Below, one piece after another: positions 1 through 64,000 of a stretch of DNA of 64,000 nucleotides. The notes under the pieces are model-generated. The model searched no databases. It was not told where the DNA came from and was given only the letters and a program-made list of their open reading frames with translations. A program made the translations under genes and the position numbers. Origin of the DNA: Parabacteroides sp. PM6-13 (GTDB lineage: Bacteria; Bacteroidota; Bacteroidia; Bacteroidales; Tannerellaceae); contig NZ_JARXWF010000015.1 in NCBI RefSeq assembly GCF_029892605.1, positions 1 to 64,000 on the forward strand. Reading direction: 5' to 3'. How positions within the stretch are numbered: position 1 is the first letter of the stretch; every line of letters starts with the position of its first letter.

Positions 1-3
1 TCA

Positions 4-60
4 CTACCGTAAGCTGCGCTACGCTTGCATACGGTTATGCATAATCTCACGCCTGCGGCG
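4..60 (+). repeat. REP-like hairpin repeat, copy 1 (direct)
   Basis: A 57-base unit that can fold on itself (ACCGTA near its start pairs with TACGGT in its middle). Near-identical copies lie inverted at 9013-9068 and direct at 9155-9210, differing by only one or two bases. It is followed at once by a pyrimidine-rich tract, as is the copy at 9155. It looks like a dispersed extragenic palindromic element rather than part of a gene. Confidence 0.75.
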
Positions 61-160
61 TGCTTTCCCACAAACCTTCCCATCTTCTCCCTTTCCCCCT
101 TTCTCCTTTCTCTCTCCCTTTCCCCCTTTCTCCTTTCTCCTTTCCCCCCTTTCTCCTTAT
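61..160. repeat. Polypyrimidine (CTTTCTCC-type) tract
   Basis: About 90 bases almost entirely C and T built from CCTTTCTC-like units. It follows a REP-like unit, and the same arrangement recurs at 9211-9294. The open reading frames in it are low-complexity artefacts; I see no gene here. Confidence 0.6.
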
Positions 161-300
161 TTGACATTTTGTCAAATTCGCCCGGCTTTTTTTCCGTAAA
201 CGCAGGGGTATTTTAAATTACCCGCAGGAGTAACACTTTTTAACGTATCATATTGTAAAGCAAAATGGGGTTTTTGCTTACACTTTGCTTTTGGGGATTT
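160..300 (+). repeat. Conserved intergenic block with hairpin, copy A
   Basis: This stretch matches 53155-53285 closely, with 41 identical bases at 228-268 versus 53219-53259. Inside it, 255-281 can form a hairpin (GTAA-a-GCAAAA pairing with TTTTGC-TTAC). Copy B lies directly upstream of a FecR anti-sigma gene. Copy A has no plus-strand gene behind it and points at the 3' end of the fimbrial operon. It may be a vestigial promoter or leader. From 300 to 509 I see no gene; a small hairpin (ACCCC/GGGGT) lies at about 471-487. Confidence 0.65.
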
Positions 301-509
301 CGACGTTTTAAATTTTATTACCAGTCGAATAACATTCTTTAGTGGAAAATATTAGGCGGGTGGGATCAAACCCCTTACTTTTGTATCGTGGTTTTTTCAT
401 AATAGTATTAGATTTAAGGTTAACAAAATTGGTTAGGGGTTGTCGTGAGACAGCCTTTAATTTTTTATATATACCCCTATGAGGGGTAAGCACATAGCTC
501 TCCCCCCGT

Positions 510-1505
510 TTATAACCCAGGATTCTCTTCCTGAATATACCAAGTCCATCCGTTGATATTGATCTGTACGGCGAGCCATTCACCGCCTTCGCCCGGATCG
601 GGGCCGGGTCCGGGATCGGGTGTGTTACCTCCAAAGAGGAAGACGATTTTATATTCATCTTCGCGGTCCAGGTATTCCTGCTTGCCCATGCGGGGCTGTT
701 CCATGGCGGTCCAGAGCAGGAACTGGGTCAGGTTGATATCGAACACCACCTTGCCGGTGTTTTTGTGGGTCACGATAAAACGGGTCTTCCGATCCGCCAT
801 CAGTCGCAGGGTGTTCAGTTCCACCATGCCTCCGTTGTCGATCGCCTCCATAAAATAGGGGCGGTAGCTCAGTGTCTCGTCTTCACGCAATGTGTTGTCG
901 TAGTTGAGGTAACCGTTCGATTCGATCAGTTCGTAGGTGTAGTCCGCTACGTTGATCTTCCATTCGGGTGTCACGCCGTTAAACACAAAACGCACCTTAT
1001 TCGTGTCTTTGATCAGGTTCACCGTATCGGTCTGATGTGCCTTGCCGGTGAAATGGATATCGCGTATCTCGCCATACCATAAGGGCTCCAGTTCTTTGTC
1101 GATCACGCGCGAGGCTTCACGTTTCACAAACAATTCCATATCGGTCAGGGTCGACTGCCCCGCCACCATCTCGGGACGGTTGTAGGAGTCGCGTGCCCCT
1201 CCCCAGGCCATCACCTTGTAGTCGCCCGGGCGAATAGCCAACGCCATGCGGTAGTCACCGGTTGCCAGTGCCGCCCCCTCGTCGGATTGTTGGAAAAGGA
1301 AACGCCCCGCCTCGTCGAACACATAGAGATCGACCTTGTCTACCTGCGTATGAAAAGCATCGGCATACAACATATTATAGTCATAGGTAAACGCCAGGTA
1401 GAGCCGGCAGGAGGGCAGATCCTCCTCGATGCAAGAGACCGGCAGGAGAGCCAGTGCCAACAGCGCCGGCAGGAGTTTGGAAAATAAAACAGCTATTTGT
1501 CTCAT
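510..1505 (-). CDS. FimB/Mfa2-family fimbrial protein with a fimbrillin-like C-terminus
   Basis: Last gene of the fimbrial operon, 331 residues. It starts with a lipoprotein signal (lipobox LPVSC near residue 25), so it should be lipidated and exported to the outer membrane. The segment following the lipobox (CRLYLAFTYDYNMLYADAF, then VDKVDLYVFD) is typical of the FimB/Mfa2 family (Pfam Mfa2), which anchors and length-limits type V fimbriae. The end is unusual: after a Pro/Gly/Asp-rich linker it finishes VQININGWTWYIQEENPGL. The major subunit upstream ends almost the same way (WTWYTQTENL), which suggests a polymerisation strand that a pure anchor should not need. It may be an anchor that also accepts subunits, or a fimbrillin-like minor subunit. 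Family call is firm; exact role is not. Confidence 0.8.
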   Translation of the reverse strand: MRQIAVLFSKLLPALLALALLPVSCIEEDLPSCRLYLAFTYDYNMLYADAFHTQVDKVDLYVFDEAGRFLFQQSDEGAALATGDYRMALAIRPGDYKVMAWGGARDSYNRPEMVAGQSTLTDMELFVKREASRVIDKELEPLWYGEIRDIHFTGKAHQTDTVNLIKDTNKVRFVFNGVTPEWKINVADYTYELIESNGYLNYDNTLREDETLSYRPYFMEAIDNGGMVELNTLRLMADRKTRFIVTHKNTGKVVFDINLTQFLLWTAMEQPRMGKQEYLDREDEYKIVFLFGGNTPDPGPGPDPGEGGEWLAVQININGWTWYIQEENPGL

Positions 1506-1663
1506 TCATGTATATTTTCATCAGGGAGTGACCCGAAAGCACCTTTGAGTCACCCCTTTGTTATTTTCTATTTCGGTGGATAGTATCCGGCATGCGGATT
1601 CCATCAATTATTATCCCGGATGTTAGCGTTCCGGAAACGACTATTTTTTTTGTTTGAAAAAGA

Positions 1664-1693
1664 TGTTGTGGGGGAAAAGAATCCCCCACAACA
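1664..1693 (-). terminator. Attenuator/terminator between major subunit and FimB-like gene
   Basis: Perfect 12-bp inverted repeat (TGTTGTGGGGGA / TCCCCCACAACA) with a 6-base loop. On the minus strand it is followed by a T-rich stretch (TCTTTTTC). It sits in the 222-base gap between the major fimbrillin stop and the FimB-like start. It should end most transcripts after the major subunit and let a minority read through, keeping the anchor scarce. Confidence 0.75.
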
Positions 1694-1727
1694 AAAACCC
1701 TTTGGGGCTTATGAAACTAAGAAATAA

Positions 1728-3524
1728 TTAAAGATTTTCTGTCTGGGTGTACCAGGTCCAGGGGTTGATGGTGATCTGAACGGCCAGGTATTTGTCTGAT
1801 TCTTCATCAGGCGTTTCCGGATCCGGTTTCGGAACAATCGGATATCCCGGGCTATTTATAGAACCAATATGAATATCATACACGGAGTTACGAACCACAC
1901 CAAATTCTCCTAAAGCATTTACGTTAGAACCTGTTCCTCCGCCTGTGGGAGTGTCATCATCATGCTTGATCATGATTTTGTAATAGCTTACGCCTGCTGC
2001 ATAGTAGGTCACATTTCCATATGAATCTCCTCCGTGTGCTTTGAGGGCGTTAACAAGAGCAGTAGCATTAAAGGAAGCAGCAACAGTTGCGGCTTTGTCC
2101 GCAGCTACATCACCCTCTTCAAATGCGGGAATAGATACTTTCTCAACTCCAGTAACGTTTTTACCTTCTAAATACCCCAGGTAATCATTAAATGCCGTGT
2201 AAAGAGCACCAACAGTTCCGTCTGAATAAAAGAGTGTTAGTTCTTTTTTTATCCAATCTCCCAGCGTTGCCATCGTATAATACCCATTGGCGATTTTGAT
2301 CCAGTCGTATGTAGGATTACTACCAGCTGCTTGATAATAGCTTCCATCTTTGAGCTCGGCTAATTTGAAATGACTTGGATAAACAGTAGCCTTTAATACG
2401 GCTTGGGTTGTATAGGCATGATAATTAAATTTAGCAGCCTGGGTGTTTTCTAAGCAATATTCTACATTAGTTTTTATATTTGCTGAAGGAGTTTCAGCGC
2501 CTCCAGCACTTCCGCTAGTTACATTTGTCGGACTTTTCCAGTCAATAGCAAAAGAATTACTACTAACAGAGGCATCCACAAAATTATAATTGGCTTTATA
2601 GAGATCCGTATATACAAGAGCACCACTATTATACGCAATAACGGACTGATTCGCGTCATCGTAGTTCGGGTCTTTTCTATATGAACCTTGCTTATAAGGC
2701 GTAGCGGACCAAATATCAGTATTCAGTTCTGTTTTAGTACGTTCAGACATAGGATAGAATTTCTTATTGGTGATATTCAATCCCCATTGTACGCTATTTT
2801 CAACGAATGTGATTTTTATACCACTATCATCTGATGGGGTATCTACATTTTCCGGAGAAGTAGCATTATTATACAATCGTACTTTAGCCACAACGCGGTC
2901 TACCACGATGCTTAAGCGTGCATCTGCAGCTTCTGCGGCAGCTGCTGTCGCTTTTGTATTGTCTTGGATATCCCCGTTAGTTACTGTTCCGTCAGAAGCA
3001 TAGGTGTTCGGCTCCAAGAATCCGGAGGCGTTTGTCATCATAAAGTTGTTTGTTGTTGTCGTCTCATCTTTTGTTTGTTGCGTAACATTAGCAACCGTCG
3101 CGGAAATCGCCTGATTCACAGATGAAAAAGTCGATACTCCCGCCGTAATCGTGGGCAGTTTGGAGGACGGGTTTACAATAACCAAAATAGATTTTGCGTT
3201 TTTGCTTACCTTAAAGGCATTTGTTTTTGTAAGCCAATCAGTTTCATCCTCCAGTAATGTCAAATCCACCACATTGGTCACAAAAGCAGTAGAGGCGAAA
3301 TCGTCAAACAGAACCACCTTTATCGAGTTCACTTTTGATTCGTCCGCTTTCCCAATTTCTTGGTCCGGATTGTTAATCGCACGAGTCATGCTCGGGCTGA
3401 TATTCAACGACAGCCATGCATCTCCTTCCAGGCCGTTACCACCTTCCCCATTCGGAAGATCATCACTACAAGCTGCGAACAACATTGTTGCTGCGGCTAA
3501 AGCAAATAAATTTCTCTTTTTCAT
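1728..3524 (-). CDS. Major fimbrial subunit, FimA/Mfa1-type (type V pilin)
   Basis: 598 residues with a lipoprotein signal (MKKRNLFALAAATMLFAAC, lipobox FAAC). The mature N-terminus, with DAWLSLNISPSMTRA and KVNSIKVVLFDD, matches the Mfa1/FimA fimbrillin N-domain, the part removed by a trypsin-like protease before polymerisation in Porphyromonas. Arg-47 in SMTRA is a plausible cleavage site. The C-terminus (VQITINPWTWYTQTENL after an acidic Pro-rich linker) looks like the donor strand used in type V pilus assembly. It is followed by a terminator-like hairpin, fitting an abundant product. The start is the first Met, preceded by A/T-rich sequence as is common for strongly expressed Bacteroidetes genes. 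'Major' is inferred from length, position and the attenuator. Confidence 0.8.
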   Translation of the reverse strand: MKKRNLFALAAATMLFAACSDDLPNGEGGNGLEGDAWLSLNISPSMTRAINNPDQEIGKADESKVNSIKVVLFDDFASTAFVTNVVDLTLLEDETDWLTKTNAFKVSKNAKSILVIVNPSSKLPTITAGVSTFSSVNQAISATVANVTQQTKDETTTTNNFMMTNASGFLEPNTYASDGTVTNGDIQDNTKATAAAAEAADARLSIVVDRVVAKVRLYNNATSPENVDTPSDDSGIKITFVENSVQWGLNITNKKFYPMSERTKTELNTDIWSATPYKQGSYRKDPNYDDANQSVIAYNSGALVYTDLYKANYNFVDASVSSNSFAIDWKSPTNVTSGSAGGAETPSANIKTNVEYCLENTQAAKFNYHAYTTQAVLKATVYPSHFKLAELKDGSYYQAAGSNPTYDWIKIANGYYTMATLGDWIKKELTLFYSDGTVGALYTAFNDYLGYLEGKNVTGVEKVSIPAFEEGDVAADKAATVAASFNATALVNALKAHGGDSYGNVTYYAAGVSYYKIMIKHDDDTPTGGGTGSNVNALGEFGVVRNSVYDIHIGSINSPGYPIVPKPDPETPDEESDKYLAVQITINPWTWYTQTENL

Positions 3525-3588
3525 TTTTTTAATTTAAAATAGTTATACATCGTTCTTATTCTCATTTCTATATTATTTATCTCTTTTT

Positions 3589-5358
3589 TTACTGCACAAA
3601 CTCGACCTTGATACGCCGGGTGTATTGGGTATAGACATTCGGACTGGTATATCCCGGGTTTTTCCCGGTCATAAGATATGCCGCGCCTGTTCTCCCGCTC
3701 CCATTTGATACATGTATCTGAATCATACCGTCTGATACGCTTATGTTATACTTATCGTTCCGGAGTGATCCCGGAAGAGGAGGTATGGTTGCTGATCCGT
3801 CTCCGGTCGGTTTTCCACCATCCGGTGACAATTGGATCCAGTAGTCATCCCCGGTAGGGTTCTCCACCATTCCTCCCACCAGATATTGACCAAAGTTCTG
3901 CCAGTTGCCTCCAGCTTTATCCCATTTATAGAGGTAATAGACCTTTTTCCCATCACCGTCTAAGATACCGGAATGAGAAGGAAGAGTATTTCTCATCACA
4001 GTGATCTTCTTTTGAAAATTACCATACTTAAGGGTGATCTCACCGGATGTGAAAGATTCCGCGAATTTCACTTTCACACTTCTATTGGCTGAGATACTAT
4101 TTTCTCCCACAAGGGACAATCCACTGGGCAGCACAATCTGTCTGTTCGTTGGCAGGGTAGCCCCCCCTAAAACGATCGAACAGATCTCATATTCATCCGT
4201 AGTATTATTACCAAATCCCATATAGATGGAATTACTGACCGAGAGGTAGTAATCATCGAAAGCGGTTGTTTCATACGCCGAGACATCAGTAACCGTAAGC
4301 GTCACATCAACAAGATCATTATTGAATTCCGGCGCGTTGATCGCATCTGTCAAATAGCGATGTCCCGTACCATACACTTTCGTGATCGTAAAGGTATATG
4401 CATAGTTACGCAATAAATCAATCTGTGCCGGAGGAGAAGTATTCCCCACAATAGCCATCTTATAATAATAATCATTCCCCTGATAGGTGCCCTTGATAAT
4501 CAAATGAGTTTTATTCTCTTTGGCCGATTCGAACAGGTAAATTGGCGTAGTCGTTTGGTCGGATGACGAATTCACGTTTGCTATATTACCTGTAGTCGTA
4601 TAGTGAGTCAGTTTATCCGTTTCTCCGTTCCACGTTGGCAGCGATGCCTGGGCATACCAATAGCCATATCGCGGCGCGTTTCTCACCTGGGTGATGCCAT
4701 AGAGCTCGAAGTTGGGAGCCTCATTCTCAAGAATCACCTTCGCGGTATTGCGGGTGAGTGATATAGCAGAGCCATCATTATCAATCTTCAGGTCTTTCGT
4801 AATCCCGGTTGAAGGTGTAGTAAACTGCGCGCACATCGGCAGATATTTTCCGGCAAAAGGAATAGTCGTCTGCGGACTATTTAGCGGTATACTATACAGA
4901 TTGCTTTTCGTGAAGCCCAATGATTTGGGAGAAGTTCCACCCAGCCAACTCTTTATATTGGCGGTGGTAAAAGCAACCGTTTCTTCTGTATCTCCCTTAT
5001 AGAACGACGCTTCGGGATTTGCCAGAATAAGCAACTGACAGGTAGATGTCTGTTTTTCCAATACAACCAGGAAGCGGTTATTGGTAGTTCGTGTTGCCTG
5101 TGCCGCTTCTACAAAAACAGCGTTATCGTCACTCCCTTTATAGACTATAACAATGGGTAGGTTCGCATCTGTCTGAATTCCCTCTTCGGCTTTTGTGTGC
5201 GGAACCGTATAATCGCTGATACGGGCAAAAAGTTCCACTTGTATCCTTTCAGCAGCTGCTTCTGCCGGTACCAGCTCCTCTTCCACATGACAGGCCGGCA
5301 GTAACACAAGAAGCATCACTACGAACGATTGCATGATATGTAGAAATAGGTGTTTCAC
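3589..5358 (-). CDS. Accessory fimbrial lipoprotein
   Basis: 589 residues with a signal peptide and lipobox (LLPAC, Cys at about residue 23). The region after the signal (VELFARISDY, then ILANPEASF) resembles fimbrillin-type beta-sandwich proteins of Bacteroidales. The C-terminal part holds Ser/Thr-rich beta segments and ends RRIKVEFVQ, without the WTWY tail of its two downstream neighbours. Its place between the tip-like protein and the major subunit suggests an accessory or adaptor subunit of the fimbrial tip complex. I do not recognise a narrower family. It lies 24 bases after the upstream gene, so co-transcription is likely. Confidence 0.65.
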   Translation of the reverse strand: MKHLFLHIMQSFVVMLLVLLPACHVEEELVPAEAAAERIQVELFARISDYTVPHTKAEEGIQTDANLPIVIVYKGSDDNAVFVEAAQATRTTNNRFLVVLEKQTSTCQLLILANPEASFYKGDTEETVAFTTANIKSWLGGTSPKSLGFTKSNLYSIPLNSPQTTIPFAGKYLPMCAQFTTPSTGITKDLKIDNDGSAISLTRNTAKVILENEAPNFELYGITQVRNAPRYGYWYAQASLPTWNGETDKLTHYTTTGNIANVNSSSDQTTTPIYLFESAKENKTHLIIKGTYQGNDYYYKMAIVGNTSPPAQIDLLRNYAYTFTITKVYGTGHRYLTDAINAPEFNNDLVDVTLTVTDVSAYETTAFDDYYLSVSNSIYMGFGNNTTDEYEICSIVLGGATLPTNRQIVLPSGLSLVGENSISANRSVKVKFAESFTSGEITLKYGNFQKKITVMRNTLPSHSGILDGDGKKVYYLYKWDKAGGNWQNFGQYLVGGMVENPTGDDYWIQLSPDGGKPTGDGSATIPPLPGSLRNDKYNISVSDGMIQIHVSNGSGRTGAAYLMTGKNPGYTSPNVYTQYTRRIKVEFVQ

Positions 5359-5382
5359 GTCTTTTTGTTCTTTTTATTCTTT

Positions 5383-8300
5383 TTATTCTTTGACACAACG
5401 GATTGAATATCCGAAATCAGAGTATGAGTTTATGAAAAGGAGATGGTCATACTGTATTTCCATACACCAAGCGCCAGTCGAAATTCGCCTGTCAGCAGTA
5501 ATAGTCTTATTTTGTGAATTAGTAATTGTTCTCTGATAGTTATCACCATCACGTATCGGACCTACCGATGAACTCCAATAATACCCCGTACTTCCTCTTC
5601 CTTGAAAATCTGCCCAGTCGTTAGTGATTCGCCCGGCTGAAGGGAAGAACAGTGACGCTTTTGTAGTTGGATTCACAAACATAAGACCTCTATAGGCTAT
5701 TTGGGGAGATTTAACATCAACGCCATATCCACTTTGAGTCTTTTGGATTGGTCTGCGATCAAAAAAACCATCGGCATAGAATGTACGATACGTATTATGT
5801 ATTGCTTTTCTTGCATAGTTACCATTCGTATCACCTGACGGATATGTCCCAGGACCGGAATTTATTACTTCAGTACTGAGGGGATTCCATATTGTAGTAG
5901 AATCCGCATTTGAATTGGCATCGCCTGAAAAAGGATAGGTAAAGAGAGATACTCTGTATTCAGAATTTGCAATTTGTGCTCTATAGTCTTGAGTTTCAGA
6001 AAGGTCTAAATTGGCTGTAGGAGTCGGTCCATTATATGAAATATCATTTGTAATACCATCCGTTGGACGACGATATCCTTCAGGACAAGTTTCAAAAACA
6101 TCTTTGTGCTTTTGGGTTGAACCTTCAAGCGAAGCATCCCATCTGACATACCATTTAGCGGGCAAACCGGTTGGTGCCAAAATCCCTTTATTGTACCCTT
6201 TGCCACTTATCCATGCAGTCGAATTTTTCACCTCCCCCACCGGGTTAAAAGCACGTCTATAAAAAGGTTCAATGGCAGCGGTGAAAGCCTCGTCATCATA
6301 TAATCGTAATCCCCACTGGAAAAAAGCACCTCCTTGTGATGGATAGTCAACAAAGTCTCCCCCTTTAACACCTAATTGCACAAAAGCAGGAGGGGTATTT
6401 TCTTTAAACCCTGCGGCTGTTAAGTTGTAAGGACTAAACTTCGCTGCCGCTGTTCGAGAATTTCCACTCAATGGCTGATACTTGGCATCAATAGAAGAGA
6501 GCGTTCCAATAGTCTCAGTCGGTTCAAACAGATAATCGGGCTCCTCTCCCTGACGTACATATATCGTTTGGGTAATTTGCCTAGGACCATCACCTGAACG
6601 CACCCAACACCGCAACGAAACCGTTCCATACCGGGGTTTTCCCTGAGAAGCGCCAGGATTCTCTGAAGTCAATCCTATTCGAAAATAGATTCGCCCCTTT
6701 CCTGATACAGAGTTGCCGGGATTAACTGGGTACTTCTCGGCATCTCCGGGATTATTCGTTCCCACTCCGGGATCGTAACTCGGAAGAGAACTAAGAATAA
6801 TAAAATCATTGTTTGCCGTAGCAGTCCATTCCTTATCCAAATAATGTTGTCCGGTGATGATACGTTCACCTTTTTGGTTATTCCTGTAAAACACACCCAA
6901 GTACTGATCTTGTCCTTTCCATTCCGCATTTGCAAAACGTAATCCGTTTTGCGTAAGGTTAACAGTGATTGTTCTCTTAATCTGTGTCCCTGTTGCTCCG
7001 GAAGTATCCTCTCCCAATAAAGTTAATGTATAGGTACCTGTTTGTGAAGTACTGTTTTCATAGTCAAGTATCGGATTAGAAAGGGTTTCAGATCTACCTC
7101 CATCTGCAAGTATATCCATATATCCGGATCCGGTTTCCGGGTCAAAATGAAATCGAGTAGTCGTATTGGTTCCATCGGCAGTTGCCAAATCATTAAATAC
7201 CACATTGGTTTCCAATTCTGTTGATCCATTTTTTAAGACAGTAGGCATCACTTTTACGCATGGCATATTGGAGTAAAAAGAGACTCTTACTCCGTTCAAA
7301 TCGGTCATATTCACCTCGGTATGCGACACATTCAATATTTTATCACCACCGATAGTCCACTCAGCACCGCCTTCGACCCAATCGGAGGCTATGATATTTA
7401 ATTCGAGTGATTCGCTGATATTACCAATCAGCTCTAAGGCTCCGTTATGAGGGAGCGCGTAGTTGTTGATCTCTGTTTCTGTCTCTTTATCCTTTTGAGG
7501 TCGTAGCCAGGTATAGCGGTCGTTATTGGTTATACCTGCCTTATCCATTTTAACCGTTAATCCCACTGCTTTGTCTTTATTTTGATAATCAGCTGATTTA
7601 AGTGGATTGGAAGGGATAATGATACGTGTGTTTTCCGCCAATACCGCTTTCCATACGTGTTCGCTCGAAGGAGTCGTTTCCGCAAAAGCCGTTTTCGCAA
7701 TCGTGTATGAGCTTATCGTTCCCCAACTGATCGAACCGGAGTAAGCTTCCGGATAGAGAGGTACTTTGTCGGGGAGGTTAGTGAGAACCACCCCATTGAA
7801 ATCGTTTGATAGATCCCGATCGGCTGTAAATGTAAGATCCAACTTAACGGCCATCCGATCTAAGTAAACTTTCAATGGGTTATCTTGCTCCGCTGTGGAG
7901 GGAATCGTTATCGTACGATGTATTTCCTTAATCATAGGGATGGCTGTGGTCGCATTGAAAGCGGAAGAAGGGAATGCCTTTGCTTGCAGCTGACCATAGG
8001 TAGCGATATCTGCCAATGAGCTGGGCTCGTTGGCGACAAAAACAAACCGGTGATAAGCACCTTTATTGATTTTATGTTTGATGATTCCGTCCGTGTCGCT
8101 CGGGCTTATCGCATAAAGCTGATTACTAACACACAAATCCGTTTGATTGAAAACCATCACACGTATGCTTTCAACCGTTGTGTCCAAATTATCTTCTTGA
8201 TTGATATTCGACTTGGTCAGACTTGCCTGTATTTCGAGATAGGAATCTTCCTCAGCCACTTCATATTCATCTACACAAGAAGTGACCATTGGCAGAAGTG

Positions 8301-8421
8301 CCAATAGGAATAATAATATATTATTTTTAACGGTCTCTTTGTTTGTTGTTGGCAAATAACGGCACAAAGAAAACACCCCATTGTCTTTCGACAAACAAGT
8401 TCTAAACCCCTCTTTATACAT
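5383..8421 (-). CDS. Large fimbrial tip-like lipoprotein with C-terminal FISUMP-like domain
   Basis: First gene of the fimbrial operon, 1012 residues. A hydrophobic stretch ending in a lipobox (MVTSC, Cys at about residue 49) is preceded by an unusually long N-terminal region of some 35 residues, so the true start may lie downstream (a TTG codon precedes LPTTNKETVKNN). Residues about 60-400 resemble Mfa-like fimbrillin modules (EIQASLTKSN, SIRVMVFNQTD). The final 250 residues (CPEGYRRPT, YYWSSS, FGYSIRCVKE) resemble the Fibrobacter-type 'FISUMP/major paralogous' domain often found at the end of Bacteroidales surface proteins. Such proteins are the likely adhesive tip. Tip role is inferred from size, position and the added domain. 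Confidence 0.7.
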   Translation of the reverse strand: MYKEGFRTCLSKDNGVFSLCRYLPTTNKETVKNNILLFLLALLPMVTSCVDEYEVAEEDSYLEIQASLTKSNINQEDNLDTTVESIRVMVFNQTDLCVSNQLYAISPSDTDGIIKHKINKGAYHRFVFVANEPSSLADIATYGQLQAKAFPSSAFNATTAIPMIKEIHRTITIPSTAEQDNPLKVYLDRMAVKLDLTFTADRDLSNDFNGVVLTNLPDKVPLYPEAYSGSISWGTISSYTIAKTAFAETTPSSEHVWKAVLAENTRIIIPSNPLKSADYQNKDKAVGLTVKMDKAGITNNDRYTWLRPQKDKETETEINNYALPHNGALELIGNISESLELNIIASDWVEGGAEWTIGGDKILNVSHTEVNMTDLNGVRVSFYSNMPCVKVMPTVLKNGSTELETNVVFNDLATADGTNTTTRFHFDPETGSGYMDILADGGRSETLSNPILDYENSTSQTGTYTLTLLGEDTSGATGTQIKRTITVNLTQNGLRFANAEWKGQDQYLGVFYRNNQKGERIITGQHYLDKEWTATANNDFIILSSLPSYDPGVGTNNPGDAEKYPVNPGNSVSGKGRIYFRIGLTSENPGASQGKPRYGTVSLRCWVRSGDGPRQITQTIYVRQGEEPDYLFEPTETIGTLSSIDAKYQPLSGNSRTAAAKFSPYNLTAAGFKENTPPAFVQLGVKGGDFVDYPSQGGAFFQWGLRLYDDEAFTAAIEPFYRRAFNPVGEVKNSTAWISGKGYNKGILAPTGLPAKWYVRWDASLEGSTQKHKDVFETCPEGYRRPTDGITNDISYNGPTPTANLDLSETQDYRAQIANSEYRVSLFTYPFSGDANSNADSTTIWNPLSTEVINSGPGTYPSGDTNGNYARKAIHNTYRTFYADGFFDRRPIQKTQSGYGVDVKSPQIAYRGLMFVNPTTKASLFFPSAGRITNDWADFQGRGSTGYYWSSSVGPIRDGDNYQRTITNSQNKTITADRRISTGAWCMEIQYDHLLFINSYSDFGYSIRCVKE

Positions 8422-8436
8422 ACACCCTCTTTCATA

Positions 8437-8465
8437 TCATATGAATCGCCGAGGCGGTCATATGA
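8437..8465. promoter_or_regulatory. Dyad element upstream of the fimbrial operon
   Basis: Two copies of the self-complementary octamer TCATATGA (8437-8444 and 8458-8465) flank CGCC/GGCG. It lies 16-44 bases upstream of the first fimbrial start codon, inside the probable leader. It could be an operator or an RNA hairpin near the ribosome entry site. Confidence 0.4.
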
Positions 8466-8693
8466 ATGTTATACACACACAGGCTGTTTTTCACAACTAA
8501 CGCGCGCATCGTTCACGTAATAAAATCTAACTGTTTATGCTGGATTGGATATGTCGAGATAGTAATGGCTACATCAAACGATGTGAATTCTTGACTCTAT
8601 CTATACGAAGAACTTGGCGCAAATAACAACTAAAAGACAGACTACCATTCTGTCGTGTCTTACCCTTTCTATAGTTGCTTCAAACAGTCGTGG

Positions 8694-8701
8694 CAAAGAT
8701 A
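8694..8701 (-). promoter_or_regulatory. Possible fimbrial operon promoter (-7 box)
   Basis: On the minus strand this reads TATCTTTG, an exact fit to the Bacteroidetes -7 consensus TAnnTTTG. No good -33 TTTG is visible at the usual spacing. If used, the fimbrial mRNA would carry a leader of about 270 bases that includes the dyad at 8437-8465. Confidence 0.35.
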
Positions 8702-8861
8702 GGCAAGTTTTGCAAAGAGATCAGCCTAAACCCTGTTTATTATTATTTTTTTTCATGATTTTATTATTTCAGGGCTTATATTTACTTATTTTAACATCTT
8801 CCGGTTGTTTTTAAGGCTTTGTTTCTTATTTGCTCCATGAAATTGAAAGGGGAAAGATCAG

Positions 8862-9068
8862 CCCTCCAACCTCCCCAAGGGGAGGCTAAGGTCGTTTCTT
8901 CCAATATTGGAAAGTTGAAGAAATTGAAAGTTGAAAATTGAAAATTGAAAATGGAGGGGAAGGAGGAAGGGGAAGTGTCTTCCAATTTTGGAAGAATTGA
9001 AGGTGGGGATCGCGCCGCAGGCGTGAGATAATGCATAACCGTATGCAAGCGTAGCGCAGCTTACGGTA
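8862..9068 (-). repeat. Composite repeat: short hairpins, AT-repeat, polypurine tract, REP-like copy 2 (inverted)
   Basis: Contains the palindrome CCTCCCCAAGGGGAGG, the dyads TTCCAATATTGGAA (about 8899-8912) and TTCCAATTTTGGAA (about 8980-8993), an AATTGAAAATTG-type repeat (8921-8954), a purine-rich tract (8952-8973), and an inverted copy of the REP-like unit at 9013-9068. Together with 1-160 it brackets the fimbrial operon in inverted orientation. Apart from this and the probable promoter, I see no gene in 8422-9380. Confidence 0.6.
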
Positions 9069-9118
9069 TAGCGACTTCCTGTCAATCAAGCGCCGCAGGT
9101 GCGAGATCCGCCATAATC

Positions 9119-9142
9119 CCGCCCCATGCGGGGCTTTTTATA
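9119..9142 (+). terminator. Small terminator-like hairpin
   Basis: GCCCC-atgc-GGGGC followed by TTTTTAT on the plus strand, lying between the two inverted REP-like copies. No plus-strand gene ends just upstream, so it may belong to the repeat element or insulate ccsBA from upstream transcription. Confidence 0.4.
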
Positions 9143-9154
9143 GAGATGATTCAC

Positions 9155-9294
9155 TACCGTAAGCTGCGCTGCGCTTGCATACGGTTATGCATAATCTCAC
9201 GCCTGCGGCGTGCTTTCCCACAAACCTTCCCATCTTCTCCCTTTCTCCTTTCTCCCTTCTCCTTTCTCCCCCTTCCCCCCCCCCTTCTTTCGGA
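9155..9294 (+). repeat. REP-like copy 3 (direct) plus polypyrimidine tract with a C10 run
   Basis: 9155-9210 repeats the unit at 5-60 with one base change and is again followed by a CCTTTCTC-type pyrimidine tract. The tract ends in ten consecutive C at 9285-9294. With the inverted copy at 9013-9068 it forms a long imperfect hairpin with a spacer of about 86 bases. Confidence 0.7.
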
Positions 9295-9332
9295 AATGGG
9301 GTGGAGGGATAGCATAATCAAAGTGAAAGTAG

Positions 9333-9340
9333 TACTTTTG
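9333..9340 (+). promoter_or_regulatory. Possible ccsBA promoter (-7 box)
   Basis: TACTTTTG fits TAnnTTTG and lies about 40 bases before the ccsBA start. No clear -33 TTTG is present at the right distance. Confidence 0.35.
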
Positions 9341-9380
9341 GAGCTTATTACCTGCGTCGCTGAAAAATAAGGGATTCAAT

Positions 9381-11849
9381 ATGAAACAAATAGAGAGACT
9401 ACTATCTTCTTATACGACTACGATTGTGTTGTTGGTGATTTATGCCATTGGTTTGGGTGGGGCTACTTTTATTGAAAAGTATTTCGACACCCTGATGGCT
9501 AAGAACCTGGTTTATTATTCTCCGCTGTTTTTTCTGCTTCAGTTCCTCTTGGTGGTGAATTTTGTGGCGGTACTCATTCGTTACAAACTATTTAATCGAA
9601 AGAAATGGGGGATGCTTGTGGTGCATTTCTCGTTCGTGGTGATTTTGTTGGGTGCTTTTGTTTCTCATCTGTTTGGTGAAGAGGGGATGATGCATCTGCG
9701 GGAAGGGGAGAAGAGCGATCAGCTGATGGTGTACACCTCGGCCGGAACCTACGCCCGTAGTCTGCCTTTTGAGGTGGAATTATTAACGTTTACACTCACC
9801 CGTTATCCGGGTTCTACCAGTCCTTCGTCTTATGAGAGCGAGTTACGCCTATATGTAGACGGGGAAACCCGCAAGGCACGTGTCTATATGAATAATGTGT
9901 TGGATCTGAAAGGCTATCGTTTCTTTCAGGCTTCATACGATGCCGATGAAAAGGGCACGATCCTGTCGGTCAACCGGGATGTGGCGGGACGTTCGATCAC
10001 CTATACCGGTTATTGCTGTTTATTGATAGGCTTTGTACTTTGTTTTACCGGCCGGCATTCCCGTTTCAGGCAATTGACCCGTCGATTGAAGGCCTTGCGA
10101 TCGGAGGCAAGAGTCGTATGCGTCATCCTGTTAACAGGCATAAGCCTGATGGGCGCGGAGGCTAAGAAGATGCCCAATCCGGTACTCGATGCCGTACAGC
10201 GTTATGCGATTGATCCCGCCCATGCTGAGAAGTTTGGCGCCTTGCCGGTCCAGTCTTCCAAGGGACGCATACAGCCGATGAATACCTTCTCGTCGGAGAT
10301 ATTGCGGAAGCTGCATAAGTCGGCAACGATCGGTAATATGAATTCGGATCAGTTTCTGATCAGCCTCTGGGCGATGCCGGACAGATGGATGCGTGTGCCT
10401 TTTATTGTGGTGTCGAACGATGAGCTGACAGAGATTTACAAACTTAGTAAAGGGGAAATTGCTTATATCGAGGCGTTCGACCATACGGGTAGGTATAAAT
10501 TTCAGGATCGCCTGGCAGTGGCCTATCATAAGATGCCGGCCGAACGAACCGCTTTTGATAAGGAGCTGATGAAGTTGGACGAGAAGATTAATATTGTCCG
10601 TCAGCTTTTGAACCTTCAATTTGTCTCTCTTTTTCCCCGCAGCGATGAACCGGGTCAGACCTGGTATGCTCCCGGCGATGATCTTTCCGGTTGGGTAGGG
10701 GAGGACTCGCTGTTTGTTGCCCGGATTATCCCCCATTATATCAGCGAGGTACAGTCGGCTTTGCAGACGGGCGATTGGGCGGGAGCCAATAACGTAGTCG
10801 GTCAGGTGACCGCTTATCAGCAGGAGAGGAGTGCGGCGCAGGAGGTGAACCCCCGGCGGATTCAGATGGAGATCAAATACAATCAACTGTCTATTTTTGC
10901 GAAAGCGAAAAAGGGCTACCTTGTGTTGGGTGGTTTACTGTTGGTGTTCTCTTTTATCGGTATGTTCCGCCAAAGGAGGTGGCTGACGGGGGTGACGCGG
11001 CTGTTGAGCCTGGCGGTTGGCCTTGTGTTTCTGTGTCATTTGGGTGGGATGGCGATGCGCGGGTATATTTCCGGCTATGCTCCCTGGAGTAATTCCTACG
11101 AAACGATGGTATATGTGGCCTGGGCCACGGTGTTAGCCGGTATTCTGTTTGCCCGGCGAAGCCCGCTTACCTTTGCCCTGGCGACTCTTTTCGGGGGTAT
11201 TATCCTGTTTGTCTCCGGCTTGAACTGGATGGATCCCGAGATCAATCCGTTGGTGCCGGTGTTGAAGTCGCCCTGGCTGATGTTTCATGTGGCGGTGATT
11301 GTGGCAGCCTATGGTTTCTTTGGTATCAGCTGCCTGATTGGACTGACCAACCAGGGTATGATATTTTGCCTGAAAGAGACGAACAGAGCGTTTTTGTCCT
11401 TGCGTATCAAGGAACTGACACTTATCAATGAGATGTCTTTATGGATTGGTTTGGCCTTGATGACGATCGGCACATTCCTCGGCGCTGTCTGGGCGAATGA
11501 GTCCTGGGGGCGCTACTGGGGATGGGATCCGAAGGAGACCTGGGCATTGATCACGATGGTGGTCTATGCCGTCACGCTTCATCTTCGGCTTGTGAAGCGG
11601 TGGGATAATGCCTGGCTATTCAACCTGATGTCGGTGCTTTCGTTTGCCTCTGTATTGATGACCTATTTCGGCGTCAATTATTTCCTGAGTGGGATGCACT
11701 CGTATGGGCAAAACGATAGTGTAAACCACCTGTTTATGTATTTGTATATCGCGGCAGGAGTAGTTCTTTTCCTGGCGATCTTCTCCTATCGTCGCTATAA
11801 GAAATGGTTTACTGCCGACTATTCTGCATCAACCAATAATCCAATATAG
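9381..11849 (+). CDS. ccsA: Fused cytochrome c biogenesis protein CcsBA (System II)
   Basis: 822 residues joining a ResB/CcsB-like N-terminal part to a CcsA C-terminal part. The N-terminal region has several transmembrane helices (first at about residues 12-30). A long extracytoplasmic stretch follows at roughly residues 255-510. The C-terminal half carries [11 protein letters not shown] (about 566) and the heme-handling WWD motif [15 protein letters not shown] (from residue 709), typical of CcsA. The protein exports heme and attaches it to c-type apocytochromes at the inner membrane, serving anaerobic respiration. Fused CcsBA is normal in Bacteroidetes and epsilonproteobacteria. No nrfHA or other cytochrome gene lies beside it here. 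The 3' end overlaps aroC tail to tail by 41 bases. Confidence 0.9.
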
Positions 11850-12879
11850 TCATAGCCGCCATGGCTTCGACGATGGGCACGGCTCTGGGCAGGACGCAAG
11901 GGTCGTGGCGACCTCGTGCTTTGAGGAGGGTATCTTCGCCGGTTGTTGTTACGGTCTCCTGCTCCATCAGGATGGTGGCTACCGATTTGAAGGCAACCCG
12001 GAAATAGATATCTTCTCCGTTGGAGATGCCTCCCTGGATGCCTCCGGAGTAATTCGTACGGGTGCTGATTGTCCCTTGATTATTAAAGAATAGGTCGTTA
12101 TGCTCCGAGCCACGATAGAGGCCGGCCTGGAATCCATCACCGTATTCAAAACCTTTCGCGGCGTTGATGCTCAACATAGCGTTGCCTAACGCCGCATGCA
12201 GTTTTCCAAATGCCGGCTCTCCCAATCCGGGAGGAACGCCTTGGATCACGCAGGAGATAACGCCACCGATCGTGTCTCCCTGGGCGCGTATTTCGTGGAT
12301 TAGGGCTTCCATTTCAGCCGCTTTGGCTGGATCGGGGCAGCGAACCGGGTTGGTTTCTATATTATTCAGATCGTAATCCAGGTAGGTTTTATCGAGTTTG
12401 ATTGAGCCTACCTCTGAGGTGTAGGCCAGGGTGGTGATGCCTTTTAGCTGAAGAATCTGTTTGGCTATGGCACCGGCTACGATGCGCGCAATGGTTTCGC
12501 GTGCCGAGGATCGCCCTCCTCCCCGCGGATCGCGCAGTCCGTATTTCTGATCGTAGGTGTAATCGGCATGTGACGGGCGGTATTTCGTCTTCATCTCTTC
12601 GTAATCGGAAGAGTGCTGGTTCTCGTTCCATACCAGGAAACCAATCGGCGTACCGGTGGTTTTCCCTTCGTAGAGGCCGGAAAGAAACTGCACCTCATCC
12701 GCTTCCTTGCGGGGAGTGGTGATGGACGACTGGCCGGGACGGCGGCGGTTGAGCTCCGCCTGAATGGCTTCCATATTCAATGAAATGCCTGCCGGGCATC
12801 CATCAATAACACCTCCTACGGCCGGTCCATGTGACTCGCCGAAGGACGTAAGACGAAAAATTGTACCGAAAGTGTTCAC
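11809..12879 (-). CDS. aroC: Chorismate synthase
   Basis: 356 residues, full length. It converts 5-enolpyruvylshikimate-3-phosphate to chorismate with reduced FMN, the last common step to aromatic amino acids. Signatures seen: [19 protein letters not shown] near the start (the first chorismate synthase signature), [27 protein letters not shown] and [19 protein letters not shown] near the end. It is convergent with ccsBA and overlaps its last 41 bases. Confidence 0.96.
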
Positions 12880-12886
12880 CTTATTC

Positions 12887-12976
12887 TAATTGAGAATTGA
12901 GAATTGAAAATGGATAATTAAGAAACAACGTTTACTTAACAGATTGCTTATCAATTATCCATTCTCAATTATCTAT
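12887..12976. repeat. Inverted AATTGA-type repeat pair
   Basis: An AATTGAGAATTGAAAATGG-like arm (12887-12919) and its near reverse complement (12948-12976) lie between the slyD-type gene and aroC. The same repeat type appears at 8921-8954 and 20752-20880. It may act as a read-through barrier or be a short mobile remnant. Confidence 0.55.
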
Positions 12977-12981
12977 TGTTT

Positions 12982-13557
12982 TTAGTGGCATCCGCCGCAT
13001 CCGCAACCATCATTGTGGCCATGGTCGCCACAGTCGCCGCCTTCGCAGTCGCCACAGTTGCAACCACCGGCCGGAGCAGTCAATGCAGCAATCTCTTCGG
13101 CTGTCGGCTCATGCACGTCGATCACCTTACCGGTGAAATGCAGCGTTTCGCCAGCCAACGGATGATTGAAGTCCATCACAACCACCTCTTCGCGTACTTC
13201 CAACACGGAACCCATCATGCGGTTGCCTTCGTTGTCCATCATAGGCACGGTTTCGCCCTCTTTGATGGCTTCTGAATCGAATTTGCCATCCACCACAAAG
13301 ATATCTTTGGGCAGCTCGATCACATGATCTTCCTGGTATTCGCCGTAAGCGTCTGCCGCAGGGATCGTGAAATCGAATTCCGCGCCTACTTCCAATCCGC
13401 TAAGTGATTTTTCGAAGGCAGGGATCATCATGCCTATTCCGTATATGAATTGTAATGGATTTTCAACGGTAGCCCGTTCCATCAAATCCTGTTCGCCCTC
13501 TTCTCCTACGTTCAGGTCATAAGTGACTGCCACGTATTTTCTTGTTGAAATTTTCAT
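12982..13557 (-). CDS. slyD: SlyD-type FKBP peptidyl-prolyl isomerase with metal-binding tail
   Basis: 191 residues from the ATG of MKISTRKYVAVTYDL; the frame opens further upstream but this start fits the family. The N-terminal FKBP part with the insert-in-flap layout (MMIPAFEKSLSGLEVGAEF, then AYGEYQEDHVIELP) is SlyD-like. It speeds proline isomerisation and acts as a chaperone in the cytoplasm. The C-terminus is a Cys/His/Gly tail (CNCGDCEGG, then GCGCGGCH) expected to bind nickel or other metals. No hydrogenase genes are nearby, so any metal-delivery role here is open. Confidence 0.9.
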   Translation of the reverse strand: MKISTRKYVAVTYDLNVGEEGEQDLMERATVENPLQFIYGIGMMIPAFEKSLSGLEVGAEFDFTIPAADAYGEYQEDHVIELPKDIFVVDGKFDSEAIKEGETVPMMDNEGNRMMGSVLEVREEVVVMDFNHPLAGETLHFTGKVIDVHEPTAEEIAALTAPAGGCNCGDCEGGDCGDHGHNDGCGCGGCH

Positions 13558-13776
13558 TATTCGTTTGTCTTTTTGATGAATATAATACGCAAAGATAATA
13601 CCAATGAAAGGATTTTGACTCATAAAAAGGGAATTACCAGCTGTTTTAACGTTCAAAAACAGATGCATATCTTACTTTTTAACCAATAAAGTCGATTTTT
13701 GAACGGTATCTGTTTCCTATTTTATGCAGATCTTTGCTTCGGTATTAGTAATAACAAATTTGAAAAGAACCTTAGT

Positions 13777-14211
13777 ATGGAACAAACAATCTTAAAAATT
13801 AAACCTTGGCATTTGGCAACCGCGTTGATTCTGTTTCTTGCCTGTATCCATGTTGTAGGAGCAACAAGAGAGAACAGTGATTATGTGGTTCCGCAAGCTG
13901 AGCAGCTGGAACAGTTGACAGAGGATGAATTCGCGGAAGCGGTCTCGTCCGGTATGAGTTGTGTCCTTTTTTATCACAAAGATAATGATACCTGTCTGGA
14001 GGTGGAACAAAACCTGATTCGCGTTCGGGAGGAGTATAAAGACTCGATTCGTTTTTACAAAGTGGATATGGAATCGGTGGACGCCCGCCGCCTTTCCCCG
14101 CATGTTAAGGGTATGCCCAGCATACTTATCTTTAAGAATGGCGAAGAAAAGGCCGGTATCATGGGGCATTCTTCAGCAAACAATATTCGGAAAATAATCA
14201 ATCGCTGCTAA
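13777..14211 (+). CDS. Thioredoxin-fold membrane-anchored protein lacking CxxC
   Basis: 144 residues from the ATG of MEQTILKIKPWHLATA; an upstream in-frame ATG at 13699 is less likely because the family pattern starts here. One N-terminal hydrophobic segment (about residues 14-30) should anchor it to the membrane with the domain in the periplasm. The fold is thioredoxin-like, including the cis-Pro loop GMPSILIFKNGE. The active-site position reads HKDNDTC: only the second Cys is present, so it cannot act as a normal dithiol oxidoreductase. It is followed after 20 bases by a small membrane protein gene, probably in the same operon. Confidence 0.75.
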   Translation: MEQTILKIKPWHLATALILFLACIHVVGATRENSDYVVPQAEQLEQLTEDEFAEAVSSGMSCVLFYHKDNDTCLEVEQNLIRVREEYKDSIRFYKVDMESVDARRLSPHVKGMPSILIFKNGEEKAGIMGHSSANNIRKIINRC

Positions 14212-14231
14212 GGAGAGAGGAGGATTTAGGT

Positions 14232-14477
14232 ATGATGAGGTTGATAGGGCAATTTTTCTCTGCCAATCGAAAGGCCCTGATAGGTGTGGTCTTAGGCGGT
14301 GTGATAGGTTATTTGTACTGGTACTTCTACGGATGTTACCAGGGGATGTATTATATGTATTCCGAAAATTGGGTGAATATCCTTTTAGGAGGACTCGTCG
14401 GTGGCTTGATCGCGACAGCCATAGAGGAGGCGCGTAGCGTGCAAACGGAAAAGGAGGGCGTTCACAACGCGGCATAG
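14232..14477 (+). CDS. Small two-helix membrane protein, DUF6132-like
   Basis: 81 residues (start could be either of two adjacent Met codons). Two glycine-rich transmembrane segments are visible (ALIGVVLGGVIGYLYWYF and ILLGGLVGGLIATAI), separated by a Gly-Cys-containing loop. The pattern GxxxGYLYxxxxGC resembles DUF6132 proteins, which I recall often sit near thioredoxin or rhodanese genes, as here. Function is unknown. The 3' end overlaps the convergent FAD oxidoreductase gene by 16 bases. Confidence 0.65.
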   Translation: MMRLIGQFFSANRKALIGVVLGGVIGYLYWYFYGCYQGMYYMYSENWVNILLGGLVGGLIATAIEEARSVQTEKEGVHNAA

Positions 14478-16048
14478 GCTTGAGCTACCGCTTCGGCACA
14501 GCTCTCGCCATCCATGGCTGCTGAGACGATGCCCCCGGCATATCCGGCTCCCTCTCCGCAGGGGAAGAGTCCTTGTAGGGTGACGTGCTGACAGGTCTCG
14601 CGGTCGCGCAGGATACGAACGGGGGAAGAGGTGCGTGTCTCTACCCCGATCATCAACGCCTCGTTGGTCAGGAAACCGGGCGCTTTCCGCCCAAACTGCC
14701 GGAAGCCATCCTGCAGGCGTGAGGCGATAAAGGTCGGCATCCAGAAGTGCAAAGGAGAGGCGATCAATCCAGGCGTATAGGAGGAATCCGGTAGGTCGAA
14801 AGAGTTCTTTTTCCGGATAAAGTCCTCCATGCGTTGTGCCGGAGCGATCTGTTTCTGTCCTCCGTTCAGCCAGTTAAGCTCTTCCAAGCGCTCCTGGAAA
14901 GCCATCAGGGCAAGAGGGGAGTCGGGTGGCACGATCATCTTTTCTCCTTTCATCAGGGCCGGGTAGTCTTCCGGTCGGATCTCGACGACCATGCCCGAGT
15001 TGGCCCAGCGCGAACCCCGGTTGGAGGGTGACATACCATTGACTACCACCTGGCGGGGACCACTGGCGGCGGGCACGACAAAACCACCGGGACACATGCA
15101 AAAGGAATAGACACCGCGCCCGTCAGCCTGGGCAACGAAGCTGTATTCCGCCGCCGGGAGATAGTCGCCTCGGCCCTCTTTGCGGTGATACTGGATCTGA
15201 TCGATCAGCTGCTGCGGGTGTTCCAGGCGGACACCGACGGCAATGCCTTTGGCTTCTATGGGGATTTGTTGCTCGTATAGGTAATTATACACATCGCGGG
15301 CGGAGTGACCGGTGGCCAAAATCACCGGGCCGTGGAAGGTCTCGCCCCGTTGGGTCTCGATGCCTATCACTTGCTTTTTATCGATCAATAATCGCTCCAT
15401 GCGTGTCTCAAAATGCACCTCTCCGCCGCTGCGGATGATCTGTTCGCGCATATTCTCGATGACACGCGGCAGTTTGTCTGTGCCGATATGCGGATGAGCA
15501 TCCGCCAGGATGGAGGTGCTGGCGCCATGCTGGCAGAACACCTGTAATATTTTATCTACCGATCCCCGTTTCTTGCTTCGGGTATAGAGTTTCCCATCCG
15601 AAAAAGCCCCGGCGCCCCCTTCGCCGAATGAATAGTTCGATTCGGGGTTTACCTGATGTTCCCGGCTGATCAAAGCAATGTCTTTCCGACGGTTATGCAC
15701 ATCTTTTCCGCGTTCGACCACAATAGGGCGCAAGCCCAGTTCGATCAATCGCAAGGCGGCAAACAGCCCGCCCGGTCCGGCGCCGACCACAACGACCGGC
15801 TTTTCTTGCGACACATCCGGATAGGCAACCACCGGATATTCATTCTCCTCGGGTGGTTCGTTGATAAACAGACGCAACTTTATGTTGAGGTAGATCGTAC
15901 GTTGCCGGGCATCGATAGACCGCTTCAATACACGCACGGCTGTGATGGCAGATAGCTGTTCACCGGTTTCACGCGCAGCCACCTGTTTTAATGCCTGTTC
16001 ATTGACTGCCTCTTCGGGCAGAAGGCGTAGTTGGAGTTCTTTGATCAT
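14462..16048 (-). CDS. FAD-dependent dehydrogenase (COG2509-type)
   Basis: 528 residues from the ATG of MIKELQLRLLP. A TTG at 16072 overlapping the radA stop would add eight residues, but ATG is preferred. A dinucleotide-binding motif (VVVVGAGPGGLFAAL) lies near residues 85-99, with FGEGGAGAFSDGKLYTR and ATGHSARDVY further on. The C-terminal GEGAGYAGGIVSAAMDGE is the FAD-binding signature of this family. These are cytoplasmic NAD(FAD)-utilising proteins of undefined substrate. Its start follows the radA stop closely, so the two are probably co-transcribed. Family assignment is firm; reaction unknown. Confidence 0.85.
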   Translation of the reverse strand: MIKELQLRLLPEEAVNEQALKQVAARETGEQLSAITAVRVLKRSIDARQRTIYLNIKLRLFINEPPEENEYPVVAYPDVSQEKPVVVVGAGPGGLFAALRLIELGLRPIVVERGKDVHNRRKDIALISREHQVNPESNYSFGEGGAGAFSDGKLYTRSKKRGSVDKILQVFCQHGASTSILADAHPHIGTDKLPRVIENMREQIIRSGGEVHFETRMERLLIDKKQVIGIETQRGETFHGPVILATGHSARDVYNYLYEQQIPIEAKGIAVGVRLEHPQQLIDQIQYHRKEGRGDYLPAAEYSFVAQADGRGVYSFCMCPGGFVVPAASGPRQVVVNGMSPSNRGSRWANSGMVVEIRPEDYPALMKGEKMIVPPDSPLALMAFQERLEELNWLNGGQKQIAPAQRMEDFIRKKNSFDLPDSSYTPGLIASPLHFWMPTFIASRLQDGFRQFGRKAPGFLTNEALMIGVETRTSSPVRILRDRETCQHVTLQGLFPCGEGAGYAGGIVSAAMDGESCAEAVAQAYAAL

Positions 16049-16068
16049 GGGTGGATTTGTTGTTTTGA

Positions 16069-17439
16069 TCAACTAAATAATTGTCGGAAGGCATCTTCTA
16101 CTTTTCTGACCTGGATGATTTTGATTTTGCTCTTTGAGGTATCGAAGCCTTTTAGGTTGTTATGCGGGATAAGAATCCGGTCGAAGCCAAGTTTCTCGGC
16201 TTCCAGGATGCGCTGTTCGATGCGGTTCACCGGGCGTATCTCGCCGGATAATCCGACTTCGCCTGCCAGACAGGTGCCAGGTTCTATGGTGATATCCAGG
16301 CTGGAAGAGAGGATGGCGCTAATCACTGCCATATCGATGGCCGGGTCGTTTACCCGCAATCCGCCGGCAATATTGAGAAAGACATCTTTTTGCCCCAACT
16401 TGAAACCGGCTCGTTTCTCCAATACGGCCAATAGCATGTTCATGCGGCGGATGTCAAAGCCGGTAGCACTACGCTGAGGTGTGCCGTAGACGGCAGAGCT
16501 GACCAATGCCTGTGTCTCGATCAGGAAAGGGCGAATGCCTTCGATCGTGGCGGCAATGGCTACTCCGCTCAATCCCTCATGATTCTGTGTCAGTAGGAGT
16601 TCGGAGGGGTTACTCACCTGGCGCAGGCCGTTTTGCCGCATTTCGTAGATGCCCAGTTCGGCTGTGCTGCCGAAGCGGTTCTTGATGCTGCGGAGGATGC
16701 GGTACATATAGTGTTGGTCGCCTTCAAACTGAAGCACTGTATCGACGATATGTTCTAATACCTTGGGCCCGGCAATGCTGCCTTCTTTGTTGATATGGCC
16801 AATAAGCAATACCGGTACGCCGGTCTCTTTGGCATACTTTAGGATAGAGGCGCTACATTCGCGTACTTGGGAGACACTGCCTGGCGATGACTCAACGCTT
16901 TCCGTGTAGACAGTCTGAATCGAATCGACAATCATCAGGTCCGGTTGGATATTCTGTGCCTGCACAAAGATCTGCTCCAGTTGTGTCTCGGGAAGAATAT
17001 AGCAGTCGGTATCGTCGTTGGATAGGCGTTCGGCACGGAGTTTCAATTGCCGTCCGCTCTCTTCGCCCGATACATAGAGTGTCTTTAAGCCCTTCAGTCC
17101 TAATACCGTTTGCAATACCAGGGTAGATTTGCCAATGCCCGGTTCGCCGCCGATCAATACCAGGGAGCCTTTCACCAGGCCGCCCCCCAGGACACGGTTT
17201 AGTTCCGCATCCCCCAGGTCGATGCGCACCTCTTCTTCCGTCGTAATATCACGGAGTAGGGTAGGGCGGACCTTCCCCTGATCGGTAATGCCCGGAATTG
17301 TACGTTTGGCAGCCGATTCTTTGGTTACCAGCTCTTCTACATAGGTGTTCCAGGCTCCGCAAGCGGGACATTTACCAATCCATTTGGGTGAATCGGCACC
17401 ACAGTCGGAGCATATATATACTGATTTTGTTTTTGCCAT
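16069..17439 (-). CDS. radA: DNA repair protein RadA/Sms
   Basis: 456 residues, full length. Order of parts: zinc finger with Cys10, Cys13, Cys24 and Cys27; RecA-like ATPase with Walker A GGEPGIGKST (97-106) and the RadA-specific KNRFG motif (253-257); C-terminal Lon-protease-like domain. RadA drives branch migration of recombination intermediates. The downstream FAD oxidoreductase follows immediately. Confidence 0.96.
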   Translation of the reverse strand: MAKTKSVYICSDCGADSPKWIGKCPACGAWNTYVEELVTKESAAKRTIPGITDQGKVRPTLLRDITTEEEVRIDLGDAELNRVLGGGLVKGSLVLIGGEPGIGKSTLVLQTVLGLKGLKTLYVSGEESGRQLKLRAERLSNDDTDCYILPETQLEQIFVQAQNIQPDLMIVDSIQTVYTESVESSPGSVSQVRECSASILKYAKETGVPVLLIGHINKEGSIAGPKVLEHIVDTVLQFEGDQHYMYRILRSIKNRFGSTAELGIYEMRQNGLRQVSNPSELLLTQNHEGLSGVAIAATIEGIRPFLIETQALVSSAVYGTPQRSATGFDIRRMNMLLAVLEKRAGFKLGQKDVFLNIAGGLRVNDPAIDMAVISAILSSSLDITIEPGTCLAGEVGLSGEIRPVNRIEQRILEAEKLGFDRILIPHNNLKGFDTSKSKIKIIQVRKVEDAFRQLFS

Positions 17440-17470
17440 AATGCGGGTGGAATTAAACGTCCGGGTTTAG

Positions 17471-17782
17471 TTAAGCAATAGGCTTTACTATCTCTATTTT
17501 CAGACCAAGAGCCTCAATAATCCGGCAAAACGTACTTATGCCTGGTTCTACTATCCCCTTTTCTATTTTTGAAATATAAGATTTGTTGCTACCGATACGA
17601 TCAGCAAGTTCAGTTTGAGTCATTTTCTCTTTCTTTCTTGCTTCACAGATGATTTGTCCCATGCAATAAGCATACGCTTCTCTCCGAAATTCTTCTCGTT
17701 CAGGAGTGCCCACCTTGCCATACAAATTATCTAATACGGCATCCATACTTCCAACGTTAGGGTTTACTTGCATAATATTCAT
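17471..17782 (-). CDS. XRE-family antitoxin, HigA-like
   Basis: 103 residues with a helix-turn-helix at about residues 54-76 (MTQTELADRIGSNKSYISKI). The gene starts inside the 3' end of the toxin-like gene (26-base overlap), a toxin-first order typical of higBA modules. It should bind and neutralise the toxin and repress the shared promoter. Confidence 0.8.
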   Translation of the reverse strand: MNIMQVNPNVGSMDAVLDNLYGKVGTPEREEFRREAYAYCMGQIICEARKKEKMTQTELADRIGSNKSYISKIEKGIVEPGISTFCRIIEALGLKIEIVKPIA

Positions 17783-18092
17783 TTTTTAATTTCAGTGCCT
17801 GTTCTATTTCGCTATCGGGTGTTTTCTGTGTCTTTTTCTGAAAGCCGTTAAATAGCATTACTATATTGCCATCGTCAAAGATAAAAAACGCACGATAAAT
17901 ATTGCCATTTGATGATGCTCTCAACTCATACAAACCATCACGTATTGACTTTACAAAATTCGCGTTTACCCTTTGCTGAGTTTTAAGTATATCAAGAACA
18001 TAGGAGATTTTTTTCTTTGCAGCATCATCTAATGACATAAAGAATTCTATAAAGTAGTGTTTATAGTATAAAATCTTCCTCTCGTTATCCAT
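17757..18092 (-). CDS. RelE/HigB-type toxin (phage-derived Gp49-like family)
   Basis: 111 residues. The segment LRASSNGNIYRAFFIFDDGNI followed by LFNGFQKKTQKTP is the hallmark of the HigB/Gp49-like branch of the RelE/ParE toxins, which cut mRNA on the ribosome. Basic and aromatic residues in that segment form the usual active surface. The antitoxin gene overlaps downstream. A TATATTTG sequence (18097-18104 on the minus strand) lies just before the start and could be the -7 box. Confidence 0.82.
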   Translation of the reverse strand: MDNERKILYYKHYFIEFFMSLDDAAKKKISYVLDILKTQQRVNANFVKSIRDGLYELRASSNGNIYRAFFIFDDGNIVMLFNGFQKKTQKTPDSEIEQALKLKNEYYASKP

Positions 18093-18152
18093 AATGCAAA
18101 TATAGTAAAAGTTTCTTTATTTGACAACTTTTTTAGACTGTGGAGTATATGG

Positions 18153-18725
18153 TTACTTCTCCGACTTCCTAAACCCTATCGGATTGCGGGGCTTATTCGC
18201 TTGCTTATGTTTTGCCGCCAATTCAGCCAATGCGATATAGATATCGTCAAACTCTTTCTGCGTGTCTTCCGACAAGTCGTTTATGGCCGCTAATGTCTCT
18301 TCGCTGATTTCTTCCAATGTTTTGATGCGATCGATTAAGGCTGGTAACATGTTTTCTTCTTTGGCGAAAGTGAGCACATTGCGCATTGCTACAAAAGCAC
18401 GCATGATCTTAATGTTCATGTCTATGGCAATCTCACTGTTAAGAAGTCCGGACAGCATAGCTAGCCCCTGTTCTGTGAAGGCATAAGGCATAGCCGTTTT
18501 GGGCCTTTTATTTGGATATGTCGTCACAAATTGTGATGACATATCTTCCCATTCTTCCGGAGATAACCGAAACATAAAATCTGGAGGGAATCGCCTCATA
18601 TTACGCTTAACCGCTTGATTAAGCACTCTCGTTTCTACTTGGTACATTTCTGCCAGATCAAAGTCCAGCATCACCCGCTGGCCTCTGATTTCGTATATCT
18701 TACTTTGTATAAGTGCTAATTCCAT
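18153..18725 (-). CDS. ORF6N-domain protein, copy 1
   Basis: 190 residues. The N-terminal part (IYEIRGQRVMLDFDLAEMYQ, NMRRFPPDFMF, then PYAFTEQGLAML) is the ORF6N domain, a phage-type DNA-binding domain found in antirepressor-like proteins. The C-terminal part is helical and coiled-coil-like and ends KPRNPIGFRKSEK. A paralogue lies directly upstream at 18750-19322; the C-terminal halves are almost identical, the N-terminal halves are not. A chromosomal role is unknown, though phage-derived regulation is likely. Confidence 0.85.
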   Translation of the reverse strand: MELALIQSKIYEIRGQRVMLDFDLAEMYQVETRVLNQAVKRNMRRFPPDFMFRLSPEEWEDMSSQFVTTYPNKRPKTAMPYAFTEQGLAMLSGLLNSEIAIDMNIKIMRAFVAMRNVLTFAKEENMLPALIDRIKTLEEISEETLAAINDLSEDTQKEFDDIYIALAELAAKHKQANKPRNPIGFRKSEK

Positions 18726-18749
18726 GATATAAATAGTATAACAGTTTTT

Positions 18750-19322
18750 TTATTCCTCCGGTTTTCTAAACCCGATCGGATTGCGGGGTTTATTCTCCTG
18801 CTTGTGTTTTGCCGCCAATTCAGCCAATGCGATATAGATATCGTCAAACTCTTTCTGCGTATCTTCCGACAAGTCGTTTATGGCCGTAAATGTCTCTTCG
18901 CTGACTTCTTCCAATGCTTTGATGCGATTGATTAAGGCCGGTAGCATGTTTTCTTCTTTGGTCGTGGTCAATACATTACGCACGGCGACAAATGCACGCA
19001 TGATGCTTATATTTACCTGAACAGCAACGGGAGAGCGCAATACTCCAGATAGCATAGCCACCCCTTCCTGTGTAAATGCAAATGGTTGACTTGGACTAAA
19101 CTTAACACCTTCCGGGAGGTTGTCGCAATTTGCGATAACCTCTTGCCACTCCTCTTTAGTCAGTTGAAACATAAAGTCTGAAGGAAACCTCTCGAGATTA
19201 CGCTTTACCTGCTCCTTTAGTCGCCTTGTCTCCACTCTATACATATCTGCCAGATCAAAATCAAACATTACTTTAGAGCCTCGTATTTCATATATATTAT
19301 TTTGTGTTGAGATAAGTTTCAT
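18750..19322 (-). CDS. ORF6N-domain protein, copy 2
   Basis: 190 residues from the ATG of MKLISTQNNIYEIRGSK; the frame is open 24 codons further but the paralogue fixes this start. It has the same ORF6N features (VMFDFDLADMY, LERFPSDFMFQL, PFAFTQEGVAML) and the same helical tail (NPIGFRKPEE). The gap to copy 1 is 24 bases, so the pair is probably one transcript. Strong DNA identity in the 3' half with divergence in the 5' half points to tandem duplication followed by gene conversion. Confidence 0.85.
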   Translation of the reverse strand: MKLISTQNNIYEIRGSKVMFDFDLADMYRVETRRLKEQVKRNLERFPSDFMFQLTKEEWQEVIANCDNLPEGVKFSPSQPFAFTQEGVAMLSGVLRSPVAVQVNISIMRAFVAVRNVLTTTKEENMLPALINRIKALEEVSEETFTAINDLSEDTQKEFDDIYIALAELAAKHKQENKPRNPIGFRKPEE

Positions 19323-19400
19323 AAGGTTATGATTATAACGGTTCTTTCTTTTATTCCTTCCTTCCCTTACCGTATTGGAATAGATAGGGTGCAAAATACA

Positions 19401-19440
19401 AAAAAAACGATAACCGACCGTCGTCAGTTATCGTTTTTTT
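19401..19440 (-). terminator. Terminator downstream of tRNA-Arg
   Basis: AACGATAAC pairs with GTTATCGTT, extended by GAC/GTC, and is bordered by T runs on both strands. On the minus strand it follows the tRNA-Arg gene and would stop transcription before the ORF6N genes. Confidence 0.8.
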
Positions 19441-19448
19441 GTTGCTTG

Positions 19449-19520
19449 TACACCCATGGGGAGTCGAACCCCAATCGCTGGAACCGGAATCCAGTATTCT
19501 ATCCATTGAACTATGGGTGC
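19449..19520 (-). tRNA. tRNA-Arg (anticodon CCG)
   Basis: The minus strand folds as a 72-base cloverleaf. The acceptor stem is GCACCCA/TGGGTGT, the anticodon stem CTGGA/TCCAG with loop TTCCGGT giving anticodon CCG, and the T arm contains GGTTCGACTCC. CCA is not encoded, as is common in this phylum. Confidence 0.93.
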
Positions 19521-19651
19521 GGATAAATGATGGGCAAAAGTACATATATTCTCTTAGTTTCGCAAATGAAGAACTGAAATAATCGATTTTGATAAAATGT
19601 ACATTGCACGCCTATGATTGCTTTCTTTTTGCGTTAAATACGGTGTTTTAG

Positions 19652-19682
19652 ATTGCAAATTTGATATATATCGCTATCTTTG
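19652..19682 (+). promoter_or_regulatory. asnA promoter
   Basis: ATTG (19652-19655) and TATCTTTG (19675-19682) are 19 bases apart, matching the Bacteroidetes -33/-7 layout. The asnA start lies 34 bases further on. Confidence 0.65.
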
Positions 19683-19716
19683 CCAGCCATAAGCACATAG
19701 ACAAAGCACAATAGAA

Positions 19717-20754
19717 ATGAGCTATTTAATAAAACCTGCCGGATACAAAGCACTGCTTAATCTGTGTCAGACCGAATTGGGGATTAAAAAGATCAAGGAT
19801 ATCTTTCAGCAAAATCTCTCTTCCGAGTTGCGGTTGCGTCGTGTAACTGCGCCTCTTTTTGTTTTAAAAGGATTAGGGATTAACGACGACTTAAACGGTG
19901 TCGAACGTGCTGTGAGCTTTCCCATCAAAGACTTAGAAGATGCCCGAGCAGAGATTGTTCACTCATTGGCCAAATGGAAGCGACTGACGCTGGCTGACTA
20001 TGAGGTGGAGAAAGGGTATGGCATTTATACCGATATGAACGCGATCCGCTCTGACGAAGAATTGGGTAACTTACACTCCTTGTATGTCGATCAATGGGAC
20101 TGGGAGCGTGTGATGAGCCGGGAAGAACGGACGGTGGACTTTCTGAAAGAAATCGTGCGGCGCATTTATGCGGCGATGGTACGCACCGAATATCTTGTGT
20201 ATGAGATGTTTCCCCGCATCAAGCCGATCCTTCCGCAGGAGATCTTTTTCATTCATTCCGAAGAATTATATCAAAGATATCCGAACTTCACCCCGAAAGA
20301 GCGTGAAGACGCGATCGCGAAAGAGTATGGTGCGGTCTTTATTATCGGGATCGGTTGTCTGTTGAGCAACGGAGAAAAGCATGACGGACGCGCACCTGAC
20401 TACGACGACTGGTCGACCATCGGTGAGAACGGATTGCCGGGATTAAACGGCGACCTATTGGTCTGGGACGATATCCTGGGACGCTCTATGGAACTCTCTT
20501 CGATGGGTATTCGTGTTGACAAAGAGGCATTGCTCCACCAGTTGAAGATCTGTGGAGCAGAAGATCGCAAAGAGCTCTATTTCCATCAACGCCTGTTGAA
20601 CGATGAACTACCCCTCAGCATCGGTGGTGGTATCGGGCAAAGCCGTTTGTGTATGTTCTATTTGCGCAAGGCGCATGTGGGTGAGATCCAGGCTAGTATC
20701 TGGCCGGACGATATGCGAAAGGAGGCCGCTGAGGCAGGAATGCCGTTAATTTAA
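19717..20754 (+). CDS. asnA: Aspartate--ammonia ligase
   Basis: 345 residues, full length. It makes asparagine from aspartate, ammonia and ATP in the cytoplasm and is related to class II aminoacyl-tRNA synthetases. Recognised by LRLRRVTAPLFV, the AVSFPIKDL stretch, RSDEELGNLHSLYVDQWDWE and the C-terminal LPLSIGGGIGQSRLCMF. It has its own promoter; an inverted repeat separates it from ung. Confidence 0.95.
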   Translation: MSYLIKPAGYKALLNLCQTELGIKKIKDIFQQNLSSELRLRRVTAPLFVLKGLGINDDLNGVERAVSFPIKDLEDARAEIVHSLAKWKRLTLADYEVEKGYGIYTDMNAIRSDEELGNLHSLYVDQWDWERVMSREERTVDFLKEIVRRIYAAMVRTEYLVYEMFPRIKPILPQEIFFIHSEELYQRYPNFTPKEREDAIAKEYGAVFIIGIGCLLSNGEKHDGRAPDYDDWSTIGENGLPGLNGDLLVWDDILGRSMELSSMGIRVDKEALLHQLKICGAEDRKELYFHQRLLNDELPLSIGGGIGQSRLCMFYLRKAHVGEIQASIWPDDMRKEAAEAGMPLI

Positions 20755-20880
20755 TTGAAAATTGAAAGTTGAAAATTGAAAATGGGAATACGTAGCAACT
20801 TTCCATTTTTAACTTTGCTTTACGCTGCGCTAAGCGATTTACAATTCAATTTTCAATTTTCAATTTTCAACTTTCAATTT
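20752..20880. repeat. Inverted AATTGAAAATTG repeat enclosing a TACGCTGCGCTAAGCG hairpin
   Basis: An AATTGAAAATTGAAAG-type arm (20752-20785) and its complement (20841-20880) enclose a short unit at 20815-20844. That unit recurs with one mismatch at 53129-53158 and can form a hairpin (CGCT...AGCG). The whole block fills the asnA-ung gap and could also stop transcription. Confidence 0.6.
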
Positions 20881-20888
20881 ATATAACT

Positions 20889-21551
20889 GTGGACGTAAAG
20901 ATCGAACAGAGCTGGAAAGAACGTTTGGTGCCGGAATTTGAAAAAGATTATTTCCGGCAGCTGACTGCTTTTGTGCGCGAAGAATATCGGCAAACGACGG
21001 TATATCCTCCCGGCTCCGCTATCTTCAATGCGTTTGCCCATTGCCCATTCGAGAAGGTAAAGGTGGTCATCCTGGGACAGGATCCCTATCATGAGCCCCG
21101 GCAGGCACATGGTCTCTGCTTCTCTGTGCAGGAAGGCGTGAATCCGCCCCCCTCATTAGTAAATATATTTAAGGAACTGCAGGATGATCTCGGCATTGCG
21201 CCGCCACCCACCGGAAATCTCATGCGTTGGGCCGATCAAGGTGTGCTTCTGTTGAACGCCACCTTAACCGTACGTGCCCACCAGGCAGGGTCGCACCAGA
21301 ACAAAGGATGGGAAACCTTTACAGATGCCGTGATTCATCGCCTCACAGAAGAGCGTGAACAGATCGTGTACATTCTTTGGGGCTCTTATGCACAGCGTAA
21401 AGGGGCGTTTATCAATACCTCCCGTAACCTGGTACTCAAATCGCCGCACCCATCCCCTCTCTCTTCTTACCGAGGCTTTTTCGGTAGCAAGCCCTTCTCC
21501 CGCACCAACGACTACCTGATCGCTACCGGCCAGGAACCTATTCGTTGGTAA
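20889..21551 (+). CDS. ung: Uracil-DNA glycosylase
   Basis: 220 residues with a GTG start; no suitable ATG is available upstream. It removes uracil from DNA. Catalytic Asp65 lies in GQDPYHEP, and the minor-groove loop HPSPLSSYRGFFG begins at His187. Full length for family 1. Confidence 0.95.
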   Translation: MDVKIEQSWKERLVPEFEKDYFRQLTAFVREEYRQTTVYPPGSAIFNAFAHCPFEKVKVVILGQDPYHEPRQAHGLCFSVQEGVNPPPSLVNIFKELQDDLGIAPPPTGNLMRWADQGVLLLNATLTVRAHQAGSHQNKGWETFTDAVIHRLTEEREQIVYILWGSYAQRKGAFINTSRNLVLKSPHPSPLSSYRGFFGSKPFSRTNDYLIATGQEPIRW

Positions 21552-21574
21552 ACTTCAATCTGTTTGATGGGATC

Positions 21575-22483
21575 ATGGAAAACAGGCTTGCGGATGGTTT
21601 TAAGGGGGAGAAGGCGATTGTGACGCCCTACAATGTCAGGGCTTTCCAGGCAGCGAATGAGATCACAAAACAATTGTATGTGACGCATATCGGCTATTAC
21701 CCGAATGCCCGCTCTCACTATCGCGTGCGGGAAGAGGGTGCCAAGGAGAACCTCTTTATCTATTGTGAGAAAGGGGAGGGTTGGGTCGAATGTGAGGGCG
21801 AGCGTTACCGGCTGAAAGAGAACTGTTACTTTATTATCCCCGCCGGTGCGAAGCATGCCTACGGAGCGGATGCCCGGAACCCCTGGAGCATTTATTGGCT
21901 ACACTTCCTGGGGGAAAACAGCGTGATGTTTTCGTCTATCATGGGCAAACTCATCCATATCGAACAGGCGGAGCGAAGCCGGCAGCAAGACCGCATGGCG
22001 CTGTTCAATGAGATGTATCAAAACCTCGACATGGGCTATAATCCGGAGAACCTGGAGTATATCAGTTTTTGCCTGATGCACTTTTTGGCTTCGCTCAAAT
22101 ATGTGTCGCAATACCGGGAGATCAAAAAACCGCAAGAGAGCGATATCATTCAAAAATCCATTCTTTACATGAAAGACCACCTCGAAGAGAAGGTCTCATT
22201 GGAAGATATCGCCGAAGCGGTCGGTTACTCCAGTTCGCATCTCAACGCGCTGTTTACGCAGCGCACCTCCTATTCCCCCGTTGAGTATTATAACCAGTTG
22301 AGGATTCAGCGCGCCTGTAGCTATTTGCAATTCTCTACCTTAAAAATCAAAGAGATTGCTTTCCGACTAAACTACTATGATCCGTTCCATTTCTCCAACG
22401 CGTTTCATAAGGAGATGGGAATCACCCCCAAAGAGTACCGAAAGCGCTATCAGGACACCAATATGCCTAAGATTGGCGAGTAA
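21575..22483 (+). CDS. AraC-family regulator of the adjacent sugar cluster
   Basis: 302 residues from the ATG at 21575; a TTG at 21545 that overlaps ung is less likely. The N-terminal half is a cupin-like sensor (CEKGEGWVECEGERY, IIPAGAKHAYGAD). The C-terminal half has two helix-turn-helix motifs (SLEDIAEAVGYSSSHLNALF and IKEIAFRLNYYDPFHFSNAF) ending PKEYRKRY, as in AraC/XylS activators. It lies just upstream of the MFS, DUF5107 and GH35 genes and probably activates them in response to a sugar. Confidence 0.88.
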   Translation: MENRLADGFKGEKAIVTPYNVRAFQAANEITKQLYVTHIGYYPNARSHYRVREEGAKENLFIYCEKGEGWVECEGERYRLKENCYFIIPAGAKHAYGADARNPWSIYWLHFLGENSVMFSSIMGKLIHIEQAERSRQQDRMALFNEMYQNLDMGYNPENLEYISFCLMHFLASLKYVSQYREIKKPQESDIIQKSILYMKDHLEEKVSLEDIAEAVGYSSSHLNALFTQRTSYSPVEYYNQLRIQRACSYLQFSTLKIKEIAFRLNYYDPFHFSNAFHKEMGITPKEYRKRYQDTNMPKIGE

Positions 22484-22544
22484 CCCGCGACCGGCTTTCT
22501 TTCGAATCGTTATTATTTCCATGTTTTACGGGACAATTTCCATT

Positions 22545-22572
22545 TTTGTTGTTTCCCGAAGCCCTACTTTTG
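22545..22572 (+). promoter_or_regulatory. Possible promoter of the MFS-DUF5107-GH35 operon
   Basis: TTTG (22545-22548) and TACTTTTG (22565-22572), with a 16-base gap that is shorter than the usual 19-21. A short -33 spacing would fit an activator-dependent promoter. Confidence 0.4.
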
Positions 22573-22603
22573 CCCTGTATAGTTTTACTTAAATCGATCA
22601 ATC

Positions 22604-23977
22604 ATGTATAAACACAAGAAATCTTATCTCTTATTGATCACTTTTGTCTCCGCTATGGGTGGCTTGCTTTTTGGTTACGACTGGGTGGTTATCGGTGGCG
22701 CAAAGATATTTTATGAGCCTTTTTTCAGTCTGGAGGGTTCGGCTGCCCTGCGTGGATGGGCGATGAGCAGTGCGCTGCTCGGCTGCCTGGTGGGCGCTTT
22801 ATTAGCCGGTCTTTGGAGCGACCGCTACGGACGGAAGAAGATGTTGATCATAGCCGCGGTATTGTTTTCTGTCTCCGCCTACGGTACCGGGGCGGTCGAT
22901 CAGTTTGTTTGGTTCATCCTTTATCGCATCCTTGGCGGGTTTGGCATCGGCATCGCTTCCAATATATCGCCTATCTATATCGCGGAGGTGTCGCCCGCTT
23001 CGGTGCGCGGACGGTTTGTGTCGTTGAATCAGTTGACCATTGTACTGGGCATATTAGCGGCTCAGATTGTCAATTGGCAGATCGGCGACTATTATATGCC
23101 GGACAAAACGGCACTCTCGGCAGCGGGCATCGAATGGGCGTGGCGCTGGATGTTCTGGGCGGAATTGGTTCCGGCTCTCCTGTTCTTTCTATTGGCTTTT
23201 ATCATTCCCGAAAGCCCGCGCTGGCTGGCACTCAACGAAAAGAGGGAGGCTGCCCGAAAGGTATTTGCCCGGATCGGTGGCGAGGCGTATGCGGATAATG
23301 AGTTGCAGGAGATAAGTAGATCAACTGATAATCAGGAGAAGACAAATTGGAAAGCCTTGTTTCAACCCAATGTACGCAGGGTATTGGTGATAGGCATAGT
23401 CTTGGCTGTCTTCCAGCAGTGGTGCGGTATTAATGTGATCTTCAATTACGCGCATGAGATATTTTCGGCGGCGGGATATGCCGTGTCCGATGTGTTGATG
23501 AATATTGTGGTGACCGGTGTGACCAATGTGATATTCACCTTTGTGGCGATCTATACCGTCGACCGTTGGGGGCGTCGCGCATTGATGTTTGTCGGATCGG
23601 CCGGATTGGCTATTCTATACCTGGTGTTAGGCGCCGGCTATTACTTCGGCATGACCGGATGGCCTATGCTTTTATTGGTGGTCCTGGCGATTGCCTGTTA
23701 TGCTATGTCGTTGGCACCGATCGTCTGGGTGGTGTTGTCCGAGATATTCCCCAACCGGATACGGGGTGCCGCAATGGCGGTATCGACCTTCTTTTTGTGG
23801 GTTGCCAGTTTTCTGCTTACCTATACCTTCCCGCTGTTGAACGAATGGTTAGGGGCTTCGGGCACATTCTGGATCTATGGCGGTATTTGCCTGGCCGGAT
23901 TCCTGTTTATCCGCGCGCAGTTGCCGGAGACAAAGGGTAAGTCGTTGGAAGAAATCGAAAAAGAATTAATCAACTAA
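22604..23977 (+). CDS. Sugar-porter family MFS transporter
   Basis: 457 residues with about twelve transmembrane helices. Family signatures are GGLLFGYDWVVIGG at the first helix, DRYGRKK after helix 2, PESPRWL at the end of helix 6, DRWGRRAL in the second half, and the C-terminal PETKGKSLEEIE. These define XylE/GalP-like sugar/proton symporters of the inner membrane. The DUF5107 gene follows after two bases and GH35 after that, so the likely cargo is galactose or a galactoside product. Confidence 0.9.
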   Translation: MYKHKKSYLLLITFVSAMGGLLFGYDWVVIGGAKIFYEPFFSLEGSAALRGWAMSSALLGCLVGALLAGLWSDRYGRKKMLIIAAVLFSVSAYGTGAVDQFVWFILYRILGGFGIGIASNISPIYIAEVSPASVRGRFVSLNQLTIVLGILAAQIVNWQIGDYYMPDKTALSAAGIEWAWRWMFWAELVPALLFFLLAFIIPESPRWLALNEKREAARKVFARIGGEAYADNELQEISRSTDNQEKTNWKALFQPNVRRVLVIGIVLAVFQQWCGINVIFNYAHEIFSAAGYAVSDVLMNIVVTGVTNVIFTFVAIYTVDRWGRRALMFVGSAGLAILYLVLGAGYYFGMTGWPMLLLVVLAIACYAMSLAPIVWVVLSEIFPNRIRGAAMAVSTFFLWVASFLLTYTFPLLNEWLGASGTFWIYGGICLAGFLFIRAQLPETKGKSLEEIEKELIN

Positions 23978-23979
23978 TA

Positions 23980-26900
23980 ATGGAAAAGAGAGTAGATGAC
24001 CTGACCAGGCCGACCGTAACGGAAAAGGGCCTGGTGCGGGCGTGGCATGAAGAGGTGGTAATCCCTACCTATGAGGTGGGCGAAGCAGAGAAGAATCCCA
24101 TTTTTCTGGAAAAGCGTGTGTATCAGGGGAGCAGTGGGGTGGTCTATCCCTATCCTGTGATCGAAAGCATTGCCGATGAGAAGTGTGACAAAACATACCA
24201 GGCAGTGTTTCTGGAGAATGAATATATCAAGGTGATGATTTTGCCGGAATTGGGCGGGCGCGTGCAGATGGCGTATGACAAACTGAAAGAGCGTCATTTC
24301 ATCTATTACAATCAGGTGGTGAAGCCTGCCTTGGTAGGGCTTACGGGGCCATGGATTTCAGGCGGTATTGAATTTAACTGGCCGCAACATCACCGCCCGA
24401 GTACCTTTATGCCGGTGGATTACTCGATCGAAACGTTCGAAGACGGTAGCGTGACGGTGTGGGTGAGCGAAATGGAACGTATGTTCCACCAAAAGGGAAT
24501 GGCCGGCTTTACGTTGCGTCCCGGCAAGGCTTACCTGGAGGTGAAAGGGCGATTGTATAACCGTACGGAGGTACCGCAAACCTTTCTGTGGTGGGCTAAT
24601 CCGGCGGTGGCGGTGAATGATTACTACCAAAGCGTGTTTCCACCGGATGTAAATGCCGTTTTCGATCATGGCAAACGGGCGGTGTCCGACTTCCCTATAG
24701 CTACCGGCACCTATTATAAGGTCGATTATTCGGCAGGAGTTGATATCTCTAATTATAAAAATATACCGGTGCCCACCTCCTATATGGCGATCAATTCGCG
24801 TTTCAACTTTGTCGGAGGCTATGAGAATGATACGCAGGCAGGTGTGTTGCATGTGGCCAATCATCATATCTCACCGGGCAAGAAACAATGGACCTGGGGT
24901 AATGGTGATTTTGGGCGGGCGTGGGACCGCAACCTAACCGACGAGGATGGTCCTTATATTGAATTGATGACCGGGGTGTATACGGATAATCAACCCGATT
25001 TCACCTGGTTGCAACCCTACGAAGAAAAGAGTTTTGTGCAATATTTCCTGCCTTACCGGGAACTGGGCGTGGTGAAAAACGCCAGCCGTGATCTGTTGAT
25101 GAACATAGATCCGACAGCGGATGGCCGCGTTTGTGTGAAGCTGTTTGCCACCTCCCGGCAAAAAGTAACTATTTGCCTGAAGGGCGAAAGCCGGATCTAT
25201 TTCGATCAATCGGCCACACTCTCTCCGGAGGAGGTGTTTGAGCAGGTGATCGATTGCGCCGGAGAGCCGTTCAACCAACTGCATCTGTCGATATCGGCCG
25301 GTGGCAGGGAATTGCTTTCCTGGCATGCCGAGCCGGAGGAGGCGAGACCCATACCGGATGCGGCTGAGGCGGCGCTTCTGCCTCACGAGATCGCTTCGAC
25401 CGAACAACTCTATCTGACCGGACTGCACCTGGAGCAATATCGCCACGCGACCTATAACCCGGTTGATTATTATGAAGAAGCATTGCGGCGAGAACCTTCT
25501 GATGTGCGCAATAATAACGCGCTTGGATTATGGTATTTGCGCAAAGGGCGTTTCGCAAAGGCAGAGCCCTATTTCCGCGCGGCTGTCAAGACCTTGTTGC
25601 AACGCAATCCGAATCCCTATGATGGTGAGCCGTTCTATAACCTGGGCTTGGCCTTGAAATACCAGGGGCATTATGACGAAGCATACGAAAAATTCTATAA
25701 ATCCTGTTGGAACGGAGCCTGGCAGGACGCGGGTTACTTTGCCTGCGCACAGATCTCTACCCGGCAGGGACGCCTCGATGACGCGTTGGAAGAGGTAGAT
25801 CGCTCGTTGATCCGCAACTGGCATAACCATCAGGCACGCCATCTGAAAACCACCCTGCTGCGGCGAATGGGCAGAACAGAGGAGGCGCTGCAACTGATTG
25901 AAGACTCTTTGCGGATCGATCGTTTCAATTTTGGTTGTATCTATGAAAGATATATTATTACTCAGTCTGTCGATGAGCTGTCGGCATTTCATCAGCTGAT
26001 GCGCAAGGAGGCGCATAATTACCAGGAGATAGCCCTCGATTATGTGGCGGCCGGATGCTGGGAGGAGGCGGTCTCCATCCTGGAAGCAGCCATAGAGGTG
26101 GAAGCAGCCGATCCGATGACCTATTATTATATGGGCTATAGCCGGAAACAGGGCGGACTCAAAGGGATGGAAGAGGCCTTTGAACAGGCGTCAAAAGCTG
26201 TGCCTGACTATTGTTTCCCAAACCGCCTGGAGGCTATCCTGGCCTTGCAATGCGCGGTAGAGGTGAACCCGGCCGATGCGAAAGCCTATTACTATATCGG
26301 GAATCTGTGGTATGACAAGCGTCAATACGATCTGGCGATAGAGGCTTGGGAGGCCTCCCGCCAAGCGGACGACAGCTTCCCCACAGTGTGGCGTAATCTG
26401 GCACTGGCCTGTTTTAATAAAAAGCAGGATGCCAAGCGAGCCATCGAGTATATGGAACGTGCCTTCCAACTCAACCCTTCGGACGGACGCCTGTTGATGG
26501 AGCTCGATCAGCTCTATAAACGCGTGGGACGTCCGCATACAGAACGGCTGGCTCTCCTGCAACAACACGAAATGCTTCTTATGCAACGTGATGACCTCTA
26601 CCTGGAACGAATCACCCTATTGAATCAGACCGGCGAATATGCGAAGGCGAAATCCCTCTTGGATGCCCGGATGTTTCACCCATGGGAAGGCGGCGAAGGC
26701 AAGGTGCCGGCACAGTATCAGATAGCCCGTGTTGAAATGGCGAAGCAGCAGCTTCAGGCAGCTCGTTATGAAGAGGCCTTGTCGCTGCTCGAGGAGTGCC
26801 TGGTTTATCCGCCTCATCTGGGCGAAGGCAAGCTGTTTGGCGCGCAGGAGAATGATTTTTATTACCTGATGGGATGCGCTTATGAAGGAGTAGGCGAGGC

Positions 26901-27345
26901 GGAAAAGGCGACCCGCTGTTGGGAAAAGGCGGTGGTCGGCTCAACGGAACCGGCGGCAGCTATCTATTATAATGACCAGAAACCCGATAAGATCTTCTAC
27001 CAGGGTCTTGCCTTGCTGAAATTGCACCGTCCGGAAGAGGCCGAAACGCGCTTCCGGAAACTGATTGCCTATGGCGAGAAGCACCTGGCTGACCAGATCC
27101 GGATCGATTATTTTGCCGTGTCGCTGCCGGATTTGCTTATCTGGGAAGACGATCTTAACCTACGCAATGTGATTCATTGCCGGTATATGATGTCGTTGGG
27201 TTATGGGGGCTTGGGCGAAATGGATAAGGCACTACCTCTCTTGGAAGAGGTCGAGAAGCTGGATATCAATCACCAGGGTATTCAGGCATTCAGGAGCCTG
27301 ATCCCTTTACTTATTACCCATTCATTCACGAATAAACAATTGTAA
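23980..27345 (+). CDS. DUF5107 and TPR-repeat protein
   Basis: 1121 residues. The first 400 or so form the DUF5107 domain (ILPELGGRVQMAYDKL, ISGGIEFNWPQHH, WTWGNGDFGRAWDRNL), which looks like a galactose-mutarotase/beta-sandwich sugar-binding fold. From about residue 480 to the end are tetratricopeptide repeats (NNALGLWYLRKGRFAKAEPY, YNLGLALKYQGHYDEAYEKF, YYYIGNLWYDKRQYDLAIEAW). No signal peptide is visible, so it should be cytoplasmic. It is translationally close to both the transporter and GH35. A role in handling an imported sugar or in sensing is plausible; no activity is established that I know of. Confidence 0.8.
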   Translation: MEKRVDDLTRPTVTEKGLVRAWHEEVVIPTYEVGEAEKNPIFLEKRVYQGSSGVVYPYPVIESIADEKCDKTYQAVFLENEYIKVMILPELGGRVQMAYDKLKERHFIYYNQVVKPALVGLTGPWISGGIEFNWPQHHRPSTFMPVDYSIETFEDGSVTVWVSEMERMFHQKGMAGFTLRPGKAYLEVKGRLYNRTEVPQTFLWWANPAVAVNDYYQSVFPPDVNAVFDHGKRAVSDFPIATGTYYKVDYSAGVDISNYKNIPVPTSYMAINSRFNFVGGYENDTQAGVLHVANHHISPGKKQWTWGNGDFGRAWDRNLTDEDGPYIELMTGVYTDNQPDFTWLQPYEEKSFVQYFLPYRELGVVKNASRDLLMNIDPTADGRVCVKLFATSRQKVTICLKGESRIYFDQSATLSPEEVFEQVIDCAGEPFNQLHLSISAGGRELLSWHAEPEEARPIPDAAEAALLPHEIASTEQLYLTGLHLEQYRHATYNPVDYYEEALRREPSDVRNNNALGLWYLRKGRFAKAEPYFRAAVKTLLQRNPNPYDGEPFYNLGLALKYQGHYDEAYEKFYKSCWNGAWQDAGYFACAQISTRQGRLDDALEEVDRSLIRNWHNHQARHLKTTLLRRMGRTEEALQLIEDSLRIDRFNFGCIYERYIITQSVDELSAFHQLMRKEAHNYQEIALDYVAAGCWEEAVSILEAAIEVEAADPMTYYYMGYSRKQGGLKGMEEAFEQASKAVPDYCFPNRLEAILALQCAVEVNPADAKAYYYIGNLWYDKRQYDLAIEAWEASRQADDSFPTVWRNLALACFNKKQDAKRAIEYMERAFQLNPSDGRLLMELDQLYKRVGRPHTERLALLQQHEMLLMQRDDLYLERITLLNQTGEYAKAKSLLDARMFHPWEGGEGKVPAQYQIARVEMAKQQLQAARYEEALSLLEECLVYPPHLGEGKLFGAQENDFYYLMGCAYEGVGEAEKATRCWEKAVVGSTEPAAAIYYNDQKPDKIFYQGLALLKLHRPEEAETRFRKLIAYGEKHLADQIRIDYFAVSLPDLLIWEDDLNLRNVIHCRYMMSLGYGGLGEMDKALPLLEEVEKLDINHQGIQAFRSLIPLLITHSFTNKQL

Positions 27346-27350
27346 TCCGT

Positions 27351-29705
27351 ATGAAAAAGCTTTTGTTTTCTTCTATAGCCTTGCTGTTAGGGCAGTGGGC
27401 TTTCGCACAAGCGGAATATAGCATCACTATTCCGCAAACCCCGCACGAGATCACCACGGGGCATCTGAACCTGGGCGGTGTCAACCCGGCGGGAACACCA
27501 ATCGATTTCAATAGCTTTTATATGCGTCTGGGCAATAAGCCCTTCATCCCGGTGATGGGAGAGATGCACTATAGCCGTTTGCCGCATGTCTATTGGGAAG
27601 AGCAGATACTGAAAATGAAATCGGGAGGAATCAATATCATTGCCACCTATGTGTTCTGGAACATACACGAAACGGAGGAGGGCGTGTTCGACTGGTCGGG
27701 CGATAAAGACCTGCGCCAATTCCTTCAATTATGCCGTAAGCATGAGATGTTTACCGTTGTGCGTGTAGGGCCTTTCTGTCATGGCGAGATACGCAATGGT
27801 GGATTGCCCGACTGGCTCTACGGTCGTCCTTTCGAAGTGCGCTCCAATGATGAAGGCTATATCCATTATGTCAAGCGCTTGTATCATAATATTGCCAAAC
27901 AGTTAGAGGGGCTCTATTATAAAGATGGCGGAACGATCGTCGGCATACAGCTCGAAAATGAATTACAACACTCCGCGGCTCCCTGGGCTTTCTCCTATAC
28001 AGGGCAGCCGAAAGAGTCGACTGTCGCCAATTATGACGCGGCGATCACAAAGATTGGTGTAAGCGTGCAGGATCAGCGCATTGCTTATGCTGACCTGGGC
28101 ACCGAACACCTGAAGAAACTGAAAGAGATAGCCGTTAGCGAGGGCATGATTGTGCCCATGTACACCGTGACCGGCTGGGGTATGGCAGCCGTTTTGGAGC
28201 ATGAGGCGATTCCGGTAACGGCCGCCTATCCCTATCCCTTCTGGGCGCAACCCTCCATGTCGCCCTTCTTCCTCTTCAAAGATATTCAGCGCCATCCCGA
28301 CTATTCACCCGTGCGCTACGACGGATCACAATATCCCTCTTTCTGCGCGGAGATGGGTGTCGGCATACAGATCACCTACGCGCGTCGTCCCCGCGTGGTG
28401 GCCGAAGCCTCTGAGGCGTTGATGCTCCGCACATTGGGCTCGGGTGCCAACGGGATCGGTTATTATATGTATCATGGCGGCCTTACGCCACGCTATGCCG
28501 GAGGAGGTTTCTTCAGCGACCAGCCGATGGGCGTGCCTAAGATATCGTATGACTTCCAGGCACCGATCGGTGAGTATGGAAAAACCAAAGACTCGTATAG
28601 CTACCTACGTATCATTCATCTGTTTACGGATAATTTCGGAGACCGGCTTGCCCCGATGGGCGTGGTTCTGCCGGAAACCAACGAACGCATCAAACCCGAA
28701 GACAGGGAAACACTCCGTTACGCGGTGCGCTCGGATGGCAAAGCGGGTTTTGTGTTCCTCAATAACTTCCAGGATCATGATGAGCGGATCGATCAATCCG
28801 TGGACGGTTTAGATATCAAGTTGAGCGATGAAACGATCCATTTCCCGGCCTTCACCCTGCGAAAAGGGGTAAGTGCTATCCTGCCGTTTAATATGCCGAT
28901 CGGTCGTTTGTTGCTGAAGCACGCCACCGCGCAGCCACTCGCCAAGACACAAACCGGCGGTAAGCCCCACTATTTCTTCTATGCACACGAAGGCATAACA
29001 CCGGAATATCAGTTCGACAAAAAGAAAGTGCGCAAGGTGGTGCCCGGCCTGAAGAGTTCGTTTACGGTCAGAGATACCGACGGCACCGAGATTATCATTA
29101 CGACATTGACCCGCGAACAGGCATTGACCTTCACTCAGTGGGGCGACAACTTCTGCCTGACCGCCGCCACGCTTATGCAGGATGGTGCCGATATCACCTT
29201 ACAGTCGCGTGAGAACCGATTCACCTGTGTGCTTCCGGCCACGGCGAAGCCTGCTTTCGACAAGTATACGCCTACGGTCAAAAAGCAGGGACTGTTTACG
29301 GAATACACCCTGGCGGTGCCTGCCGTGCAGATTGATTTTGAAGTGAAAGAGGTGAGTAAGCAGCGGTATACCTTCGATATGAAGAAATCCGCCTTTACCG
29401 AAGACCTGAGCGATATCATCCTGGATATCGACTATGTAGGCGACAACGCGGTGGCCTTTATCGACGGAGAGATGATAAACGACCATTTATACTACGGCAA
29501 TACCTGGCAGATCGGCCTGAAGCTCTATGCCGATAAGATCGACCGAAAAGGAATGTATTTCTATTTCCGCCCGATGTACAAAGATGCCTCGTACCTGATT
29601 GATTTTGAAAAAGAGAAGGTGCCTGTGTTCGAAGGCAAGACGGTATGCAACGTCCATGGTCTGCGGGTTATTCCGGAGTATAAAACGCGTTTTAGATTGG
29701 ACTAA
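27351..29705 (+). CDS. GH35 beta-galactosidase-type glycoside hydrolase
   Basis: 784 residues with a cleavable signal peptide (MKKLLFSSIALLLGQWAFAQ), so periplasmic or surface. GH35 features: GEMHYSRLPHVYWEEQILKM, the IIATYVFWNIHE stretch, GPFCHGEIRNGGLPDWL, likely acid/base Glu204 in QLENEL and likely nucleophile Glu334 in CAEMGVG. It should cut terminal beta-galactosides. It ends the transporter/DUF5107 operon; no SusCD pair is present, suggesting small soluble substrates. The GPFCHGEIR version of the usual GPYxCAEW motif makes it a divergent member. Confidence 0.88.
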   Translation: MKKLLFSSIALLLGQWAFAQAEYSITIPQTPHEITTGHLNLGGVNPAGTPIDFNSFYMRLGNKPFIPVMGEMHYSRLPHVYWEEQILKMKSGGINIIATYVFWNIHETEEGVFDWSGDKDLRQFLQLCRKHEMFTVVRVGPFCHGEIRNGGLPDWLYGRPFEVRSNDEGYIHYVKRLYHNIAKQLEGLYYKDGGTIVGIQLENELQHSAAPWAFSYTGQPKESTVANYDAAITKIGVSVQDQRIAYADLGTEHLKKLKEIAVSEGMIVPMYTVTGWGMAAVLEHEAIPVTAAYPYPFWAQPSMSPFFLFKDIQRHPDYSPVRYDGSQYPSFCAEMGVGIQITYARRPRVVAEASEALMLRTLGSGANGIGYYMYHGGLTPRYAGGGFFSDQPMGVPKISYDFQAPIGEYGKTKDSYSYLRIIHLFTDNFGDRLAPMGVVLPETNERIKPEDRETLRYAVRSDGKAGFVFLNNFQDHDERIDQSVDGLDIKLSDETIHFPAFTLRKGVSAILPFNMPIGRLLLKHATAQPLAKTQTGGKPHYFFYAHEGITPEYQFDKKKVRKVVPGLKSSFTVRDTDGTEIIITTLTREQALTFTQWGDNFCLTAATLMQDGADITLQSRENRFTCVLPATAKPAFDKYTPTVKKQGLFTEYTLAVPAVQIDFEVKEVSKQRYTFDMKKSAFTEDLSDIILDIDYVGDNAVAFIDGEMINDHLYYGNTWQIGLKLYADKIDRKGMYFYFRPMYKDASYLIDFEKEKVPVFEGKTVCNVHGLRVIPEYKTRFRLD

Positions 29706-29787
29706 ATAAGCTCCAATAAAATTCAAAACAACTTCTAATATCAATAGGTAATAAGGTTAGGTTACCGAAAAAGGAAGGAGGGCGCGG

Positions 29788-30705
29788 TTAAACCACCCGC
29801 GCCTGCATCCTTCTGTATTCAATCGGGGAGATGCCGTGGTGTTTCTTGAAGAACTTTCCGAAGGTCGACTGGTCGGAGAAGTTGAGTTCGTCGGCTATCT
29901 GCTGCACGGTGGCTCCGGTTGTTTTCAACAGCTTCCGGGCCTCCAAGATCAGGTTCTCGTCGATCCAGCGGTTGACGGTCTTGCCTGTCAATTCCTTAAT
30001 GATCAATGTGAGGTATTGCGAGGTGATGAATAGGCGGTTGGCATAGAAGGCTACCTCATGCTGTTCCTTGTAGTTTTCCATCAACAGGTTCAGGAATTTG
30101 TTGAATATCTCCTCTTTGCGTGTCGACGGGTGCAGGAAGGTATTTTTTGACCTGTTGTCTAAACTATGGAACAGATCCAACAATAAGGAGAAGAAACTAA
30201 CAGACACCTGCTCTTTGTAGTAGGAGTGGGTAGGCGACTCTATTTTCTTTTTCAGATTGACGAAGTCCATGTCCAACAGGGTGATATCTTCCGTGGTTAG
30301 GCGGACTTGTAACGCGCGTTTGATCAACAGCTGATAGAAGAAAGAGAGGATCTGCTTGTTGCTGATACATTCATCCAGGTAATTCTTCTCTGCGATAATC
30401 ATCTGCGCCTTGAAATCGGGACTGACCGATAAAAAACGAATGGCATCTCCCGAGAGCATCAAAAGGAAATCCCTACTCTCGAGCGAATAGGTAACGCCTT
30501 CCGTCTGTATTGTGCATTCACCTGCCAATACCCATAACATCATCCGCTTGTCGGAGTCGATCGGAAAGCGGTAAGCCGCCTCTTCTATTTGTCCGTTTAT
30601 GCTGGAGGCATCCAGGGAACCCAGCCCCAACACATTGTTGTAGAGGGTAAACAGACCATTGAATCTGTCAAGGTCGCGAATCTCTTCCATATTGTTCCAT
30701 TCCAT
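29788..30705 (-). CDS. AraC-family transcriptional regulator
   Basis: 305 residues. The N-terminal half has a weak cupin-like sensor (LWVLAGECTIQTEGVTYSLE). The C-terminal AraC domain contains EVAFYANRLFITSQYLTLII and VQQIADELNFSDQSTFGKFF, ending GISPIEYRRMQ. It begins 13 bases after a TetR gene and is probably co-transcribed with it. It is convergent with GH35, so it is not obviously linked to that operon. Confidence 0.85.
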   Translation of the reverse strand: MEWNNMEEIRDLDRFNGLFTLYNNVLGLGSLDASSINGQIEEAAYRFPIDSDKRMMLWVLAGECTIQTEGVTYSLESRDFLLMLSGDAIRFLSVSPDFKAQMIIAEKNYLDECISNKQILSFFYQLLIKRALQVRLTTEDITLLDMDFVNLKKKIESPTHSYYKEQVSVSFFSLLLDLFHSLDNRSKNTFLHPSTRKEEIFNKFLNLLMENYKEQHEVAFYANRLFITSQYLTLIIKELTGKTVNRWIDENLILEARKLLKTTGATVQQIADELNFSDQSTFGKFFKKHHGISPIEYRRMQARVV

Positions 30706-30718
30706 ATCCGTAGCGTTT

Positions 30719-31318
30719 TTAATGTTTGTCAGTTGTTCTGATAAATAGGTCTTTCAGGTATTCACGGAAACGAAAGAGTAATTCATCCGGATATTGCTCC
30801 GGACAAAATACATATTGCACAGAAAAGCCTTTTATGACCGCCATCAGGTGAATCATGACAAGCTGTGTGTTTCCCGGGAATTTGTGTGAGAAATAATGGG
30901 TGTACATCCCTAAAATATGCTCTGTCTGCGGCAGATGAAATTCCTGTAACGATTGCATCACCTCCGGCTGCAAAGAGAGTTGATAATATAATTTCATCTC
31001 TTCTTTCCGGGTGTGGAAAAATTCGAAAATATAGTCGATAAAATGCAATAACTCATCGTCTTCCAGCATCCCGTCATGATTCGGATCAAGCGCGTTCAGC
31101 ATCTCTTCGATCAGACGTGTCATGATGATGCGAAGCAACGTCTCTTTGCTGTCGAAGTAGTTGTACATTAACCCTTTGGATATGCCGGCTTTCTCCGCGA
31201 TCACTTTGATCGACGTGGCAGCGTATCCCTGATTGGCAAACAGCTCCAGGGCGGTATCCAGGATTATTTTCTTCTTTTCTTCGCGTATCTTTTCGAATTG
31301 TTCCGGGGTACGTGGCAT
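30719..31318 (-). CDS. TetR-family repressor with an EF-hand-like loop
   Basis: 199 residues. The N-terminal helix-turn-helix (ILDTALELFANQGYAATSIK, AEKAGISKGLMYNYFDSKE) is standard TetR. At residues 78-89 the sequence DPNHDGMLEDDE satisfies every position of the canonical calcium-binding EF-hand loop (D-x-N-x-D-G-x-L-x-x-x-E) and is followed by a helix. This is unusual in a TetR protein and may be chance. A palindrome at 31370-31387 upstream is the likely operator, giving autoregulation. The AraC gene follows. No efflux genes are adjacent. Confidence 0.88.
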   Translation of the reverse strand: MPRTPEQFEKIREEKKKIILDTALELFANQGYAATSIKVIAEKAGISKGLMYNYFDSKETLLRIIMTRLIEEMLNALDPNHDGMLEDDELLHFIDYIFEFFHTRKEEMKLYYQLSLQPEVMQSLQEFHLPQTEHILGMYTHYFSHKFPGNTQLVMIHLMAVIKGFSVQYVFCPEQYPDELLFRFREYLKDLFIRTTDKH

Positions 31319-31369
31319 CGTATTGCTTTTAACGTTTTGAGGGGGTCGACAGTCTGTTTGTCTGTTTTT

Positions 31370-31387
31370 TGACTGAACGATCGGTCA
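31370..31387. promoter_or_regulatory. TetR-type operator
   Basis: TGACTGAACGATCGGTCA is symmetric at 14 of 18 positions and resembles the TGAC(N10)GTCA operators of AcrR-like repressors. It sits 52 bases upstream of the TetR start, in the gap shared with divergent malate dehydrogenase. Confidence 0.7.
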
Positions 31388-31557
31388 AATGTAGATATTC
31401 TATTTTATTCCACCAAATAATCGTGTGATATTTTTATGTTTTGCGAGCAGTAAGGCGTCCGGCGACAGGCATTCGCCGCGTTGTTAAACAATTTAGGCCG
31501 CTGTGTTGTTGAATCTTATAGGGAGAGATAGTATTAACACCATATAAAAATCTGGAA

Positions 31558-32556
31558 ATGAAAACTCTTACAAATGAGAAATTAACAATCGTTGGAGCGG
31601 CCGGTATGATCGGTTCCAATATGGCTCAGTCAGCTATCCTTATGGGGCTGTCATCTGAGATTTGCCTGTATGATCCGTATGCCAAAGGCTTGGAGGGGGT
31701 AGCGGAAGAATTGTTGCAATGCGGATTCAAGGGGGTGAACATCACCTATACCGACAAGATTGAAGAGGCGTTGAAAGACAGCCGCTATATCATCACTTCA
31801 GGAGGTGCTGCCCGGAAAGAGGGGATGACACGCGAAGACCTGTTGAAAGGAAACGCGGAGATTGCGATTCGGTTTGGGAAAGATGTGCGCCAATACTGTC
31901 CGGAGGTGAAGCACATCGTGGTCATCTTCAACCCGGCGGACATCACCGGATTGTTGGTATTGCTCTATGCGGGATTAAAGCCTTCGCAGGTAACGACATT
32001 GGCCGCCTTAGACAGTACGCGGTTGCGTAACGAATTATCCAAACATTTCCAGATTCACCCTGATAAGATCACCGGTTGTCGCACCTATGGCGGACATGGC
32101 GAGCAGATGGCTGTCTTCTCCTCGACGGCACGTGTGAATGGCAAACCGTTGGACGATCTGATTGGAACCTCCGTTCTCACCCACGCGGAATGGGAAGCGA
32201 TCAAAGAAAGAGTGGTGCAGGGCGGTAAAAACATCATCACCTTGCGGGGACGCTCCTCTTTCCAAAGCCCGGCTTACCTGTCATTGGAGATGATAGAAGC
32301 GGCGATGGGCGGCAAGAAGTTCGACTGGCCGGTAGGTGCTTATGTCTCCAACGGTCATTTCTCGCATATTATGATGGCGATGGAAACAACTTTGGACAAG
32401 AACGGTGTGCATTGCCAGGCCGTAAAAGGAACCCCCGAAGAACATCAAGCGTTGCAACAGAGCTATAACCATTTGTGCGCTTTGAGAGACGAATTGATCC
32501 AATCGCAGGTTATCCCTTCGTTGGATGACTGGAAGCAGATCAATCCGAATCTGTAG
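31558..32556 (+). CDS. mdh: Malate dehydrogenase (lactate/malate dehydrogenase family)
   Basis: 332 residues. NAD-binding motif GAAGMIGSN near residues 13-21, substrate-side ALDSTRLRNEL, and catalytic His in GGHGEQM. It interconverts malate and oxaloacetate in the reductive branch that leads to fumarate and propionate in this group. The -type typical of Bacteroides shows FNPADI where many enzymes have TNPVD. It is divergent from TetR and faces an amidase gene at its 3' end. Confidence 0.9.
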   Translation: MKTLTNEKLTIVGAAGMIGSNMAQSAILMGLSSEICLYDPYAKGLEGVAEELLQCGFKGVNITYTDKIEEALKDSRYIITSGGAARKEGMTREDLLKGNAEIAIRFGKDVRQYCPEVKHIVVIFNPADITGLLVLLYAGLKPSQVTTLAALDSTRLRNELSKHFQIHPDKITGCRTYGGHGEQMAVFSSTARVNGKPLDDLIGTSVLTHAEWEAIKERVVQGGKNIITLRGRSSFQSPAYLSLEMIEAAMGGKKFDWPVGAYVSNGHFSHIMMAMETTLDKNGVHCQAVKGTPEEHQALQQSYNHLCALRDELIQSQVIPSLDDWKQINPNL

Positions 32557-32561
32557 GGAGA

Positions 32562-33584
32562 TTATTTCGACTTTTGGTAGTCGGCCACAAAGCCGGCATA
32601 AAGCCAGTTGGCCAAGGCGTCGCGGTTGTTCACTGATACGATGCGCTCCTGGTCGGCGCTGTTTTGAATGTTTCCCAACTCCACGTACAAGGCGACGGGC
32701 GTCGCCTCTTTCAGTACGTATAGATTACGTTGTTCTACGGTACCCGAGAAGCCTCTTTGCGGCTGAAACCGGCGGTATTTGTCGGAAAAGGTTTGACGCA
32801 TGGTCTGTGCCAATTGTTTGCTGGCCTCGGAAGGTGAGTGATAGAAGAAAACATCCAATTGTTTGTGAACCGAGCGGCTATCGATATGAATAAAGATGGC
32901 CCGGGCATACGCGGGCTTCTCCTTTTGATAGAGCTCATTGATTTTCACGCAACGCTGCTTGAGTCGTTCGACCTGCCGAAGTGGGATCGGGTCACCCATG
33001 CAGGTTTCTGTTTTATTGTTTTTCAGGATCGTTTCATTGCGTATGCCGTCTTGAGCGTCCTGAATAATGATGTGTACCTTGGCGCCCCGCGTCATCAGGT
33101 TGCGAGCCAGGCGCAAGGCGATGTCATAGGCATACTCATCCTCATGCAACTCCTGTTTGCCCTTCTTGCCGATCGCGCCCGGGTCGGGGCCTCCATGGCC
33201 GGAAACGACATAATAGGTAGCCCCTTTTAATTCGTCGGATATCACCTCGTATTCTTCCAGCCCCTTTCCAAACAGAGGCTCACGCAGTTTAGTCTTCGTG
33301 GCGGTCGGTTGTGCTGTCGCGTCTTTTTTGAGGGGAGGCAACGTGTATACGACGCCCCGCAAGAGGGATTGGTTTTTGCCGAATTTCCCTTTGTTGAGCT
33401 CCAGGAACTCTTTCTGATAGTCCGCCCCCGCCCTGTTGTTGCGTCGAAGGAAAGCATACATACCCTCTCCTTCACGCGGCCGGTCTTTCTCCTGAGCCAA
33501 AAGGGTGAATGTTCCTAAAAAGAGAAATAGGAGTAACGTATATATTTTCTGATTAAACCGATATGTATCCGGCAGGTTTACCAT
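32562..33584 (-). CDS. N-acetylmuramoyl-L-alanine amidase (Amidase_3)
   Basis: 340 residues with a signal peptide (hydrophobic residues about 14-30). The catalytic domain lies from residue 123 to the end. Likely zinc ligands are His130 in SGHGGPDPGA, Glu148 in LHEDEYAYD and His233 in FIHIDS, with catalytic Glu302 in VELGNIQN. It cleaves the bond between peptide and glycan in peptidoglycan, in the periplasm. Its start overlaps the stop of the upstream exonuclease gene (ATGGTAA), indicating coupling. Confidence 0.9.
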   Translation of the reverse strand: MVNLPDTYRFNQKIYTLLLFLFLGTFTLLAQEKDRPREGEGMYAFLRRNNRAGADYQKEFLELNKGKFGKNQSLLRGVVYTLPPLKKDATAQPTATKTKLREPLFGKGLEEYEVISDELKGATYYVVSGHGGPDPGAIGKKGKQELHEDEYAYDIALRLARNLMTRGAKVHIIIQDAQDGIRNETILKNNKTETCMGDPIPLRQVERLKQRCVKINELYQKEKPAYARAIFIHIDSRSVHKQLDVFFYHSPSEASKQLAQTMRQTFSDKYRRFQPQRGFSGTVEQRNLYVLKEATPVALYVELGNIQNSADQERIVSVNNRDALANWLYAGFVADYQKSK

Positions 33585-34144
33585 CTTCCCAGTCTCCGGT
33601 AAACCTCTTTGGTCAGTTCAATGTCGTAGGAGGCATCGTGCAGGCGATCCACATCAGGTTCGATGCCCAGCTTGCGGGCGACGGTCTCCAGTTTGAAATC
33701 AGGCATCAGCCTTCGCTCCTCCATGAGGTGGTGTGTGGCAAGTACCATCACATCGATAGCGTTTACCCAAAACCAGGAGTAGAAGAACTGATCGTCATTC
33801 TGCACAAAGAAGGCCTTCAGGAAGTAATTGTCGAAAGAGACGTTGTTGTAGCCCACCAAGTAGAATTTATCTTGCCGGTCGTATTTATCTACATACTTGC
33901 CCAACAGCGTGATCAGTTGCGCATAGACTTCGCGCATGGGCGGGTAGGCCATGATCTGTTCGCGCGTTACGTTGCACACCCGAAGGGCATCCTCCTCAAT
34001 CTCGCATTTCGGATGGGGTTGCACGTTGAAGTTGAAAGATTCTTTTGTCTCTCCGTCGATAACCACTTCGCCGCTTATCTGATGTATCCCGTTACGCCAG
34101 TATTTAATTCCGGTCGTTTCTAAGTCAAAGAAGAATAGCTTCAT
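33578..34144 (-). CDS. DEDDh-family 3'-5' exonuclease
   Basis: 188 residues. Exo I FFFDLETTG (Asp7, Glu9), exo II in GYNNVSFDNYFL, exo III HDASYDIELT: the His-Asp pair places it in the DEDDh class with DnaQ and exonuclease X. The native substrate is unknown. A TATATTTG (34176-34183, minus strand) 30 bases upstream could be its -7 box. The amidase gene overlaps its end. Confidence 0.87.
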   Translation of the reverse strand: MKLFFFDLETTGIKYWRNGIHQISGEVVIDGETKESFNFNVQPHPKCEIEEDALRVCNVTREQIMAYPPMREVYAQLITLLGKYVDKYDRQDKFYLVGYNNVSFDNYFLKAFFVQNDDQFFYSWFWVNAIDVMVLATHHLMEERRLMPDFKLETVARKLGIEPDVDRLHDASYDIELTKEVYRRLGRW

Positions 34145-34385
34145 CTGTCGTTTTTGTTTTTCTGTTCTTTCACTACAAATATAATATGATCCGAGAGAAT
34201 AGACGTATTCTTCAGAGGGTTTTTGGTCCCATCTTCATTTAAGACGCACACCCTGTGGTCTTGTCTTTAGATAAAATAGACTATTCTTTTGTGGAATCAC
34301 TTTCTTCGGGATCATCTATTAGGTAAAGGCAACAATAAAGCGCGCGTTTGTCTTTCATAAGTTGAATCCTATAAGAAGAAATGGT

Positions 34386-35072
34386 ATGGAAAAGAAGAAA
34401 ACAGAAAGAGCAAATTTAGAAAAAGGGAAATCAGTGAACCTTTTGATGGGTATTGTCGTTGCCATGGCGATCTTGTTTGTGAGCTTTGAATGGGGCACGA
34501 CAGAGGTGACTATAAGTTTGGCAGACAGGCTGGGCGATGTGGAATGGACGGATGAGATACCGATTACGATTACGGAGCCAACTCCTCCGCCCCCTCCACC
34601 TCCTCCTACGGCAGTGGCAGAGATCCTGACGGTGGTCGAGGATGATGCCATAGTCGACAGTACGCCTATCATAACATCGGAAGACACGCAGGAGAATCCG
34701 CAGGAAGAGGTTTACCTGCCACCTGTGATCGAGGAAAAAGAGGAGGAGGATGCCAATCAGATCCACACCATTGTGGAAGAGATGCCTGCCTTCCCGGGCG
34801 GCAACGCCGCCTTGATGAAGTTTATCTCCCAGGCGATCAACTACCCGGTTGTTGCGCAGGAGAACGGTGTATTCGGCCGGGTGACCTGTTCTTTTGTGAT
34901 CAATACCGACGGGAGCATTGTCGATATAGAGGTGCTTCGTGGTGTGGATCCCTCGCTGGACAAAGAGGCTGTGCGGGTGATCGGCACGATGCCTAAATGG
35001 AAACCGGGCATGCAGCGTGACAAACCGGTACGTGTACGCTACACGCTGCCGATTGTCTTCCGACTGCAATAG
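34386..35072 (+). CDS. TonB-family energy transducer
   Basis: 228 residues from the ATG of MEKKKTERAN (an upstream TTG is unlikely). One transmembrane segment at about residues 17-35, a proline run near EPTPPPPPPPPTAV, an acidic spacer, then a TonB C-terminal domain (FPGGNAALMKFISQAINYP, KPVRVRYTLPIVFRLQ). It would couple proton-motive force to outer-membrane transporters such as the SusC protein further right. No exbBD genes are adjacent. The 240 bases before it show no gene. Confidence 0.9.
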   Translation: MEKKKTERANLEKGKSVNLLMGIVVAMAILFVSFEWGTTEVTISLADRLGDVEWTDEIPITITEPTPPPPPPPPTAVAEILTVVEDDAIVDSTPIITSEDTQENPQEEVYLPPVIEEKEEEDANQIHTIVEEMPAFPGGNAALMKFISQAINYPVVAQENGVFGRVTCSFVINTDGSIVDIEVLRGVDPSLDKEAVRVIGTMPKWKPGMQRDKPVRVRYTLPIVFRLQ

Positions 35073-35117
35073 CTGGCCTCCGACTGCACATTCCCCTTAA
35101 TTATGTGCAAAAAACGC

Positions 35118-35147
35118 TTTGAGTCTTCCTAAAATGGGGTATCTTTG
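35118..35147 (+). promoter_or_regulatory. MaoC-like gene promoter
   Basis: TTTG (35118-35121) and TATCTTTG (35140-35147) with an 18-base spacer, 41 bases before the start codon; a good match to the Bacteroidetes promoter pattern. Confidence 0.65.
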
Positions 35148-35188
35148 CAGCTGATTAATAAAAGGGTTTAACGTTTAAATTGGAAACT

Positions 35189-35662
35189 ATGCTTGAAATT
35201 AACAGCTACAAAGAGTTTGAGTCTTATTTAGGACAAGAAATAGGGGTGTCTGATTATATGACTATTACGCAGGAACAAATCAACCTGTTTGCTGATGCAA
35301 CCCTGGATCATCAGTGGATCCATGTTGATGTAGAGAAGGCAAAAGCGGAGAGTCCTTTCCAGCATACCATCGCTCACGGATACCTCACCCTGTCGGTCTT
35401 GCCTCATTTATGGGCACAAATCGCGAAGGTCAATAATGTGAAATCATTGATTAACTACGGCATTGAGAAACTGAAATTCAATCAACCGGTCATTGTTGGC
35501 AGTGAGATACGCCTAAAGGTAAAACTACAATCGATTGTCAACCTGCGTGGCGTTGCTAAGGTAGAAATGAAGGCGACTATGGAAATCAAAGACAGTAAGA
35601 AGAGTGCCTTTGATGCCATAGTCGTTTTCCTTTATAATTTTGAAGAGGGGTACGCGGAGTAA
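35189..35662 (+). CDS. MaoC-family (hot-dog fold) dehydratase
   Basis: 157 residues from the ATG of MLEINSYKEF (a TTG nine bases earlier is less likely). The hydratase-2 motif is seen as FADATLDHQWIHVD...IAHGYLTLSVL, with Asp and His as the catalytic pair. Such proteins hydrate trans-2-enoyl-CoA or related thioesters. No acyl-CoA genes are adjacent, so the substrate is unknown. It ends one base before the convergent typA stop. Confidence 0.88.
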   Translation: MLEINSYKEFESYLGQEIGVSDYMTITQEQINLFADATLDHQWIHVDVEKAKAESPFQHTIAHGYLTLSVLPHLWAQIAKVNNVKSLINYGIEKLKFNQPVIVGSEIRLKVKLQSIVNLRGVAKVEMKATMEIKDSKKSAFDAIVVFLYNFEEGYAE

Positions 35663-37459
35663 TTACCGCGATGCCCTTTTGCGTTCGGTCTCATCGAGGA
35701 TGATCTTACGCATACGCATATAGTTAGGCGTAATCTCCACGTATTCATCCGCTTTGATATATTCCAGTGCATCTTCCAGACTGAAGACAATCGGTGGGGC
35801 CAACGCTACTTTATCGTCCGAACCGGATGCACGCATATTGGTCAGTTTCTTCGATTTGGTCACATTCACCACCAGGTCGCCCTCTTTGGTATGTTCACCT
35901 ACTACCTCGCCGGCATACACCTCCTCACCGGGAGGAATAAAGAATCTTCCGCGCGATTGCAGGTTGTTCAGCGCATAAGCAAAGGCGGTGCCTGTCTCCA
36001 TCGCAATGATAGATCCATTCATGCGGCGCTCGATATCACCTTTCCAAGGTTGATATTCCAGGAAGCGGTGAGCAATGATTGCTTCGCCGGCCGAGGCGGT
36101 GAGTAGTGAGTTGTTCAATCCGATAATACCGCGCGACGGAATCATAAATTCCAGATACATACGTCCGTTTTTGCTCTCCATCATGGTCATCTCCCCTTTG
36201 CGCTTGGTCACCAGGTCGATGATGCGGCTCGATGATTCTTCGGGCAGGTTGATGGTGAGATGTTCTACCGGTTCGCATTTCACGCCATCGATCTCTTTGA
36301 TGATCACCTGGGGTTGTCCGACCTGCAGTTCATATCCTTCGCGACGCATCGTTTCTACCAGTACCGACAGATGCAGTACGCCACGTCCATACACCAGCCA
36401 GGCATCGGCCGAATCAGTCGGCTCCACGCGCAGGGCCAGGTTCTTATCCAGTTCCTTCTGTAGCCGTTCGTATATATGGCGGGAAGTAACAAATTTACCA
36501 TCTTTCCCGAAGAAAGGCGAGTTGTTGATCGTAAAGAGCATCGACATCGTCGGTTCGTCGATGGCGATGGTAGGCAGCGGATCCGGATCGTTCACGTCAC
36601 AAACGGTTTCACCAATCTCGAACCCTTCGATCCCAATCAAGGCGCAGATATCGCCCGAAGAGACCGAGTCGACCTTGGTGCGTCCCAGCCCTTCAAACAC
36701 ATTGACCTCTTTGATTTTCGACTTCACCTGTGTGCCATCACGTTTGCACAGCATGATATCCTGCCCTTCGTGAAGCTCTCCGCGATGCACGCGCCCTACG
36801 GCGATACGTCCCACATAACGCGAGAAGTCCAGCGATGTGATCAGCAATTGTGAAGTACCTTCCAACACCTCCGGTTCCGGAATATGTTCGATGATAGCAT
36901 CCAATAAAGGGTAAATATCTTCGCGCGGAGTCTTCCAGTCGTCCGACATCCATCCCTGCTTGGCCGATCCATAGATCGTTGGGAAGTCTAACTGCTCCTC
37001 GGTGGCATCCAGGCTGAACATCAGATCGAATACCATCTCCTGCACCTCCGATGGACGGCAGTTGGGTTTGTCTACCTTATTAATAACAACGATGGGTTTT
37101 AAACCGATCTGAAGCGCTTTCTGCAATACGAAGCGCGTCTGCGGCATCGGCCCTTCGAAGGCATCTACCAACAGTAGGCAACCGTCGGCCATATTCAGTA
37201 CGCGTTCCACCTCCCCACCGAAGTCGGCGTGTCCCGGGGTATCAATAATATTGATTTTGCAATCTTTATAATTAATGGATACATTCTTGGCCAGGATCGT
37301 AATCCCACGCTCTCGTTCAAGATCGTTGTTGTCAAGGAATTGGTCGGGTTCTGCCTGTCCTTCGCGGAAAAGCTTGCCTGCTAATAACATTTTGTCTACC
37401 AGGGTCGTTTTGCCGTGGTCTACGTGTGCGATAATCGCAATGTTCCTAATGTTTTGCAT
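35663..37459 (-). CDS. typA: Ribosome-associated GTPase TypA/BipA
   Basis: 598 residues. G1 [15 protein letters not shown], switch [13 protein letters not shown]3 [13 protein letters not shown]4 [10 protein letters not shown], followed by EF-G-like domains and the TypA C-terminal region. It acts in ribosome assembly and stress adaptation. A TACCTTTG (37483-37490, minus strand) upstream is a likely -7 box. Confidence 0.96.
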
Positions 37460-37482
37460 TGAAGACTAAAATTTTGTGGGCG

Positions 37483-37490
37483 CAAAGGTA
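37483..37490 (-). promoter_or_regulatory. typA promoter -7 box
   Basis: Minus-strand TACCTTTG, 24 bases before the typA start; no clear -33 TTTG. Confidence 0.45.
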
Positions 37491-37596
37491 CGACTAATTT
37501 GCGAGTTTAGACTTATATACAGGCCGCTCTTTTCGTTATGCCTATCAATAAAATGACTATGCAACGATAGACGTTAATCTCCAAATCATTCCATCC

Positions 37597-38109
37597 TTAA
37601 GAAAAAAAGAACAAATAAATCCGATGGGCTGTTTCGCGGAGGGATTTTAGGGCTTTGCTCATTTGGTTTTCAACGGTTTTGATGGAGATGTGCAGTTCGT
37701 CGGCTATTTCCTGGTATTTCAGGCCGTCGCGTTTGGAGAGGAGGAAGATGCGGCGGCGTTCGGTGGGCAGGTCATCGATGGCTTGCCAGAGGCGGGCATC
37801 GCGTTCGGCGCGCAGGATATCTTCGTCGACGGTCGGGTCTTCCCGGTCGGGCAGGGCATCGGCCGATTCGAGTTCGGGCGATTGCTGGAGAAGCGTCAGG
37901 CTACGGTTGCGCACCGCCTGATAGAGATAGGCCTTCAGGTTCAGGATAGCTGCTCCTTCGGCGTTCTTCTCCCAGACATCTGCAAACGCCTGTTGCACCA
38001 CATCCTCCGCGTCTTCCATACGCTCCAAATAGCGCATGGCAAAAAGACATAACGGACGATACAGGGCTTTAAACTGTCGTTCGAATTCTATTACGCTTAT
38101 TTTCCCCAT
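37597..38109 (-). CDS. ECF RNA polymerase sigma factor (orphan)
   Basis: 170 residues. Region 2 (LFAMRYLERMEDAEDVVQQAFADVWE) and region 4 (LPTERRRIFLLSKRDGLKYQEIADELHISIKTVENQM) are those of the Bacteroidetes FecI-like sigma family. No FecR anti-sigma gene is adjacent; it starts 23 bases after the AGCS transporter stop and may be co-transcribed with it. Confidence 0.9.
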   Translation of the reverse strand: MGKISVIEFERQFKALYRPLCLFAMRYLERMEDAEDVVQQAFADVWEKNAEGAAILNLKAYLYQAVRNRSLTLLQQSPELESADALPDREDPTVDEDILRAERDARLWQAIDDLPTERRRIFLLSKRDGLKYQEIADELHISIKTVENQMSKALKSLRETAHRIYLFFFS

Positions 38110-38132
38110 AGACAGACAAGAAAACTCGCCGG

Positions 38133-39485
38133 TTATTGATCATGTTCATCCAGTTTTCCTGCCCAAAGATACTTATTTGTTTCCTTTATCAATACCCCGG
38201 AAAGAAGCAACAGCGAGATAAGGTTGGGAATAGCCATCAACGCGTTCATACAGTCGGAGAAGTTCCAGACAAGCGCCAGGTTCGTGACCGAGCCAACAAA
38301 AATGACGATAATCCAGAGCAACCGATAAAACTTAATCCATTTTCTTCCGCCCAAAAACTCGATCGCCTTTTCTCCGTAGTACGACCAGCCCAAGATGGTA
38401 GAGAAGGCAAAGGTGACAATCCCCACGGAAAGAACGATCGGTCCCACGATCGGGATCTTATCGAAGGCAGCCTTCGTGAGTGCCGCCCCTTGTGTATAGT
38501 CGATATCCGGATGTGCCAGGATGCTACTAACCAAGACAATACCCGTTATCGCGCAAATAACGACGGTATCCCAAAACGTACCACTGGCCGATACCAACGC
38601 CTGCCGAACCGGATTGCGTGTTTGCGCGGCAGCCGCCACAATCGGTGCCGACCCCATACCTGACTCATTCGAAAACAGCCCCCTGGCTATCCCATAGCGG
38701 GCAGCCATCAAAACCGTGGCACCCACAAATCCTCCTCCGGCAGCCTGGGGCGTAAAGGCAGACTTGAAGATCAACGAAAGCGCCTCGCCCAGATAGGCGG
38801 AGTTGAGGTAAAGAATAAAGAGGCAACCGCCAACATAGAAGATAGCCATAAAAGGGACAAAGGCCGTACATACCTTGGCAATGCCTTTCACACCAAACAG
38901 AATCACCAAGGCGACACCTATACTCAACACCAGTCCAGTCGCGTAAAACGGTATATCCCAGGTCTCATTCAGCAACATAGAGATGGAGTTCGCCTGCACA
39001 CTATTGCCGATGCCAAAGGCAGCCAGGGCAGTGAAGATACAAAACAACACAGCCAGCCACTTCATCTTCAGCCCGGTAGACAGGGCATACATCGGTCCAC
39101 CAATCATTTCGCCATTTTCGCCCTTCACCCTGTATTTCACCGCGAGCAGCCCTTCCGCATATTTGGTGGCAATACCAAACACCCCGGTGATCCAGCACCA
39201 AAACACAGCGCCCGGCCCACCCAGGCTGACGGCGGTCGCCACCCCGATGATATTTCCCGTACCGATGGTGGCCGCCAGGGAGGTGACCAACGCACCAAAC
39301 TGACTAACATCCCCTTCGGCCTGTTTATCGCGCGACACCGAAAGACGAATGGCGGTAAATATCTTCCGTTGAGGAAACTTCAGAAGAACCGTGAGGTATA
39401 AATGTGTGCCTAACAGCAAAATAATCATGGGCCATCCCCATAAGAACGAACTAAACTCGCTAAAGAAACGGTCTATGCCTTCCAT
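38133..39485 (-). CDS. Alanine/sodium symporter (AGCS family)
   Basis: 450 residues with about ten transmembrane helices. Signatures: SLAATIGTGNIIGVATAVSLGGPGA near residue 70, GGGFVGATVLMAARYGIARGLFSNESGMGSAP near the middle, and TFAFSTILGWSYYGEKA. It imports alanine or glycine with sodium across the inner membrane. The sigma-factor gene follows closely. Confidence 0.92.
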   Translation of the reverse strand: MEGIDRFFSEFSSFLWGWPMIILLLGTHLYLTVLLKFPQRKIFTAIRLSVSRDKQAEGDVSQFGALVTSLAATIGTGNIIGVATAVSLGGPGAVFWCWITGVFGIATKYAEGLLAVKYRVKGENGEMIGGPMYALSTGLKMKWLAVLFCIFTALAAFGIGNSVQANSISMLLNETWDIPFYATGLVLSIGVALVILFGVKGIAKVCTAFVPFMAIFYVGGCLFILYLNSAYLGEALSLIFKSAFTPQAAGGGFVGATVLMAARYGIARGLFSNESGMGSAPIVAAAAQTRNPVRQALVSASGTFWDTVVICAITGIVLVSSILAHPDIDYTQGAALTKAAFDKIPIVGPIVLSVGIVTFAFSTILGWSYYGEKAIEFLGGRKWIKFYRLLWIIVIFVGSVTNLALVWNFSDCMNALMAIPNLISLLLLSGVLIKETNKYLWAGKLDEHDQ

Positions 39486-39574
39486 TTTTTATTGTTTATC
39501 GTTTGCTAATAAAACAAAAATAGAGAAAACAAATAGAAAAGCAAGAAACGGGGAAAAATATACCCGTTTTTTTT

Positions 39575-39616
39575 ATTCTCACCCGCATGAGAATTTTTTC
39601 TCACGCGGGTGAGAAT
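39575..39616 (+). terminator. 42-base palindrome with T run
   Basis: ATTCTCACCCGC pairs with GCGGGTGAGAAT, and inside TGAGAA pairs with TTCTCA around a TTTT loop; only one interior mismatch. A run of T follows on the plus strand. No plus-strand gene ends here; it lies between two minus-strand genes, so its orientation as a terminator is puzzling. Confidence 0.6.
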
Positions 39617-39632
39617 TTTTTTTGCCGCTTTT

Positions 39633-41150
39633 TTAGGGCGTGAAAAAATCCTGTTTTTCTGCCTCTCGTTGCCGATTTTGGTCGATGAAACCGGCAAAAC
39701 GGGAGTCGCCATACTCCTCCCGGGTCAAAGCGATCATTTCCGCCACGGTGTATACCTCTTTTTTTACGGTGAGCCTGTTCTTTATAAAGTCACGCGTACC
39801 GAAGGCACAAGCGCCGGTGATGGTTCGATAGGCCACAACGGCCTCCTCCAGCGTCAACTCGGTCTCCGGTGTCAGATATTCGTAGTCACTCTTATCACGT
39901 TCGCTCATCTTGAAGAAGAGGTCTTCTTTAGCCTCCTTCAAGGTGTCGCCATGTGCCCAATGGCCTTTGCCATCGGTCACCAAGTAGGTTTCCTGCTCTT
40001 CATTCAGCCTTTTCACTTTGTAGACATGCCCCTTTTGGGCGACCACCTCCGTGAATAATCCATCAACTAAGATATATTTCCCGTCTTGCCATGTCATAGC
40101 CTCGTTTTTCGATCGATCCCCTACCAATGACAACAGACTGACATAGTCGGGTGATTGTATGTGACCTATACTTAACGAACTCATCTCTGGACGAAAGTCA
40201 TCAGATAGCGAAGTGATACCCTCTAAGGATAAGTGTCTGCCTACTACAGGAGCAAAGTCGGCAGGCAGGGAGCTTAAGCCATTGAGATACAATGACCTGC
40301 CTACCTTCAGATTGAAATGATCAGGCAACTCCGTAAGGGATGACAGACACAAGTCGCCGCCGACAATGGGATTAAAGCCTTCCGAAATAGTTGTGCAACC
40401 GGATAAACCGAGTGAACCTCCTACGATGGGACAAAAGTCACGTGGGACTGTTTTCAACGCATACAGCTCCAAATCCCCTTGAACAATAAGATTGAATCCT
40501 TCCGGGATGGAGGTGACAGCGTCTAACGAAAGGTCTACCGTATGGGGATTAAAGCCCTCTGGAATCTGAGTGATACCTAAAGACATACGTCCGCCCACAG
40601 TGGGATTGAACCCTTCGGGCAATTCGGTGAGCTTGTTCAGATATAGGTCGTCCGGCACCTTCAGAGCGAAGCCTTTCGGCAAAGTTACCACATTACAAAG
40701 ATCCAAATAGCTGCCTACCGTCGGGTTGAACCCTTCAGGCACAGTCGTGAGCGCGGATAGAGATAAGCCACCTCCCACAATAAGATGGAAGTCTTGGGGT
40801 ATATGGGTCAAACCATTCAATTGCAAATTCCCCTTCACCGTCGGATTGAATCCTTCGGGCAGGGTAGTCAGGCTGTCTAAACACAGACTTTTTTCAATGA
40901 CAGGACTGAACCCTTCGGGTAACTTGGTTGCCCTCGCCAGGCAGAGGTATCCCTCCACACGGGGATTAAAGCCTTCGGGTAATTCGGTCACCTCATTCAT
41001 ATACAGATCACCCTTTACATGCGGACTAAAGCCTTCGGGTACAAAAACCAACCCATACAAGTCGAGGTTTCCGTTTACCATCTCTTCCCCCCTAAACTGC
41101 TCTTCAGTAATACCTACTAATGCACAAAACTGCTCACTTGTCATTTTCAT
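39633..41150 (-). CDS. LRR-like solenoid repeat protein
   Basis: 505 residues with no signal peptide. After a short head (residues 1-25), about fourteen units of roughly 21-22 residues follow the pattern LPEGFNPxVxGxLxLxxLTx to about residue 330. A separate C-terminal domain (residues 340-505) contains QDGKYILVDGLFTEVV, VTDGKGHWAHGDTLKEA and EVYTVAEMIALTREEYGD. Similar repeat proteins occur in Bacteroides accessory DNA and phages. The repeats look like a beta-solenoid binding surface; the target is unknown. Neighbours give no functional clue. Confidence 0.75.
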   Translation of the reverse strand: MKMTSEQFCALVGITEEQFRGEEMVNGNLDLYGLVFVPEGFSPHVKGDLYMNEVTELPEGFNPRVEGYLCLARATKLPEGFSPVIEKSLCLDSLTTLPEGFNPTVKGNLQLNGLTHIPQDFHLIVGGGLSLSALTTVPEGFNPTVGSYLDLCNVVTLPKGFALKVPDDLYLNKLTELPEGFNPTVGGRMSLGITQIPEGFNPHTVDLSLDAVTSIPEGFNLIVQGDLELYALKTVPRDFCPIVGGSLGLSGCTTISEGFNPIVGGDLCLSSLTELPDHFNLKVGRSLYLNGLSSLPADFAPVVGRHLSLEGITSLSDDFRPEMSSLSIGHIQSPDYVSLLSLVGDRSKNEAMTWQDGKYILVDGLFTEVVAQKGHVYKVKRLNEEQETYLVTDGKGHWAHGDTLKEAKEDLFFKMSERDKSDYEYLTPETELTLEEAVVAYRTITGACAFGTRDFIKNRLTVKKEVYTVAEMIALTREEYGDSRFAGFIDQNRQREAEKQDFFTP

Positions 41151-41359
41151 ATTCTTTTGTTTTTTAATTCTTTCTATTCCAAGAAAGATGATTCACTGAA
41201 GCTAATTATACACAGGAGGGGAGGGGGATTTCTTGTTTTGAAAAAAAAATGCGCAGCGATAGTAAAAAAGAGAAATAATTGAAAAAAATATGCAGCAACG
41301 GAAATTTGGAGCGAGATGTGTATATAATTACCCCTATCACATTAAAAACAAAAGAATTT

Positions 41360-41941
41360 ATGAAGAAAATGATCTACATCCACGGACTCTCTTCTTCGGG
41401 CAGTTCACAAACGGTGAAAACACTGAGAACGCTGTTGCCTCAACATGAAGTAATAGCCCCCGACTTACCACTCAATCCGCAAGAAGCATTGAGTTTACTT
41501 GTTTCCCTCTGTGAGAAGGAGAAACCCAACCTGATCATGGGCACATCCATGGGCGGTATGTTTGCGCAGCAGCTACATGGATTTGAGAAGATACTTATCA
41601 ACCCTGCATTTCATGTTTCCGAAACGATGCGAAAACGAATAGGAATCAACCCATTCCTAAACAAACGAAAAGATGGCAGCAGTTCGTATGAAATAACGGA
41701 AGCATTGTGTGATGCCTACTTAGAGATGGAGCAACAACAATTCACGAATATAACCCCTTTCGACAAAGAGAATACGTATGCTTTCTTTGGGAATGAGGAC
41801 GATGAGGTTTGCTGTTATGAAGAGTATCACCAATACTACCAGCACTGCGTTTGGTATTTGGGCAAACACCGCTTGACATTTGAAACAATTCAAGAAAATG
41901 TATTGCCAGTCATTGATTATTTATTGAATCAAACGGATTAA
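41360..41941 (+). CDS. YqiA-like alpha/beta hydrolase
   Basis: 193 residues from the ATG of MKKMIYIHGLSSSG; an upstream TTG is unlikely. The IYIHGL opening, nucleophile elbow MGTSMGGMFAQ and NPAFHVSE stretch fit the UPF0227/YqiA esterase group. It is cytoplasmic with no signal. Its natural substrate is not known. It marks the left edge of the AT-rich accessory stretch. Confidence 0.82.
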   Translation: MKKMIYIHGLSSSGSSQTVKTLRTLLPQHEVIAPDLPLNPQEALSLLVSLCEKEKPNLIMGTSMGGMFAQQLHGFEKILINPAFHVSETMRKRIGINPFLNKRKDGSSSYEITEALCDAYLEMEQQQFTNITPFDKENTYAFFGNEDDEVCCYEEYHQYYQHCVWYLGKHRLTFETIQENVLPVIDYLLNQTD

Positions 41942-41969
41942 GGGCTATATCGCCATGCACCAGCTTTCT

Positions 41970-42365
41970 CTAACGAGCATTATTTGCTGCCCGGGTGGCT
42001 ATTTTCTTGCACTTTCGGTCGTAGGTGTGAATCCAATTGCCTTTTTGGGCGGTGAAGGAGTTGCCGGCTGCGCCTTTTACTTCGTATCCGGAAGCCGACA
42101 TGGAAGCGATTCGCTTACATTTTATGTCGTACGTGTAGATCCAGTTTCCGCTGAGGACAACAAAAAAATCGGATGCTATGCCGACTACTTTTCGATTCGA
42201 GGCGGACATAGAAGAACACTTTTTCCCCTTTCCATCGTAGACATGGATCCAATTGCCGACGTTCTGCACATCGGAAATCACCTCTTTGTCAGGGTCCGAT
42301 GCCATACACGGAGAGACAATTAAACTAATAAAGGCTAATAGGATGAAGATTCGTTTCATATGCAT
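41970..42365 (-). CDS. Small secreted repeat protein (WxxxYD repeats)
   Basis: 131 residues with a signal peptide (ending near CMASDPD). Three units repeat the pattern GNWIHVYDxKxKKxxxMSAS: GNWIHVYDGKGKK, GNWIYTYDIKCKR and GNWIHTYDRKCKK. Each unit ends in aromatic and hydrophobic residues, as in beta-propeller or WG-type blades. Three blades are too few to close a propeller, so it may oligomerise. Starts at either of two nearby Met codons. Function unknown. Confidence 0.7.
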   Translation of the reverse strand: MHMKRIFILLAFISLIVSPCMASDPDKEVISDVQNVGNWIHVYDGKGKKCSSMSASNRKVVGIASDFFVVLSGNWIYTYDIKCKRIASMSASGYEVKGAAGNSFTAQKGNWIHTYDRKCKKIATRAANNAR

Positions 42366-42458
42366 AAATTAATTATTCGGTTGCAATTTATAATTCAACC
42401 AATGCTATTTACTTCAACAAAAGTAAGCTATATCTATGCCAAATCAACGCGCAGGTTT

Positions 42459-42782
42459 TTAGCCATTGCGAGTTCCTCGTTTCCTATGGAGGTTTTTATT
42501 AATCTGATCTAATTCTGCCATGGTGGAATAGCGTGGTTCAGACAATAACAAATTTAATTCATCTACATAGCCTAATGCTTTTGCTAAAGAGACAAAAGAG
42601 GCTAAAGAAATGGCATACTGAGTTTCAAACTTAGTAATTGTTGGTACCGGCACTCTACTTAACTCAGACAGGGCATTGCGAGACAAGCCCTTTTCCAACC
42701 GCCGCTTCTGAAGTTTCTGGGCAAGCCCCTTCATGATATCGTCAGTTGTATTTACTTCGAATGTGTATAACAAATTATTCAT
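42459..42782 (-). CDS. XRE-family HTH protein, HipB-like, orphan
   Basis: 107 residues with a helix-turn-helix at about residues 33-60 (GLSRNALSELSRVPVPTITK). It resembles the antitoxin half of HipBA systems; no HipA-type kinase gene follows, so the pair may have been broken. It may act as a simple repressor. Confidence 0.72.
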   Translation of the reverse strand: MNNLLYTFEVNTTDDIMKGLAQKLQKRRLEKGLSRNALSELSRVPVPTITKFETQYAISLASFVSLAKALGYVDELNLLLSEPRYSTMAELDQINKNLHRKRGTRNG

Positions 42783-42912
42783 ACGATAGTATCCCTAACT
42801 ATAGACAATTAATATTATTATAGTAATTACAAATGTAAAAAGAATTTTTCCATTTTCAAAACGAATCCGGAATCCGCGGATGGTATGCAAGGAAAACGGA
42901 GAAAACGATAGC

Positions 42913-43650
42913 CTAATCGCCTACAACAGCACTCAGTTTTTCAAGGATAGCGATAAGGGCACTATGGATTTTGTAATAGTCAGTTTGTAGTGTTAGGCCT
43001 TTGTTTAAGTAGATACGTTTATTGACCTCAATCATGACGGAGTCGTGTTCTGTATTGTCTACAACCAAAGAGCCGCTATAGGGGAAATTCAATGCCACCG
43101 AATAGTTCCGAAACTCCAACGTCTCTTTCATGATGAGGCATATTTCCTTTCCCTTTTCATCGTTGTATCCCAAACAAAAGTCGGGCAACTCGCCCGTTTT
43201 GAAATCCTCATCACACGCATATGGTTCGTTGCTAAAAGAGTGGCAATCGATCAATAAGGGCTTGATATCGTTATCGTTCAGTCTTTTGACCGCATGATAT
43301 AGGTTGGCATGATGCTCCCAATACACTTTGTTGACCTCTGCCAAATTGATACGATCGACATCTCTAATCCCCTTCAAGTTGACACCACGCGTATAGCAAT
43401 AGCCCATCCCCCTTCCGAACATAGGCTCCTTTGAGTTATCGAAATACCTTTCCACATCACAATAAATCCGGGAATACCCAAATTTAACCACCTCTACATG
43501 TTGCATAGAATTGTGAAACAGCTTATCCACAAAATGATCCGTCAGGCAATCAATCGACTGAGCCACCTCTTCCCTATCAGTAAACTCATCCCAATTCGGA
43601 ATATAAGTCGACGCGTGGGGGATATGTAAAATAAGATTGGGGTACTTCAT
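42913..43650 (-). CDS. N-formylglutamate amidohydrolase-like protein
   Basis: 245 residues from the ATG of MKYPNLILHIPHAS; a TTG nine codons upstream is less likely. The LHIPHAS opening, SIDCLTDHFVDKLF, YSRIYCDVERYF and LLIDCHSFSNEP match the FGase family (N-formylglutamate deformylase-type zinc hydrolases). No histidine-degradation genes are nearby, so the substrate may differ. It is divergent from the truncated ADP-ribosylglycohydrolase, with 47 bases between starts. Confidence 0.82.
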   Translation of the reverse strand: MKYPNLILHIPHASTYIPNWDEFTDREEVAQSIDCLTDHFVDKLFHNSMQHVEVVKFGYSRIYCDVERYFDNSKEPMFGRGMGYCYTRGVNLKGIRDVDRINLAEVNKVYWEHHANLYHAVKRLNDNDIKPLLIDCHSFSNEPYACDEDFKTGELPDFCLGYNDEKGKEICLIMKETLEFRNYSVALNFPYSGSLVVDNTEHDSVMIEVNKRIYLNKGLTLQTDYYKIHSALIAILEKLSAVVGD

Positions 43651-43697
43651 ATTGTTTTTTTCGTAAAAGTAGAACAAATAACGATACGTCCCTCCAA

Positions 43698-44144
43698 ATG
43701 GATGATATGGACGAAATGGATCTTTTACCCATGCCTCTGGAAGGAGTTAAAGGGGCGCAAGCAACAGCTGTCTGCGTTTATATAGCACGTATAGGAACGT
43801 CTAAAGAGCAGATAAAAGCGTATATAGAGAATACTTTTGGTTATGATCTTCAACGCACTTGCGATCAGATACGACCAACTTATCGCTTTAACGAGAGCTG
43901 CCAGGGAACAGTTCCGGAAGCAATCATTGCCTTTCTGGGAAGCAATGACTTTGAGCACGCTATTCGCTTAGGAATCTCTTTAGGAGGAGACAGCGATACG
44001 TTGGCTGCAATTACCGGTGGTATAGCAGAAGCTTATTACAAAGTCATGCCAGAACATATTCAACAAGAGGTAATTGCACGTCTGCCAGATGAATTTATAG
44101 AAGTCCTACGACAGTTTTACCTTAGATTTATTGCGAATAGGTAA
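43698..44144 (+). pseudogene. ADP-ribosylglycohydrolase, 5'-truncated
   Basis: The 148-residue frame corresponds to the C-terminal half of bacterial ADP-ribosylglycohydrolases: EGVKGAQATAVCVYIAR, FGYDL, TCDQIRPTY, GTVPEAIIAFLGSNDFEHAI and the magnesium-binding GGDSDTLAAITGGIAEAYY. The N-terminal half, with the other metal-binding acidic motif, is missing; the DNA where it should be belongs to the divergent FGase gene. The first eight residues (MDDMDEMD) look like fortuitous coding. It probably is inactive, though a stable fragment cannot be excluded. Its end overlaps the convergent LRR gene by 39 bases. Confidence 0.7.
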
Positions 44145-46055
44145 GATGTTTTTGAATTTTCCCCAATGCGGATCATTTTTATAAGTCTCGATAGAGACTG
44201 ATGGTACATATAATTTGCAAACGTCATAATCGATATCCCAAAGCTCATAAACAGAGCAAGGAGATTCGTTGCCGATTGTTATTTTCTTTAGGTTAGAGCA
44301 ACCCCAGAAGCAATCTTTCTCTATTGTTGTGATATTTTTTGACAGATAGATTTCGGATAAACTTTCACAACACAAAAATGCTCCTTCACCGATTGAAGTG
44401 ACCGAATCTCCAAGAGAGGCTTTTGTTAAGTATTTATTGTAGGCAAATAGATATTTGCTAATCGATGATATCGAGTTAGGAATACGAATGCTTTGTATTC
44501 CACATAGAGAGAAGGCTCCTGTTCTAATCTGCGAAACTGATTCAGGAATGATTATCTTGCTTAAATATTCACATCCCCAAAAGGCAAAACGATTAATACT
44601 CTTTACCGTATTCGGAATACGGTATGTCCCCCCTACACATCTTGCAGAACAAATCAAAGTATTCTTCTTTTTGTCAAATAATACGCCATTCCTTGACGCA
44701 TAGTGTTCATTATCTTTATCGACAGAAATAGCATATAACAAAGGAGAGATTGGACGCTTACTAACTATTTTCACAAAAGAGGCAGGCAAATGGATATCCA
44801 CAAGCATTTCAATATCTTCAACATCCTCGATCTCAGTAAATTTCCCTTCAAGGACTGAAAAATTAAAACTCTTTATGCCTTCACAAACGACTATCTTTTT
44901 TACTCCTTTAAGTAATTGCCGCCATTTCTTCATACATCCTCTCACATTCATCATACCCTTTCCTCCCAAGTAGAGGGCACTTTCTTTTTTCTGCCAAGAA
45001 AATGTGTTGATTGTTCCGCTTGTTTCTATTTGGATATAGCAAGGTTGTGTCACATCGGTGACAGGTAAAACATTTTTTAGACACTCCCAACGCTGATCTT
45101 TCCTGTAGGTCTCTATAAACTCAGAATGAACAAACAATGTACAAGCATAAGTGTTAATCCCTAAGGCCTTAAAATTTTCATAAGAGAATTTATTAGGAAT
45201 TACTATTTTCTTTAGGCTATGACAACCCCAAAAACAGTCATTAAACACCTTTTGGATATTTTTCGAGATATAGACTTCGGAGAGATTTTCACAATCCTTA
45301 AACGCATTCCATCCTATTGAAGTTACAGAATCGGGAATGTAAATATTATTCAAATTCAGACATTCTTCAAAAGCGCTGAATCCTATCCCTGTTATTGTTA
45401 TTGGAAGATGAATTTTCTTTAGATTATGACAGCCCTGAAAAGCAAAATCAGCAATATAACGCATACCTTCTGAGATATATACCTCCTCTAATTTACAACA
45501 TCCGCTAAAAGCATAAATATCCGCCCAAACCACTGATTCAGGTATGAATAGTTTTGTTAAATTAGAACAGCAACTAAAGGCACAACTTCCAATCGAAGTT
45601 ACTGTATCTGGGATGTGGTATGTTCCTTGTAGTTGATTTGAACAGCAAACTATGTGTGTTTTATTTTTGTTAAATAGTACATTATCTTCTACTGTATAAT
45701 GATTATTATCTTTATGTACAGATACAGATTGTAGTCTACTGCAATCTGTGAGATTTAGTTTTTCTACTGAAGCTGGTAGGTAAAGTTCTTCTAATCCGTG
45801 AAAATTATTTTGTACTGTATCAATGCCAAGAACCCCTTCTCCAATAACAAGTTTTCTTACACCTATACTTATTTTATCCCATATATCTATATATCCTCTG
45901 CTTGTCAGCAATCCTTTCCCATCCAAATACAAGATATCTTTATCCTCTCTTCGCCAGGAGAATGCGCCAAATGTGCCACTTCCGTTCATATACAGAATAC
46001 CTTTTTCTCTCCACCAATGGTATGTGGCGGTAGTATCCTTTGTTTCCGTTCGCAT
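44106..46055 (-). CDS. BspA-type leucine-rich repeat protein with internal duplication
   Basis: 649 residues with no signal peptide. LRR_5-type units of about 23 residues recur (IPDTVTSIGSCAFSCCSNL, IPESVVWADIYAFSGCCKL, IPNTVKSINRFAFWGCEYL). The protein has two similar halves: each begins with a W...ILYL.GKG module (FSWRREDKDILYLDGKGLL at about 33-51 and FSWQKKESALYLGGKGMMN near 360) and ends with a YACTLFV/YDVCKLYV plus IETY(K/R) capping segment. BspA-like proteins usually bind host or partner proteins at the surface; the lack of a signal makes this one look intracellular or exported by another route. It follows the 188-residue gene by 33 bases. Confidence 0.8.
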   Translation of the reverse strand: MRTETKDTTATYHWWREKGILYMNGSGTFGAFSWRREDKDILYLDGKGLLTSRGYIDIWDKISIGVRKLVIGEGVLGIDTVQNNFHGLEELYLPASVEKLNLTDCSRLQSVSVHKDNNHYTVEDNVLFNKNKTHIVCCSNQLQGTYHIPDTVTSIGSCAFSCCSNLTKLFIPESVVWADIYAFSGCCKLEEVYISEGMRYIADFAFQGCHNLKKIHLPITITGIGFSAFEECLNLNNIYIPDSVTSIGWNAFKDCENLSEVYISKNIQKVFNDCFWGCHSLKKIVIPNKFSYENFKALGINTYACTLFVHSEFIETYRKDQRWECLKNVLPVTDVTQPCYIQIETSGTINTFSWQKKESALYLGGKGMMNVRGCMKKWRQLLKGVKKIVVCEGIKSFNFSVLEGKFTEIEDVEDIEMLVDIHLPASFVKIVSKRPISPLLYAISVDKDNEHYASRNGVLFDKKKNTLICSARCVGGTYRIPNTVKSINRFAFWGCEYLSKIIIPESVSQIRTGAFSLCGIQSIRIPNSISSISKYLFAYNKYLTKASLGDSVTSIGEGAFLCCESLSEIYLSKNITTIEKDCFWGCSNLKKITIGNESPCSVYELWDIDYDVCKLYVPSVSIETYKNDPHWGKFKNILPIRNKSKVKLS

Positions 46056-46088
46056 TAATTCAATAGGTGTCTTATGCCTTCGCGATAG

Positions 46089-46655
46089 TTACTCCACTTT
46101 TATGACTGTCATTGCCGTAATACCAGATATCTTTCCGGCAATGAGATCTCCTATATTTTCATTATTCCGCATCACATTGTAAATATACAAAGGACGATCT
46201 CGTAGGAAGATCTCAATCTCAACGCTATCGCCAATTTGCAATTTGGAATTTATGCTTTCAACAACTGTGAAGAGCCATTCTTCTTGATGTTCCACTACAA
46301 CCACTCGTCCAGGTGAATATTCAAAACGTACCTTCTCTCCCTTTTTCAACGTTCTACTCCTAATCATTTCATTACGGCGAATGTATTTTGACGATATGAT
46401 TGGTTCTGATATATGTTGCAAAAGCATATCCCAATCATCAAAGCCAATGTAGTTCGCTATAATATCTAACGTACTCAGGCGAGGAGTCTGGACACCATCC
46501 TTAATAAAACCGAGCAAACGTTTAAGCGTATTGGAACTGACGCTTTCTTTCAATGTGTCCGCTATTTCTCTGGATATATTCTCACAATCAGAAGGGTATC
46601 TGATTTTCTTCCCATACTTATTCTCTAACAGGTTGACTATATAAGGTGACAGCAT
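46089..46655 (-). CDS. Uncharacterised protein paired with the BspA-type gene
   Basis: 188 residues, not recognised. The N-terminal part (residues 1-80: ENISREIADTLKESVSSNTL, RLLGFIKDG, LDIIANYIGFDDWDMLL) is helical and reads like a helix-turn-helix or adaptor domain. The C-terminal 100 residues are basic and beta-rich (KGEKVRFEYSPGRVVVVEH). No signal or membrane segment. It probably forms a two-gene unit with the LRR gene downstream, for which it could be a regulator. Confidence 0.6.
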   Translation of the reverse strand: MLSPYIVNLLENKYGKKIRYPSDCENISREIADTLKESVSSNTLKRLLGFIKDGVQTPRLSTLDIIANYIGFDDWDMLLQHISEPIISSKYIRRNEMIRSRTLKKGEKVRFEYSPGRVVVVEHQEEWLFTVVESINSKLQIGDSVEIEIFLRDRPLYIYNVMRNNENIGDLIAGKISGITAMTVIKVE

Positions 46656-46761
46656 ATCGTTTTTTTACAAACGTACAATAAAAAAGCATACTATTCCCCC
46701 GTAGTGGACAAAATAGATACGATTAGACGTTGATCCATAGAATAATCTTGCCGTTTCTTTC

Positions 46762-47292
46762 TCAAATTATTCCCTCTTCTCTCAACTCTTTATAGGTGGG
46801 GATTCCTCCGCCTTGTATCTCAAACGGGACTATTCCATTTAATACGTTATTGTCGAATCTGAAGTTTTTGAACTCTAACAAGATCAGGTCCTTTTCCTTT
46901 TGATACTCCTTAACCCATACCGTTCCGCTATAATCCAATGGATCGATTTCAGAGGGATATAGGATCGGCAACGGAAACTTCCCGTAACGAAGACAAGCAA
47001 GATCCGATTTGCTATGATCACACAAGATGTCTCCCGTTTTCAAATCTTTATAGATCGACCAATTGAAAGACATCTCCTTTACCATATCTTCCTCTATTAG
47101 GTAGAGATCAAAATACAAGGTTAAAATATCATACTCCAGACCAGCGCTACATGAGGCTCCACTTCCCTTTATCTCTGTTGCGTTCAATTCGATATCAAAA
47201 GGATTACCCCTGAGCAGAGCATTTTTGACCAGTTTCTCACAAGATACGAAGAATACTGCACTAAACAAGATAAAGATAATACTCTTTTTCAT
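46762..47292 (-). CDS. Hypothetical lipoprotein
   Basis: 176 residues with a lipoprotein signal (MKKSIIFILFSAVFFVSC). The mature part is beta-rich with no motif I recognise. It starts three bases after the beta-barrel-like gene, so the two should be one operon and could act together at the outer membrane. Confidence 0.6.
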   Translation of the reverse strand: MKKSIIFILFSAVFFVSCEKLVKNALLRGNPFDIELNATEIKGSGASCSAGLEYDILTLYFDLYLIEEDMVKEMSFNWSIYKDLKTGDILCDHSKSDLACLRYGKFPLPILYPSEIDPLDYSGTVWVKEYQKEKDLILLEFKNFRFDNNVLNGIVPFEIQGGGIPTYKELREEGII

Positions 47293-47295
47293 ACC

Positions 47296-47859
47296 TTAAA
47301 ATCTATAGCCAATTGAAATCAATCCATCGAAAATTGAACCAGGTCCCGTTGTCGCCCAAATGCCTTTCTCAAAAGCACCCACAACTCCACCAGTCACATA
47401 CTCCTCCGGTGTAGGCATGCTACTTACAAATTTCAATCCGAGGTTCGCATCGATAGACCAACGCTCGTTTTTGCCCCAAAATAGTTGATAACCAGCAGCC
47501 ACACCGGCACCGAAACTGGTGAACGATTGCGTTTGTTCTTCCCATTCTCCATAGCTGTAATCGTGCTTAAAGAAACCCGCTACCACTTTAGCCTGTGCAT
47601 AAAATCCTTCAGGAGCATTTTTCTTAAAATAAAACCGGGCGATAGGAGCTACCTGAACACCGGGATAACTCGCATAATACAAGGTAGTAATAGCCCCGTA
47701 GGTTAACTTTTCATTGTGCACTCTTTCATACTTCACTCTTAACCCATTCCAAATTCTGAAGGGAGAGACCGAGACAATGTTTTTTTGATCATCACTTTGT
47801 GCATACCCATTCAACACCGTTGCACACACCAATACAATAACACAAATGACTTTTTTCAT
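47296..47859 (-). CDS. Small outer-membrane beta-barrel-like protein
   Basis: 187 residues from the ATG of MKKVICVIVLVCATVLNGYAQ, which is a cleavable signal peptide; the frame is open further upstream but without a signal. Alternating aromatic/polar strands (LTYGAITTLYYASYP, EGFYAQAKVVAGFF, GLISIGYRF with terminal Phe) fit an outer-membrane barrel. The lipoprotein gene follows directly. Function unknown. Confidence 0.65.
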   Translation of the reverse strand: MKKVICVIVLVCATVLNGYAQSDDQKNIVSVSPFRIWNGLRVKYERVHNEKLTYGAITTLYYASYPGVQVAPIARFYFKKNAPEGFYAQAKVVAGFFKHDYSYGEWEEQTQSFTSFGAGVAAGYQLFWGKNERWSIDANLGLKFVSSMPTPEEYVTGGVVGAFEKGIWATTGPGSIFDGLISIGYRF

Positions 47860-48051
47860 AACTTTTCTTTTTATTTGCTGTTTATAATTTGATAAATATT
47901 CTCTTTGTTCTCTTGCGACTGCAAATATAAACAACTCATTACGAATATGTTAAATCCATTTTGTCCAATACATCCATTCCGTCCATAGCAGGGTGGGGAA
48001 AGGAAGATAGTCTATACATCTAATTAGGTGGGAAGATTGTGCTCAGAATTG

Positions 48052-48087
48052 AAAAACGGCAGACTTCAACTATGAAAAAGCCTGCCG
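48052..48087 (-). terminator. Terminator after the Fic gene
   Basis: On the minus strand CGGCAGGCTT pairs with AAGTCTGCCG, followed by five T. It lies about 50 bases past the Fic stop codon. Confidence 0.7.
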
Positions 48088-48139
48088 CCGGTTATGATGT
48101 TTGTAGAATTCCAGATTATTGTAGCTATTACTTGTAATC

Positions 48140-49180
48140 TTACTTCATAGCGTAGTTTGTACCCCTTCCGCTTCCATGTTTTTCTATTAATCCTTTTTCA
48201 ACCAGCTCTGAAAGAATCCGCTTTACCGTTGGATTTGGTATTGAAAGTCTTTCGGCAATATCCCCAGATTTACTTCCTGGATGATTTGATATAATTGTTA
48301 TGATTGCCTTTTCTCTTGGCGAAAGTTGTGACTCTGTTCCACTTTGTTCCAATTTTATCATCAATTGTGTTTGAATATTTTTTAATGCATCAAGGAAGAA
48401 GAATACCCAATCCGTAATATCTTCATTCGGTCTTTGAGTCTGACAACTCCGTAAGACTCTGTAATACTCTGTCTTGCGACTTTCTATTTCGTGTTCAAAA
48501 CTAACATACTGAATCCAACTATAACTGTTTTTCATCAACAGAAGGGTAGATAACAGACGGCTCAATCGCCCATTGCCATCCTGAAAGGGGTGGATACTCA
48601 GAAACTCATACGTGAAAACAGCACTTTTAATCAAAGCGTGAACCTCCTTTTCTGTATTATACCAAACAATTAATTTTCTGATTGCATCTTCAGTTGCATA
48701 TCCCGCTTCAGAGGTTTGAAAAATGATTTGCTTTTCGCCATTAGGAAATGTAGCTTCAACAGCATTGTTATGAATCTTGTAATTTCCTTTATGCCAATCA
48801 TCCTTTTTGCTGTATCGCATCAGGATGTTATGCAGGTTTTTTAAATCATTTTCTGAAATGGTAATCTCAGCATACGATTCCGAAATTGTATCAAGCGTTT
48901 CAAAATACCCTACTACTTCTTGGGAATCACGATCTTCCAGTTTTGTTATGTCTATTTCTTGTAGTAAAACATTGATTTCTTCATCGCTCATTTTAGAGCC
49001 TTCAATTCTTGTCGAGGCACCAACGCTTCTAACAGTCGCAATACTTTTTAGTTGTTTGAGGCTTTGACCCTCCTTCCTCTCAATTGCACTCCATTGTGAG
49101 TCAAAACGGTCGATTTGGCTGATTAGATTAATTAGTTTCCAATCAATATTGAGTTTGAAGTCATATACATTATTTTCCAT
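48140..49180 (-). CDS. Class II Fic-domain AMP-transferase with winged-helix tail
   Basis: 346 residues. The Fic catalytic motif HPFQDGNGR is intact at residues 197-205. The inhibitory motif STRIEG (residues 56-61, [S/T]xxxE[G/N]) lies N-terminal to it, which marks class II Fic proteins held inactive by their own helix. The C-terminal 60 residues (SPREKAIITIISNHPGSKSG, NPTVKRILSELVEKGLI) form a winged-helix DNA-binding domain. Fic enzymes usually transfer AMP to a hydroxyl of a target protein. Repeated GATACG sites upstream suggest that the protein controls its own gene. It has its own terminator and no antitoxin gene beside it. Confidence 0.9.
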   Translation of the reverse strand: MENNVYDFKLNIDWKLINLISQIDRFDSQWSAIERKEGQSLKQLKSIATVRSVGASTRIEGSKMSDEEINVLLQEIDITKLEDRDSQEVVGYFETLDTISESYAEITISENDLKNLHNILMRYSKKDDWHKGNYKIHNNAVEATFPNGEKQIIFQTSEAGYATEDAIRKLIVWYNTEKEVHALIKSAVFTYEFLSIHPFQDGNGRLSRLLSTLLLMKNSYSWIQYVSFEHEIESRKTEYYRVLRSCQTQRPNEDITDWVFFFLDALKNIQTQLMIKLEQSGTESQLSPREKAIITIISNHPGSKSGDIAERLSIPNPTVKRILSELVEKGLIEKHGSGRGTNYAMK

Positions 49181-49193
49181 ATTCTCTTTTTAT

Positions 49194-49298
49194 GATACGT
49201 TTCGATACGCAAATATACAAATATAATACGAATAAACACATGTTTCGTGATACGATTCGATACGTATTTATTCGATTGTGATACGATAATCCGATACT
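49194..49298. promoter_or_regulatory. GATACG repeat operator region of the Fic gene
   Basis: GATACGTTTCGATACG (49194-49209) and GATACGATTCGATACG (49249-49264) differ at one base; a weaker third copy lies at 49280-49298. Between the first two, two TATATTTG -7-like boxes occur on the minus strand (49210-49217 and 49218-49225). The layout looks like an autoregulated promoter with paired operators. Confidence 0.6.
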
Positions 49299-49394
49299 GC
49301 TCCGTTTTATGAAATTGTAGTTAATATACTAAATACAAGACAAATCACTCAAATATACATATGTAAGATTCTGTGACGACATAGTGTTGGCTAA

Positions 49395-49654
49395 TACTTC
49401 ACTTGTTAGCCACCTCCGAAAAAAGTAGCCCTCACCCGTTTAGCACGCTGGTATAATGTTATCGAAGAGTCAGGCTTTGAGCATTTGGAACAGTGATGCG
49501 CTCTGTGCAAGCACACTACAAAGCCATATTAAACTTCTTTGATAGAAGAGCAACCAATGCCTCGGCTGAATCCTTTAATGCCAAGATCAAAGCTTTTAGG
49601 TCTGTGCTTAGGGGAGTAAACCATATCCCATATTTTTTATTTAGACTCAAATAA
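49395..49654 (+). mobile_element. Decayed 3' end of an ISL3/ISAon1-like transposase
   Basis: Two overlapping frames encode the C-terminal end of a DDE transposase: ALTRLARWYNVIEESGFEH, then after a frameshift near 49484 KAILNFFDRRATNASAESFN, KIKAFRSVLRGV and NHIPYFLFRLK followed by a stop. The (D)RRATNASAESFNAKIK stretch is characteristic of ISL3/ISAon1-type elements of Bacteroidetes. The rest of the element and its ends are gone. A run of nine G (49657-49665) follows. Confidence 0.75.
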
Positions 49655-49705
49655 TAGGGGGGGGGATCCGCGCGCGCCGCCCGCTTTACGCGGATTTAGA
49701 CACAC

Positions 49706-49733
49706 AAAAAAAGCCGCTCATCGAGCGGCTTTC
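49706..49733 (-). terminator. Terminator downstream of tRNA-Lys
   Basis: AAAGCCGCTC pairs with GAGCGGCTTT around a three-base loop; on the minus strand it follows tRNA-Lys and ends in a T run. Confidence 0.85.
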
Positions 49734-49737
49734 ATGG

Positions 49738-49810
49738 TGATTTGCCTGGGGTTCGAACCCAGGACCCCATCCTTAAAAGGGATGTGCTCTACCTGCTGAG
49801 CTAGCAAATC
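49738..49810 (-). tRNA. tRNA-Lys (anticodon TTT)
   Basis: 73-base cloverleaf on the minus strand. The acceptor is GATTTGC/GCAAATC, anticodon stem CATCC/GGATG with loop CTTTTAA (anticodon TTT), T arm GGGTTCGAACCCC. CCA is not encoded. The AT-rich accessory stretch lies on its 3' side. Confidence 0.94.
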
Positions 49811-49886
49811 TCCGGATGCGTTATGTTGTGAACGCGGGTGCAAAGGTAGGAGTATTTTTTTATTCTGCAAGTTTTTGCACGGTTTT

Positions 49887-51032
49887 TTATTCTGTTTTTT
49901 TTATTTCTTCTTCCTCGTCGGGCTCCGGAGTGACTATTTTGGCGTACTCTTCGCCCTCCATTAGGATGAATCGCCGGTAATAAGAGAGGCATAGGGTGGT
50001 GAGGGGTAATGCGACAATAAACCCAATAAATCCTAATAGGGTTCCCCATATAGAGAGGGATAATAGGATGAATGCCGGATTGAGTCCCATCGCCTGCCCC
50101 ATGATCTTCGGGACAAGAATCAGGTCCTGTATCACCTGCACAATGCCCAACACCAACAAAGAGAGGCCAAAGATAAGCCAGAAGCTCTGACCGGTCTCAG
50201 CCGACCGGAGAAGGCTAAGCAGTATCATGGGAATAATACCGATCGTTTGCAGGTAAGGAATCAGGTTAAGCAGCCCGATAAAAAGCCCTAACGTCACCCC
50301 CAGGGGGAAGTTGATGATCCGGAATCCGATAGCCAATAACACGCCTACGCAGAGTGCCACGAGGGATTGCCCGCGGAAGTAGCGGTTCATGCTATATTTC
50401 ACATCATCTGCCAGCCCTTCCACAAAGGGACGGTATTTGTCGGGCACCAACAGTCGCCAGCTATTGGCAATCTTCTCGTAATCCAACAGGATAAAGATGA
50501 AATAGAGCAATATCACAAAAATAATGGTGATACTAAACAGGACGGAGAAGGTATTGGATAATAGGTACCAGAGCTTCGGTGCCAACTGTTTGATCGCGTT
50601 CAGGATGTTATCCCGACTCAACAGAGTCATCCATTCATCGATATTGATATGCTCCTGGAGATAGTGTAGCCAGGCCTCCGGAATAAACGGAATGGTTCGC
50701 CCCTCCAGGTTGTAATTACGAAAAAGCTCCAAGGTCTTCTCTGTCTCTTGAGCAATAGAGGGCACCACCAAGACCGTCAACAACGCCAATAATCCCGCCA
50801 TCAGGAGAAGCACCACGGCGATCGACAGGATCCGGCTTTTGAAACGCAGCTTATATTGGATAAACTTCACGATGGGTTGTAATAGATAGGCAAAAAGCCA
50901 GGCCACCAGAAAAGGCAACAGGGCATTCTTCAATACGGACAACAGATAGATCACAGCACCTATAATAACAAGACTAAAGACGATGCGTACTACCCGGTCG
51001 AATGTGTAGGGTTTGTTGAATATTGGATTCAT
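49887..51032 (-). CDS. AI-2E family transporter (PerM/YdiK-type)
   Basis: 381 residues with about seven or eight transmembrane helices in two groups (residues 12-100 and 150-360). The FLVAWLFAYLLQPIVKFI segment and the C-terminal GLNPAFILLSLSIWGTLLGFIG are family signatures. Members export signals or ions; substrate here is not evident. No neighbours suggest one. Confidence 0.88.
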   Translation of the reverse strand: MNPIFNKPYTFDRVVRIVFSLVIIGAVIYLLSVLKNALLPFLVAWLFAYLLQPIVKFIQYKLRFKSRILSIAVVLLLMAGLLALLTVLVVPSIAQETEKTLELFRNYNLEGRTIPFIPEAWLHYLQEHINIDEWMTLLSRDNILNAIKQLAPKLWYLLSNTFSVLFSITIIFVILLYFIFILLDYEKIANSWRLLVPDKYRPFVEGLADDVKYSMNRYFRGQSLVALCVGVLLAIGFRIINFPLGVTLGLFIGLLNLIPYLQTIGIIPMILLSLLRSAETGQSFWLIFGLSLLVLGIVQVIQDLILVPKIMGQAMGLNPAFILLSLSIWGTLLGFIGFIVALPLTTLCLSYYRRFILMEGEEYAKIVTPEPDEEEEIKKTE

Positions 51033-51091
51033 ATATTATTTCACTATCTTCGCTTTTGACAAAGATAAAATAAAGTGGAAAAGAAACACTC

Positions 51092-52564
51092 ATGCGAAAG
51101 AAAATTATTACACTCTCCTATCTGATTCTCTCTTTCTCCGCGCTGGTCGCACAAACGCCTTTGCCTATTCGCCAATTATTGCAGGCCGATTATATGCAGG
51201 GCGCCTCTTTTTCGTTGAAAGCGGTAGAGGTAAAAACAGGCACCACGCTCTATCAATACGAAGAAGAGCGTGAGCTTATTCCGGCTTCGGTGATGAAGCT
51301 CGTAACGACTGCCACTGCCCTGGAACTATTGGGTGAAGAATACCGCTTCCCGACTTCGCTTTCATACGACGGTGAGCTGCGTGATGGCATCCTCCATGGT
51401 AATCTATACATCGAAGGAAGTGGTGACCCCACGCTGGGATCCACCCATTTCTCTTCCGACCGCACTCGCTTCACCGCCGATCAGCTCGCCTTCCTCTCCC
51501 CTTGGGTGGAGGCTATCCGCCAGGCCGGGATACGTGAGATCCGTGGCGCGGTGGTGGCCGACGAGAGCTATTTCGACCTGGAGGGTATATCGCCCAGGTG
51601 GCTTTGGGAAGATCTGGGCAACTACTACGGAGCGGGCAGCTACGGCCTGAATGTGTTCGACAACCTCTTTTACCTCACGCTATCGACGGGAAACGTCGGG
51701 AGCCGCGCCACGGTTCTCTCAGAGGAGCCGGTCATGCATCTACATTATCGGAACGCATTGACCGCGGCAGCCATCACGACCGACAGCGCGTTTATACAAG
51801 GAGCGCCCTTCTCGCAGGAGCGTTCGCTGACGGGCCTATTACCCGCCAACCGTTCGCGTTATGTCCTGAAAGGCGACATACCCGATCCGCCCCATTTTCT
51901 GGCACAGCTGTTCGCCGACCGCCTTCGAGGAGAGGGCATCACCATAAGCGAAGCGGCCTCCTCCTGGCGGCTACTCACCCAATCCGGTCGATGGAATGGG
52001 CAAAAACGGACACCGCTGACCACCACCTACTCCCCGATGTTGCGGGAAATCATCCGGGTTATAAACCACAGAAGCCATAATCTCTACGCCGATGCTTGCC
52101 TGAAAGCCGTAGGGGTATCGGACAGCTCCCACCAACCCCGCTCCTCTTTTGAAAAGGGGATCCACCGCACCCAACAGTTCCTCCGGGAAAAAGGGATCGA
52201 CGACCACGCCTTATGGATGCACGACGGAAGCGGGCTCTCGCCCTTCGATAAGCTCTCCGCCACGTTTCTGACCGACCTGCTCTGTTATATGGCCACCCAA
52301 TCGCCCGTGTCCGACACCTATATCCACTCCCTACCCACCGCCGGACGGGAAGGAAGCGTCGCCAATTTCCTGCGCGGCACTCCCTTAGAAAACAAAACAC
52401 GCCTAAAAAGCGGCAGTATGAGTCGCGTCAAAGCCTATGCCGGCTACATACAAAAAGATGGCAAACAATATGCCATCGCCCTCTTTGTCAACAACTACAG
52501 CTGCGAAGGTCGCGACATGACCCGCGCTTTAGAAAAGATGTTGGTGGGGTTGTTTGCTTTTTGA
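51092..52564 (+). CDS. dacB: D-alanyl-D-alanine carboxypeptidase/endopeptidase (PBP4, DacB)
   Basis: 490 residues with a signal peptide (first 20 residues). Active-site motifs of the peptidase S13 family: SVMK (Ser66, Lys69), SHN (328-330) and KSG (439-441, in place of the more common KTG). It trims or cuts cross-linked peptides of peptidoglycan in the periplasm. It is divergent from the AI-2E gene. Confidence 0.93.
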   Translation: MRKKIITLSYLILSFSALVAQTPLPIRQLLQADYMQGASFSLKAVEVKTGTTLYQYEEERELIPASVMKLVTTATALELLGEEYRFPTSLSYDGELRDGILHGNLYIEGSGDPTLGSTHFSSDRTRFTADQLAFLSPWVEAIRQAGIREIRGAVVADESYFDLEGISPRWLWEDLGNYYGAGSYGLNVFDNLFYLTLSTGNVGSRATVLSEEPVMHLHYRNALTAAAITTDSAFIQGAPFSQERSLTGLLPANRSRYVLKGDIPDPPHFLAQLFADRLRGEGITISEAASSWRLLTQSGRWNGQKRTPLTTTYSPMLREIIRVINHRSHNLYADACLKAVGVSDSSHQPRSSFEKGIHRTQQFLREKGIDDHALWMHDGSGLSPFDKLSATFLTDLLCYMATQSPVSDTYIHSLPTAGREGSVANFLRGTPLENKTRLKSGSMSRVKAYAGYIQKDGKQYAIALFVNNYSCEGRDMTRALEKMLVGLFAF

Positions 52565-52606
52565 GGGGGAAGGGGGGAGGAGACTTCTTTAGGTTTGGGA
52601 AGATTT

Positions 52607-52998
52607 GAAAGGAGAAAGGGGAAAGGGGAAAGGAGAAAGGGGAAAGGGCGTCTTCAGATATTGTAAGGTTGGAATATACTGAAGTCCGGAAGGACTTATA
52701 CTTGGATAACCCCGTGCAAGCCGTTAAGGCGAAGCTCGGGGTTGATAGTGTCGTAGGAATGAGCTCCGTAGGGGCTCAACAGTTGACCTCCTACGGAGCT
52801 CATTATATATATATATTACGTCGACCCCGAGCTTCGCCTTAACGGCTTGCACGGGGTTATCCAGGTTGAAGCCCTTTCGGGCTTTCTAATACCTTCCCAT
52901 CCCCTCCGATTTGAAGAAAAAGCCCGATACCATCTGTGCCAACCTTTCCTATATCCTATTTCCTTTCTCCCTTCTCCCTTCTCCTTCCACTTTCCTCC
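52607..52998. repeat. Composite nested inverted repeat
   Basis: A purine tract (52607-52648) and a matching pyrimidine tract (52957-52998) enclose three sets of inverted repeats. The outer arms, 43 bases each at 52703-52745 and 52821-52863, differ by one base. Inside, 15-base perfect arms lie at 52758-52772 and 52790-52804. At each edge is a small hairpin (AAGTCC/GGACTT at 52682-52697, AAGCCC/GGGCTT at 52869-52884). It contains no gene and looks like a REP doublet or a MITE-like element that could form a cruciform. Confidence 0.75.
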
Positions 52999-53128
52999 TA
53001 CATGAAGATCCGCATCCATCAGAGTAATCATATTAAATCAAACCAATCACATCCGGAAAATCCCAAAATCAGCGTATTGCTCCCTTCGGAAGCGAACGTT
53101 GTTTCCTGGTTCAAGACGTATTATCATT

Positions 53129-53285
53129 TTGCTTTACGCTTCGCTAAGCGATTTACAAATTGTCAAAATCGACCGACTATTTTTCCGAAAACGTAGGGGT
53201 TTTTAAAATTAGTCCCGCGAGTAACACTTTTTAACGTATCATATTGTAAAGCAAAATGGCGATTTTGCTTACATTTTGTATTTTA
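53129..53285 (+). promoter_or_regulatory. Conserved block copy B and leader of the FecR-SusCD operon
   Basis: 53129-53158 repeats a unit seen at 20815-20844. 53155-53285 matches 160-290, with 41 identical bases at 53219-53259 and a conserved hairpin at 53246-53272. It lies 60-190 bases before the FecR start, so it probably holds the promoter or leader of the PUL. An ATG at 53256 opens a frame through to FecR but would add 30 residues absent from FecR proteins. Confidence 0.55.
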
Positions 53286-53345
53286 ACATTTCGTCTACTA
53301 GTAGGTTCCATCTTTGAATCGTTTTATATAAAACAGAGAAAAAAT

Positions 53346-54287
53346 ATGGATCCAAATAAAATACAACAATACATCGAGGGAAAGGCCTCACAGGAGGAGC
53401 GGGAGGACATTGCCCGCTGGATAGATCGCGACGAAAAGAATCACGAGGAGTTTCGTCTGCTTCGCAACCTGTACGATGCCACCTTGTGGAACGATACGGA
53501 GGCTCCGGCAGCTAAACTTCCGACACACAAAAGAGGACTATCAATCGTGCGCGAATTATTGAAAGTGGCAGCCGTATTCCTGATTGCTTTCGGCTTGTAC
53601 ACCTGGCTACTTCCTGTGAGAAAGACGGCAGAGGAAGAATCGCTTGCCATGAAAAGCCTCTATGTGCCGGAGGGACAACGGGCCGAGATCACCCTGACCG
53701 ACGGCACCCACGTATGGCTGAATGCCCAGACGCACCTCTCGTTTCCGGAGCGCTTTACGGGCGATACACGACAGGTTGTTTTAGACGGCGAGGCCTATTT
53801 TGACGTTACACCCAACAAAGAGAAGGCATTTATCGTGCATACCAACCAATACGATGTAACGGTGCTTGGCACGGAATTCAACGTAAAGGCCTACACCCAT
53901 ACCGGCTATTTTGAGACCTCGCTGATCGAAGGATCGGTAGAGGTGAGCTCTTCCGCCACGAAAGAGTCGCTTTTGCTCACGCCCGACACCCGCGCTTATA
54001 CGCAAGACGGCCGTTTGGAACAGGCACACAACCTCAACCACGATCTCTTCCTTTGGCGAGAAGGGATTATTGCTTTCGAAAACGAGTTGGTGAAAGACCT
54101 GTTCAAGCAATTGGAGCTCTATTACGATATTGAGATCGAAGTCAGAAACACCTCGATCCTAAACTATCTCTATACCGGTAAGTTCCGCACGAAAGACGGG
54201 GTAGAACATGTGCTCCGGGTGTTGCAGCTACGCCATAAGTTCACTTATGAGAAAGACAGTGATGCCAATAAAATTATCATCTACTAA
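53346..54287 (+). CDS. FecR-family anti-sigma factor
   Basis: 313 residues from the ATG of MDPNKIQQYIEGKAS. The N-terminal cytoplasmic part binds the sigma factor; one transmembrane segment lies at about residues 70-90 (LLKVAAVFLIAFGLYTWLL). The periplasmic FecR domain follows (LYVPEGQRAEITLTDGTHVWLNA, DGEAYFDV, VLGTEFNVKAY, LIEGSVEV). It should relay occupancy of the STN-bearing SusC to an ECF sigma factor. No sigma gene lies upstream as would be usual; the nearest is at the far end of the locus. Confidence 0.92.
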   Translation: MDPNKIQQYIEGKASQEEREDIARWIDRDEKNHEEFRLLRNLYDATLWNDTEAPAAKLPTHKRGLSIVRELLKVAAVFLIAFGLYTWLLPVRKTAEEESLAMKSLYVPEGQRAEITLTDGTHVWLNAQTHLSFPERFTGDTRQVVLDGEAYFDVTPNKEKAFIVHTNQYDVTVLGTEFNVKAYTHTGYFETSLIEGSVEVSSSATKESLLLTPDTRAYTQDGRLEQAHNLNHDLFLWREGIIAFENELVKDLFKQLELYYDIEIEVRNTSILNYLYTGKFRTKDGVEHVLRVLQLRHKFTYEKDSDANKIIIY

Positions 54288-54337
54288 TTATTCACCTCAA
54301 AATAATATTGCCTATGAGAAATACCTGATCAAAAAAA

Positions 54338-54376
54338 AGATAACCGGAAAGTGTTCGCACCACTCCCCGGTTAGGT
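54338..54376 (+). terminator. Possible attenuator between FecR and SusC genes
   Basis: TAACCGG pairs with CCGGTTA, with inner AGTG/CACT partly paired. It is placed in the 151-base gap before the SusC gene, where it could limit read-through or mark an RNA-processing site. No T run follows directly. Confidence 0.35.
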
Positions 54377-54438
54377 AAAAAATCGACACCGAAAATTCAT
54401 TAAATTATTTAGTATCAACTTTATTACATGACAAATGT

Positions 54439-57400
54439 ATGGAAAAAAAAGAAACTTTTAAAATCCATTTACTATTTAAGCCACCTTTTAAACGAGTCAT
54501 ACGAAAAATGAAAGCTACAGCCATTTTACTACTCCTTGTCGCTTCAAGCATTTGGGCTACGGAAACCCATTCGCAAACTACAAAGGTCACGCTTCATGCC
54601 GAGAACGCAGCCGTACGTGATGTGCTTAAAGAAATCGAAAAACAAACCGATTATCTCTTTATTTACAACCCGCAGGAGGTGGTTCTTTCCGGATCGACCT
54701 CGCTGGTGGCAGAAGGGAAGATCGTCGCCGAGGTATTGAATGATCTTTTTGCCGGCACAGACATCTTCTACGCGATGGAAGGCGCCAACATCATGCTGAT
54801 GAAACGCCCCAAAATGTCGATCCTGCAAGCCGAGAATAAAAAACAAATCACCGGGAGTGTTGTTGATGAATATGGCGAACCGGTCATCGGTGCCAATGTG
54901 GTGGAAAAAGGCACCACCAACGGCACGACCACCGATATCGACGGCAACTTCTCGCTACTGATCACAGAGCATGCCATTTTGCAGATCAGCTACATCGGAT
55001 ATATCGCCCAGGAGGTAGCCGTAGGAGGAAAAAATAAAATCGATATCACCCTACGAGAAGATGCCCAGACATTGGATGAGGTGGTGGTGATCGGCTATGG
55101 AACCATACGCAAGAAAGACCTGACAGGTTCCGTATCGCAAATCCGCCCGGACGCGCTGGCCAATGAGGCACCTAAAACGGTACAGGATGTATTGCGAGGA
55201 ACAGCCGGTCTGAACATCGGTTTCAGCAACTCTGCCAAAGGGGGTGGATCGATGAGCATCCGCGGACAACGATCGGTCTATACCGATGGTGGTCACAACG
55301 ACCCGCTCATCATCCTGGATGGTATGATGTTCTATGGAGAACTCTCTGAAATCAACCCCAACGATATTGCCCAGATCGACGTATTGAAAGACGCCTCATC
55401 GGCCGCCGTATATGGAGCCAAGGCTGCCAACGGGGTCGTGATCGTCACCACCAAGAAAGGGAAATCGGAAAAACCGGTCATAAACTTCAGTGCCAACGTA
55501 GGATGGACCGCTATGGCCGATAGCCGAAAAGTATACGATCCGGAGGGCTACCTGAACTACCGCACCGATTTTTATACAACCGATACCTATGGCGTCAATC
55601 CGTCGACCGGTAAATACGAAGCCTACCAGACAGGAAACAGACCCGCGGGTTATTATGATCGTCCGACGAATAACAACCTCAATAAATATGGACTGACCCT
55701 GGATGCCTGGAGAAACCAGACCACACAAGCCGACGGAATGAGTATCGACGAGGTATGGGGACGACGCATCGGACTAAATGCCAGCGAGGTTACCCTGGCT
55801 AATTTCCTGGCAGGGAAAACATTCGATTGGTATGACCATTCGTTCCAGACAGGATTCAATCAGGATTATAACGTCAGCGTTAGCGGCATGAGCGAAAGAG
55901 TCAACTACTACTTCTCACTGGGTTATATCTCCAACGAAGGTGTAGTGCGTGGCAATGAATATAGCGCCATACGCTCTAACCTGAAGCTCGATACCAAGAT
56001 AACCGACTGGTTTAGTGTAGGTGCCAACGTTAACTTCCAGAACCGTTCGGACGGTGATATAGCCACCGACTGGTACAATCAGATCACAAGCAACAGCCCA
56101 TTTGCCACTCCCTACAACGAAGAGGGCGAACTGGTGCCACATCCACAGGGAGAAAATGCTTACTGGAAAGGGTATAACTTCGACTACGACCGTCAGTATT
56201 TAGACCTGGAAAAGGGATTTACCGTATTAAACTCCATCCTGACAGCCAAACTGACGCTGCCGCTCGGCTTCACCTATTCGTTTAATGTTGCCCCTCGTTT
56301 CCAGTATTTCTACGATCGTTACTTCAGATCGTCTGAGCATCCCGACTGGCAGGCAGAGACACAAGACCGGGTGATTCGCGAACAAAGCAAGCGCTTCGAC
56401 TGGTCGTTGAACAACACCGTTACATGGGACTATACCTTCGCGCAGAAGCATCACACCATCCTCACCTTAGTGCAAGAGGCGGAAGAACGCGAATCGTGGG
56501 CAGACCGCGTCATCGCCCGTAATATCCTGCCTTCCGAAGCGCTCGGCATACATGCCAATGCCAATGCCGACAAAAACCTAAGCGAGTTCAAAGCCACCGA
56601 CACCCGCGAGACAGCAACCGGTTATCTGGCACGCCTGTTCTATTCCTACGACGACAAATACATGGGGACCTTCTCTTTCCGTCGCGATGGTTATTCGGCA
56701 TTCGGCACAACGAATCCGTATGCGAACTTCCTCTCGGGCGCTCTGGCATGGACATTCACCAACGAAAATTTCTGGCAATGGGATCATGTGTTAGACTCCG
56801 GTAAATTGCGTGTTTCGTTTGGGCAAAACGGTAACCGAAGCCTCTCCGATCCCTATATCGCGTTAGCCAATCTGGCCTTAGGCAATTATGCGCAAGGGTA
56901 TATCAACGCCTCTAACAACACCTTGATGGACATGAAATACCTCTTTGTTAACCGCCTGCCTAATACCGGCCTGCAATGGGAGAAGACCACCTCGTGGAAC
57001 GCCGGGTTAGACCTTAGTTTTCTGCGCGGGCGCATCAATGCCAGCATGGAATACTACATCATGCCCACAACAGACATGATTATGAATCAGTCGCTGCCTA
57101 ACTTCACCGGATTCAGCTCCATCACGACCAATCTGGGGCGGGTTGAAAACCGGGGCGTTGAGCTTTCGATCAACACGCGCAATATCGAGAATGAGAACTT
57201 CAACTGGACAACCTCTTTCTCCTTCTCCTTCAATAAGAACGAGATCAAAAAGCTGTATGGAGAATATGAAACCAGTATAGACGCTGCCGGCAATGTCATC
57301 ACCAAGGAACGGGATGATATCAGCAATAAATGGTTTATCGGACACCCTATCAATGTAATCTGGGACTATGAGGTCACCGGTATCTGGCAGAAAGATGAAA

Positions 57401-58005
57401 TAGAAGAAGCCGCCAAATACGGACAAAAACCGGGTGATCCGAAAGTAGCCAACCACTACACAGCCGACGACCGGGTAAACGCCGACGGAACCACCACGCC
57501 TGTTTACAACAACGAAGACAAGCAGTTCCTGGGCGAAACAGTTCCTCCTATTCATTGGGCCATGCGTAACAGCTTCACCCTCTTTAAGAACTGGAATTTC
57601 TCTTTCAATCTCTACTCCTATATGGGGCACAAGAGCCAGGATGGCAACTACCTGAATAACGACAACGGGTATTCACAGATCACCAATTGCCAGAATCTCT
57701 ACAGCAAGGAGTATTGGACAGTCGATAACCCCACGAACAAATATGCCCGCCTCTCGGCACAAGGTCCCACAGGACTTACCGCTCCGAACCGGGTGATCAA
57801 CCGTTCGTTTATTCGTCTGGAAAACATCTCACTGGCCTACAATGTTCCGGCCACACTCCTGTCTAAGATACATATCCAGAATGCCAAGATCTTTGCTACC
57901 GTACGCAATGTCGCTACCTGGAGCAAAGAATGGGAATACGGAGACCCGGAAACAGGCAATATCGCACCGAGAACTTATTCTTTAGGTTTAAATGTAACTT
58001 TTTAA
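54439..58005 (+). CDS. SusC/RagA-family TonB-dependent transporter with STN domain
   Basis: 1188 residues. Order of parts: long N-terminal extension and signal (about 1-46, with an internal Met24), STN signalling domain (about 48-125, TKVTLHAENAAVRDVLKEIE), carboxypeptidase-like domain (about 136-212), plug beginning DEVVVIGYGTIRKKDLTGSV (about 215-335), then the outer-membrane barrel ending SLGLNVTF. STN domains contact FecR, so the protein both imports oligosaccharide and signals. The SusD partner follows after 12 bases. Confidence 0.94.
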   Translation: MEKKETFKIHLLFKPPFKRVIRKMKATAILLLLVASSIWATETHSQTTKVTLHAENAAVRDVLKEIEKQTDYLFIYNPQEVVLSGSTSLVAEGKIVAEVLNDLFAGTDIFYAMEGANIMLMKRPKMSILQAENKKQITGSVVDEYGEPVIGANVVEKGTTNGTTTDIDGNFSLLITEHAILQISYIGYIAQEVAVGGKNKIDITLREDAQTLDEVVVIGYGTIRKKDLTGSVSQIRPDALANEAPKTVQDVLRGTAGLNIGFSNSAKGGGSMSIRGQRSVYTDGGHNDPLIILDGMMFYGELSEINPNDIAQIDVLKDASSAAVYGAKAANGVVIVTTKKGKSEKPVINFSANVGWTAMADSRKVYDPEGYLNYRTDFYTTDTYGVNPSTGKYEAYQTGNRPAGYYDRPTNNNLNKYGLTLDAWRNQTTQADGMSIDEVWGRRIGLNASEVTLANFLAGKTFDWYDHSFQTGFNQDYNVSVSGMSERVNYYFSLGYISNEGVVRGNEYSAIRSNLKLDTKITDWFSVGANVNFQNRSDGDIATDWYNQITSNSPFATPYNEEGELVPHPQGENAYWKGYNFDYDRQYLDLEKGFTVLNSILTAKLTLPLGFTYSFNVAPRFQYFYDRYFRSSEHPDWQAETQDRVIREQSKRFDWSLNNTVTWDYTFAQKHHTILTLVQEAEERESWADRVIARNILPSEALGIHANANADKNLSEFKATDTRETATGYLARLFYSYDDKYMGTFSFRRDGYSAFGTTNPYANFLSGALAWTFTNENFWQWDHVLDSGKLRVSFGQNGNRSLSDPYIALANLALGNYAQGYINASNNTLMDMKYLFVNRLPNTGLQWEKTTSWNAGLDLSFLRGRINASMEYYIMPTTDMIMNQSLPNFTGFSSITTNLGRVENRGVELSINTRNIENENFNWTTSFSFSFNKNEIKKLYGEYETSIDAAGNVITKERDDISNKWFIGHPINVIWDYEVTGIWQKDEIEEAAKYGQKPGDPKVANHYTADDRVNADGTTTPVYNNEDKQFLGETVPPIHWAMRNSFTLFKNWNFSFNLYSYMGHKSQDGNYLNNDNGYSQITNCQNLYSKEYWTVDNPTNKYARLSAQGPTGLTAPNRVINRSFIRLENISLAYNVPATLLSKIHIQNAKIFATVRNVATWSKEWEYGDPETGNIAPRTYSLGLNVTF

Positions 58006-58017
58006 AAAGAACAAATC

Positions 58018-59955
58018 ATGAAATATACTAGAAGCTTATTCAAACTATTGACGGGAGTCGCTTGTATATCCGCGCTTCTTACGGGATGTTCCGATGATTT
58101 TCTGAAACCGGATCCCCTCTCTTTGTATGAACCGACAGCCACATTCAGCACGGTAAAAGGGTTAGATGCCGCCCTGGCCTCAGCCGACAAGGCGTTACGC
58201 GCTTACTGGACCAATACCGATCCGATCGACCTCATGTTGCCTCTGATGAGTGAATACCTATTCTCCGATCTGACCGTAGCGGGCAAGACCGACGATGCGG
58301 CCGCCTTCTGCGACATCAACGAACGTTTCACACCGACCGATGGCTGGTACAATTTCGACCAAAATCGCCTGGTTATTTTCTGGGGAGAGACCTATAACGG
58401 TATTAAGTATGCCAATACGGTCATCAGCTATATCGACAAGGTAGAGGGATTGAATGAGAGCACCAAGAACGAATACCTTGGTCGCGCCTATTTTCATCGT
58501 GCCTATCGCTATATGAACCTCTGCTTCCAATTTGGCGATGTTCCTTTCGTATCCAAAATCATCGAATCACCTAAGCAAGATTATAAGAGCACCAAACGGG
58601 AAGCGATCATCAAGCGACTGGTACAGGATATGGAGTTTGCCGTACAATATGTGCCCGATCAAAAAGATATGACCTATATCGGTATGATCAATAAAGGCGC
58701 TTGCCGTCAATTATTGATTAAGTGTTATTTGGCCAACGGAGATTTTCAGAAAGCCAAAGAGCAGGCGGATATCCTGATCGGACAATCCGGCTATAGCTTG
58801 ATGGAAAACACCTTTGGCACCTTCTCGAACCCTTACCCCAAGACCTGGAACATCACCAACAACGTGATCTGGAACTTGCATCAGGGAGGCAACAAGGCGA
58901 TCGCTGCCAACAAAGAAGCGATTCTCGTTATGCCTAACCGCTACGGAACAGAGTCCGGTATCCGCACCCGTACCATGCGCAACCTGGTACCGCGCTGGAA
59001 TGCCGACGAGATCAAAACACCCGACAACGTAAGAGCCGTGGATAATTTCGCCTTGAACAATGTGAATTACAAAGAGGACCTCGACTTCAATCATACCTTC
59101 GGACGTGGACAGGCAGTTGTTCGTCCTACCTACTTCGCTGAGAACACCCTGTGGTATGTGAATGGCATCAACGACGAGGGAGACCTGCGCCACAGCCACA
59201 CCGTAGGCAACTGGGCACGTATGGAAGACTTGCGCTATAACCGTCCGGATACCAAATACCATGGCGAGAATGTACGCTATAGCTGGACAGACGAAAACGG
59301 TAACACCAAGATTCTTTGTTCCGACACCATTCGTTGCTGGTTCGACTGGCCGCACTATAAACTATGGTCTGAATCACCCGAAGACGATGCACCTTCGGCT
59401 AACCAATACAACGGAGGCGGATACGCCGACTTCTACTGCTATCGCCTGGCAGAGACCTACCTGCTTCGTGCCGAAGCTAAGTATTACCTGGGTGATGCCT
59501 CGGCTGTCGACGATGTCAATGCCGTTCGCCGCCGTGCTAAATGCCAGCAGCTCTATACCACGGTGACGATTGATGACATCGCAGATGAGCGTGCTCGCGA
59601 ACTCTATATGGAAGAGTGGCGTTTCACTGAGTTGAGCCGCATCTCCTACTGTCTCGCTCTTAGTGGCAAGCCCGACAACGAAGGGAAAACCTACGATAAA
59701 AACCGCCTGCACGAAGATAGCTTCTGGTTCCATCGTATCACCAACTACAACAACTATTACAACAAGGATACCGGTGCTAACATCAGGGGTCGCAAATACA
59801 CCATGGGCAGACACAACATCAACTGGCCTATTCCGCAATCGGCCATCGATGCCAATCGTCTGGGACAGCTTAGCCAGAATCCCGGCTACAGCGGCTATGA
59901 TCCGAATGTAGAGAAGTGGGAGACTTGGGAAGAGGCGGTAGCTGACGAGAATTAA
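58018..59955 (+). CDS. SusD/RagB-family outer-membrane lipoprotein
   Basis: 645 residues with a lipobox (LLTGC) and the SusD opening DDFLKPDPLSLYEP. TPR-like helical segments (RAYFHRAYRYMNLCFQFGDV, CRQLLIKCYLANGDFQKAK) and the late motif YRLAETYLLRAEAKYYLGD with INAVRRRA-like VNAVRRRAKC are typical. It caps the SusC barrel and binds glycan at the cell surface. Confidence 0.93.
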   Translation: MKYTRSLFKLLTGVACISALLTGCSDDFLKPDPLSLYEPTATFSTVKGLDAALASADKALRAYWTNTDPIDLMLPLMSEYLFSDLTVAGKTDDAAAFCDINERFTPTDGWYNFDQNRLVIFWGETYNGIKYANTVISYIDKVEGLNESTKNEYLGRAYFHRAYRYMNLCFQFGDVPFVSKIIESPKQDYKSTKREAIIKRLVQDMEFAVQYVPDQKDMTYIGMINKGACRQLLIKCYLANGDFQKAKEQADILIGQSGYSLMENTFGTFSNPYPKTWNITNNVIWNLHQGGNKAIAANKEAILVMPNRYGTESGIRTRTMRNLVPRWNADEIKTPDNVRAVDNFALNNVNYKEDLDFNHTFGRGQAVVRPTYFAENTLWYVNGINDEGDLRHSHTVGNWARMEDLRYNRPDTKYHGENVRYSWTDENGNTKILCSDTIRCWFDWPHYKLWSESPEDDAPSANQYNGGGYADFYCYRLAETYLLRAEAKYYLGDASAVDDVNAVRRRAKCQQLYTTVTIDDIADERARELYMEEWRFTELSRISYCLALSGKPDNEGKTYDKNRLHEDSFWFHRITNYNNYYNKDTGANIRGRKYTMGRHNINWPIPQSAIDANRLGQLSQNPGYSGYDPNVEKWETWEEAVADEN

Positions 59956-59981
59956 TCCATTTAATACATATAGAATAACAC

Positions 59982-62798
59982 ATGAGAAAAAAGATGATTC
60001 TTTTCCTGTTTCTTTGCCTAATAGGTAGCATCACACAGGCACAGGAAACGAAAAAACAGACACTGCCCCATTCTTTGGCAGCAAGTACAGAGAAAATGAT
60101 GCTATCCGGCTCTTGTCCTGACGACAATGTCACGTGGGATTTCTTCTGTACCGCTGGCCGAAAAAGTGGGGAATGGACGACGATTCGAGTGCCCTCCTGC
60201 TGGGAATTGGAAGGCTTCGGTGAGTACAACTACGGACACGATAGGAATAAAGCCTCTGAAAAGGGGCTCTATCGCACCTCTTTCACCCTGCCTGCCGACT
60301 GGAAAGGCAAGCGGATCTTCATCGTTTTCGAGGGATCGATGACCGACACGAAGGTGCGCGTCAACGGCAAGCAGGCGGGCGATATCCATCAGGGATCGTT
60401 CTACCGCTTCAAACGGGAGATCACCCACCTGGTATCCCATAAGTCGGAAAACCGCCTGGAGGTGGAGGTAAGTAAAATGTCGTCGAACGCCAGCGTGAAC
60501 AGTGCGGAGCGCGAGGCGGACTTCTGGATCTTCGGCGGTATCTTCCGCCCGGTCTACCTGGAGGCACAGCCCAACACCTTTGTGGAATACACCGCCATCG
60601 ATGCCCAGCAAGACGGGGAGATACGCCTGGAGGCCTTCCTGAATCGCGAGGTGGCCAACGCGGAGATACAGGTCGATCTGTTCGATGCCCAATCGGGTAA
60701 GAAGGTGGGCGATTTCCAAGCGGCCTACCCCACAAAGACGAAACAGCTCATCGCCTCATCGCAGATCGCCGGGGTGACGCCCTGGTCGGCCGAAGACCCG
60801 CATCTCTATCACGCGGTGATCACCGTCAGCCAAAAAGGGAAAGCCCTTCACACCCTCCGCGAACGCTTCGGATTCCGCACCGTTGAGGTGAAGGAGCGCG
60901 ATGGTGTCTATGTGAACGGGCAGAAGATCCGTTTCAAGGGTATCAACCGCCACTCGCACTGGCCTACCACCGGACGCAGCGTAAGCCCGGAGCAGAACCT
61001 CAACGACGTGAAGCTGATCAAGGAGATGAATATGAACGCGGTACGTATGTCGCATTACCCACCCGACAAAAACTTCCTGGAGGTATGCGACTCATTGGGA
61101 CTCTATGTGATCGACGAATTATGCGCCTGGCAAAGCCCTCCCTACGATACGGGTGTAGGCACCATCCTATTACACGAGATGCTGAAAAGGGACATCAACC
61201 ATCCCTCTATCATCTTTTGGGCAAACGGTAACGAAGGGGGATTCAACTTCGACCTGGATCCGATCTTCCCACAGCTCGATATTCAGAAACGTCCGGTATT
61301 ACACCCCTGGGCGCTCTTCTCGGGCATCAATACGATACACTATATCACCTATCACTCGGGCATCCGGGATATGTTCAACGGACGGGAGATCTTTATGCCG
61401 ACAGAGCTGATCCATGGGCTCTACGATGGCGGACATGGCGCGGGACTGGATGATTTCTGGAACCTGATGCTCTCCAATCCGCTCTCTGCCGGGATGTTCC
61501 TGTGGGACTTCGCCGATCAGGCCGTGGTGCGCACCGACAAAAACGGTCTGTTGGATACCGACAAAGACCATGGGGCGGACGGTATTGTGGGACCCTACCG
61601 CGAGAAAGAGGGCAGCTTCTATACGGTCAAAGAGATCTGGTCGCCCATCTTTGTGGAGAAGAAATATATCACCCCCGCCTGGGATGGCACGTTGCGGATC
61701 GAGAACCGCTATGACTTCACCAATACCCGCGATTGCTCCTTTAGCTATCGCCTCGTGCGCATCAATTCGTTGGAAGGAGAGAAGGAAGAGAAGAGGGGCA
61801 CAATCGACGCTCCCGCCATCGATCCCTGGCATAAGGGTGACCTCAAGATTGCCCTGCCTGACGACTGGAAGAGATACGATGTACTGTACCTAACAGCCAA
61901 GGGACCTAAAGGAGAAGAACTGTACACCTGGAGCTTCGAGTTGACCTCGCCGGCCTTCTTTGCAGAAAGGATACTGGAGACGATACCGGCCGGAGCGTCG
62001 AAGGCTACAGCCACAGAAGAGGATTCCTATTATCTCCTCTCGGCAGCAGGCATCCGGGTGAAAATCGACAAGAAGAGCGGGTTATTGAAAGAGGTCGTAA
62101 ACGGAAAAGGGCTTATTCCGCTGACCGACGGACCGGTCTATATCACCGAAAGGGATGTCGTATGCAAGGAGGTTGCTTTGACCACGGCAGACGGCTTGCC
62201 ACGAATCGATGTGGTGTATAACTACCAGCGGGGTGGCGAAGCCTATCGTTTTTTCTGGGTGATGCAAGACAATGGGGTGCTTCAGCTCGACTACGGCTAC
62301 CGTCCGCAAGACGATATTGAGATGATTGGTATCACCTTCCGCTTCCCGGAAGAGGGAGTAAGCGGAGCGAAACTGATGGCCAACGGTCCCTATCGGGTCT
62401 ATAACAACCGATTGAAAGGAGGTATCTTGGATGTTTGGGAGAAAGAATACAACGATGCCATCACCGGCGAGCGATGGATCTATCCCGAGTTCAAGGGCTA
62501 TTACTCCCTGTTCTATGGCATGAGGCTACTTTGTCCTACCCCGTTCGAGGTCTACTGCGCTTCGGAAGACATTTCGCTCCACCTGTTTACACCTGCCATA
62601 CAGCAACAGTACAGTGTGGAAAGAAACTTCACCTTCCCCAAGTACCCGGAAGGGAATATCTCCTTTATGGATGCCATTCCGGCAGTAGGCACCAAGTTCG
62701 GCAAGGCAGAGAACTTCGGGCCACAGTCGCAAAATCATCGGTTTAAGATCTACGGATCACCCAACCTGAAAAATAAGATCTATTTCAAGTTTCATTGA
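59982..62798 (+). CDS. GH2-family glycoside hydrolase (beta-galactosidase-like)
   Basis: 938 residues with a signal peptide (first 20 residues). Sugar-binding jelly roll (VPSCWELEGFGEYNYGHD, RVNGKQAG), immunoglobulin-like domain, then the TIM barrel (FKGINRHSHWPTTGRS, MNAVRMSHYPPDKNFLEVCD). Likely acid/base is Glu418 in WANGNEGG and likely nucleophile is Glu475 in PTELIHG. The 260-residue C-terminal region resembles the mutarotase-like tail of beta-galactosidases. It should trim the glycan handled by the SusCD pair; galactoside specificity is inferred from family only. Confidence 0.88.
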   Translation: MRKKMILFLFLCLIGSITQAQETKKQTLPHSLAASTEKMMLSGSCPDDNVTWDFFCTAGRKSGEWTTIRVPSCWELEGFGEYNYGHDRNKASEKGLYRTSFTLPADWKGKRIFIVFEGSMTDTKVRVNGKQAGDIHQGSFYRFKREITHLVSHKSENRLEVEVSKMSSNASVNSAEREADFWIFGGIFRPVYLEAQPNTFVEYTAIDAQQDGEIRLEAFLNREVANAEIQVDLFDAQSGKKVGDFQAAYPTKTKQLIASSQIAGVTPWSAEDPHLYHAVITVSQKGKALHTLRERFGFRTVEVKERDGVYVNGQKIRFKGINRHSHWPTTGRSVSPEQNLNDVKLIKEMNMNAVRMSHYPPDKNFLEVCDSLGLYVIDELCAWQSPPYDTGVGTILLHEMLKRDINHPSIIFWANGNEGGFNFDLDPIFPQLDIQKRPVLHPWALFSGINTIHYITYHSGIRDMFNGREIFMPTELIHGLYDGGHGAGLDDFWNLMLSNPLSAGMFLWDFADQAVVRTDKNGLLDTDKDHGADGIVGPYREKEGSFYTVKEIWSPIFVEKKYITPAWDGTLRIENRYDFTNTRDCSFSYRLVRINSLEGEKEEKRGTIDAPAIDPWHKGDLKIALPDDWKRYDVLYLTAKGPKGEELYTWSFELTSPAFFAERILETIPAGASKATATEEDSYYLLSAAGIRVKIDKKSGLLKEVVNGKGLIPLTDGPVYITERDVVCKEVALTTADGLPRIDVVYNYQRGGEAYRFFWVMQDNGVLQLDYGYRPQDDIEMIGITFRFPEEGVSGAKLMANGPYRVYNNRLKGGILDVWEKEYNDAITGERWIYPEFKGYYSLFYGMRLLCPTPFEVYCASEDISLHLFTPAIQQQYSVERNFTFPKYPEGNISFMDAIPAVGTKFGKAENFGPQSQNHRFKIYGSPNLKNKIYFKFH

Positions 62799-62802
62799 TT
62801 TC

Positions 62803-62842
62803 AAAAAAACCGGGCGGGATGTATCATCGCCCGGTTTTTTTC
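62803..62842 (+). terminator. Terminator after the GH2 gene
   Basis: AACCGGGCG pairs with CGCCCGGTT around an 11-base loop, followed by seven T. It lies just after the GH2 stop and separates the PUL operon from the sigma gene. Confidence 0.88.
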
Positions 62843-62857
62843 TTTGCTAAATAATTT

Positions 62858-62865
62858 TATCTTTG
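62858..62865 (+). promoter_or_regulatory. Promoter -7 box of the ECF sigma gene
   Basis: TATCTTTG 48 bases before the start of the sigma gene; the -33 region is a T run overlapping the preceding terminator. Confidence 0.5.
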
Positions 62866-62913
62866 TAAGCTATTGTTCCAAATCTAATTACTGCCAAAGA
62901 AATTATTTTCAGC

Positions 62914-63486
62914 ATGGAGAGAGTTGATGCAACGGGATTCCGAAAATTCTATCATCTGTATTACAACAGATGCTTTCTCTTTGCCAAATCCTATGTGTTC
63001 GACGATTGGGTGGCGGAAGATATTGCTTCGGAGGCACTGATCAAGATTTGGGAAATAACCAAAACCAAAGAGATCGAAAACCCTAAGGTGCTCCTGTTCA
63101 CCATCGTAAAACACAAATCGCTGGACTACCTGAGGCATGAATCCGTCAAACAAAATACCTTAGCCAACCTATCCGAATACGGCAAAAGAGAACTCGACAT
63201 TCGAATATCCACCTTGGAAGCCTCTGATCCCGAGAAGATCTTTGCCAGCGATATCCAGCAGATCATCCGGCAATCACTGGATCGCCTTCCGGAACAAACG
63301 CGGCAGATCTTCGAAATGAACCGCTTTCAAAACCTATCCAAAAAAGAGATTGCCGACAGCTTTGGTATCACCATAAAAGGGGTTGATTACCATCTCTCCA
63401 AAGCATTGAAAGTGTTGCGGGAAAATCTCAAAGATTATTTGCCTATCTTATTATTTTTCGCGCAGGAACCCATGAGCCGTTTGTAA
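62914..63486 (+). CDS. ECF RNA polymerase sigma-70 factor
   Basis: 190 residues. Region 2 (FAKSYVFDDWVAEDIASEAL) and region 4 (SLDRLPEQTRQIFEMNRFQN, then SKKEIADSFGITIKGVDYHL) fit the Bacteroidetes sigma family paired with FecR. It lies at the opposite end of the locus from FecR, after a terminator and with its own promoter. It is the best candidate partner of that FecR. Confidence 0.92.
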   Translation: MERVDATGFRKFYHLYYNRCFLFAKSYVFDDWVAEDIASEALIKIWEITKTKEIENPKVLLFTIVKHKSLDYLRHESVKQNTLANLSEYGKRELDIRISTLEASDPEKIFASDIQQIIRQSLDRLPEQTRQIFEMNRFQNLSKKEIADSFGITIKGVDYHLSKALKVLRENLKDYLPILLFFAQEPMSRL

Positions 63487-63559
63487 GGATAGATAAGGAG
63501 TATTGCCTCTTTTCCCAAATAAATTGTTTTTCTTTGCAGCTGAAAAGAGACAAACGTAT

Positions 63560-64000
63560 ATGAAAAGATATATCCTGTTGATTTTGCTGTGTGTGAACGC
63601 GTCGTTGGGCTGGAGTCAGACCAACAGCGAACAGGCCGTGCCGGTCGACTCCGTGCCAGTGCGGATGCCGATTGCTGAATACACCTTCAAGCCAAAGCAA
63701 CTGATCCTGCCCGCGGCACTTATCGGCGTAGGGGCAGCCGGGCATCTGATCGATGGTATGGAAGATTATCACCTCTTCAAGCGGGGAACGCGCGACAAGC
63801 AGATACGGGTTGATGACTACCTGGAATGGGGTATGCTCGGTTGGGTATTTGTATGCGATCTGATGGGAAAAGAGAAACACAACTGGGTAGACCAATTGAT
63901 GGTGGTAGGGCTGGCTGAGGTATTGAATGCCGGCATGGTGCAGGGATTGAAAGAGGTGGTCGATGTCAAACGTCCGGACGGCAAGTCTCACAGCTTTCCA
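63560..64000 (+). CDS. PAP2-superfamily phosphatase, partial (runs off the window)
   Basis: 147 codons are visible from the ATG of MKRYILLILLCVNASLGWSQ, a signal peptide. Hydrophobic helices (LILPAALIGVGAAGHLID, WGMLGWVFVCDLMG) and the first acid-phosphatase motif K-x6-RP (KEVVDVKRPDGKSHSFP, where SGH would follow) identify a PAP2-type lipid or phosphate phosphatase. Its activity is at the membrane, facing the periplasm. Confidence 0.82.
   Translation, partial: MKRYILLILLCVNASLGWSQTNSEQAVPVDSVPVRMPIAEYTFKPKQLILPAALIGVGAAGHLIDGMEDYHLFKRGTRDKQIRVDDYLEWGMLGWVFVCDLMGKEKHNWVDQLMVVGLAEVLNAGMVQGLKEVVDVKRPDGKSHSFP

What the first reader, a model, noticed from the sequence alone, without database searches (positions are those of the whole stretch)
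48140..49298. Self-contained Fic regulator with paired GATACG operators
The gene combines an intact class II Fic enzyme, its inhibitory motif and a winged helix. Its promoter carries two near-perfect copies of GATACGnTTCGATACG and a third weaker one, bracketing two -7-like boxes. This suggests an AMP-transferase that reads its own promoter, perhaps with modification changing DNA binding.
Basis: partly seen in the sequence, partly recalled or inferred. Interest (0 to 1): 0.6.

Follow-up and report, generated by a model that had tools for sequence, protein, structure and literature searches.

The report
Self-controlling Fic enzyme with striped promoter
A bacterial enzyme that tags proteins with AMP carries its own DNA-reading domain, and a whole family of such genes keeps an evenly spaced row of short DNA words in front of it, most likely so that the enzyme can bind there and hold down its own production.

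Summary
The Fic gene (48140-49180, minus strand) is intact: HPFQDGNGRLSR active site, N-terminal class II inhibitory motif STRIEG, C-terminal winged helix. The repeats are real: exact CGTATCNNNNCGTATC occurs twice in the 4.04-Mb genome, both times in this promoter. The 16-mer is only part of the element. The unit is a 6-bp half-site, arranged as two tetrads spaced 11-10-10 bp; one tetrad covers both -7-like boxes. Across 89 non-redundant homologues (own phylum, plus plasmids of Pseudomonadota and Cyanobacteriota and two phages), upstream 7-mer self-matches peak at lags 10 and 11 (596 and 382 against 45 and 47 in shuffles); 130 upstreams of neighbouring genes have no such peak. 32 upstreams of other Fic types show no excess. 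Half-sites drift by clade (CGTATC, TGGATA, TGGGTG) and partly track the recognition helix. Best reading: negative autoregulation by head-to-tail binding of the Fic protein to helically phased direct repeats. Autorepression by a Fic-HTH protein is known (CccR, inverted repeats). The listings of my searches showed no direct-repeat operator of Fic genes. Binding was not measured; whether AMPylation changes it is untested.

The parts
48140..49180 (-). Class II Fic protein with C-terminal winged helix, 346 aa (stop codon included)
   Evidence: ORF; Pfam; motifs; homologues
48998..49015 (-). Codons of the class II inhibitory motif STRIEG (residues 56-61)
   Evidence: residue position; a [ST]xxxE[GN] match within residues 26-110 in 87 of 87 complete homologues (a short pattern, some could match by chance)
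48557..48592 (-). Codons of the Fic active-site motif HPFQDGNGRLSR (residues 197-208)
   Evidence: HPFx[DE]GNGRxxR in 76 of 87 complete homologues
48143..48328 (-). C-terminal winged-helix domain (residues 285-346), recognition helix about 316-328
   Evidence: Pfam HTH_24/MarR_2; predicted helix 316-328
49194..49230 (-). Tetrad 2: half-sites 49225-49230 (CGTATT), 49214-49219 (TGTATA), 49204-49209 (CGTATC), 49194-49199 (CGTATC), spaced 11-10-10
49249..49285 (-). Tetrad 1: half-sites 49280-49285 (CGTATC), 49269-49274 (CGAATA), 49259-49264 (CGTATC), 49249-49254 (CGTATC), spaced 11-10-10; starts 55 bp upstream of tetrad 2
49293..49298 (-). Extra weak half-site AGTATC, 13 bp upstream of tetrad 1 (out of phase)
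49210..49217 (-). -7-like box TATATTTG, inside tetrad 2 (box consensus TAnnTTTG is recalled knowledge of Bacteroidetes promoters)
   Evidence: TAnnTTTG within 75 bases of the start on the coding strand in 33 of 45 close homologues, 0 of 45 on the other strand
49218..49225 (-). Second -7-like box TATATTTG, inside tetrad 2

Best explanation
The gene is a single-gene, self-limiting class II Fic enzyme. Its winged helix binds 6-bp half-sites that repeat head-to-tail every 10-11 bp, so that all lie on one face of the DNA. Four half-sites (11-10-10) make one block. One block covers the -7 boxes and the likely start of transcription; a second starts 55 bp upstream of it. As the protein accumulates it fills the blocks cooperatively, shuts out RNA polymerase and keeps its own level low. 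Shown here: intact gene, arrays, phasing, conservation, link to this Fic clade, position over the promoter boxes, partial co-variation with the recognition helix. Inferred: that the Fic protein itself is the binder, that binding is head-to-tail and cooperative, and that it represses rather than activates.
For: Exact pair only in this promoter in the own genome. 89 representatives: lag 10 z=53, lag 11 z=31, further peaks at 20-22 and 31; 130 control upstreams of neighbouring genes have no peak at 10 or 11. 70 of 89 loci reach p<=0.02 one by one. Spacing 11-10-10 in 31 of 44 close homologues under a strict rule, against at most 11 for any of the 63 other spacings tried; under a loose rule tetrads start 44-47 bp apart in 12 cases, 52-58 in 10, 65 in 1, roughly whole-turn steps. 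40-50% homologues: triads at 11-11 in 17 of 26 against at most 4 for the other 15 spacings. 32 upstreams of other Fic types: no excess. Exact pair beside the Fic gene in 17 of 30 carrier genomes (25 of their 28 sites), 11 sites in 30 non-carriers (counted by hand). -7-like box in or just below the array. Residue 321 Arg goes with C in at least half of the sites at half-site position 6 in 24 of 24 loci, Lys in 5 of 30; half-site distance follows recognition-helix distance after Fic-domain distance is taken out, r=0.38. Precedent: CccR, a class II Fic with C-terminal HTH, represses its own promoter (PMC9755527, passages).
Against: No binding or expression data. Few independent switches support the residue 321 link: 5 changes on the tree, only 2 usable pairs on well-supported branches, sign test not significant. 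Half-site distance also follows Fic-domain distance given the winged helix (r=0.25), and the permutations do not remove shared descent. The one relative whose operator I found described (CccR) binds inverted, not direct, repeats. 19 of 89 loci miss p<=0.02; many of these look like degenerate arrays by eye, but L043 (broken frame), L044, L064 and the two phage homologues show none that I can see. 13 of 44 close homologues lack a strict tetrad and 7 a loose one; the loose rule had no spacing control. The second half-site of tetrad 2 in the window is degenerate (TGTATA).
Confidence: 0.8

Rival explanations
1. The array is the operator of another regulator (for example a host repressor of mobile or defence genes), not of the Fic protein.
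For: Binding was not measured; promoter arrays can be read by other factors. A similar 10-bp array stands in front of a gene with three HTH_17 stretches in the same genome (L092).
Against: The exact pair occurs nowhere else in the genome. Arrays accompany homologues in the own phylum and on plasmids of Pseudomonadota and Cyanobacteriota (7 of 8 such representatives at p<=0.02), and no neighbour gene is shared by 3 or more of 45 close loci within the fetched flanks, so a shared outside regulator is unlikely. The half-site drifts with the Fic clade.
Confidence: 0.1
2. The protein activates rather than represses its promoter, or does both, because in many homologues the tetrads lie just upstream of a -7-like box near -12.
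For: Two placements exist: box inside the tetrad (window, -45 and -37) or at -12 or -13, below it, in 17 of the 33 close homologues that have a box.
Against: In the window the array covers the boxes and the likely start; the known relative CccR represses.
Confidence: 0.12
3. The arrays are simple tandem-duplication debris or recombination scars without function.
For: L011 shows a perfect CGGCTCAAAT array running into masked bases.
Against: The 11-10-10 pattern is not a constant period, half-sites are kept while spacers vary, and phasing recurs across clades with different words.
Confidence: 0.03

Closest known systems
CccR of Yersinia pseudotuberculosis (PMC9755527; passages read)
   Same: Class II Fic with N-terminal inhibitory motif and C-terminal HTH domain; binds and represses its own promoter; 10-bp element AGATAATCAT, which like many half-sites here holds GATA/TATC letters
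   Different: Operator is two inverted 10-bp repeats 26 bp apart bound by a back-to-back dimer; here two blocks of four direct half-sites. CccR is reported as a T6SS effector; nothing of the sort was tested here
CbFic2 of Coxiella burnetii (PMC10628234; title, abstract start and passages)
   Same: Fic enzyme with HTH whose (de)AMPylation is induced by DNA binding
   Different: Studied with random DNA; passages name no operator; reported target is histone H3. The paper notes that DNA binding by SoFic had not been shown
SoFic / EcSofic (PMC12249575 passages; NCBIfam NF046030; PADLOC SoFic)
   Same: Class II single-protein Fic with a C-terminal domain; best PADLOC profile is SoFic, 160.5 bits
   Different: Far below the NCBIfam equivalog cut-off (64 of 550 bits). 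EcSofic has a reported small antitoxin AS1; no conserved partner here. Whether SoFic genes carry such arrays was not tested by name
BldC (PMC5859096; passages read); OmpR-type response regulators (detail recalled)
   Same: Winged-helix proteins that bind direct repeats; BldC head-to-tail as cooperative multimers, four on one site
   Different: Unrelated proteins without an enzyme domain; likeness is in binding mode only and is inferred

Membership tests
Class II Fic proteins | HPFx(D/E)GNGRxxR active-site motif | tested here: met
   HPFQDGNGRLSR from residue 197
Class II Fic proteins | N-terminal inhibitory motif (S/T)xxxE(G/N) | tested here: met
   STRIEG at residue 56
Class II Fic proteins | AMP transfer released by loss of the inhibitory Glu | not testable with these tools
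   needs a biochemical assay
SoFic equivalogs (NCBIfam NF046030) | score above curated cut-off 550 bits | tested here: not met
   64 bits
CccR-type autoregulated Fic-HTH proteins | C-terminal HTH on a class II Fic | tested here: met
CccR-type autoregulated Fic-HTH proteins | inverted-repeat operator with long spacer in own promoter | tested here: not met
   direct half-sites, 10-11 bp apart
CccR-type autoregulated Fic-HTH proteins | protein binds and represses its own promoter | not testable with these tools
   comparative support only
CccR-type autoregulated Fic-HTH proteins | secretion by a type VI system | not tested
   no search made
Two-gene toxin-antitoxin module (Fic/Doc type) | conserved partner gene | tested here: not met
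   678 flanking ORFs of 40 aa or more from 45 close loci: at blastp E<=1e-5 one cluster reached 3 or more loci, and it is the array itself read as an ORF; flanks are about 1.5 kb and shorter at contig ends

The most novel reading that the evidence does not exclude
The arrays are assembly scaffolds, not mere operators: four Fic subunits line up on each tetrad, Fic-domain contacts bridge the two tetrads about 45, 55 or 65 bp apart (about whole turns), and the DNA-bound state sets the activity of the enzyme, so that the promoter both counts the enzyme and keeps it in an inhibited form until the complex is broken up, for instance when AMPylation or a phage changes it.
Probability: 0.15. Interest if true: 0.75.

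Novelty: new variant of a known kind. Interest (0 to 1): 0.52.

Why it matters
Class II Fic enzymes often carry a winged helix whose job is mostly unproven. The conserved, phased arrays name its probable DNA target for a large clade, give a ready binding assay, and show a family in which half-site word and recognition helix appear to drift together while the spacing stays. That makes the question whether Fic activity and DNA binding are coupled directly testable.

Tried and rejected
Viral contigs: no relatives by protein or alignment. Phage records: three matches at E<=1e-15, two of them full length (31-32% identity), fetched, without a detectable array. Structure prediction from four sequences was poor (mean pLDDT 42.6; ten-residue means of 73-84 only over residues 291-330), so no fold search was run. 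Toxin-antitoxin reading: no conserved partner. Inverted-repeat reading of the operator: overlapping palindromes exist but the conserved element is direct. Off-target exact pairs: 14, six opened, none by a Fic gene. PDB entry 8uqu, the best sequence match: no paper of the library holds its code. Three weak loci (L012-L014) were not used. Rows dropped: 4 of 114 loci with uncertain start or too little upstream sequence before the lag count, then 21 of 110 as 90%-identity duplicates; L011 (masked bases) before the tetrad count; in the control set of 36 other-Fic loci one had no readable motif (L003), one too short an upstream (L167), and two belong to the clade (L151, L168), leaving 32, with the first Met of the open frame taken as start. 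For the co-variation test 7 loci were set aside by name (L043, L044, L064, L141, L142 without array, L011 masked, L039 broken), 2 incomplete ones left out, and 16 of the remaining 80 left out for fewer than three phased core matches, so that test sees only loci with arrays.

Full report
Gene. The ORF at 48140-49180 on the minus strand codes for 346 residues with a Fic domain (PF02661, 58.4 bits) and a C-terminal winged helix matched by several HTH families over their cut-offs. The active-site motif HPFQDGNGRLSR starts at residue 197 and the class II inhibitory motif STRIEG at 56. Best solved relatives by sequence are Fic proteins 8uqu and 4rgl, with SoFic entries and 8cil further down. It is not a SoFic equivalog by NCBIfam (64 bits, cut-off 550), though SoFic is its best PADLOC profile (160.5 bits). 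The own genome gives nine Fic-domain matches.

Observation. GATACGnTTCGATACG is present exactly at 49194-49209 and 49249-49264. In the whole genome of 4,036,338 bases the pair CGTATCNNNNCGTATC has two exact matches, both here; with one mismatch there are 26 more (backward control pattern: 16), so only the exact form is distinctive. The two TATATTTG boxes lie between them.

What the element is. Relative to the start codon, on the coding strand, half-sites begin at -19, -29, -39 (degenerate), -50 and again at -74, -84, -94, -105: two tetrads spaced 11-10-10.

Homologues. Searches gave matches at E<=1e-60 in 6 of 123 genomes of the family, 32 of 393 of the order, 38 of 395 of the class and 25 of 395 of the phylum; the sets overlap. 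The spread is patchy. One scan of named genomes gave full-length relatives in a Parabacteroides, a Saprospiraceae and a Bacteroidetes record, and three weak or partial ones. tblastn of plasmids at E<=1e-30 gave 60 records, all under 60% identity, of which I fetched nine.

Periodicity. From 114 loci, 4 with uncertain start were dropped, and 89 representatives under 90% identity were kept of 110. In the 130 bases upstream plus 12 downstream of the start, 7-mers with at most one mismatch recur at lag 10 in 596 cases (shuffles 45, sd 10; z 53) and at lag 11 in 382 (47, sd 11; z 31). Further peaks stand at 20, 21, 22 and 31 (z 25, 11, 17, 25), with lesser ones at 5, 30, 32, 34 and 35 (z 5-7). 130 upstreams of other genes in the same loci, scaled, give 27 and 38 at lags 10 and 11. 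One by one, 33 of 45 loci at 50% identity or more, 23 of 26 at 40-50% and 14 of 18 below 40% reach p<=0.02. Several of the rest show degenerate arrays by eye; L043 (broken), L044, L064 and the two phage loci show none that I could see.

Architecture. In the close group the spacing 11-10-10 is found in 31 of 44 loci under a strict rule, the next best of 64 spacings in 11; under a looser rule, without a spacing control, 37 of 44 have at least one tetrad and tetrads start 44-47 (12 cases), 52-58 (10) or 65 (1) bp apart. In the 40-50% group triads of TGGATA-like words spaced 11-11 occur in 17 of 26, the other 15 spacings in at most 4; there the last unit often overlaps the start codon. In the most distant group words such as TGGGTG, TGGATA, CGGGTA or TGGCTA repeat close to the start, also on plasmids of Pseudomonadota and Cyanobacteriota: 7 of 8 such representatives reach p<=0.02, Thiothrix does not. 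A TAnnTTTG box lies within 75 bases of the start on the coding strand in 33 of 45 close homologues, on the other strand in none.

Specificity. 32 upstreams of Fic genes outside the clade show 21 and 17 self-matches at lags 10 and 11, no more than at many other lags. In 30 carrier genomes, chosen from close homologues, exact pairs number 28, 25 of them beside the Fic gene in 17 genomes; 30 genomes without a listed match at E<=1e-60 hold 11 (counted by hand). Five of those 11, and one of the three off-target sites of carriers, were opened: five of the six lie inside ORFs of 330 or more codons, one lies 79 bp upstream of a gene that looks like a ketoacyl synthase (my reading of the sequence). In my first look only one strand was read; searches mended that.

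Who binds. Over 64 loci with a readable array, half-site distance correlates with recognition-helix distance after Fic-domain distance is removed (r 0.38, permutation p 0.001), but also with Fic-domain distance given the winged helix (r 0.25, p 0.001); permutation does not remove shared descent. Arg321 goes with C in at least half of the sites at position 6 in 24 of 24 loci, Lys321 in 5 of 30; the other 10 loci have other residues. A neat sister pair is L113 (Arg, CGTATC) and L112 (Lys, CGTATA). On the Fic-domain tree there are 5 changes of the residue and too few independent pairs for significance. This is suggestive only.

Known work. CccR is a class II Fic with C-terminal HTH that represses its own gene through two inverted 10-bp repeats 26 bp apart (PMC9755527, passages). 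CbFic2 has DNA-binding-induced (de)AMPylation, tested with random DNA (PMC10628234, title and passages). Sofic is a class II single-protein antiphage system, in E. coli with a small antitoxin (PMC12249575, passages). BldC shows that a winged-helix protein can bind direct repeats head-to-tail as multimers (PMC5859096, passages). Searches for Fic with operator, own-promoter, direct-repeat, tandem-repeat or half-site terms showed no title or abstract start on direct-repeat operators of Fic genes; one search listed 20 of 49 papers and 15 of 16, and the library holds open-licence papers only.

Verdict. A self-regulated Fic-HTH enzyme is a known kind; the phased direct-repeat operator kept across a large clade is a new variant as far as I can see. 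The enzymatic target, the trigger and any coupling of AMPylation to DNA binding remain unknown.

Noticed in passing
L002 (own genome C2), within about 80 bp upstream of the ORF at 1075-1962: Another Fic gene of the same genome, with an N-terminal stretch that looks like an HTH (not tested), has TTGCCGTTATCGGCAA and TTGCCGATAACAGCAA around a TATATTTG box: it may be self-regulated too, by a palindrome.
   Followed up: partly
L092 4502-4537 (own genome C14:25001-25036): A 10-bp array of CGTATC/CGTATT words stands directly upstream of a gene with three HTH_17 stretches, followed by a phage-type integrase and another Fic-domain gene, next to a gene that looks like mnmE (recalled likeness): a second, unrelated phased array.
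   Followed up: partly
window 49496-49654: Remnant of an ISL3-type transposase (Pfam DDE_Tnp_ISL3, 38.5 bits) between the Fic promoter and tRNA-Lys (49735-49810).
   Followed up: partly
L011, about 2292-2356: Perfect CGGCTCAAAT repeats running into masked bases, upstream of a 62% homologue: such arrays may grow by slippage.
   Followed up: no
L045, L046, L050, L056, L063, around the start codon: In the 40-50% group the last half-site includes the start codon (ATGGATA or ATGGAT), so binding might also touch the translation start region.
   Followed up: no
L039, L043: Homologues with in-frame stops; the array is seen in L039 and not in L043.
   Followed up: no
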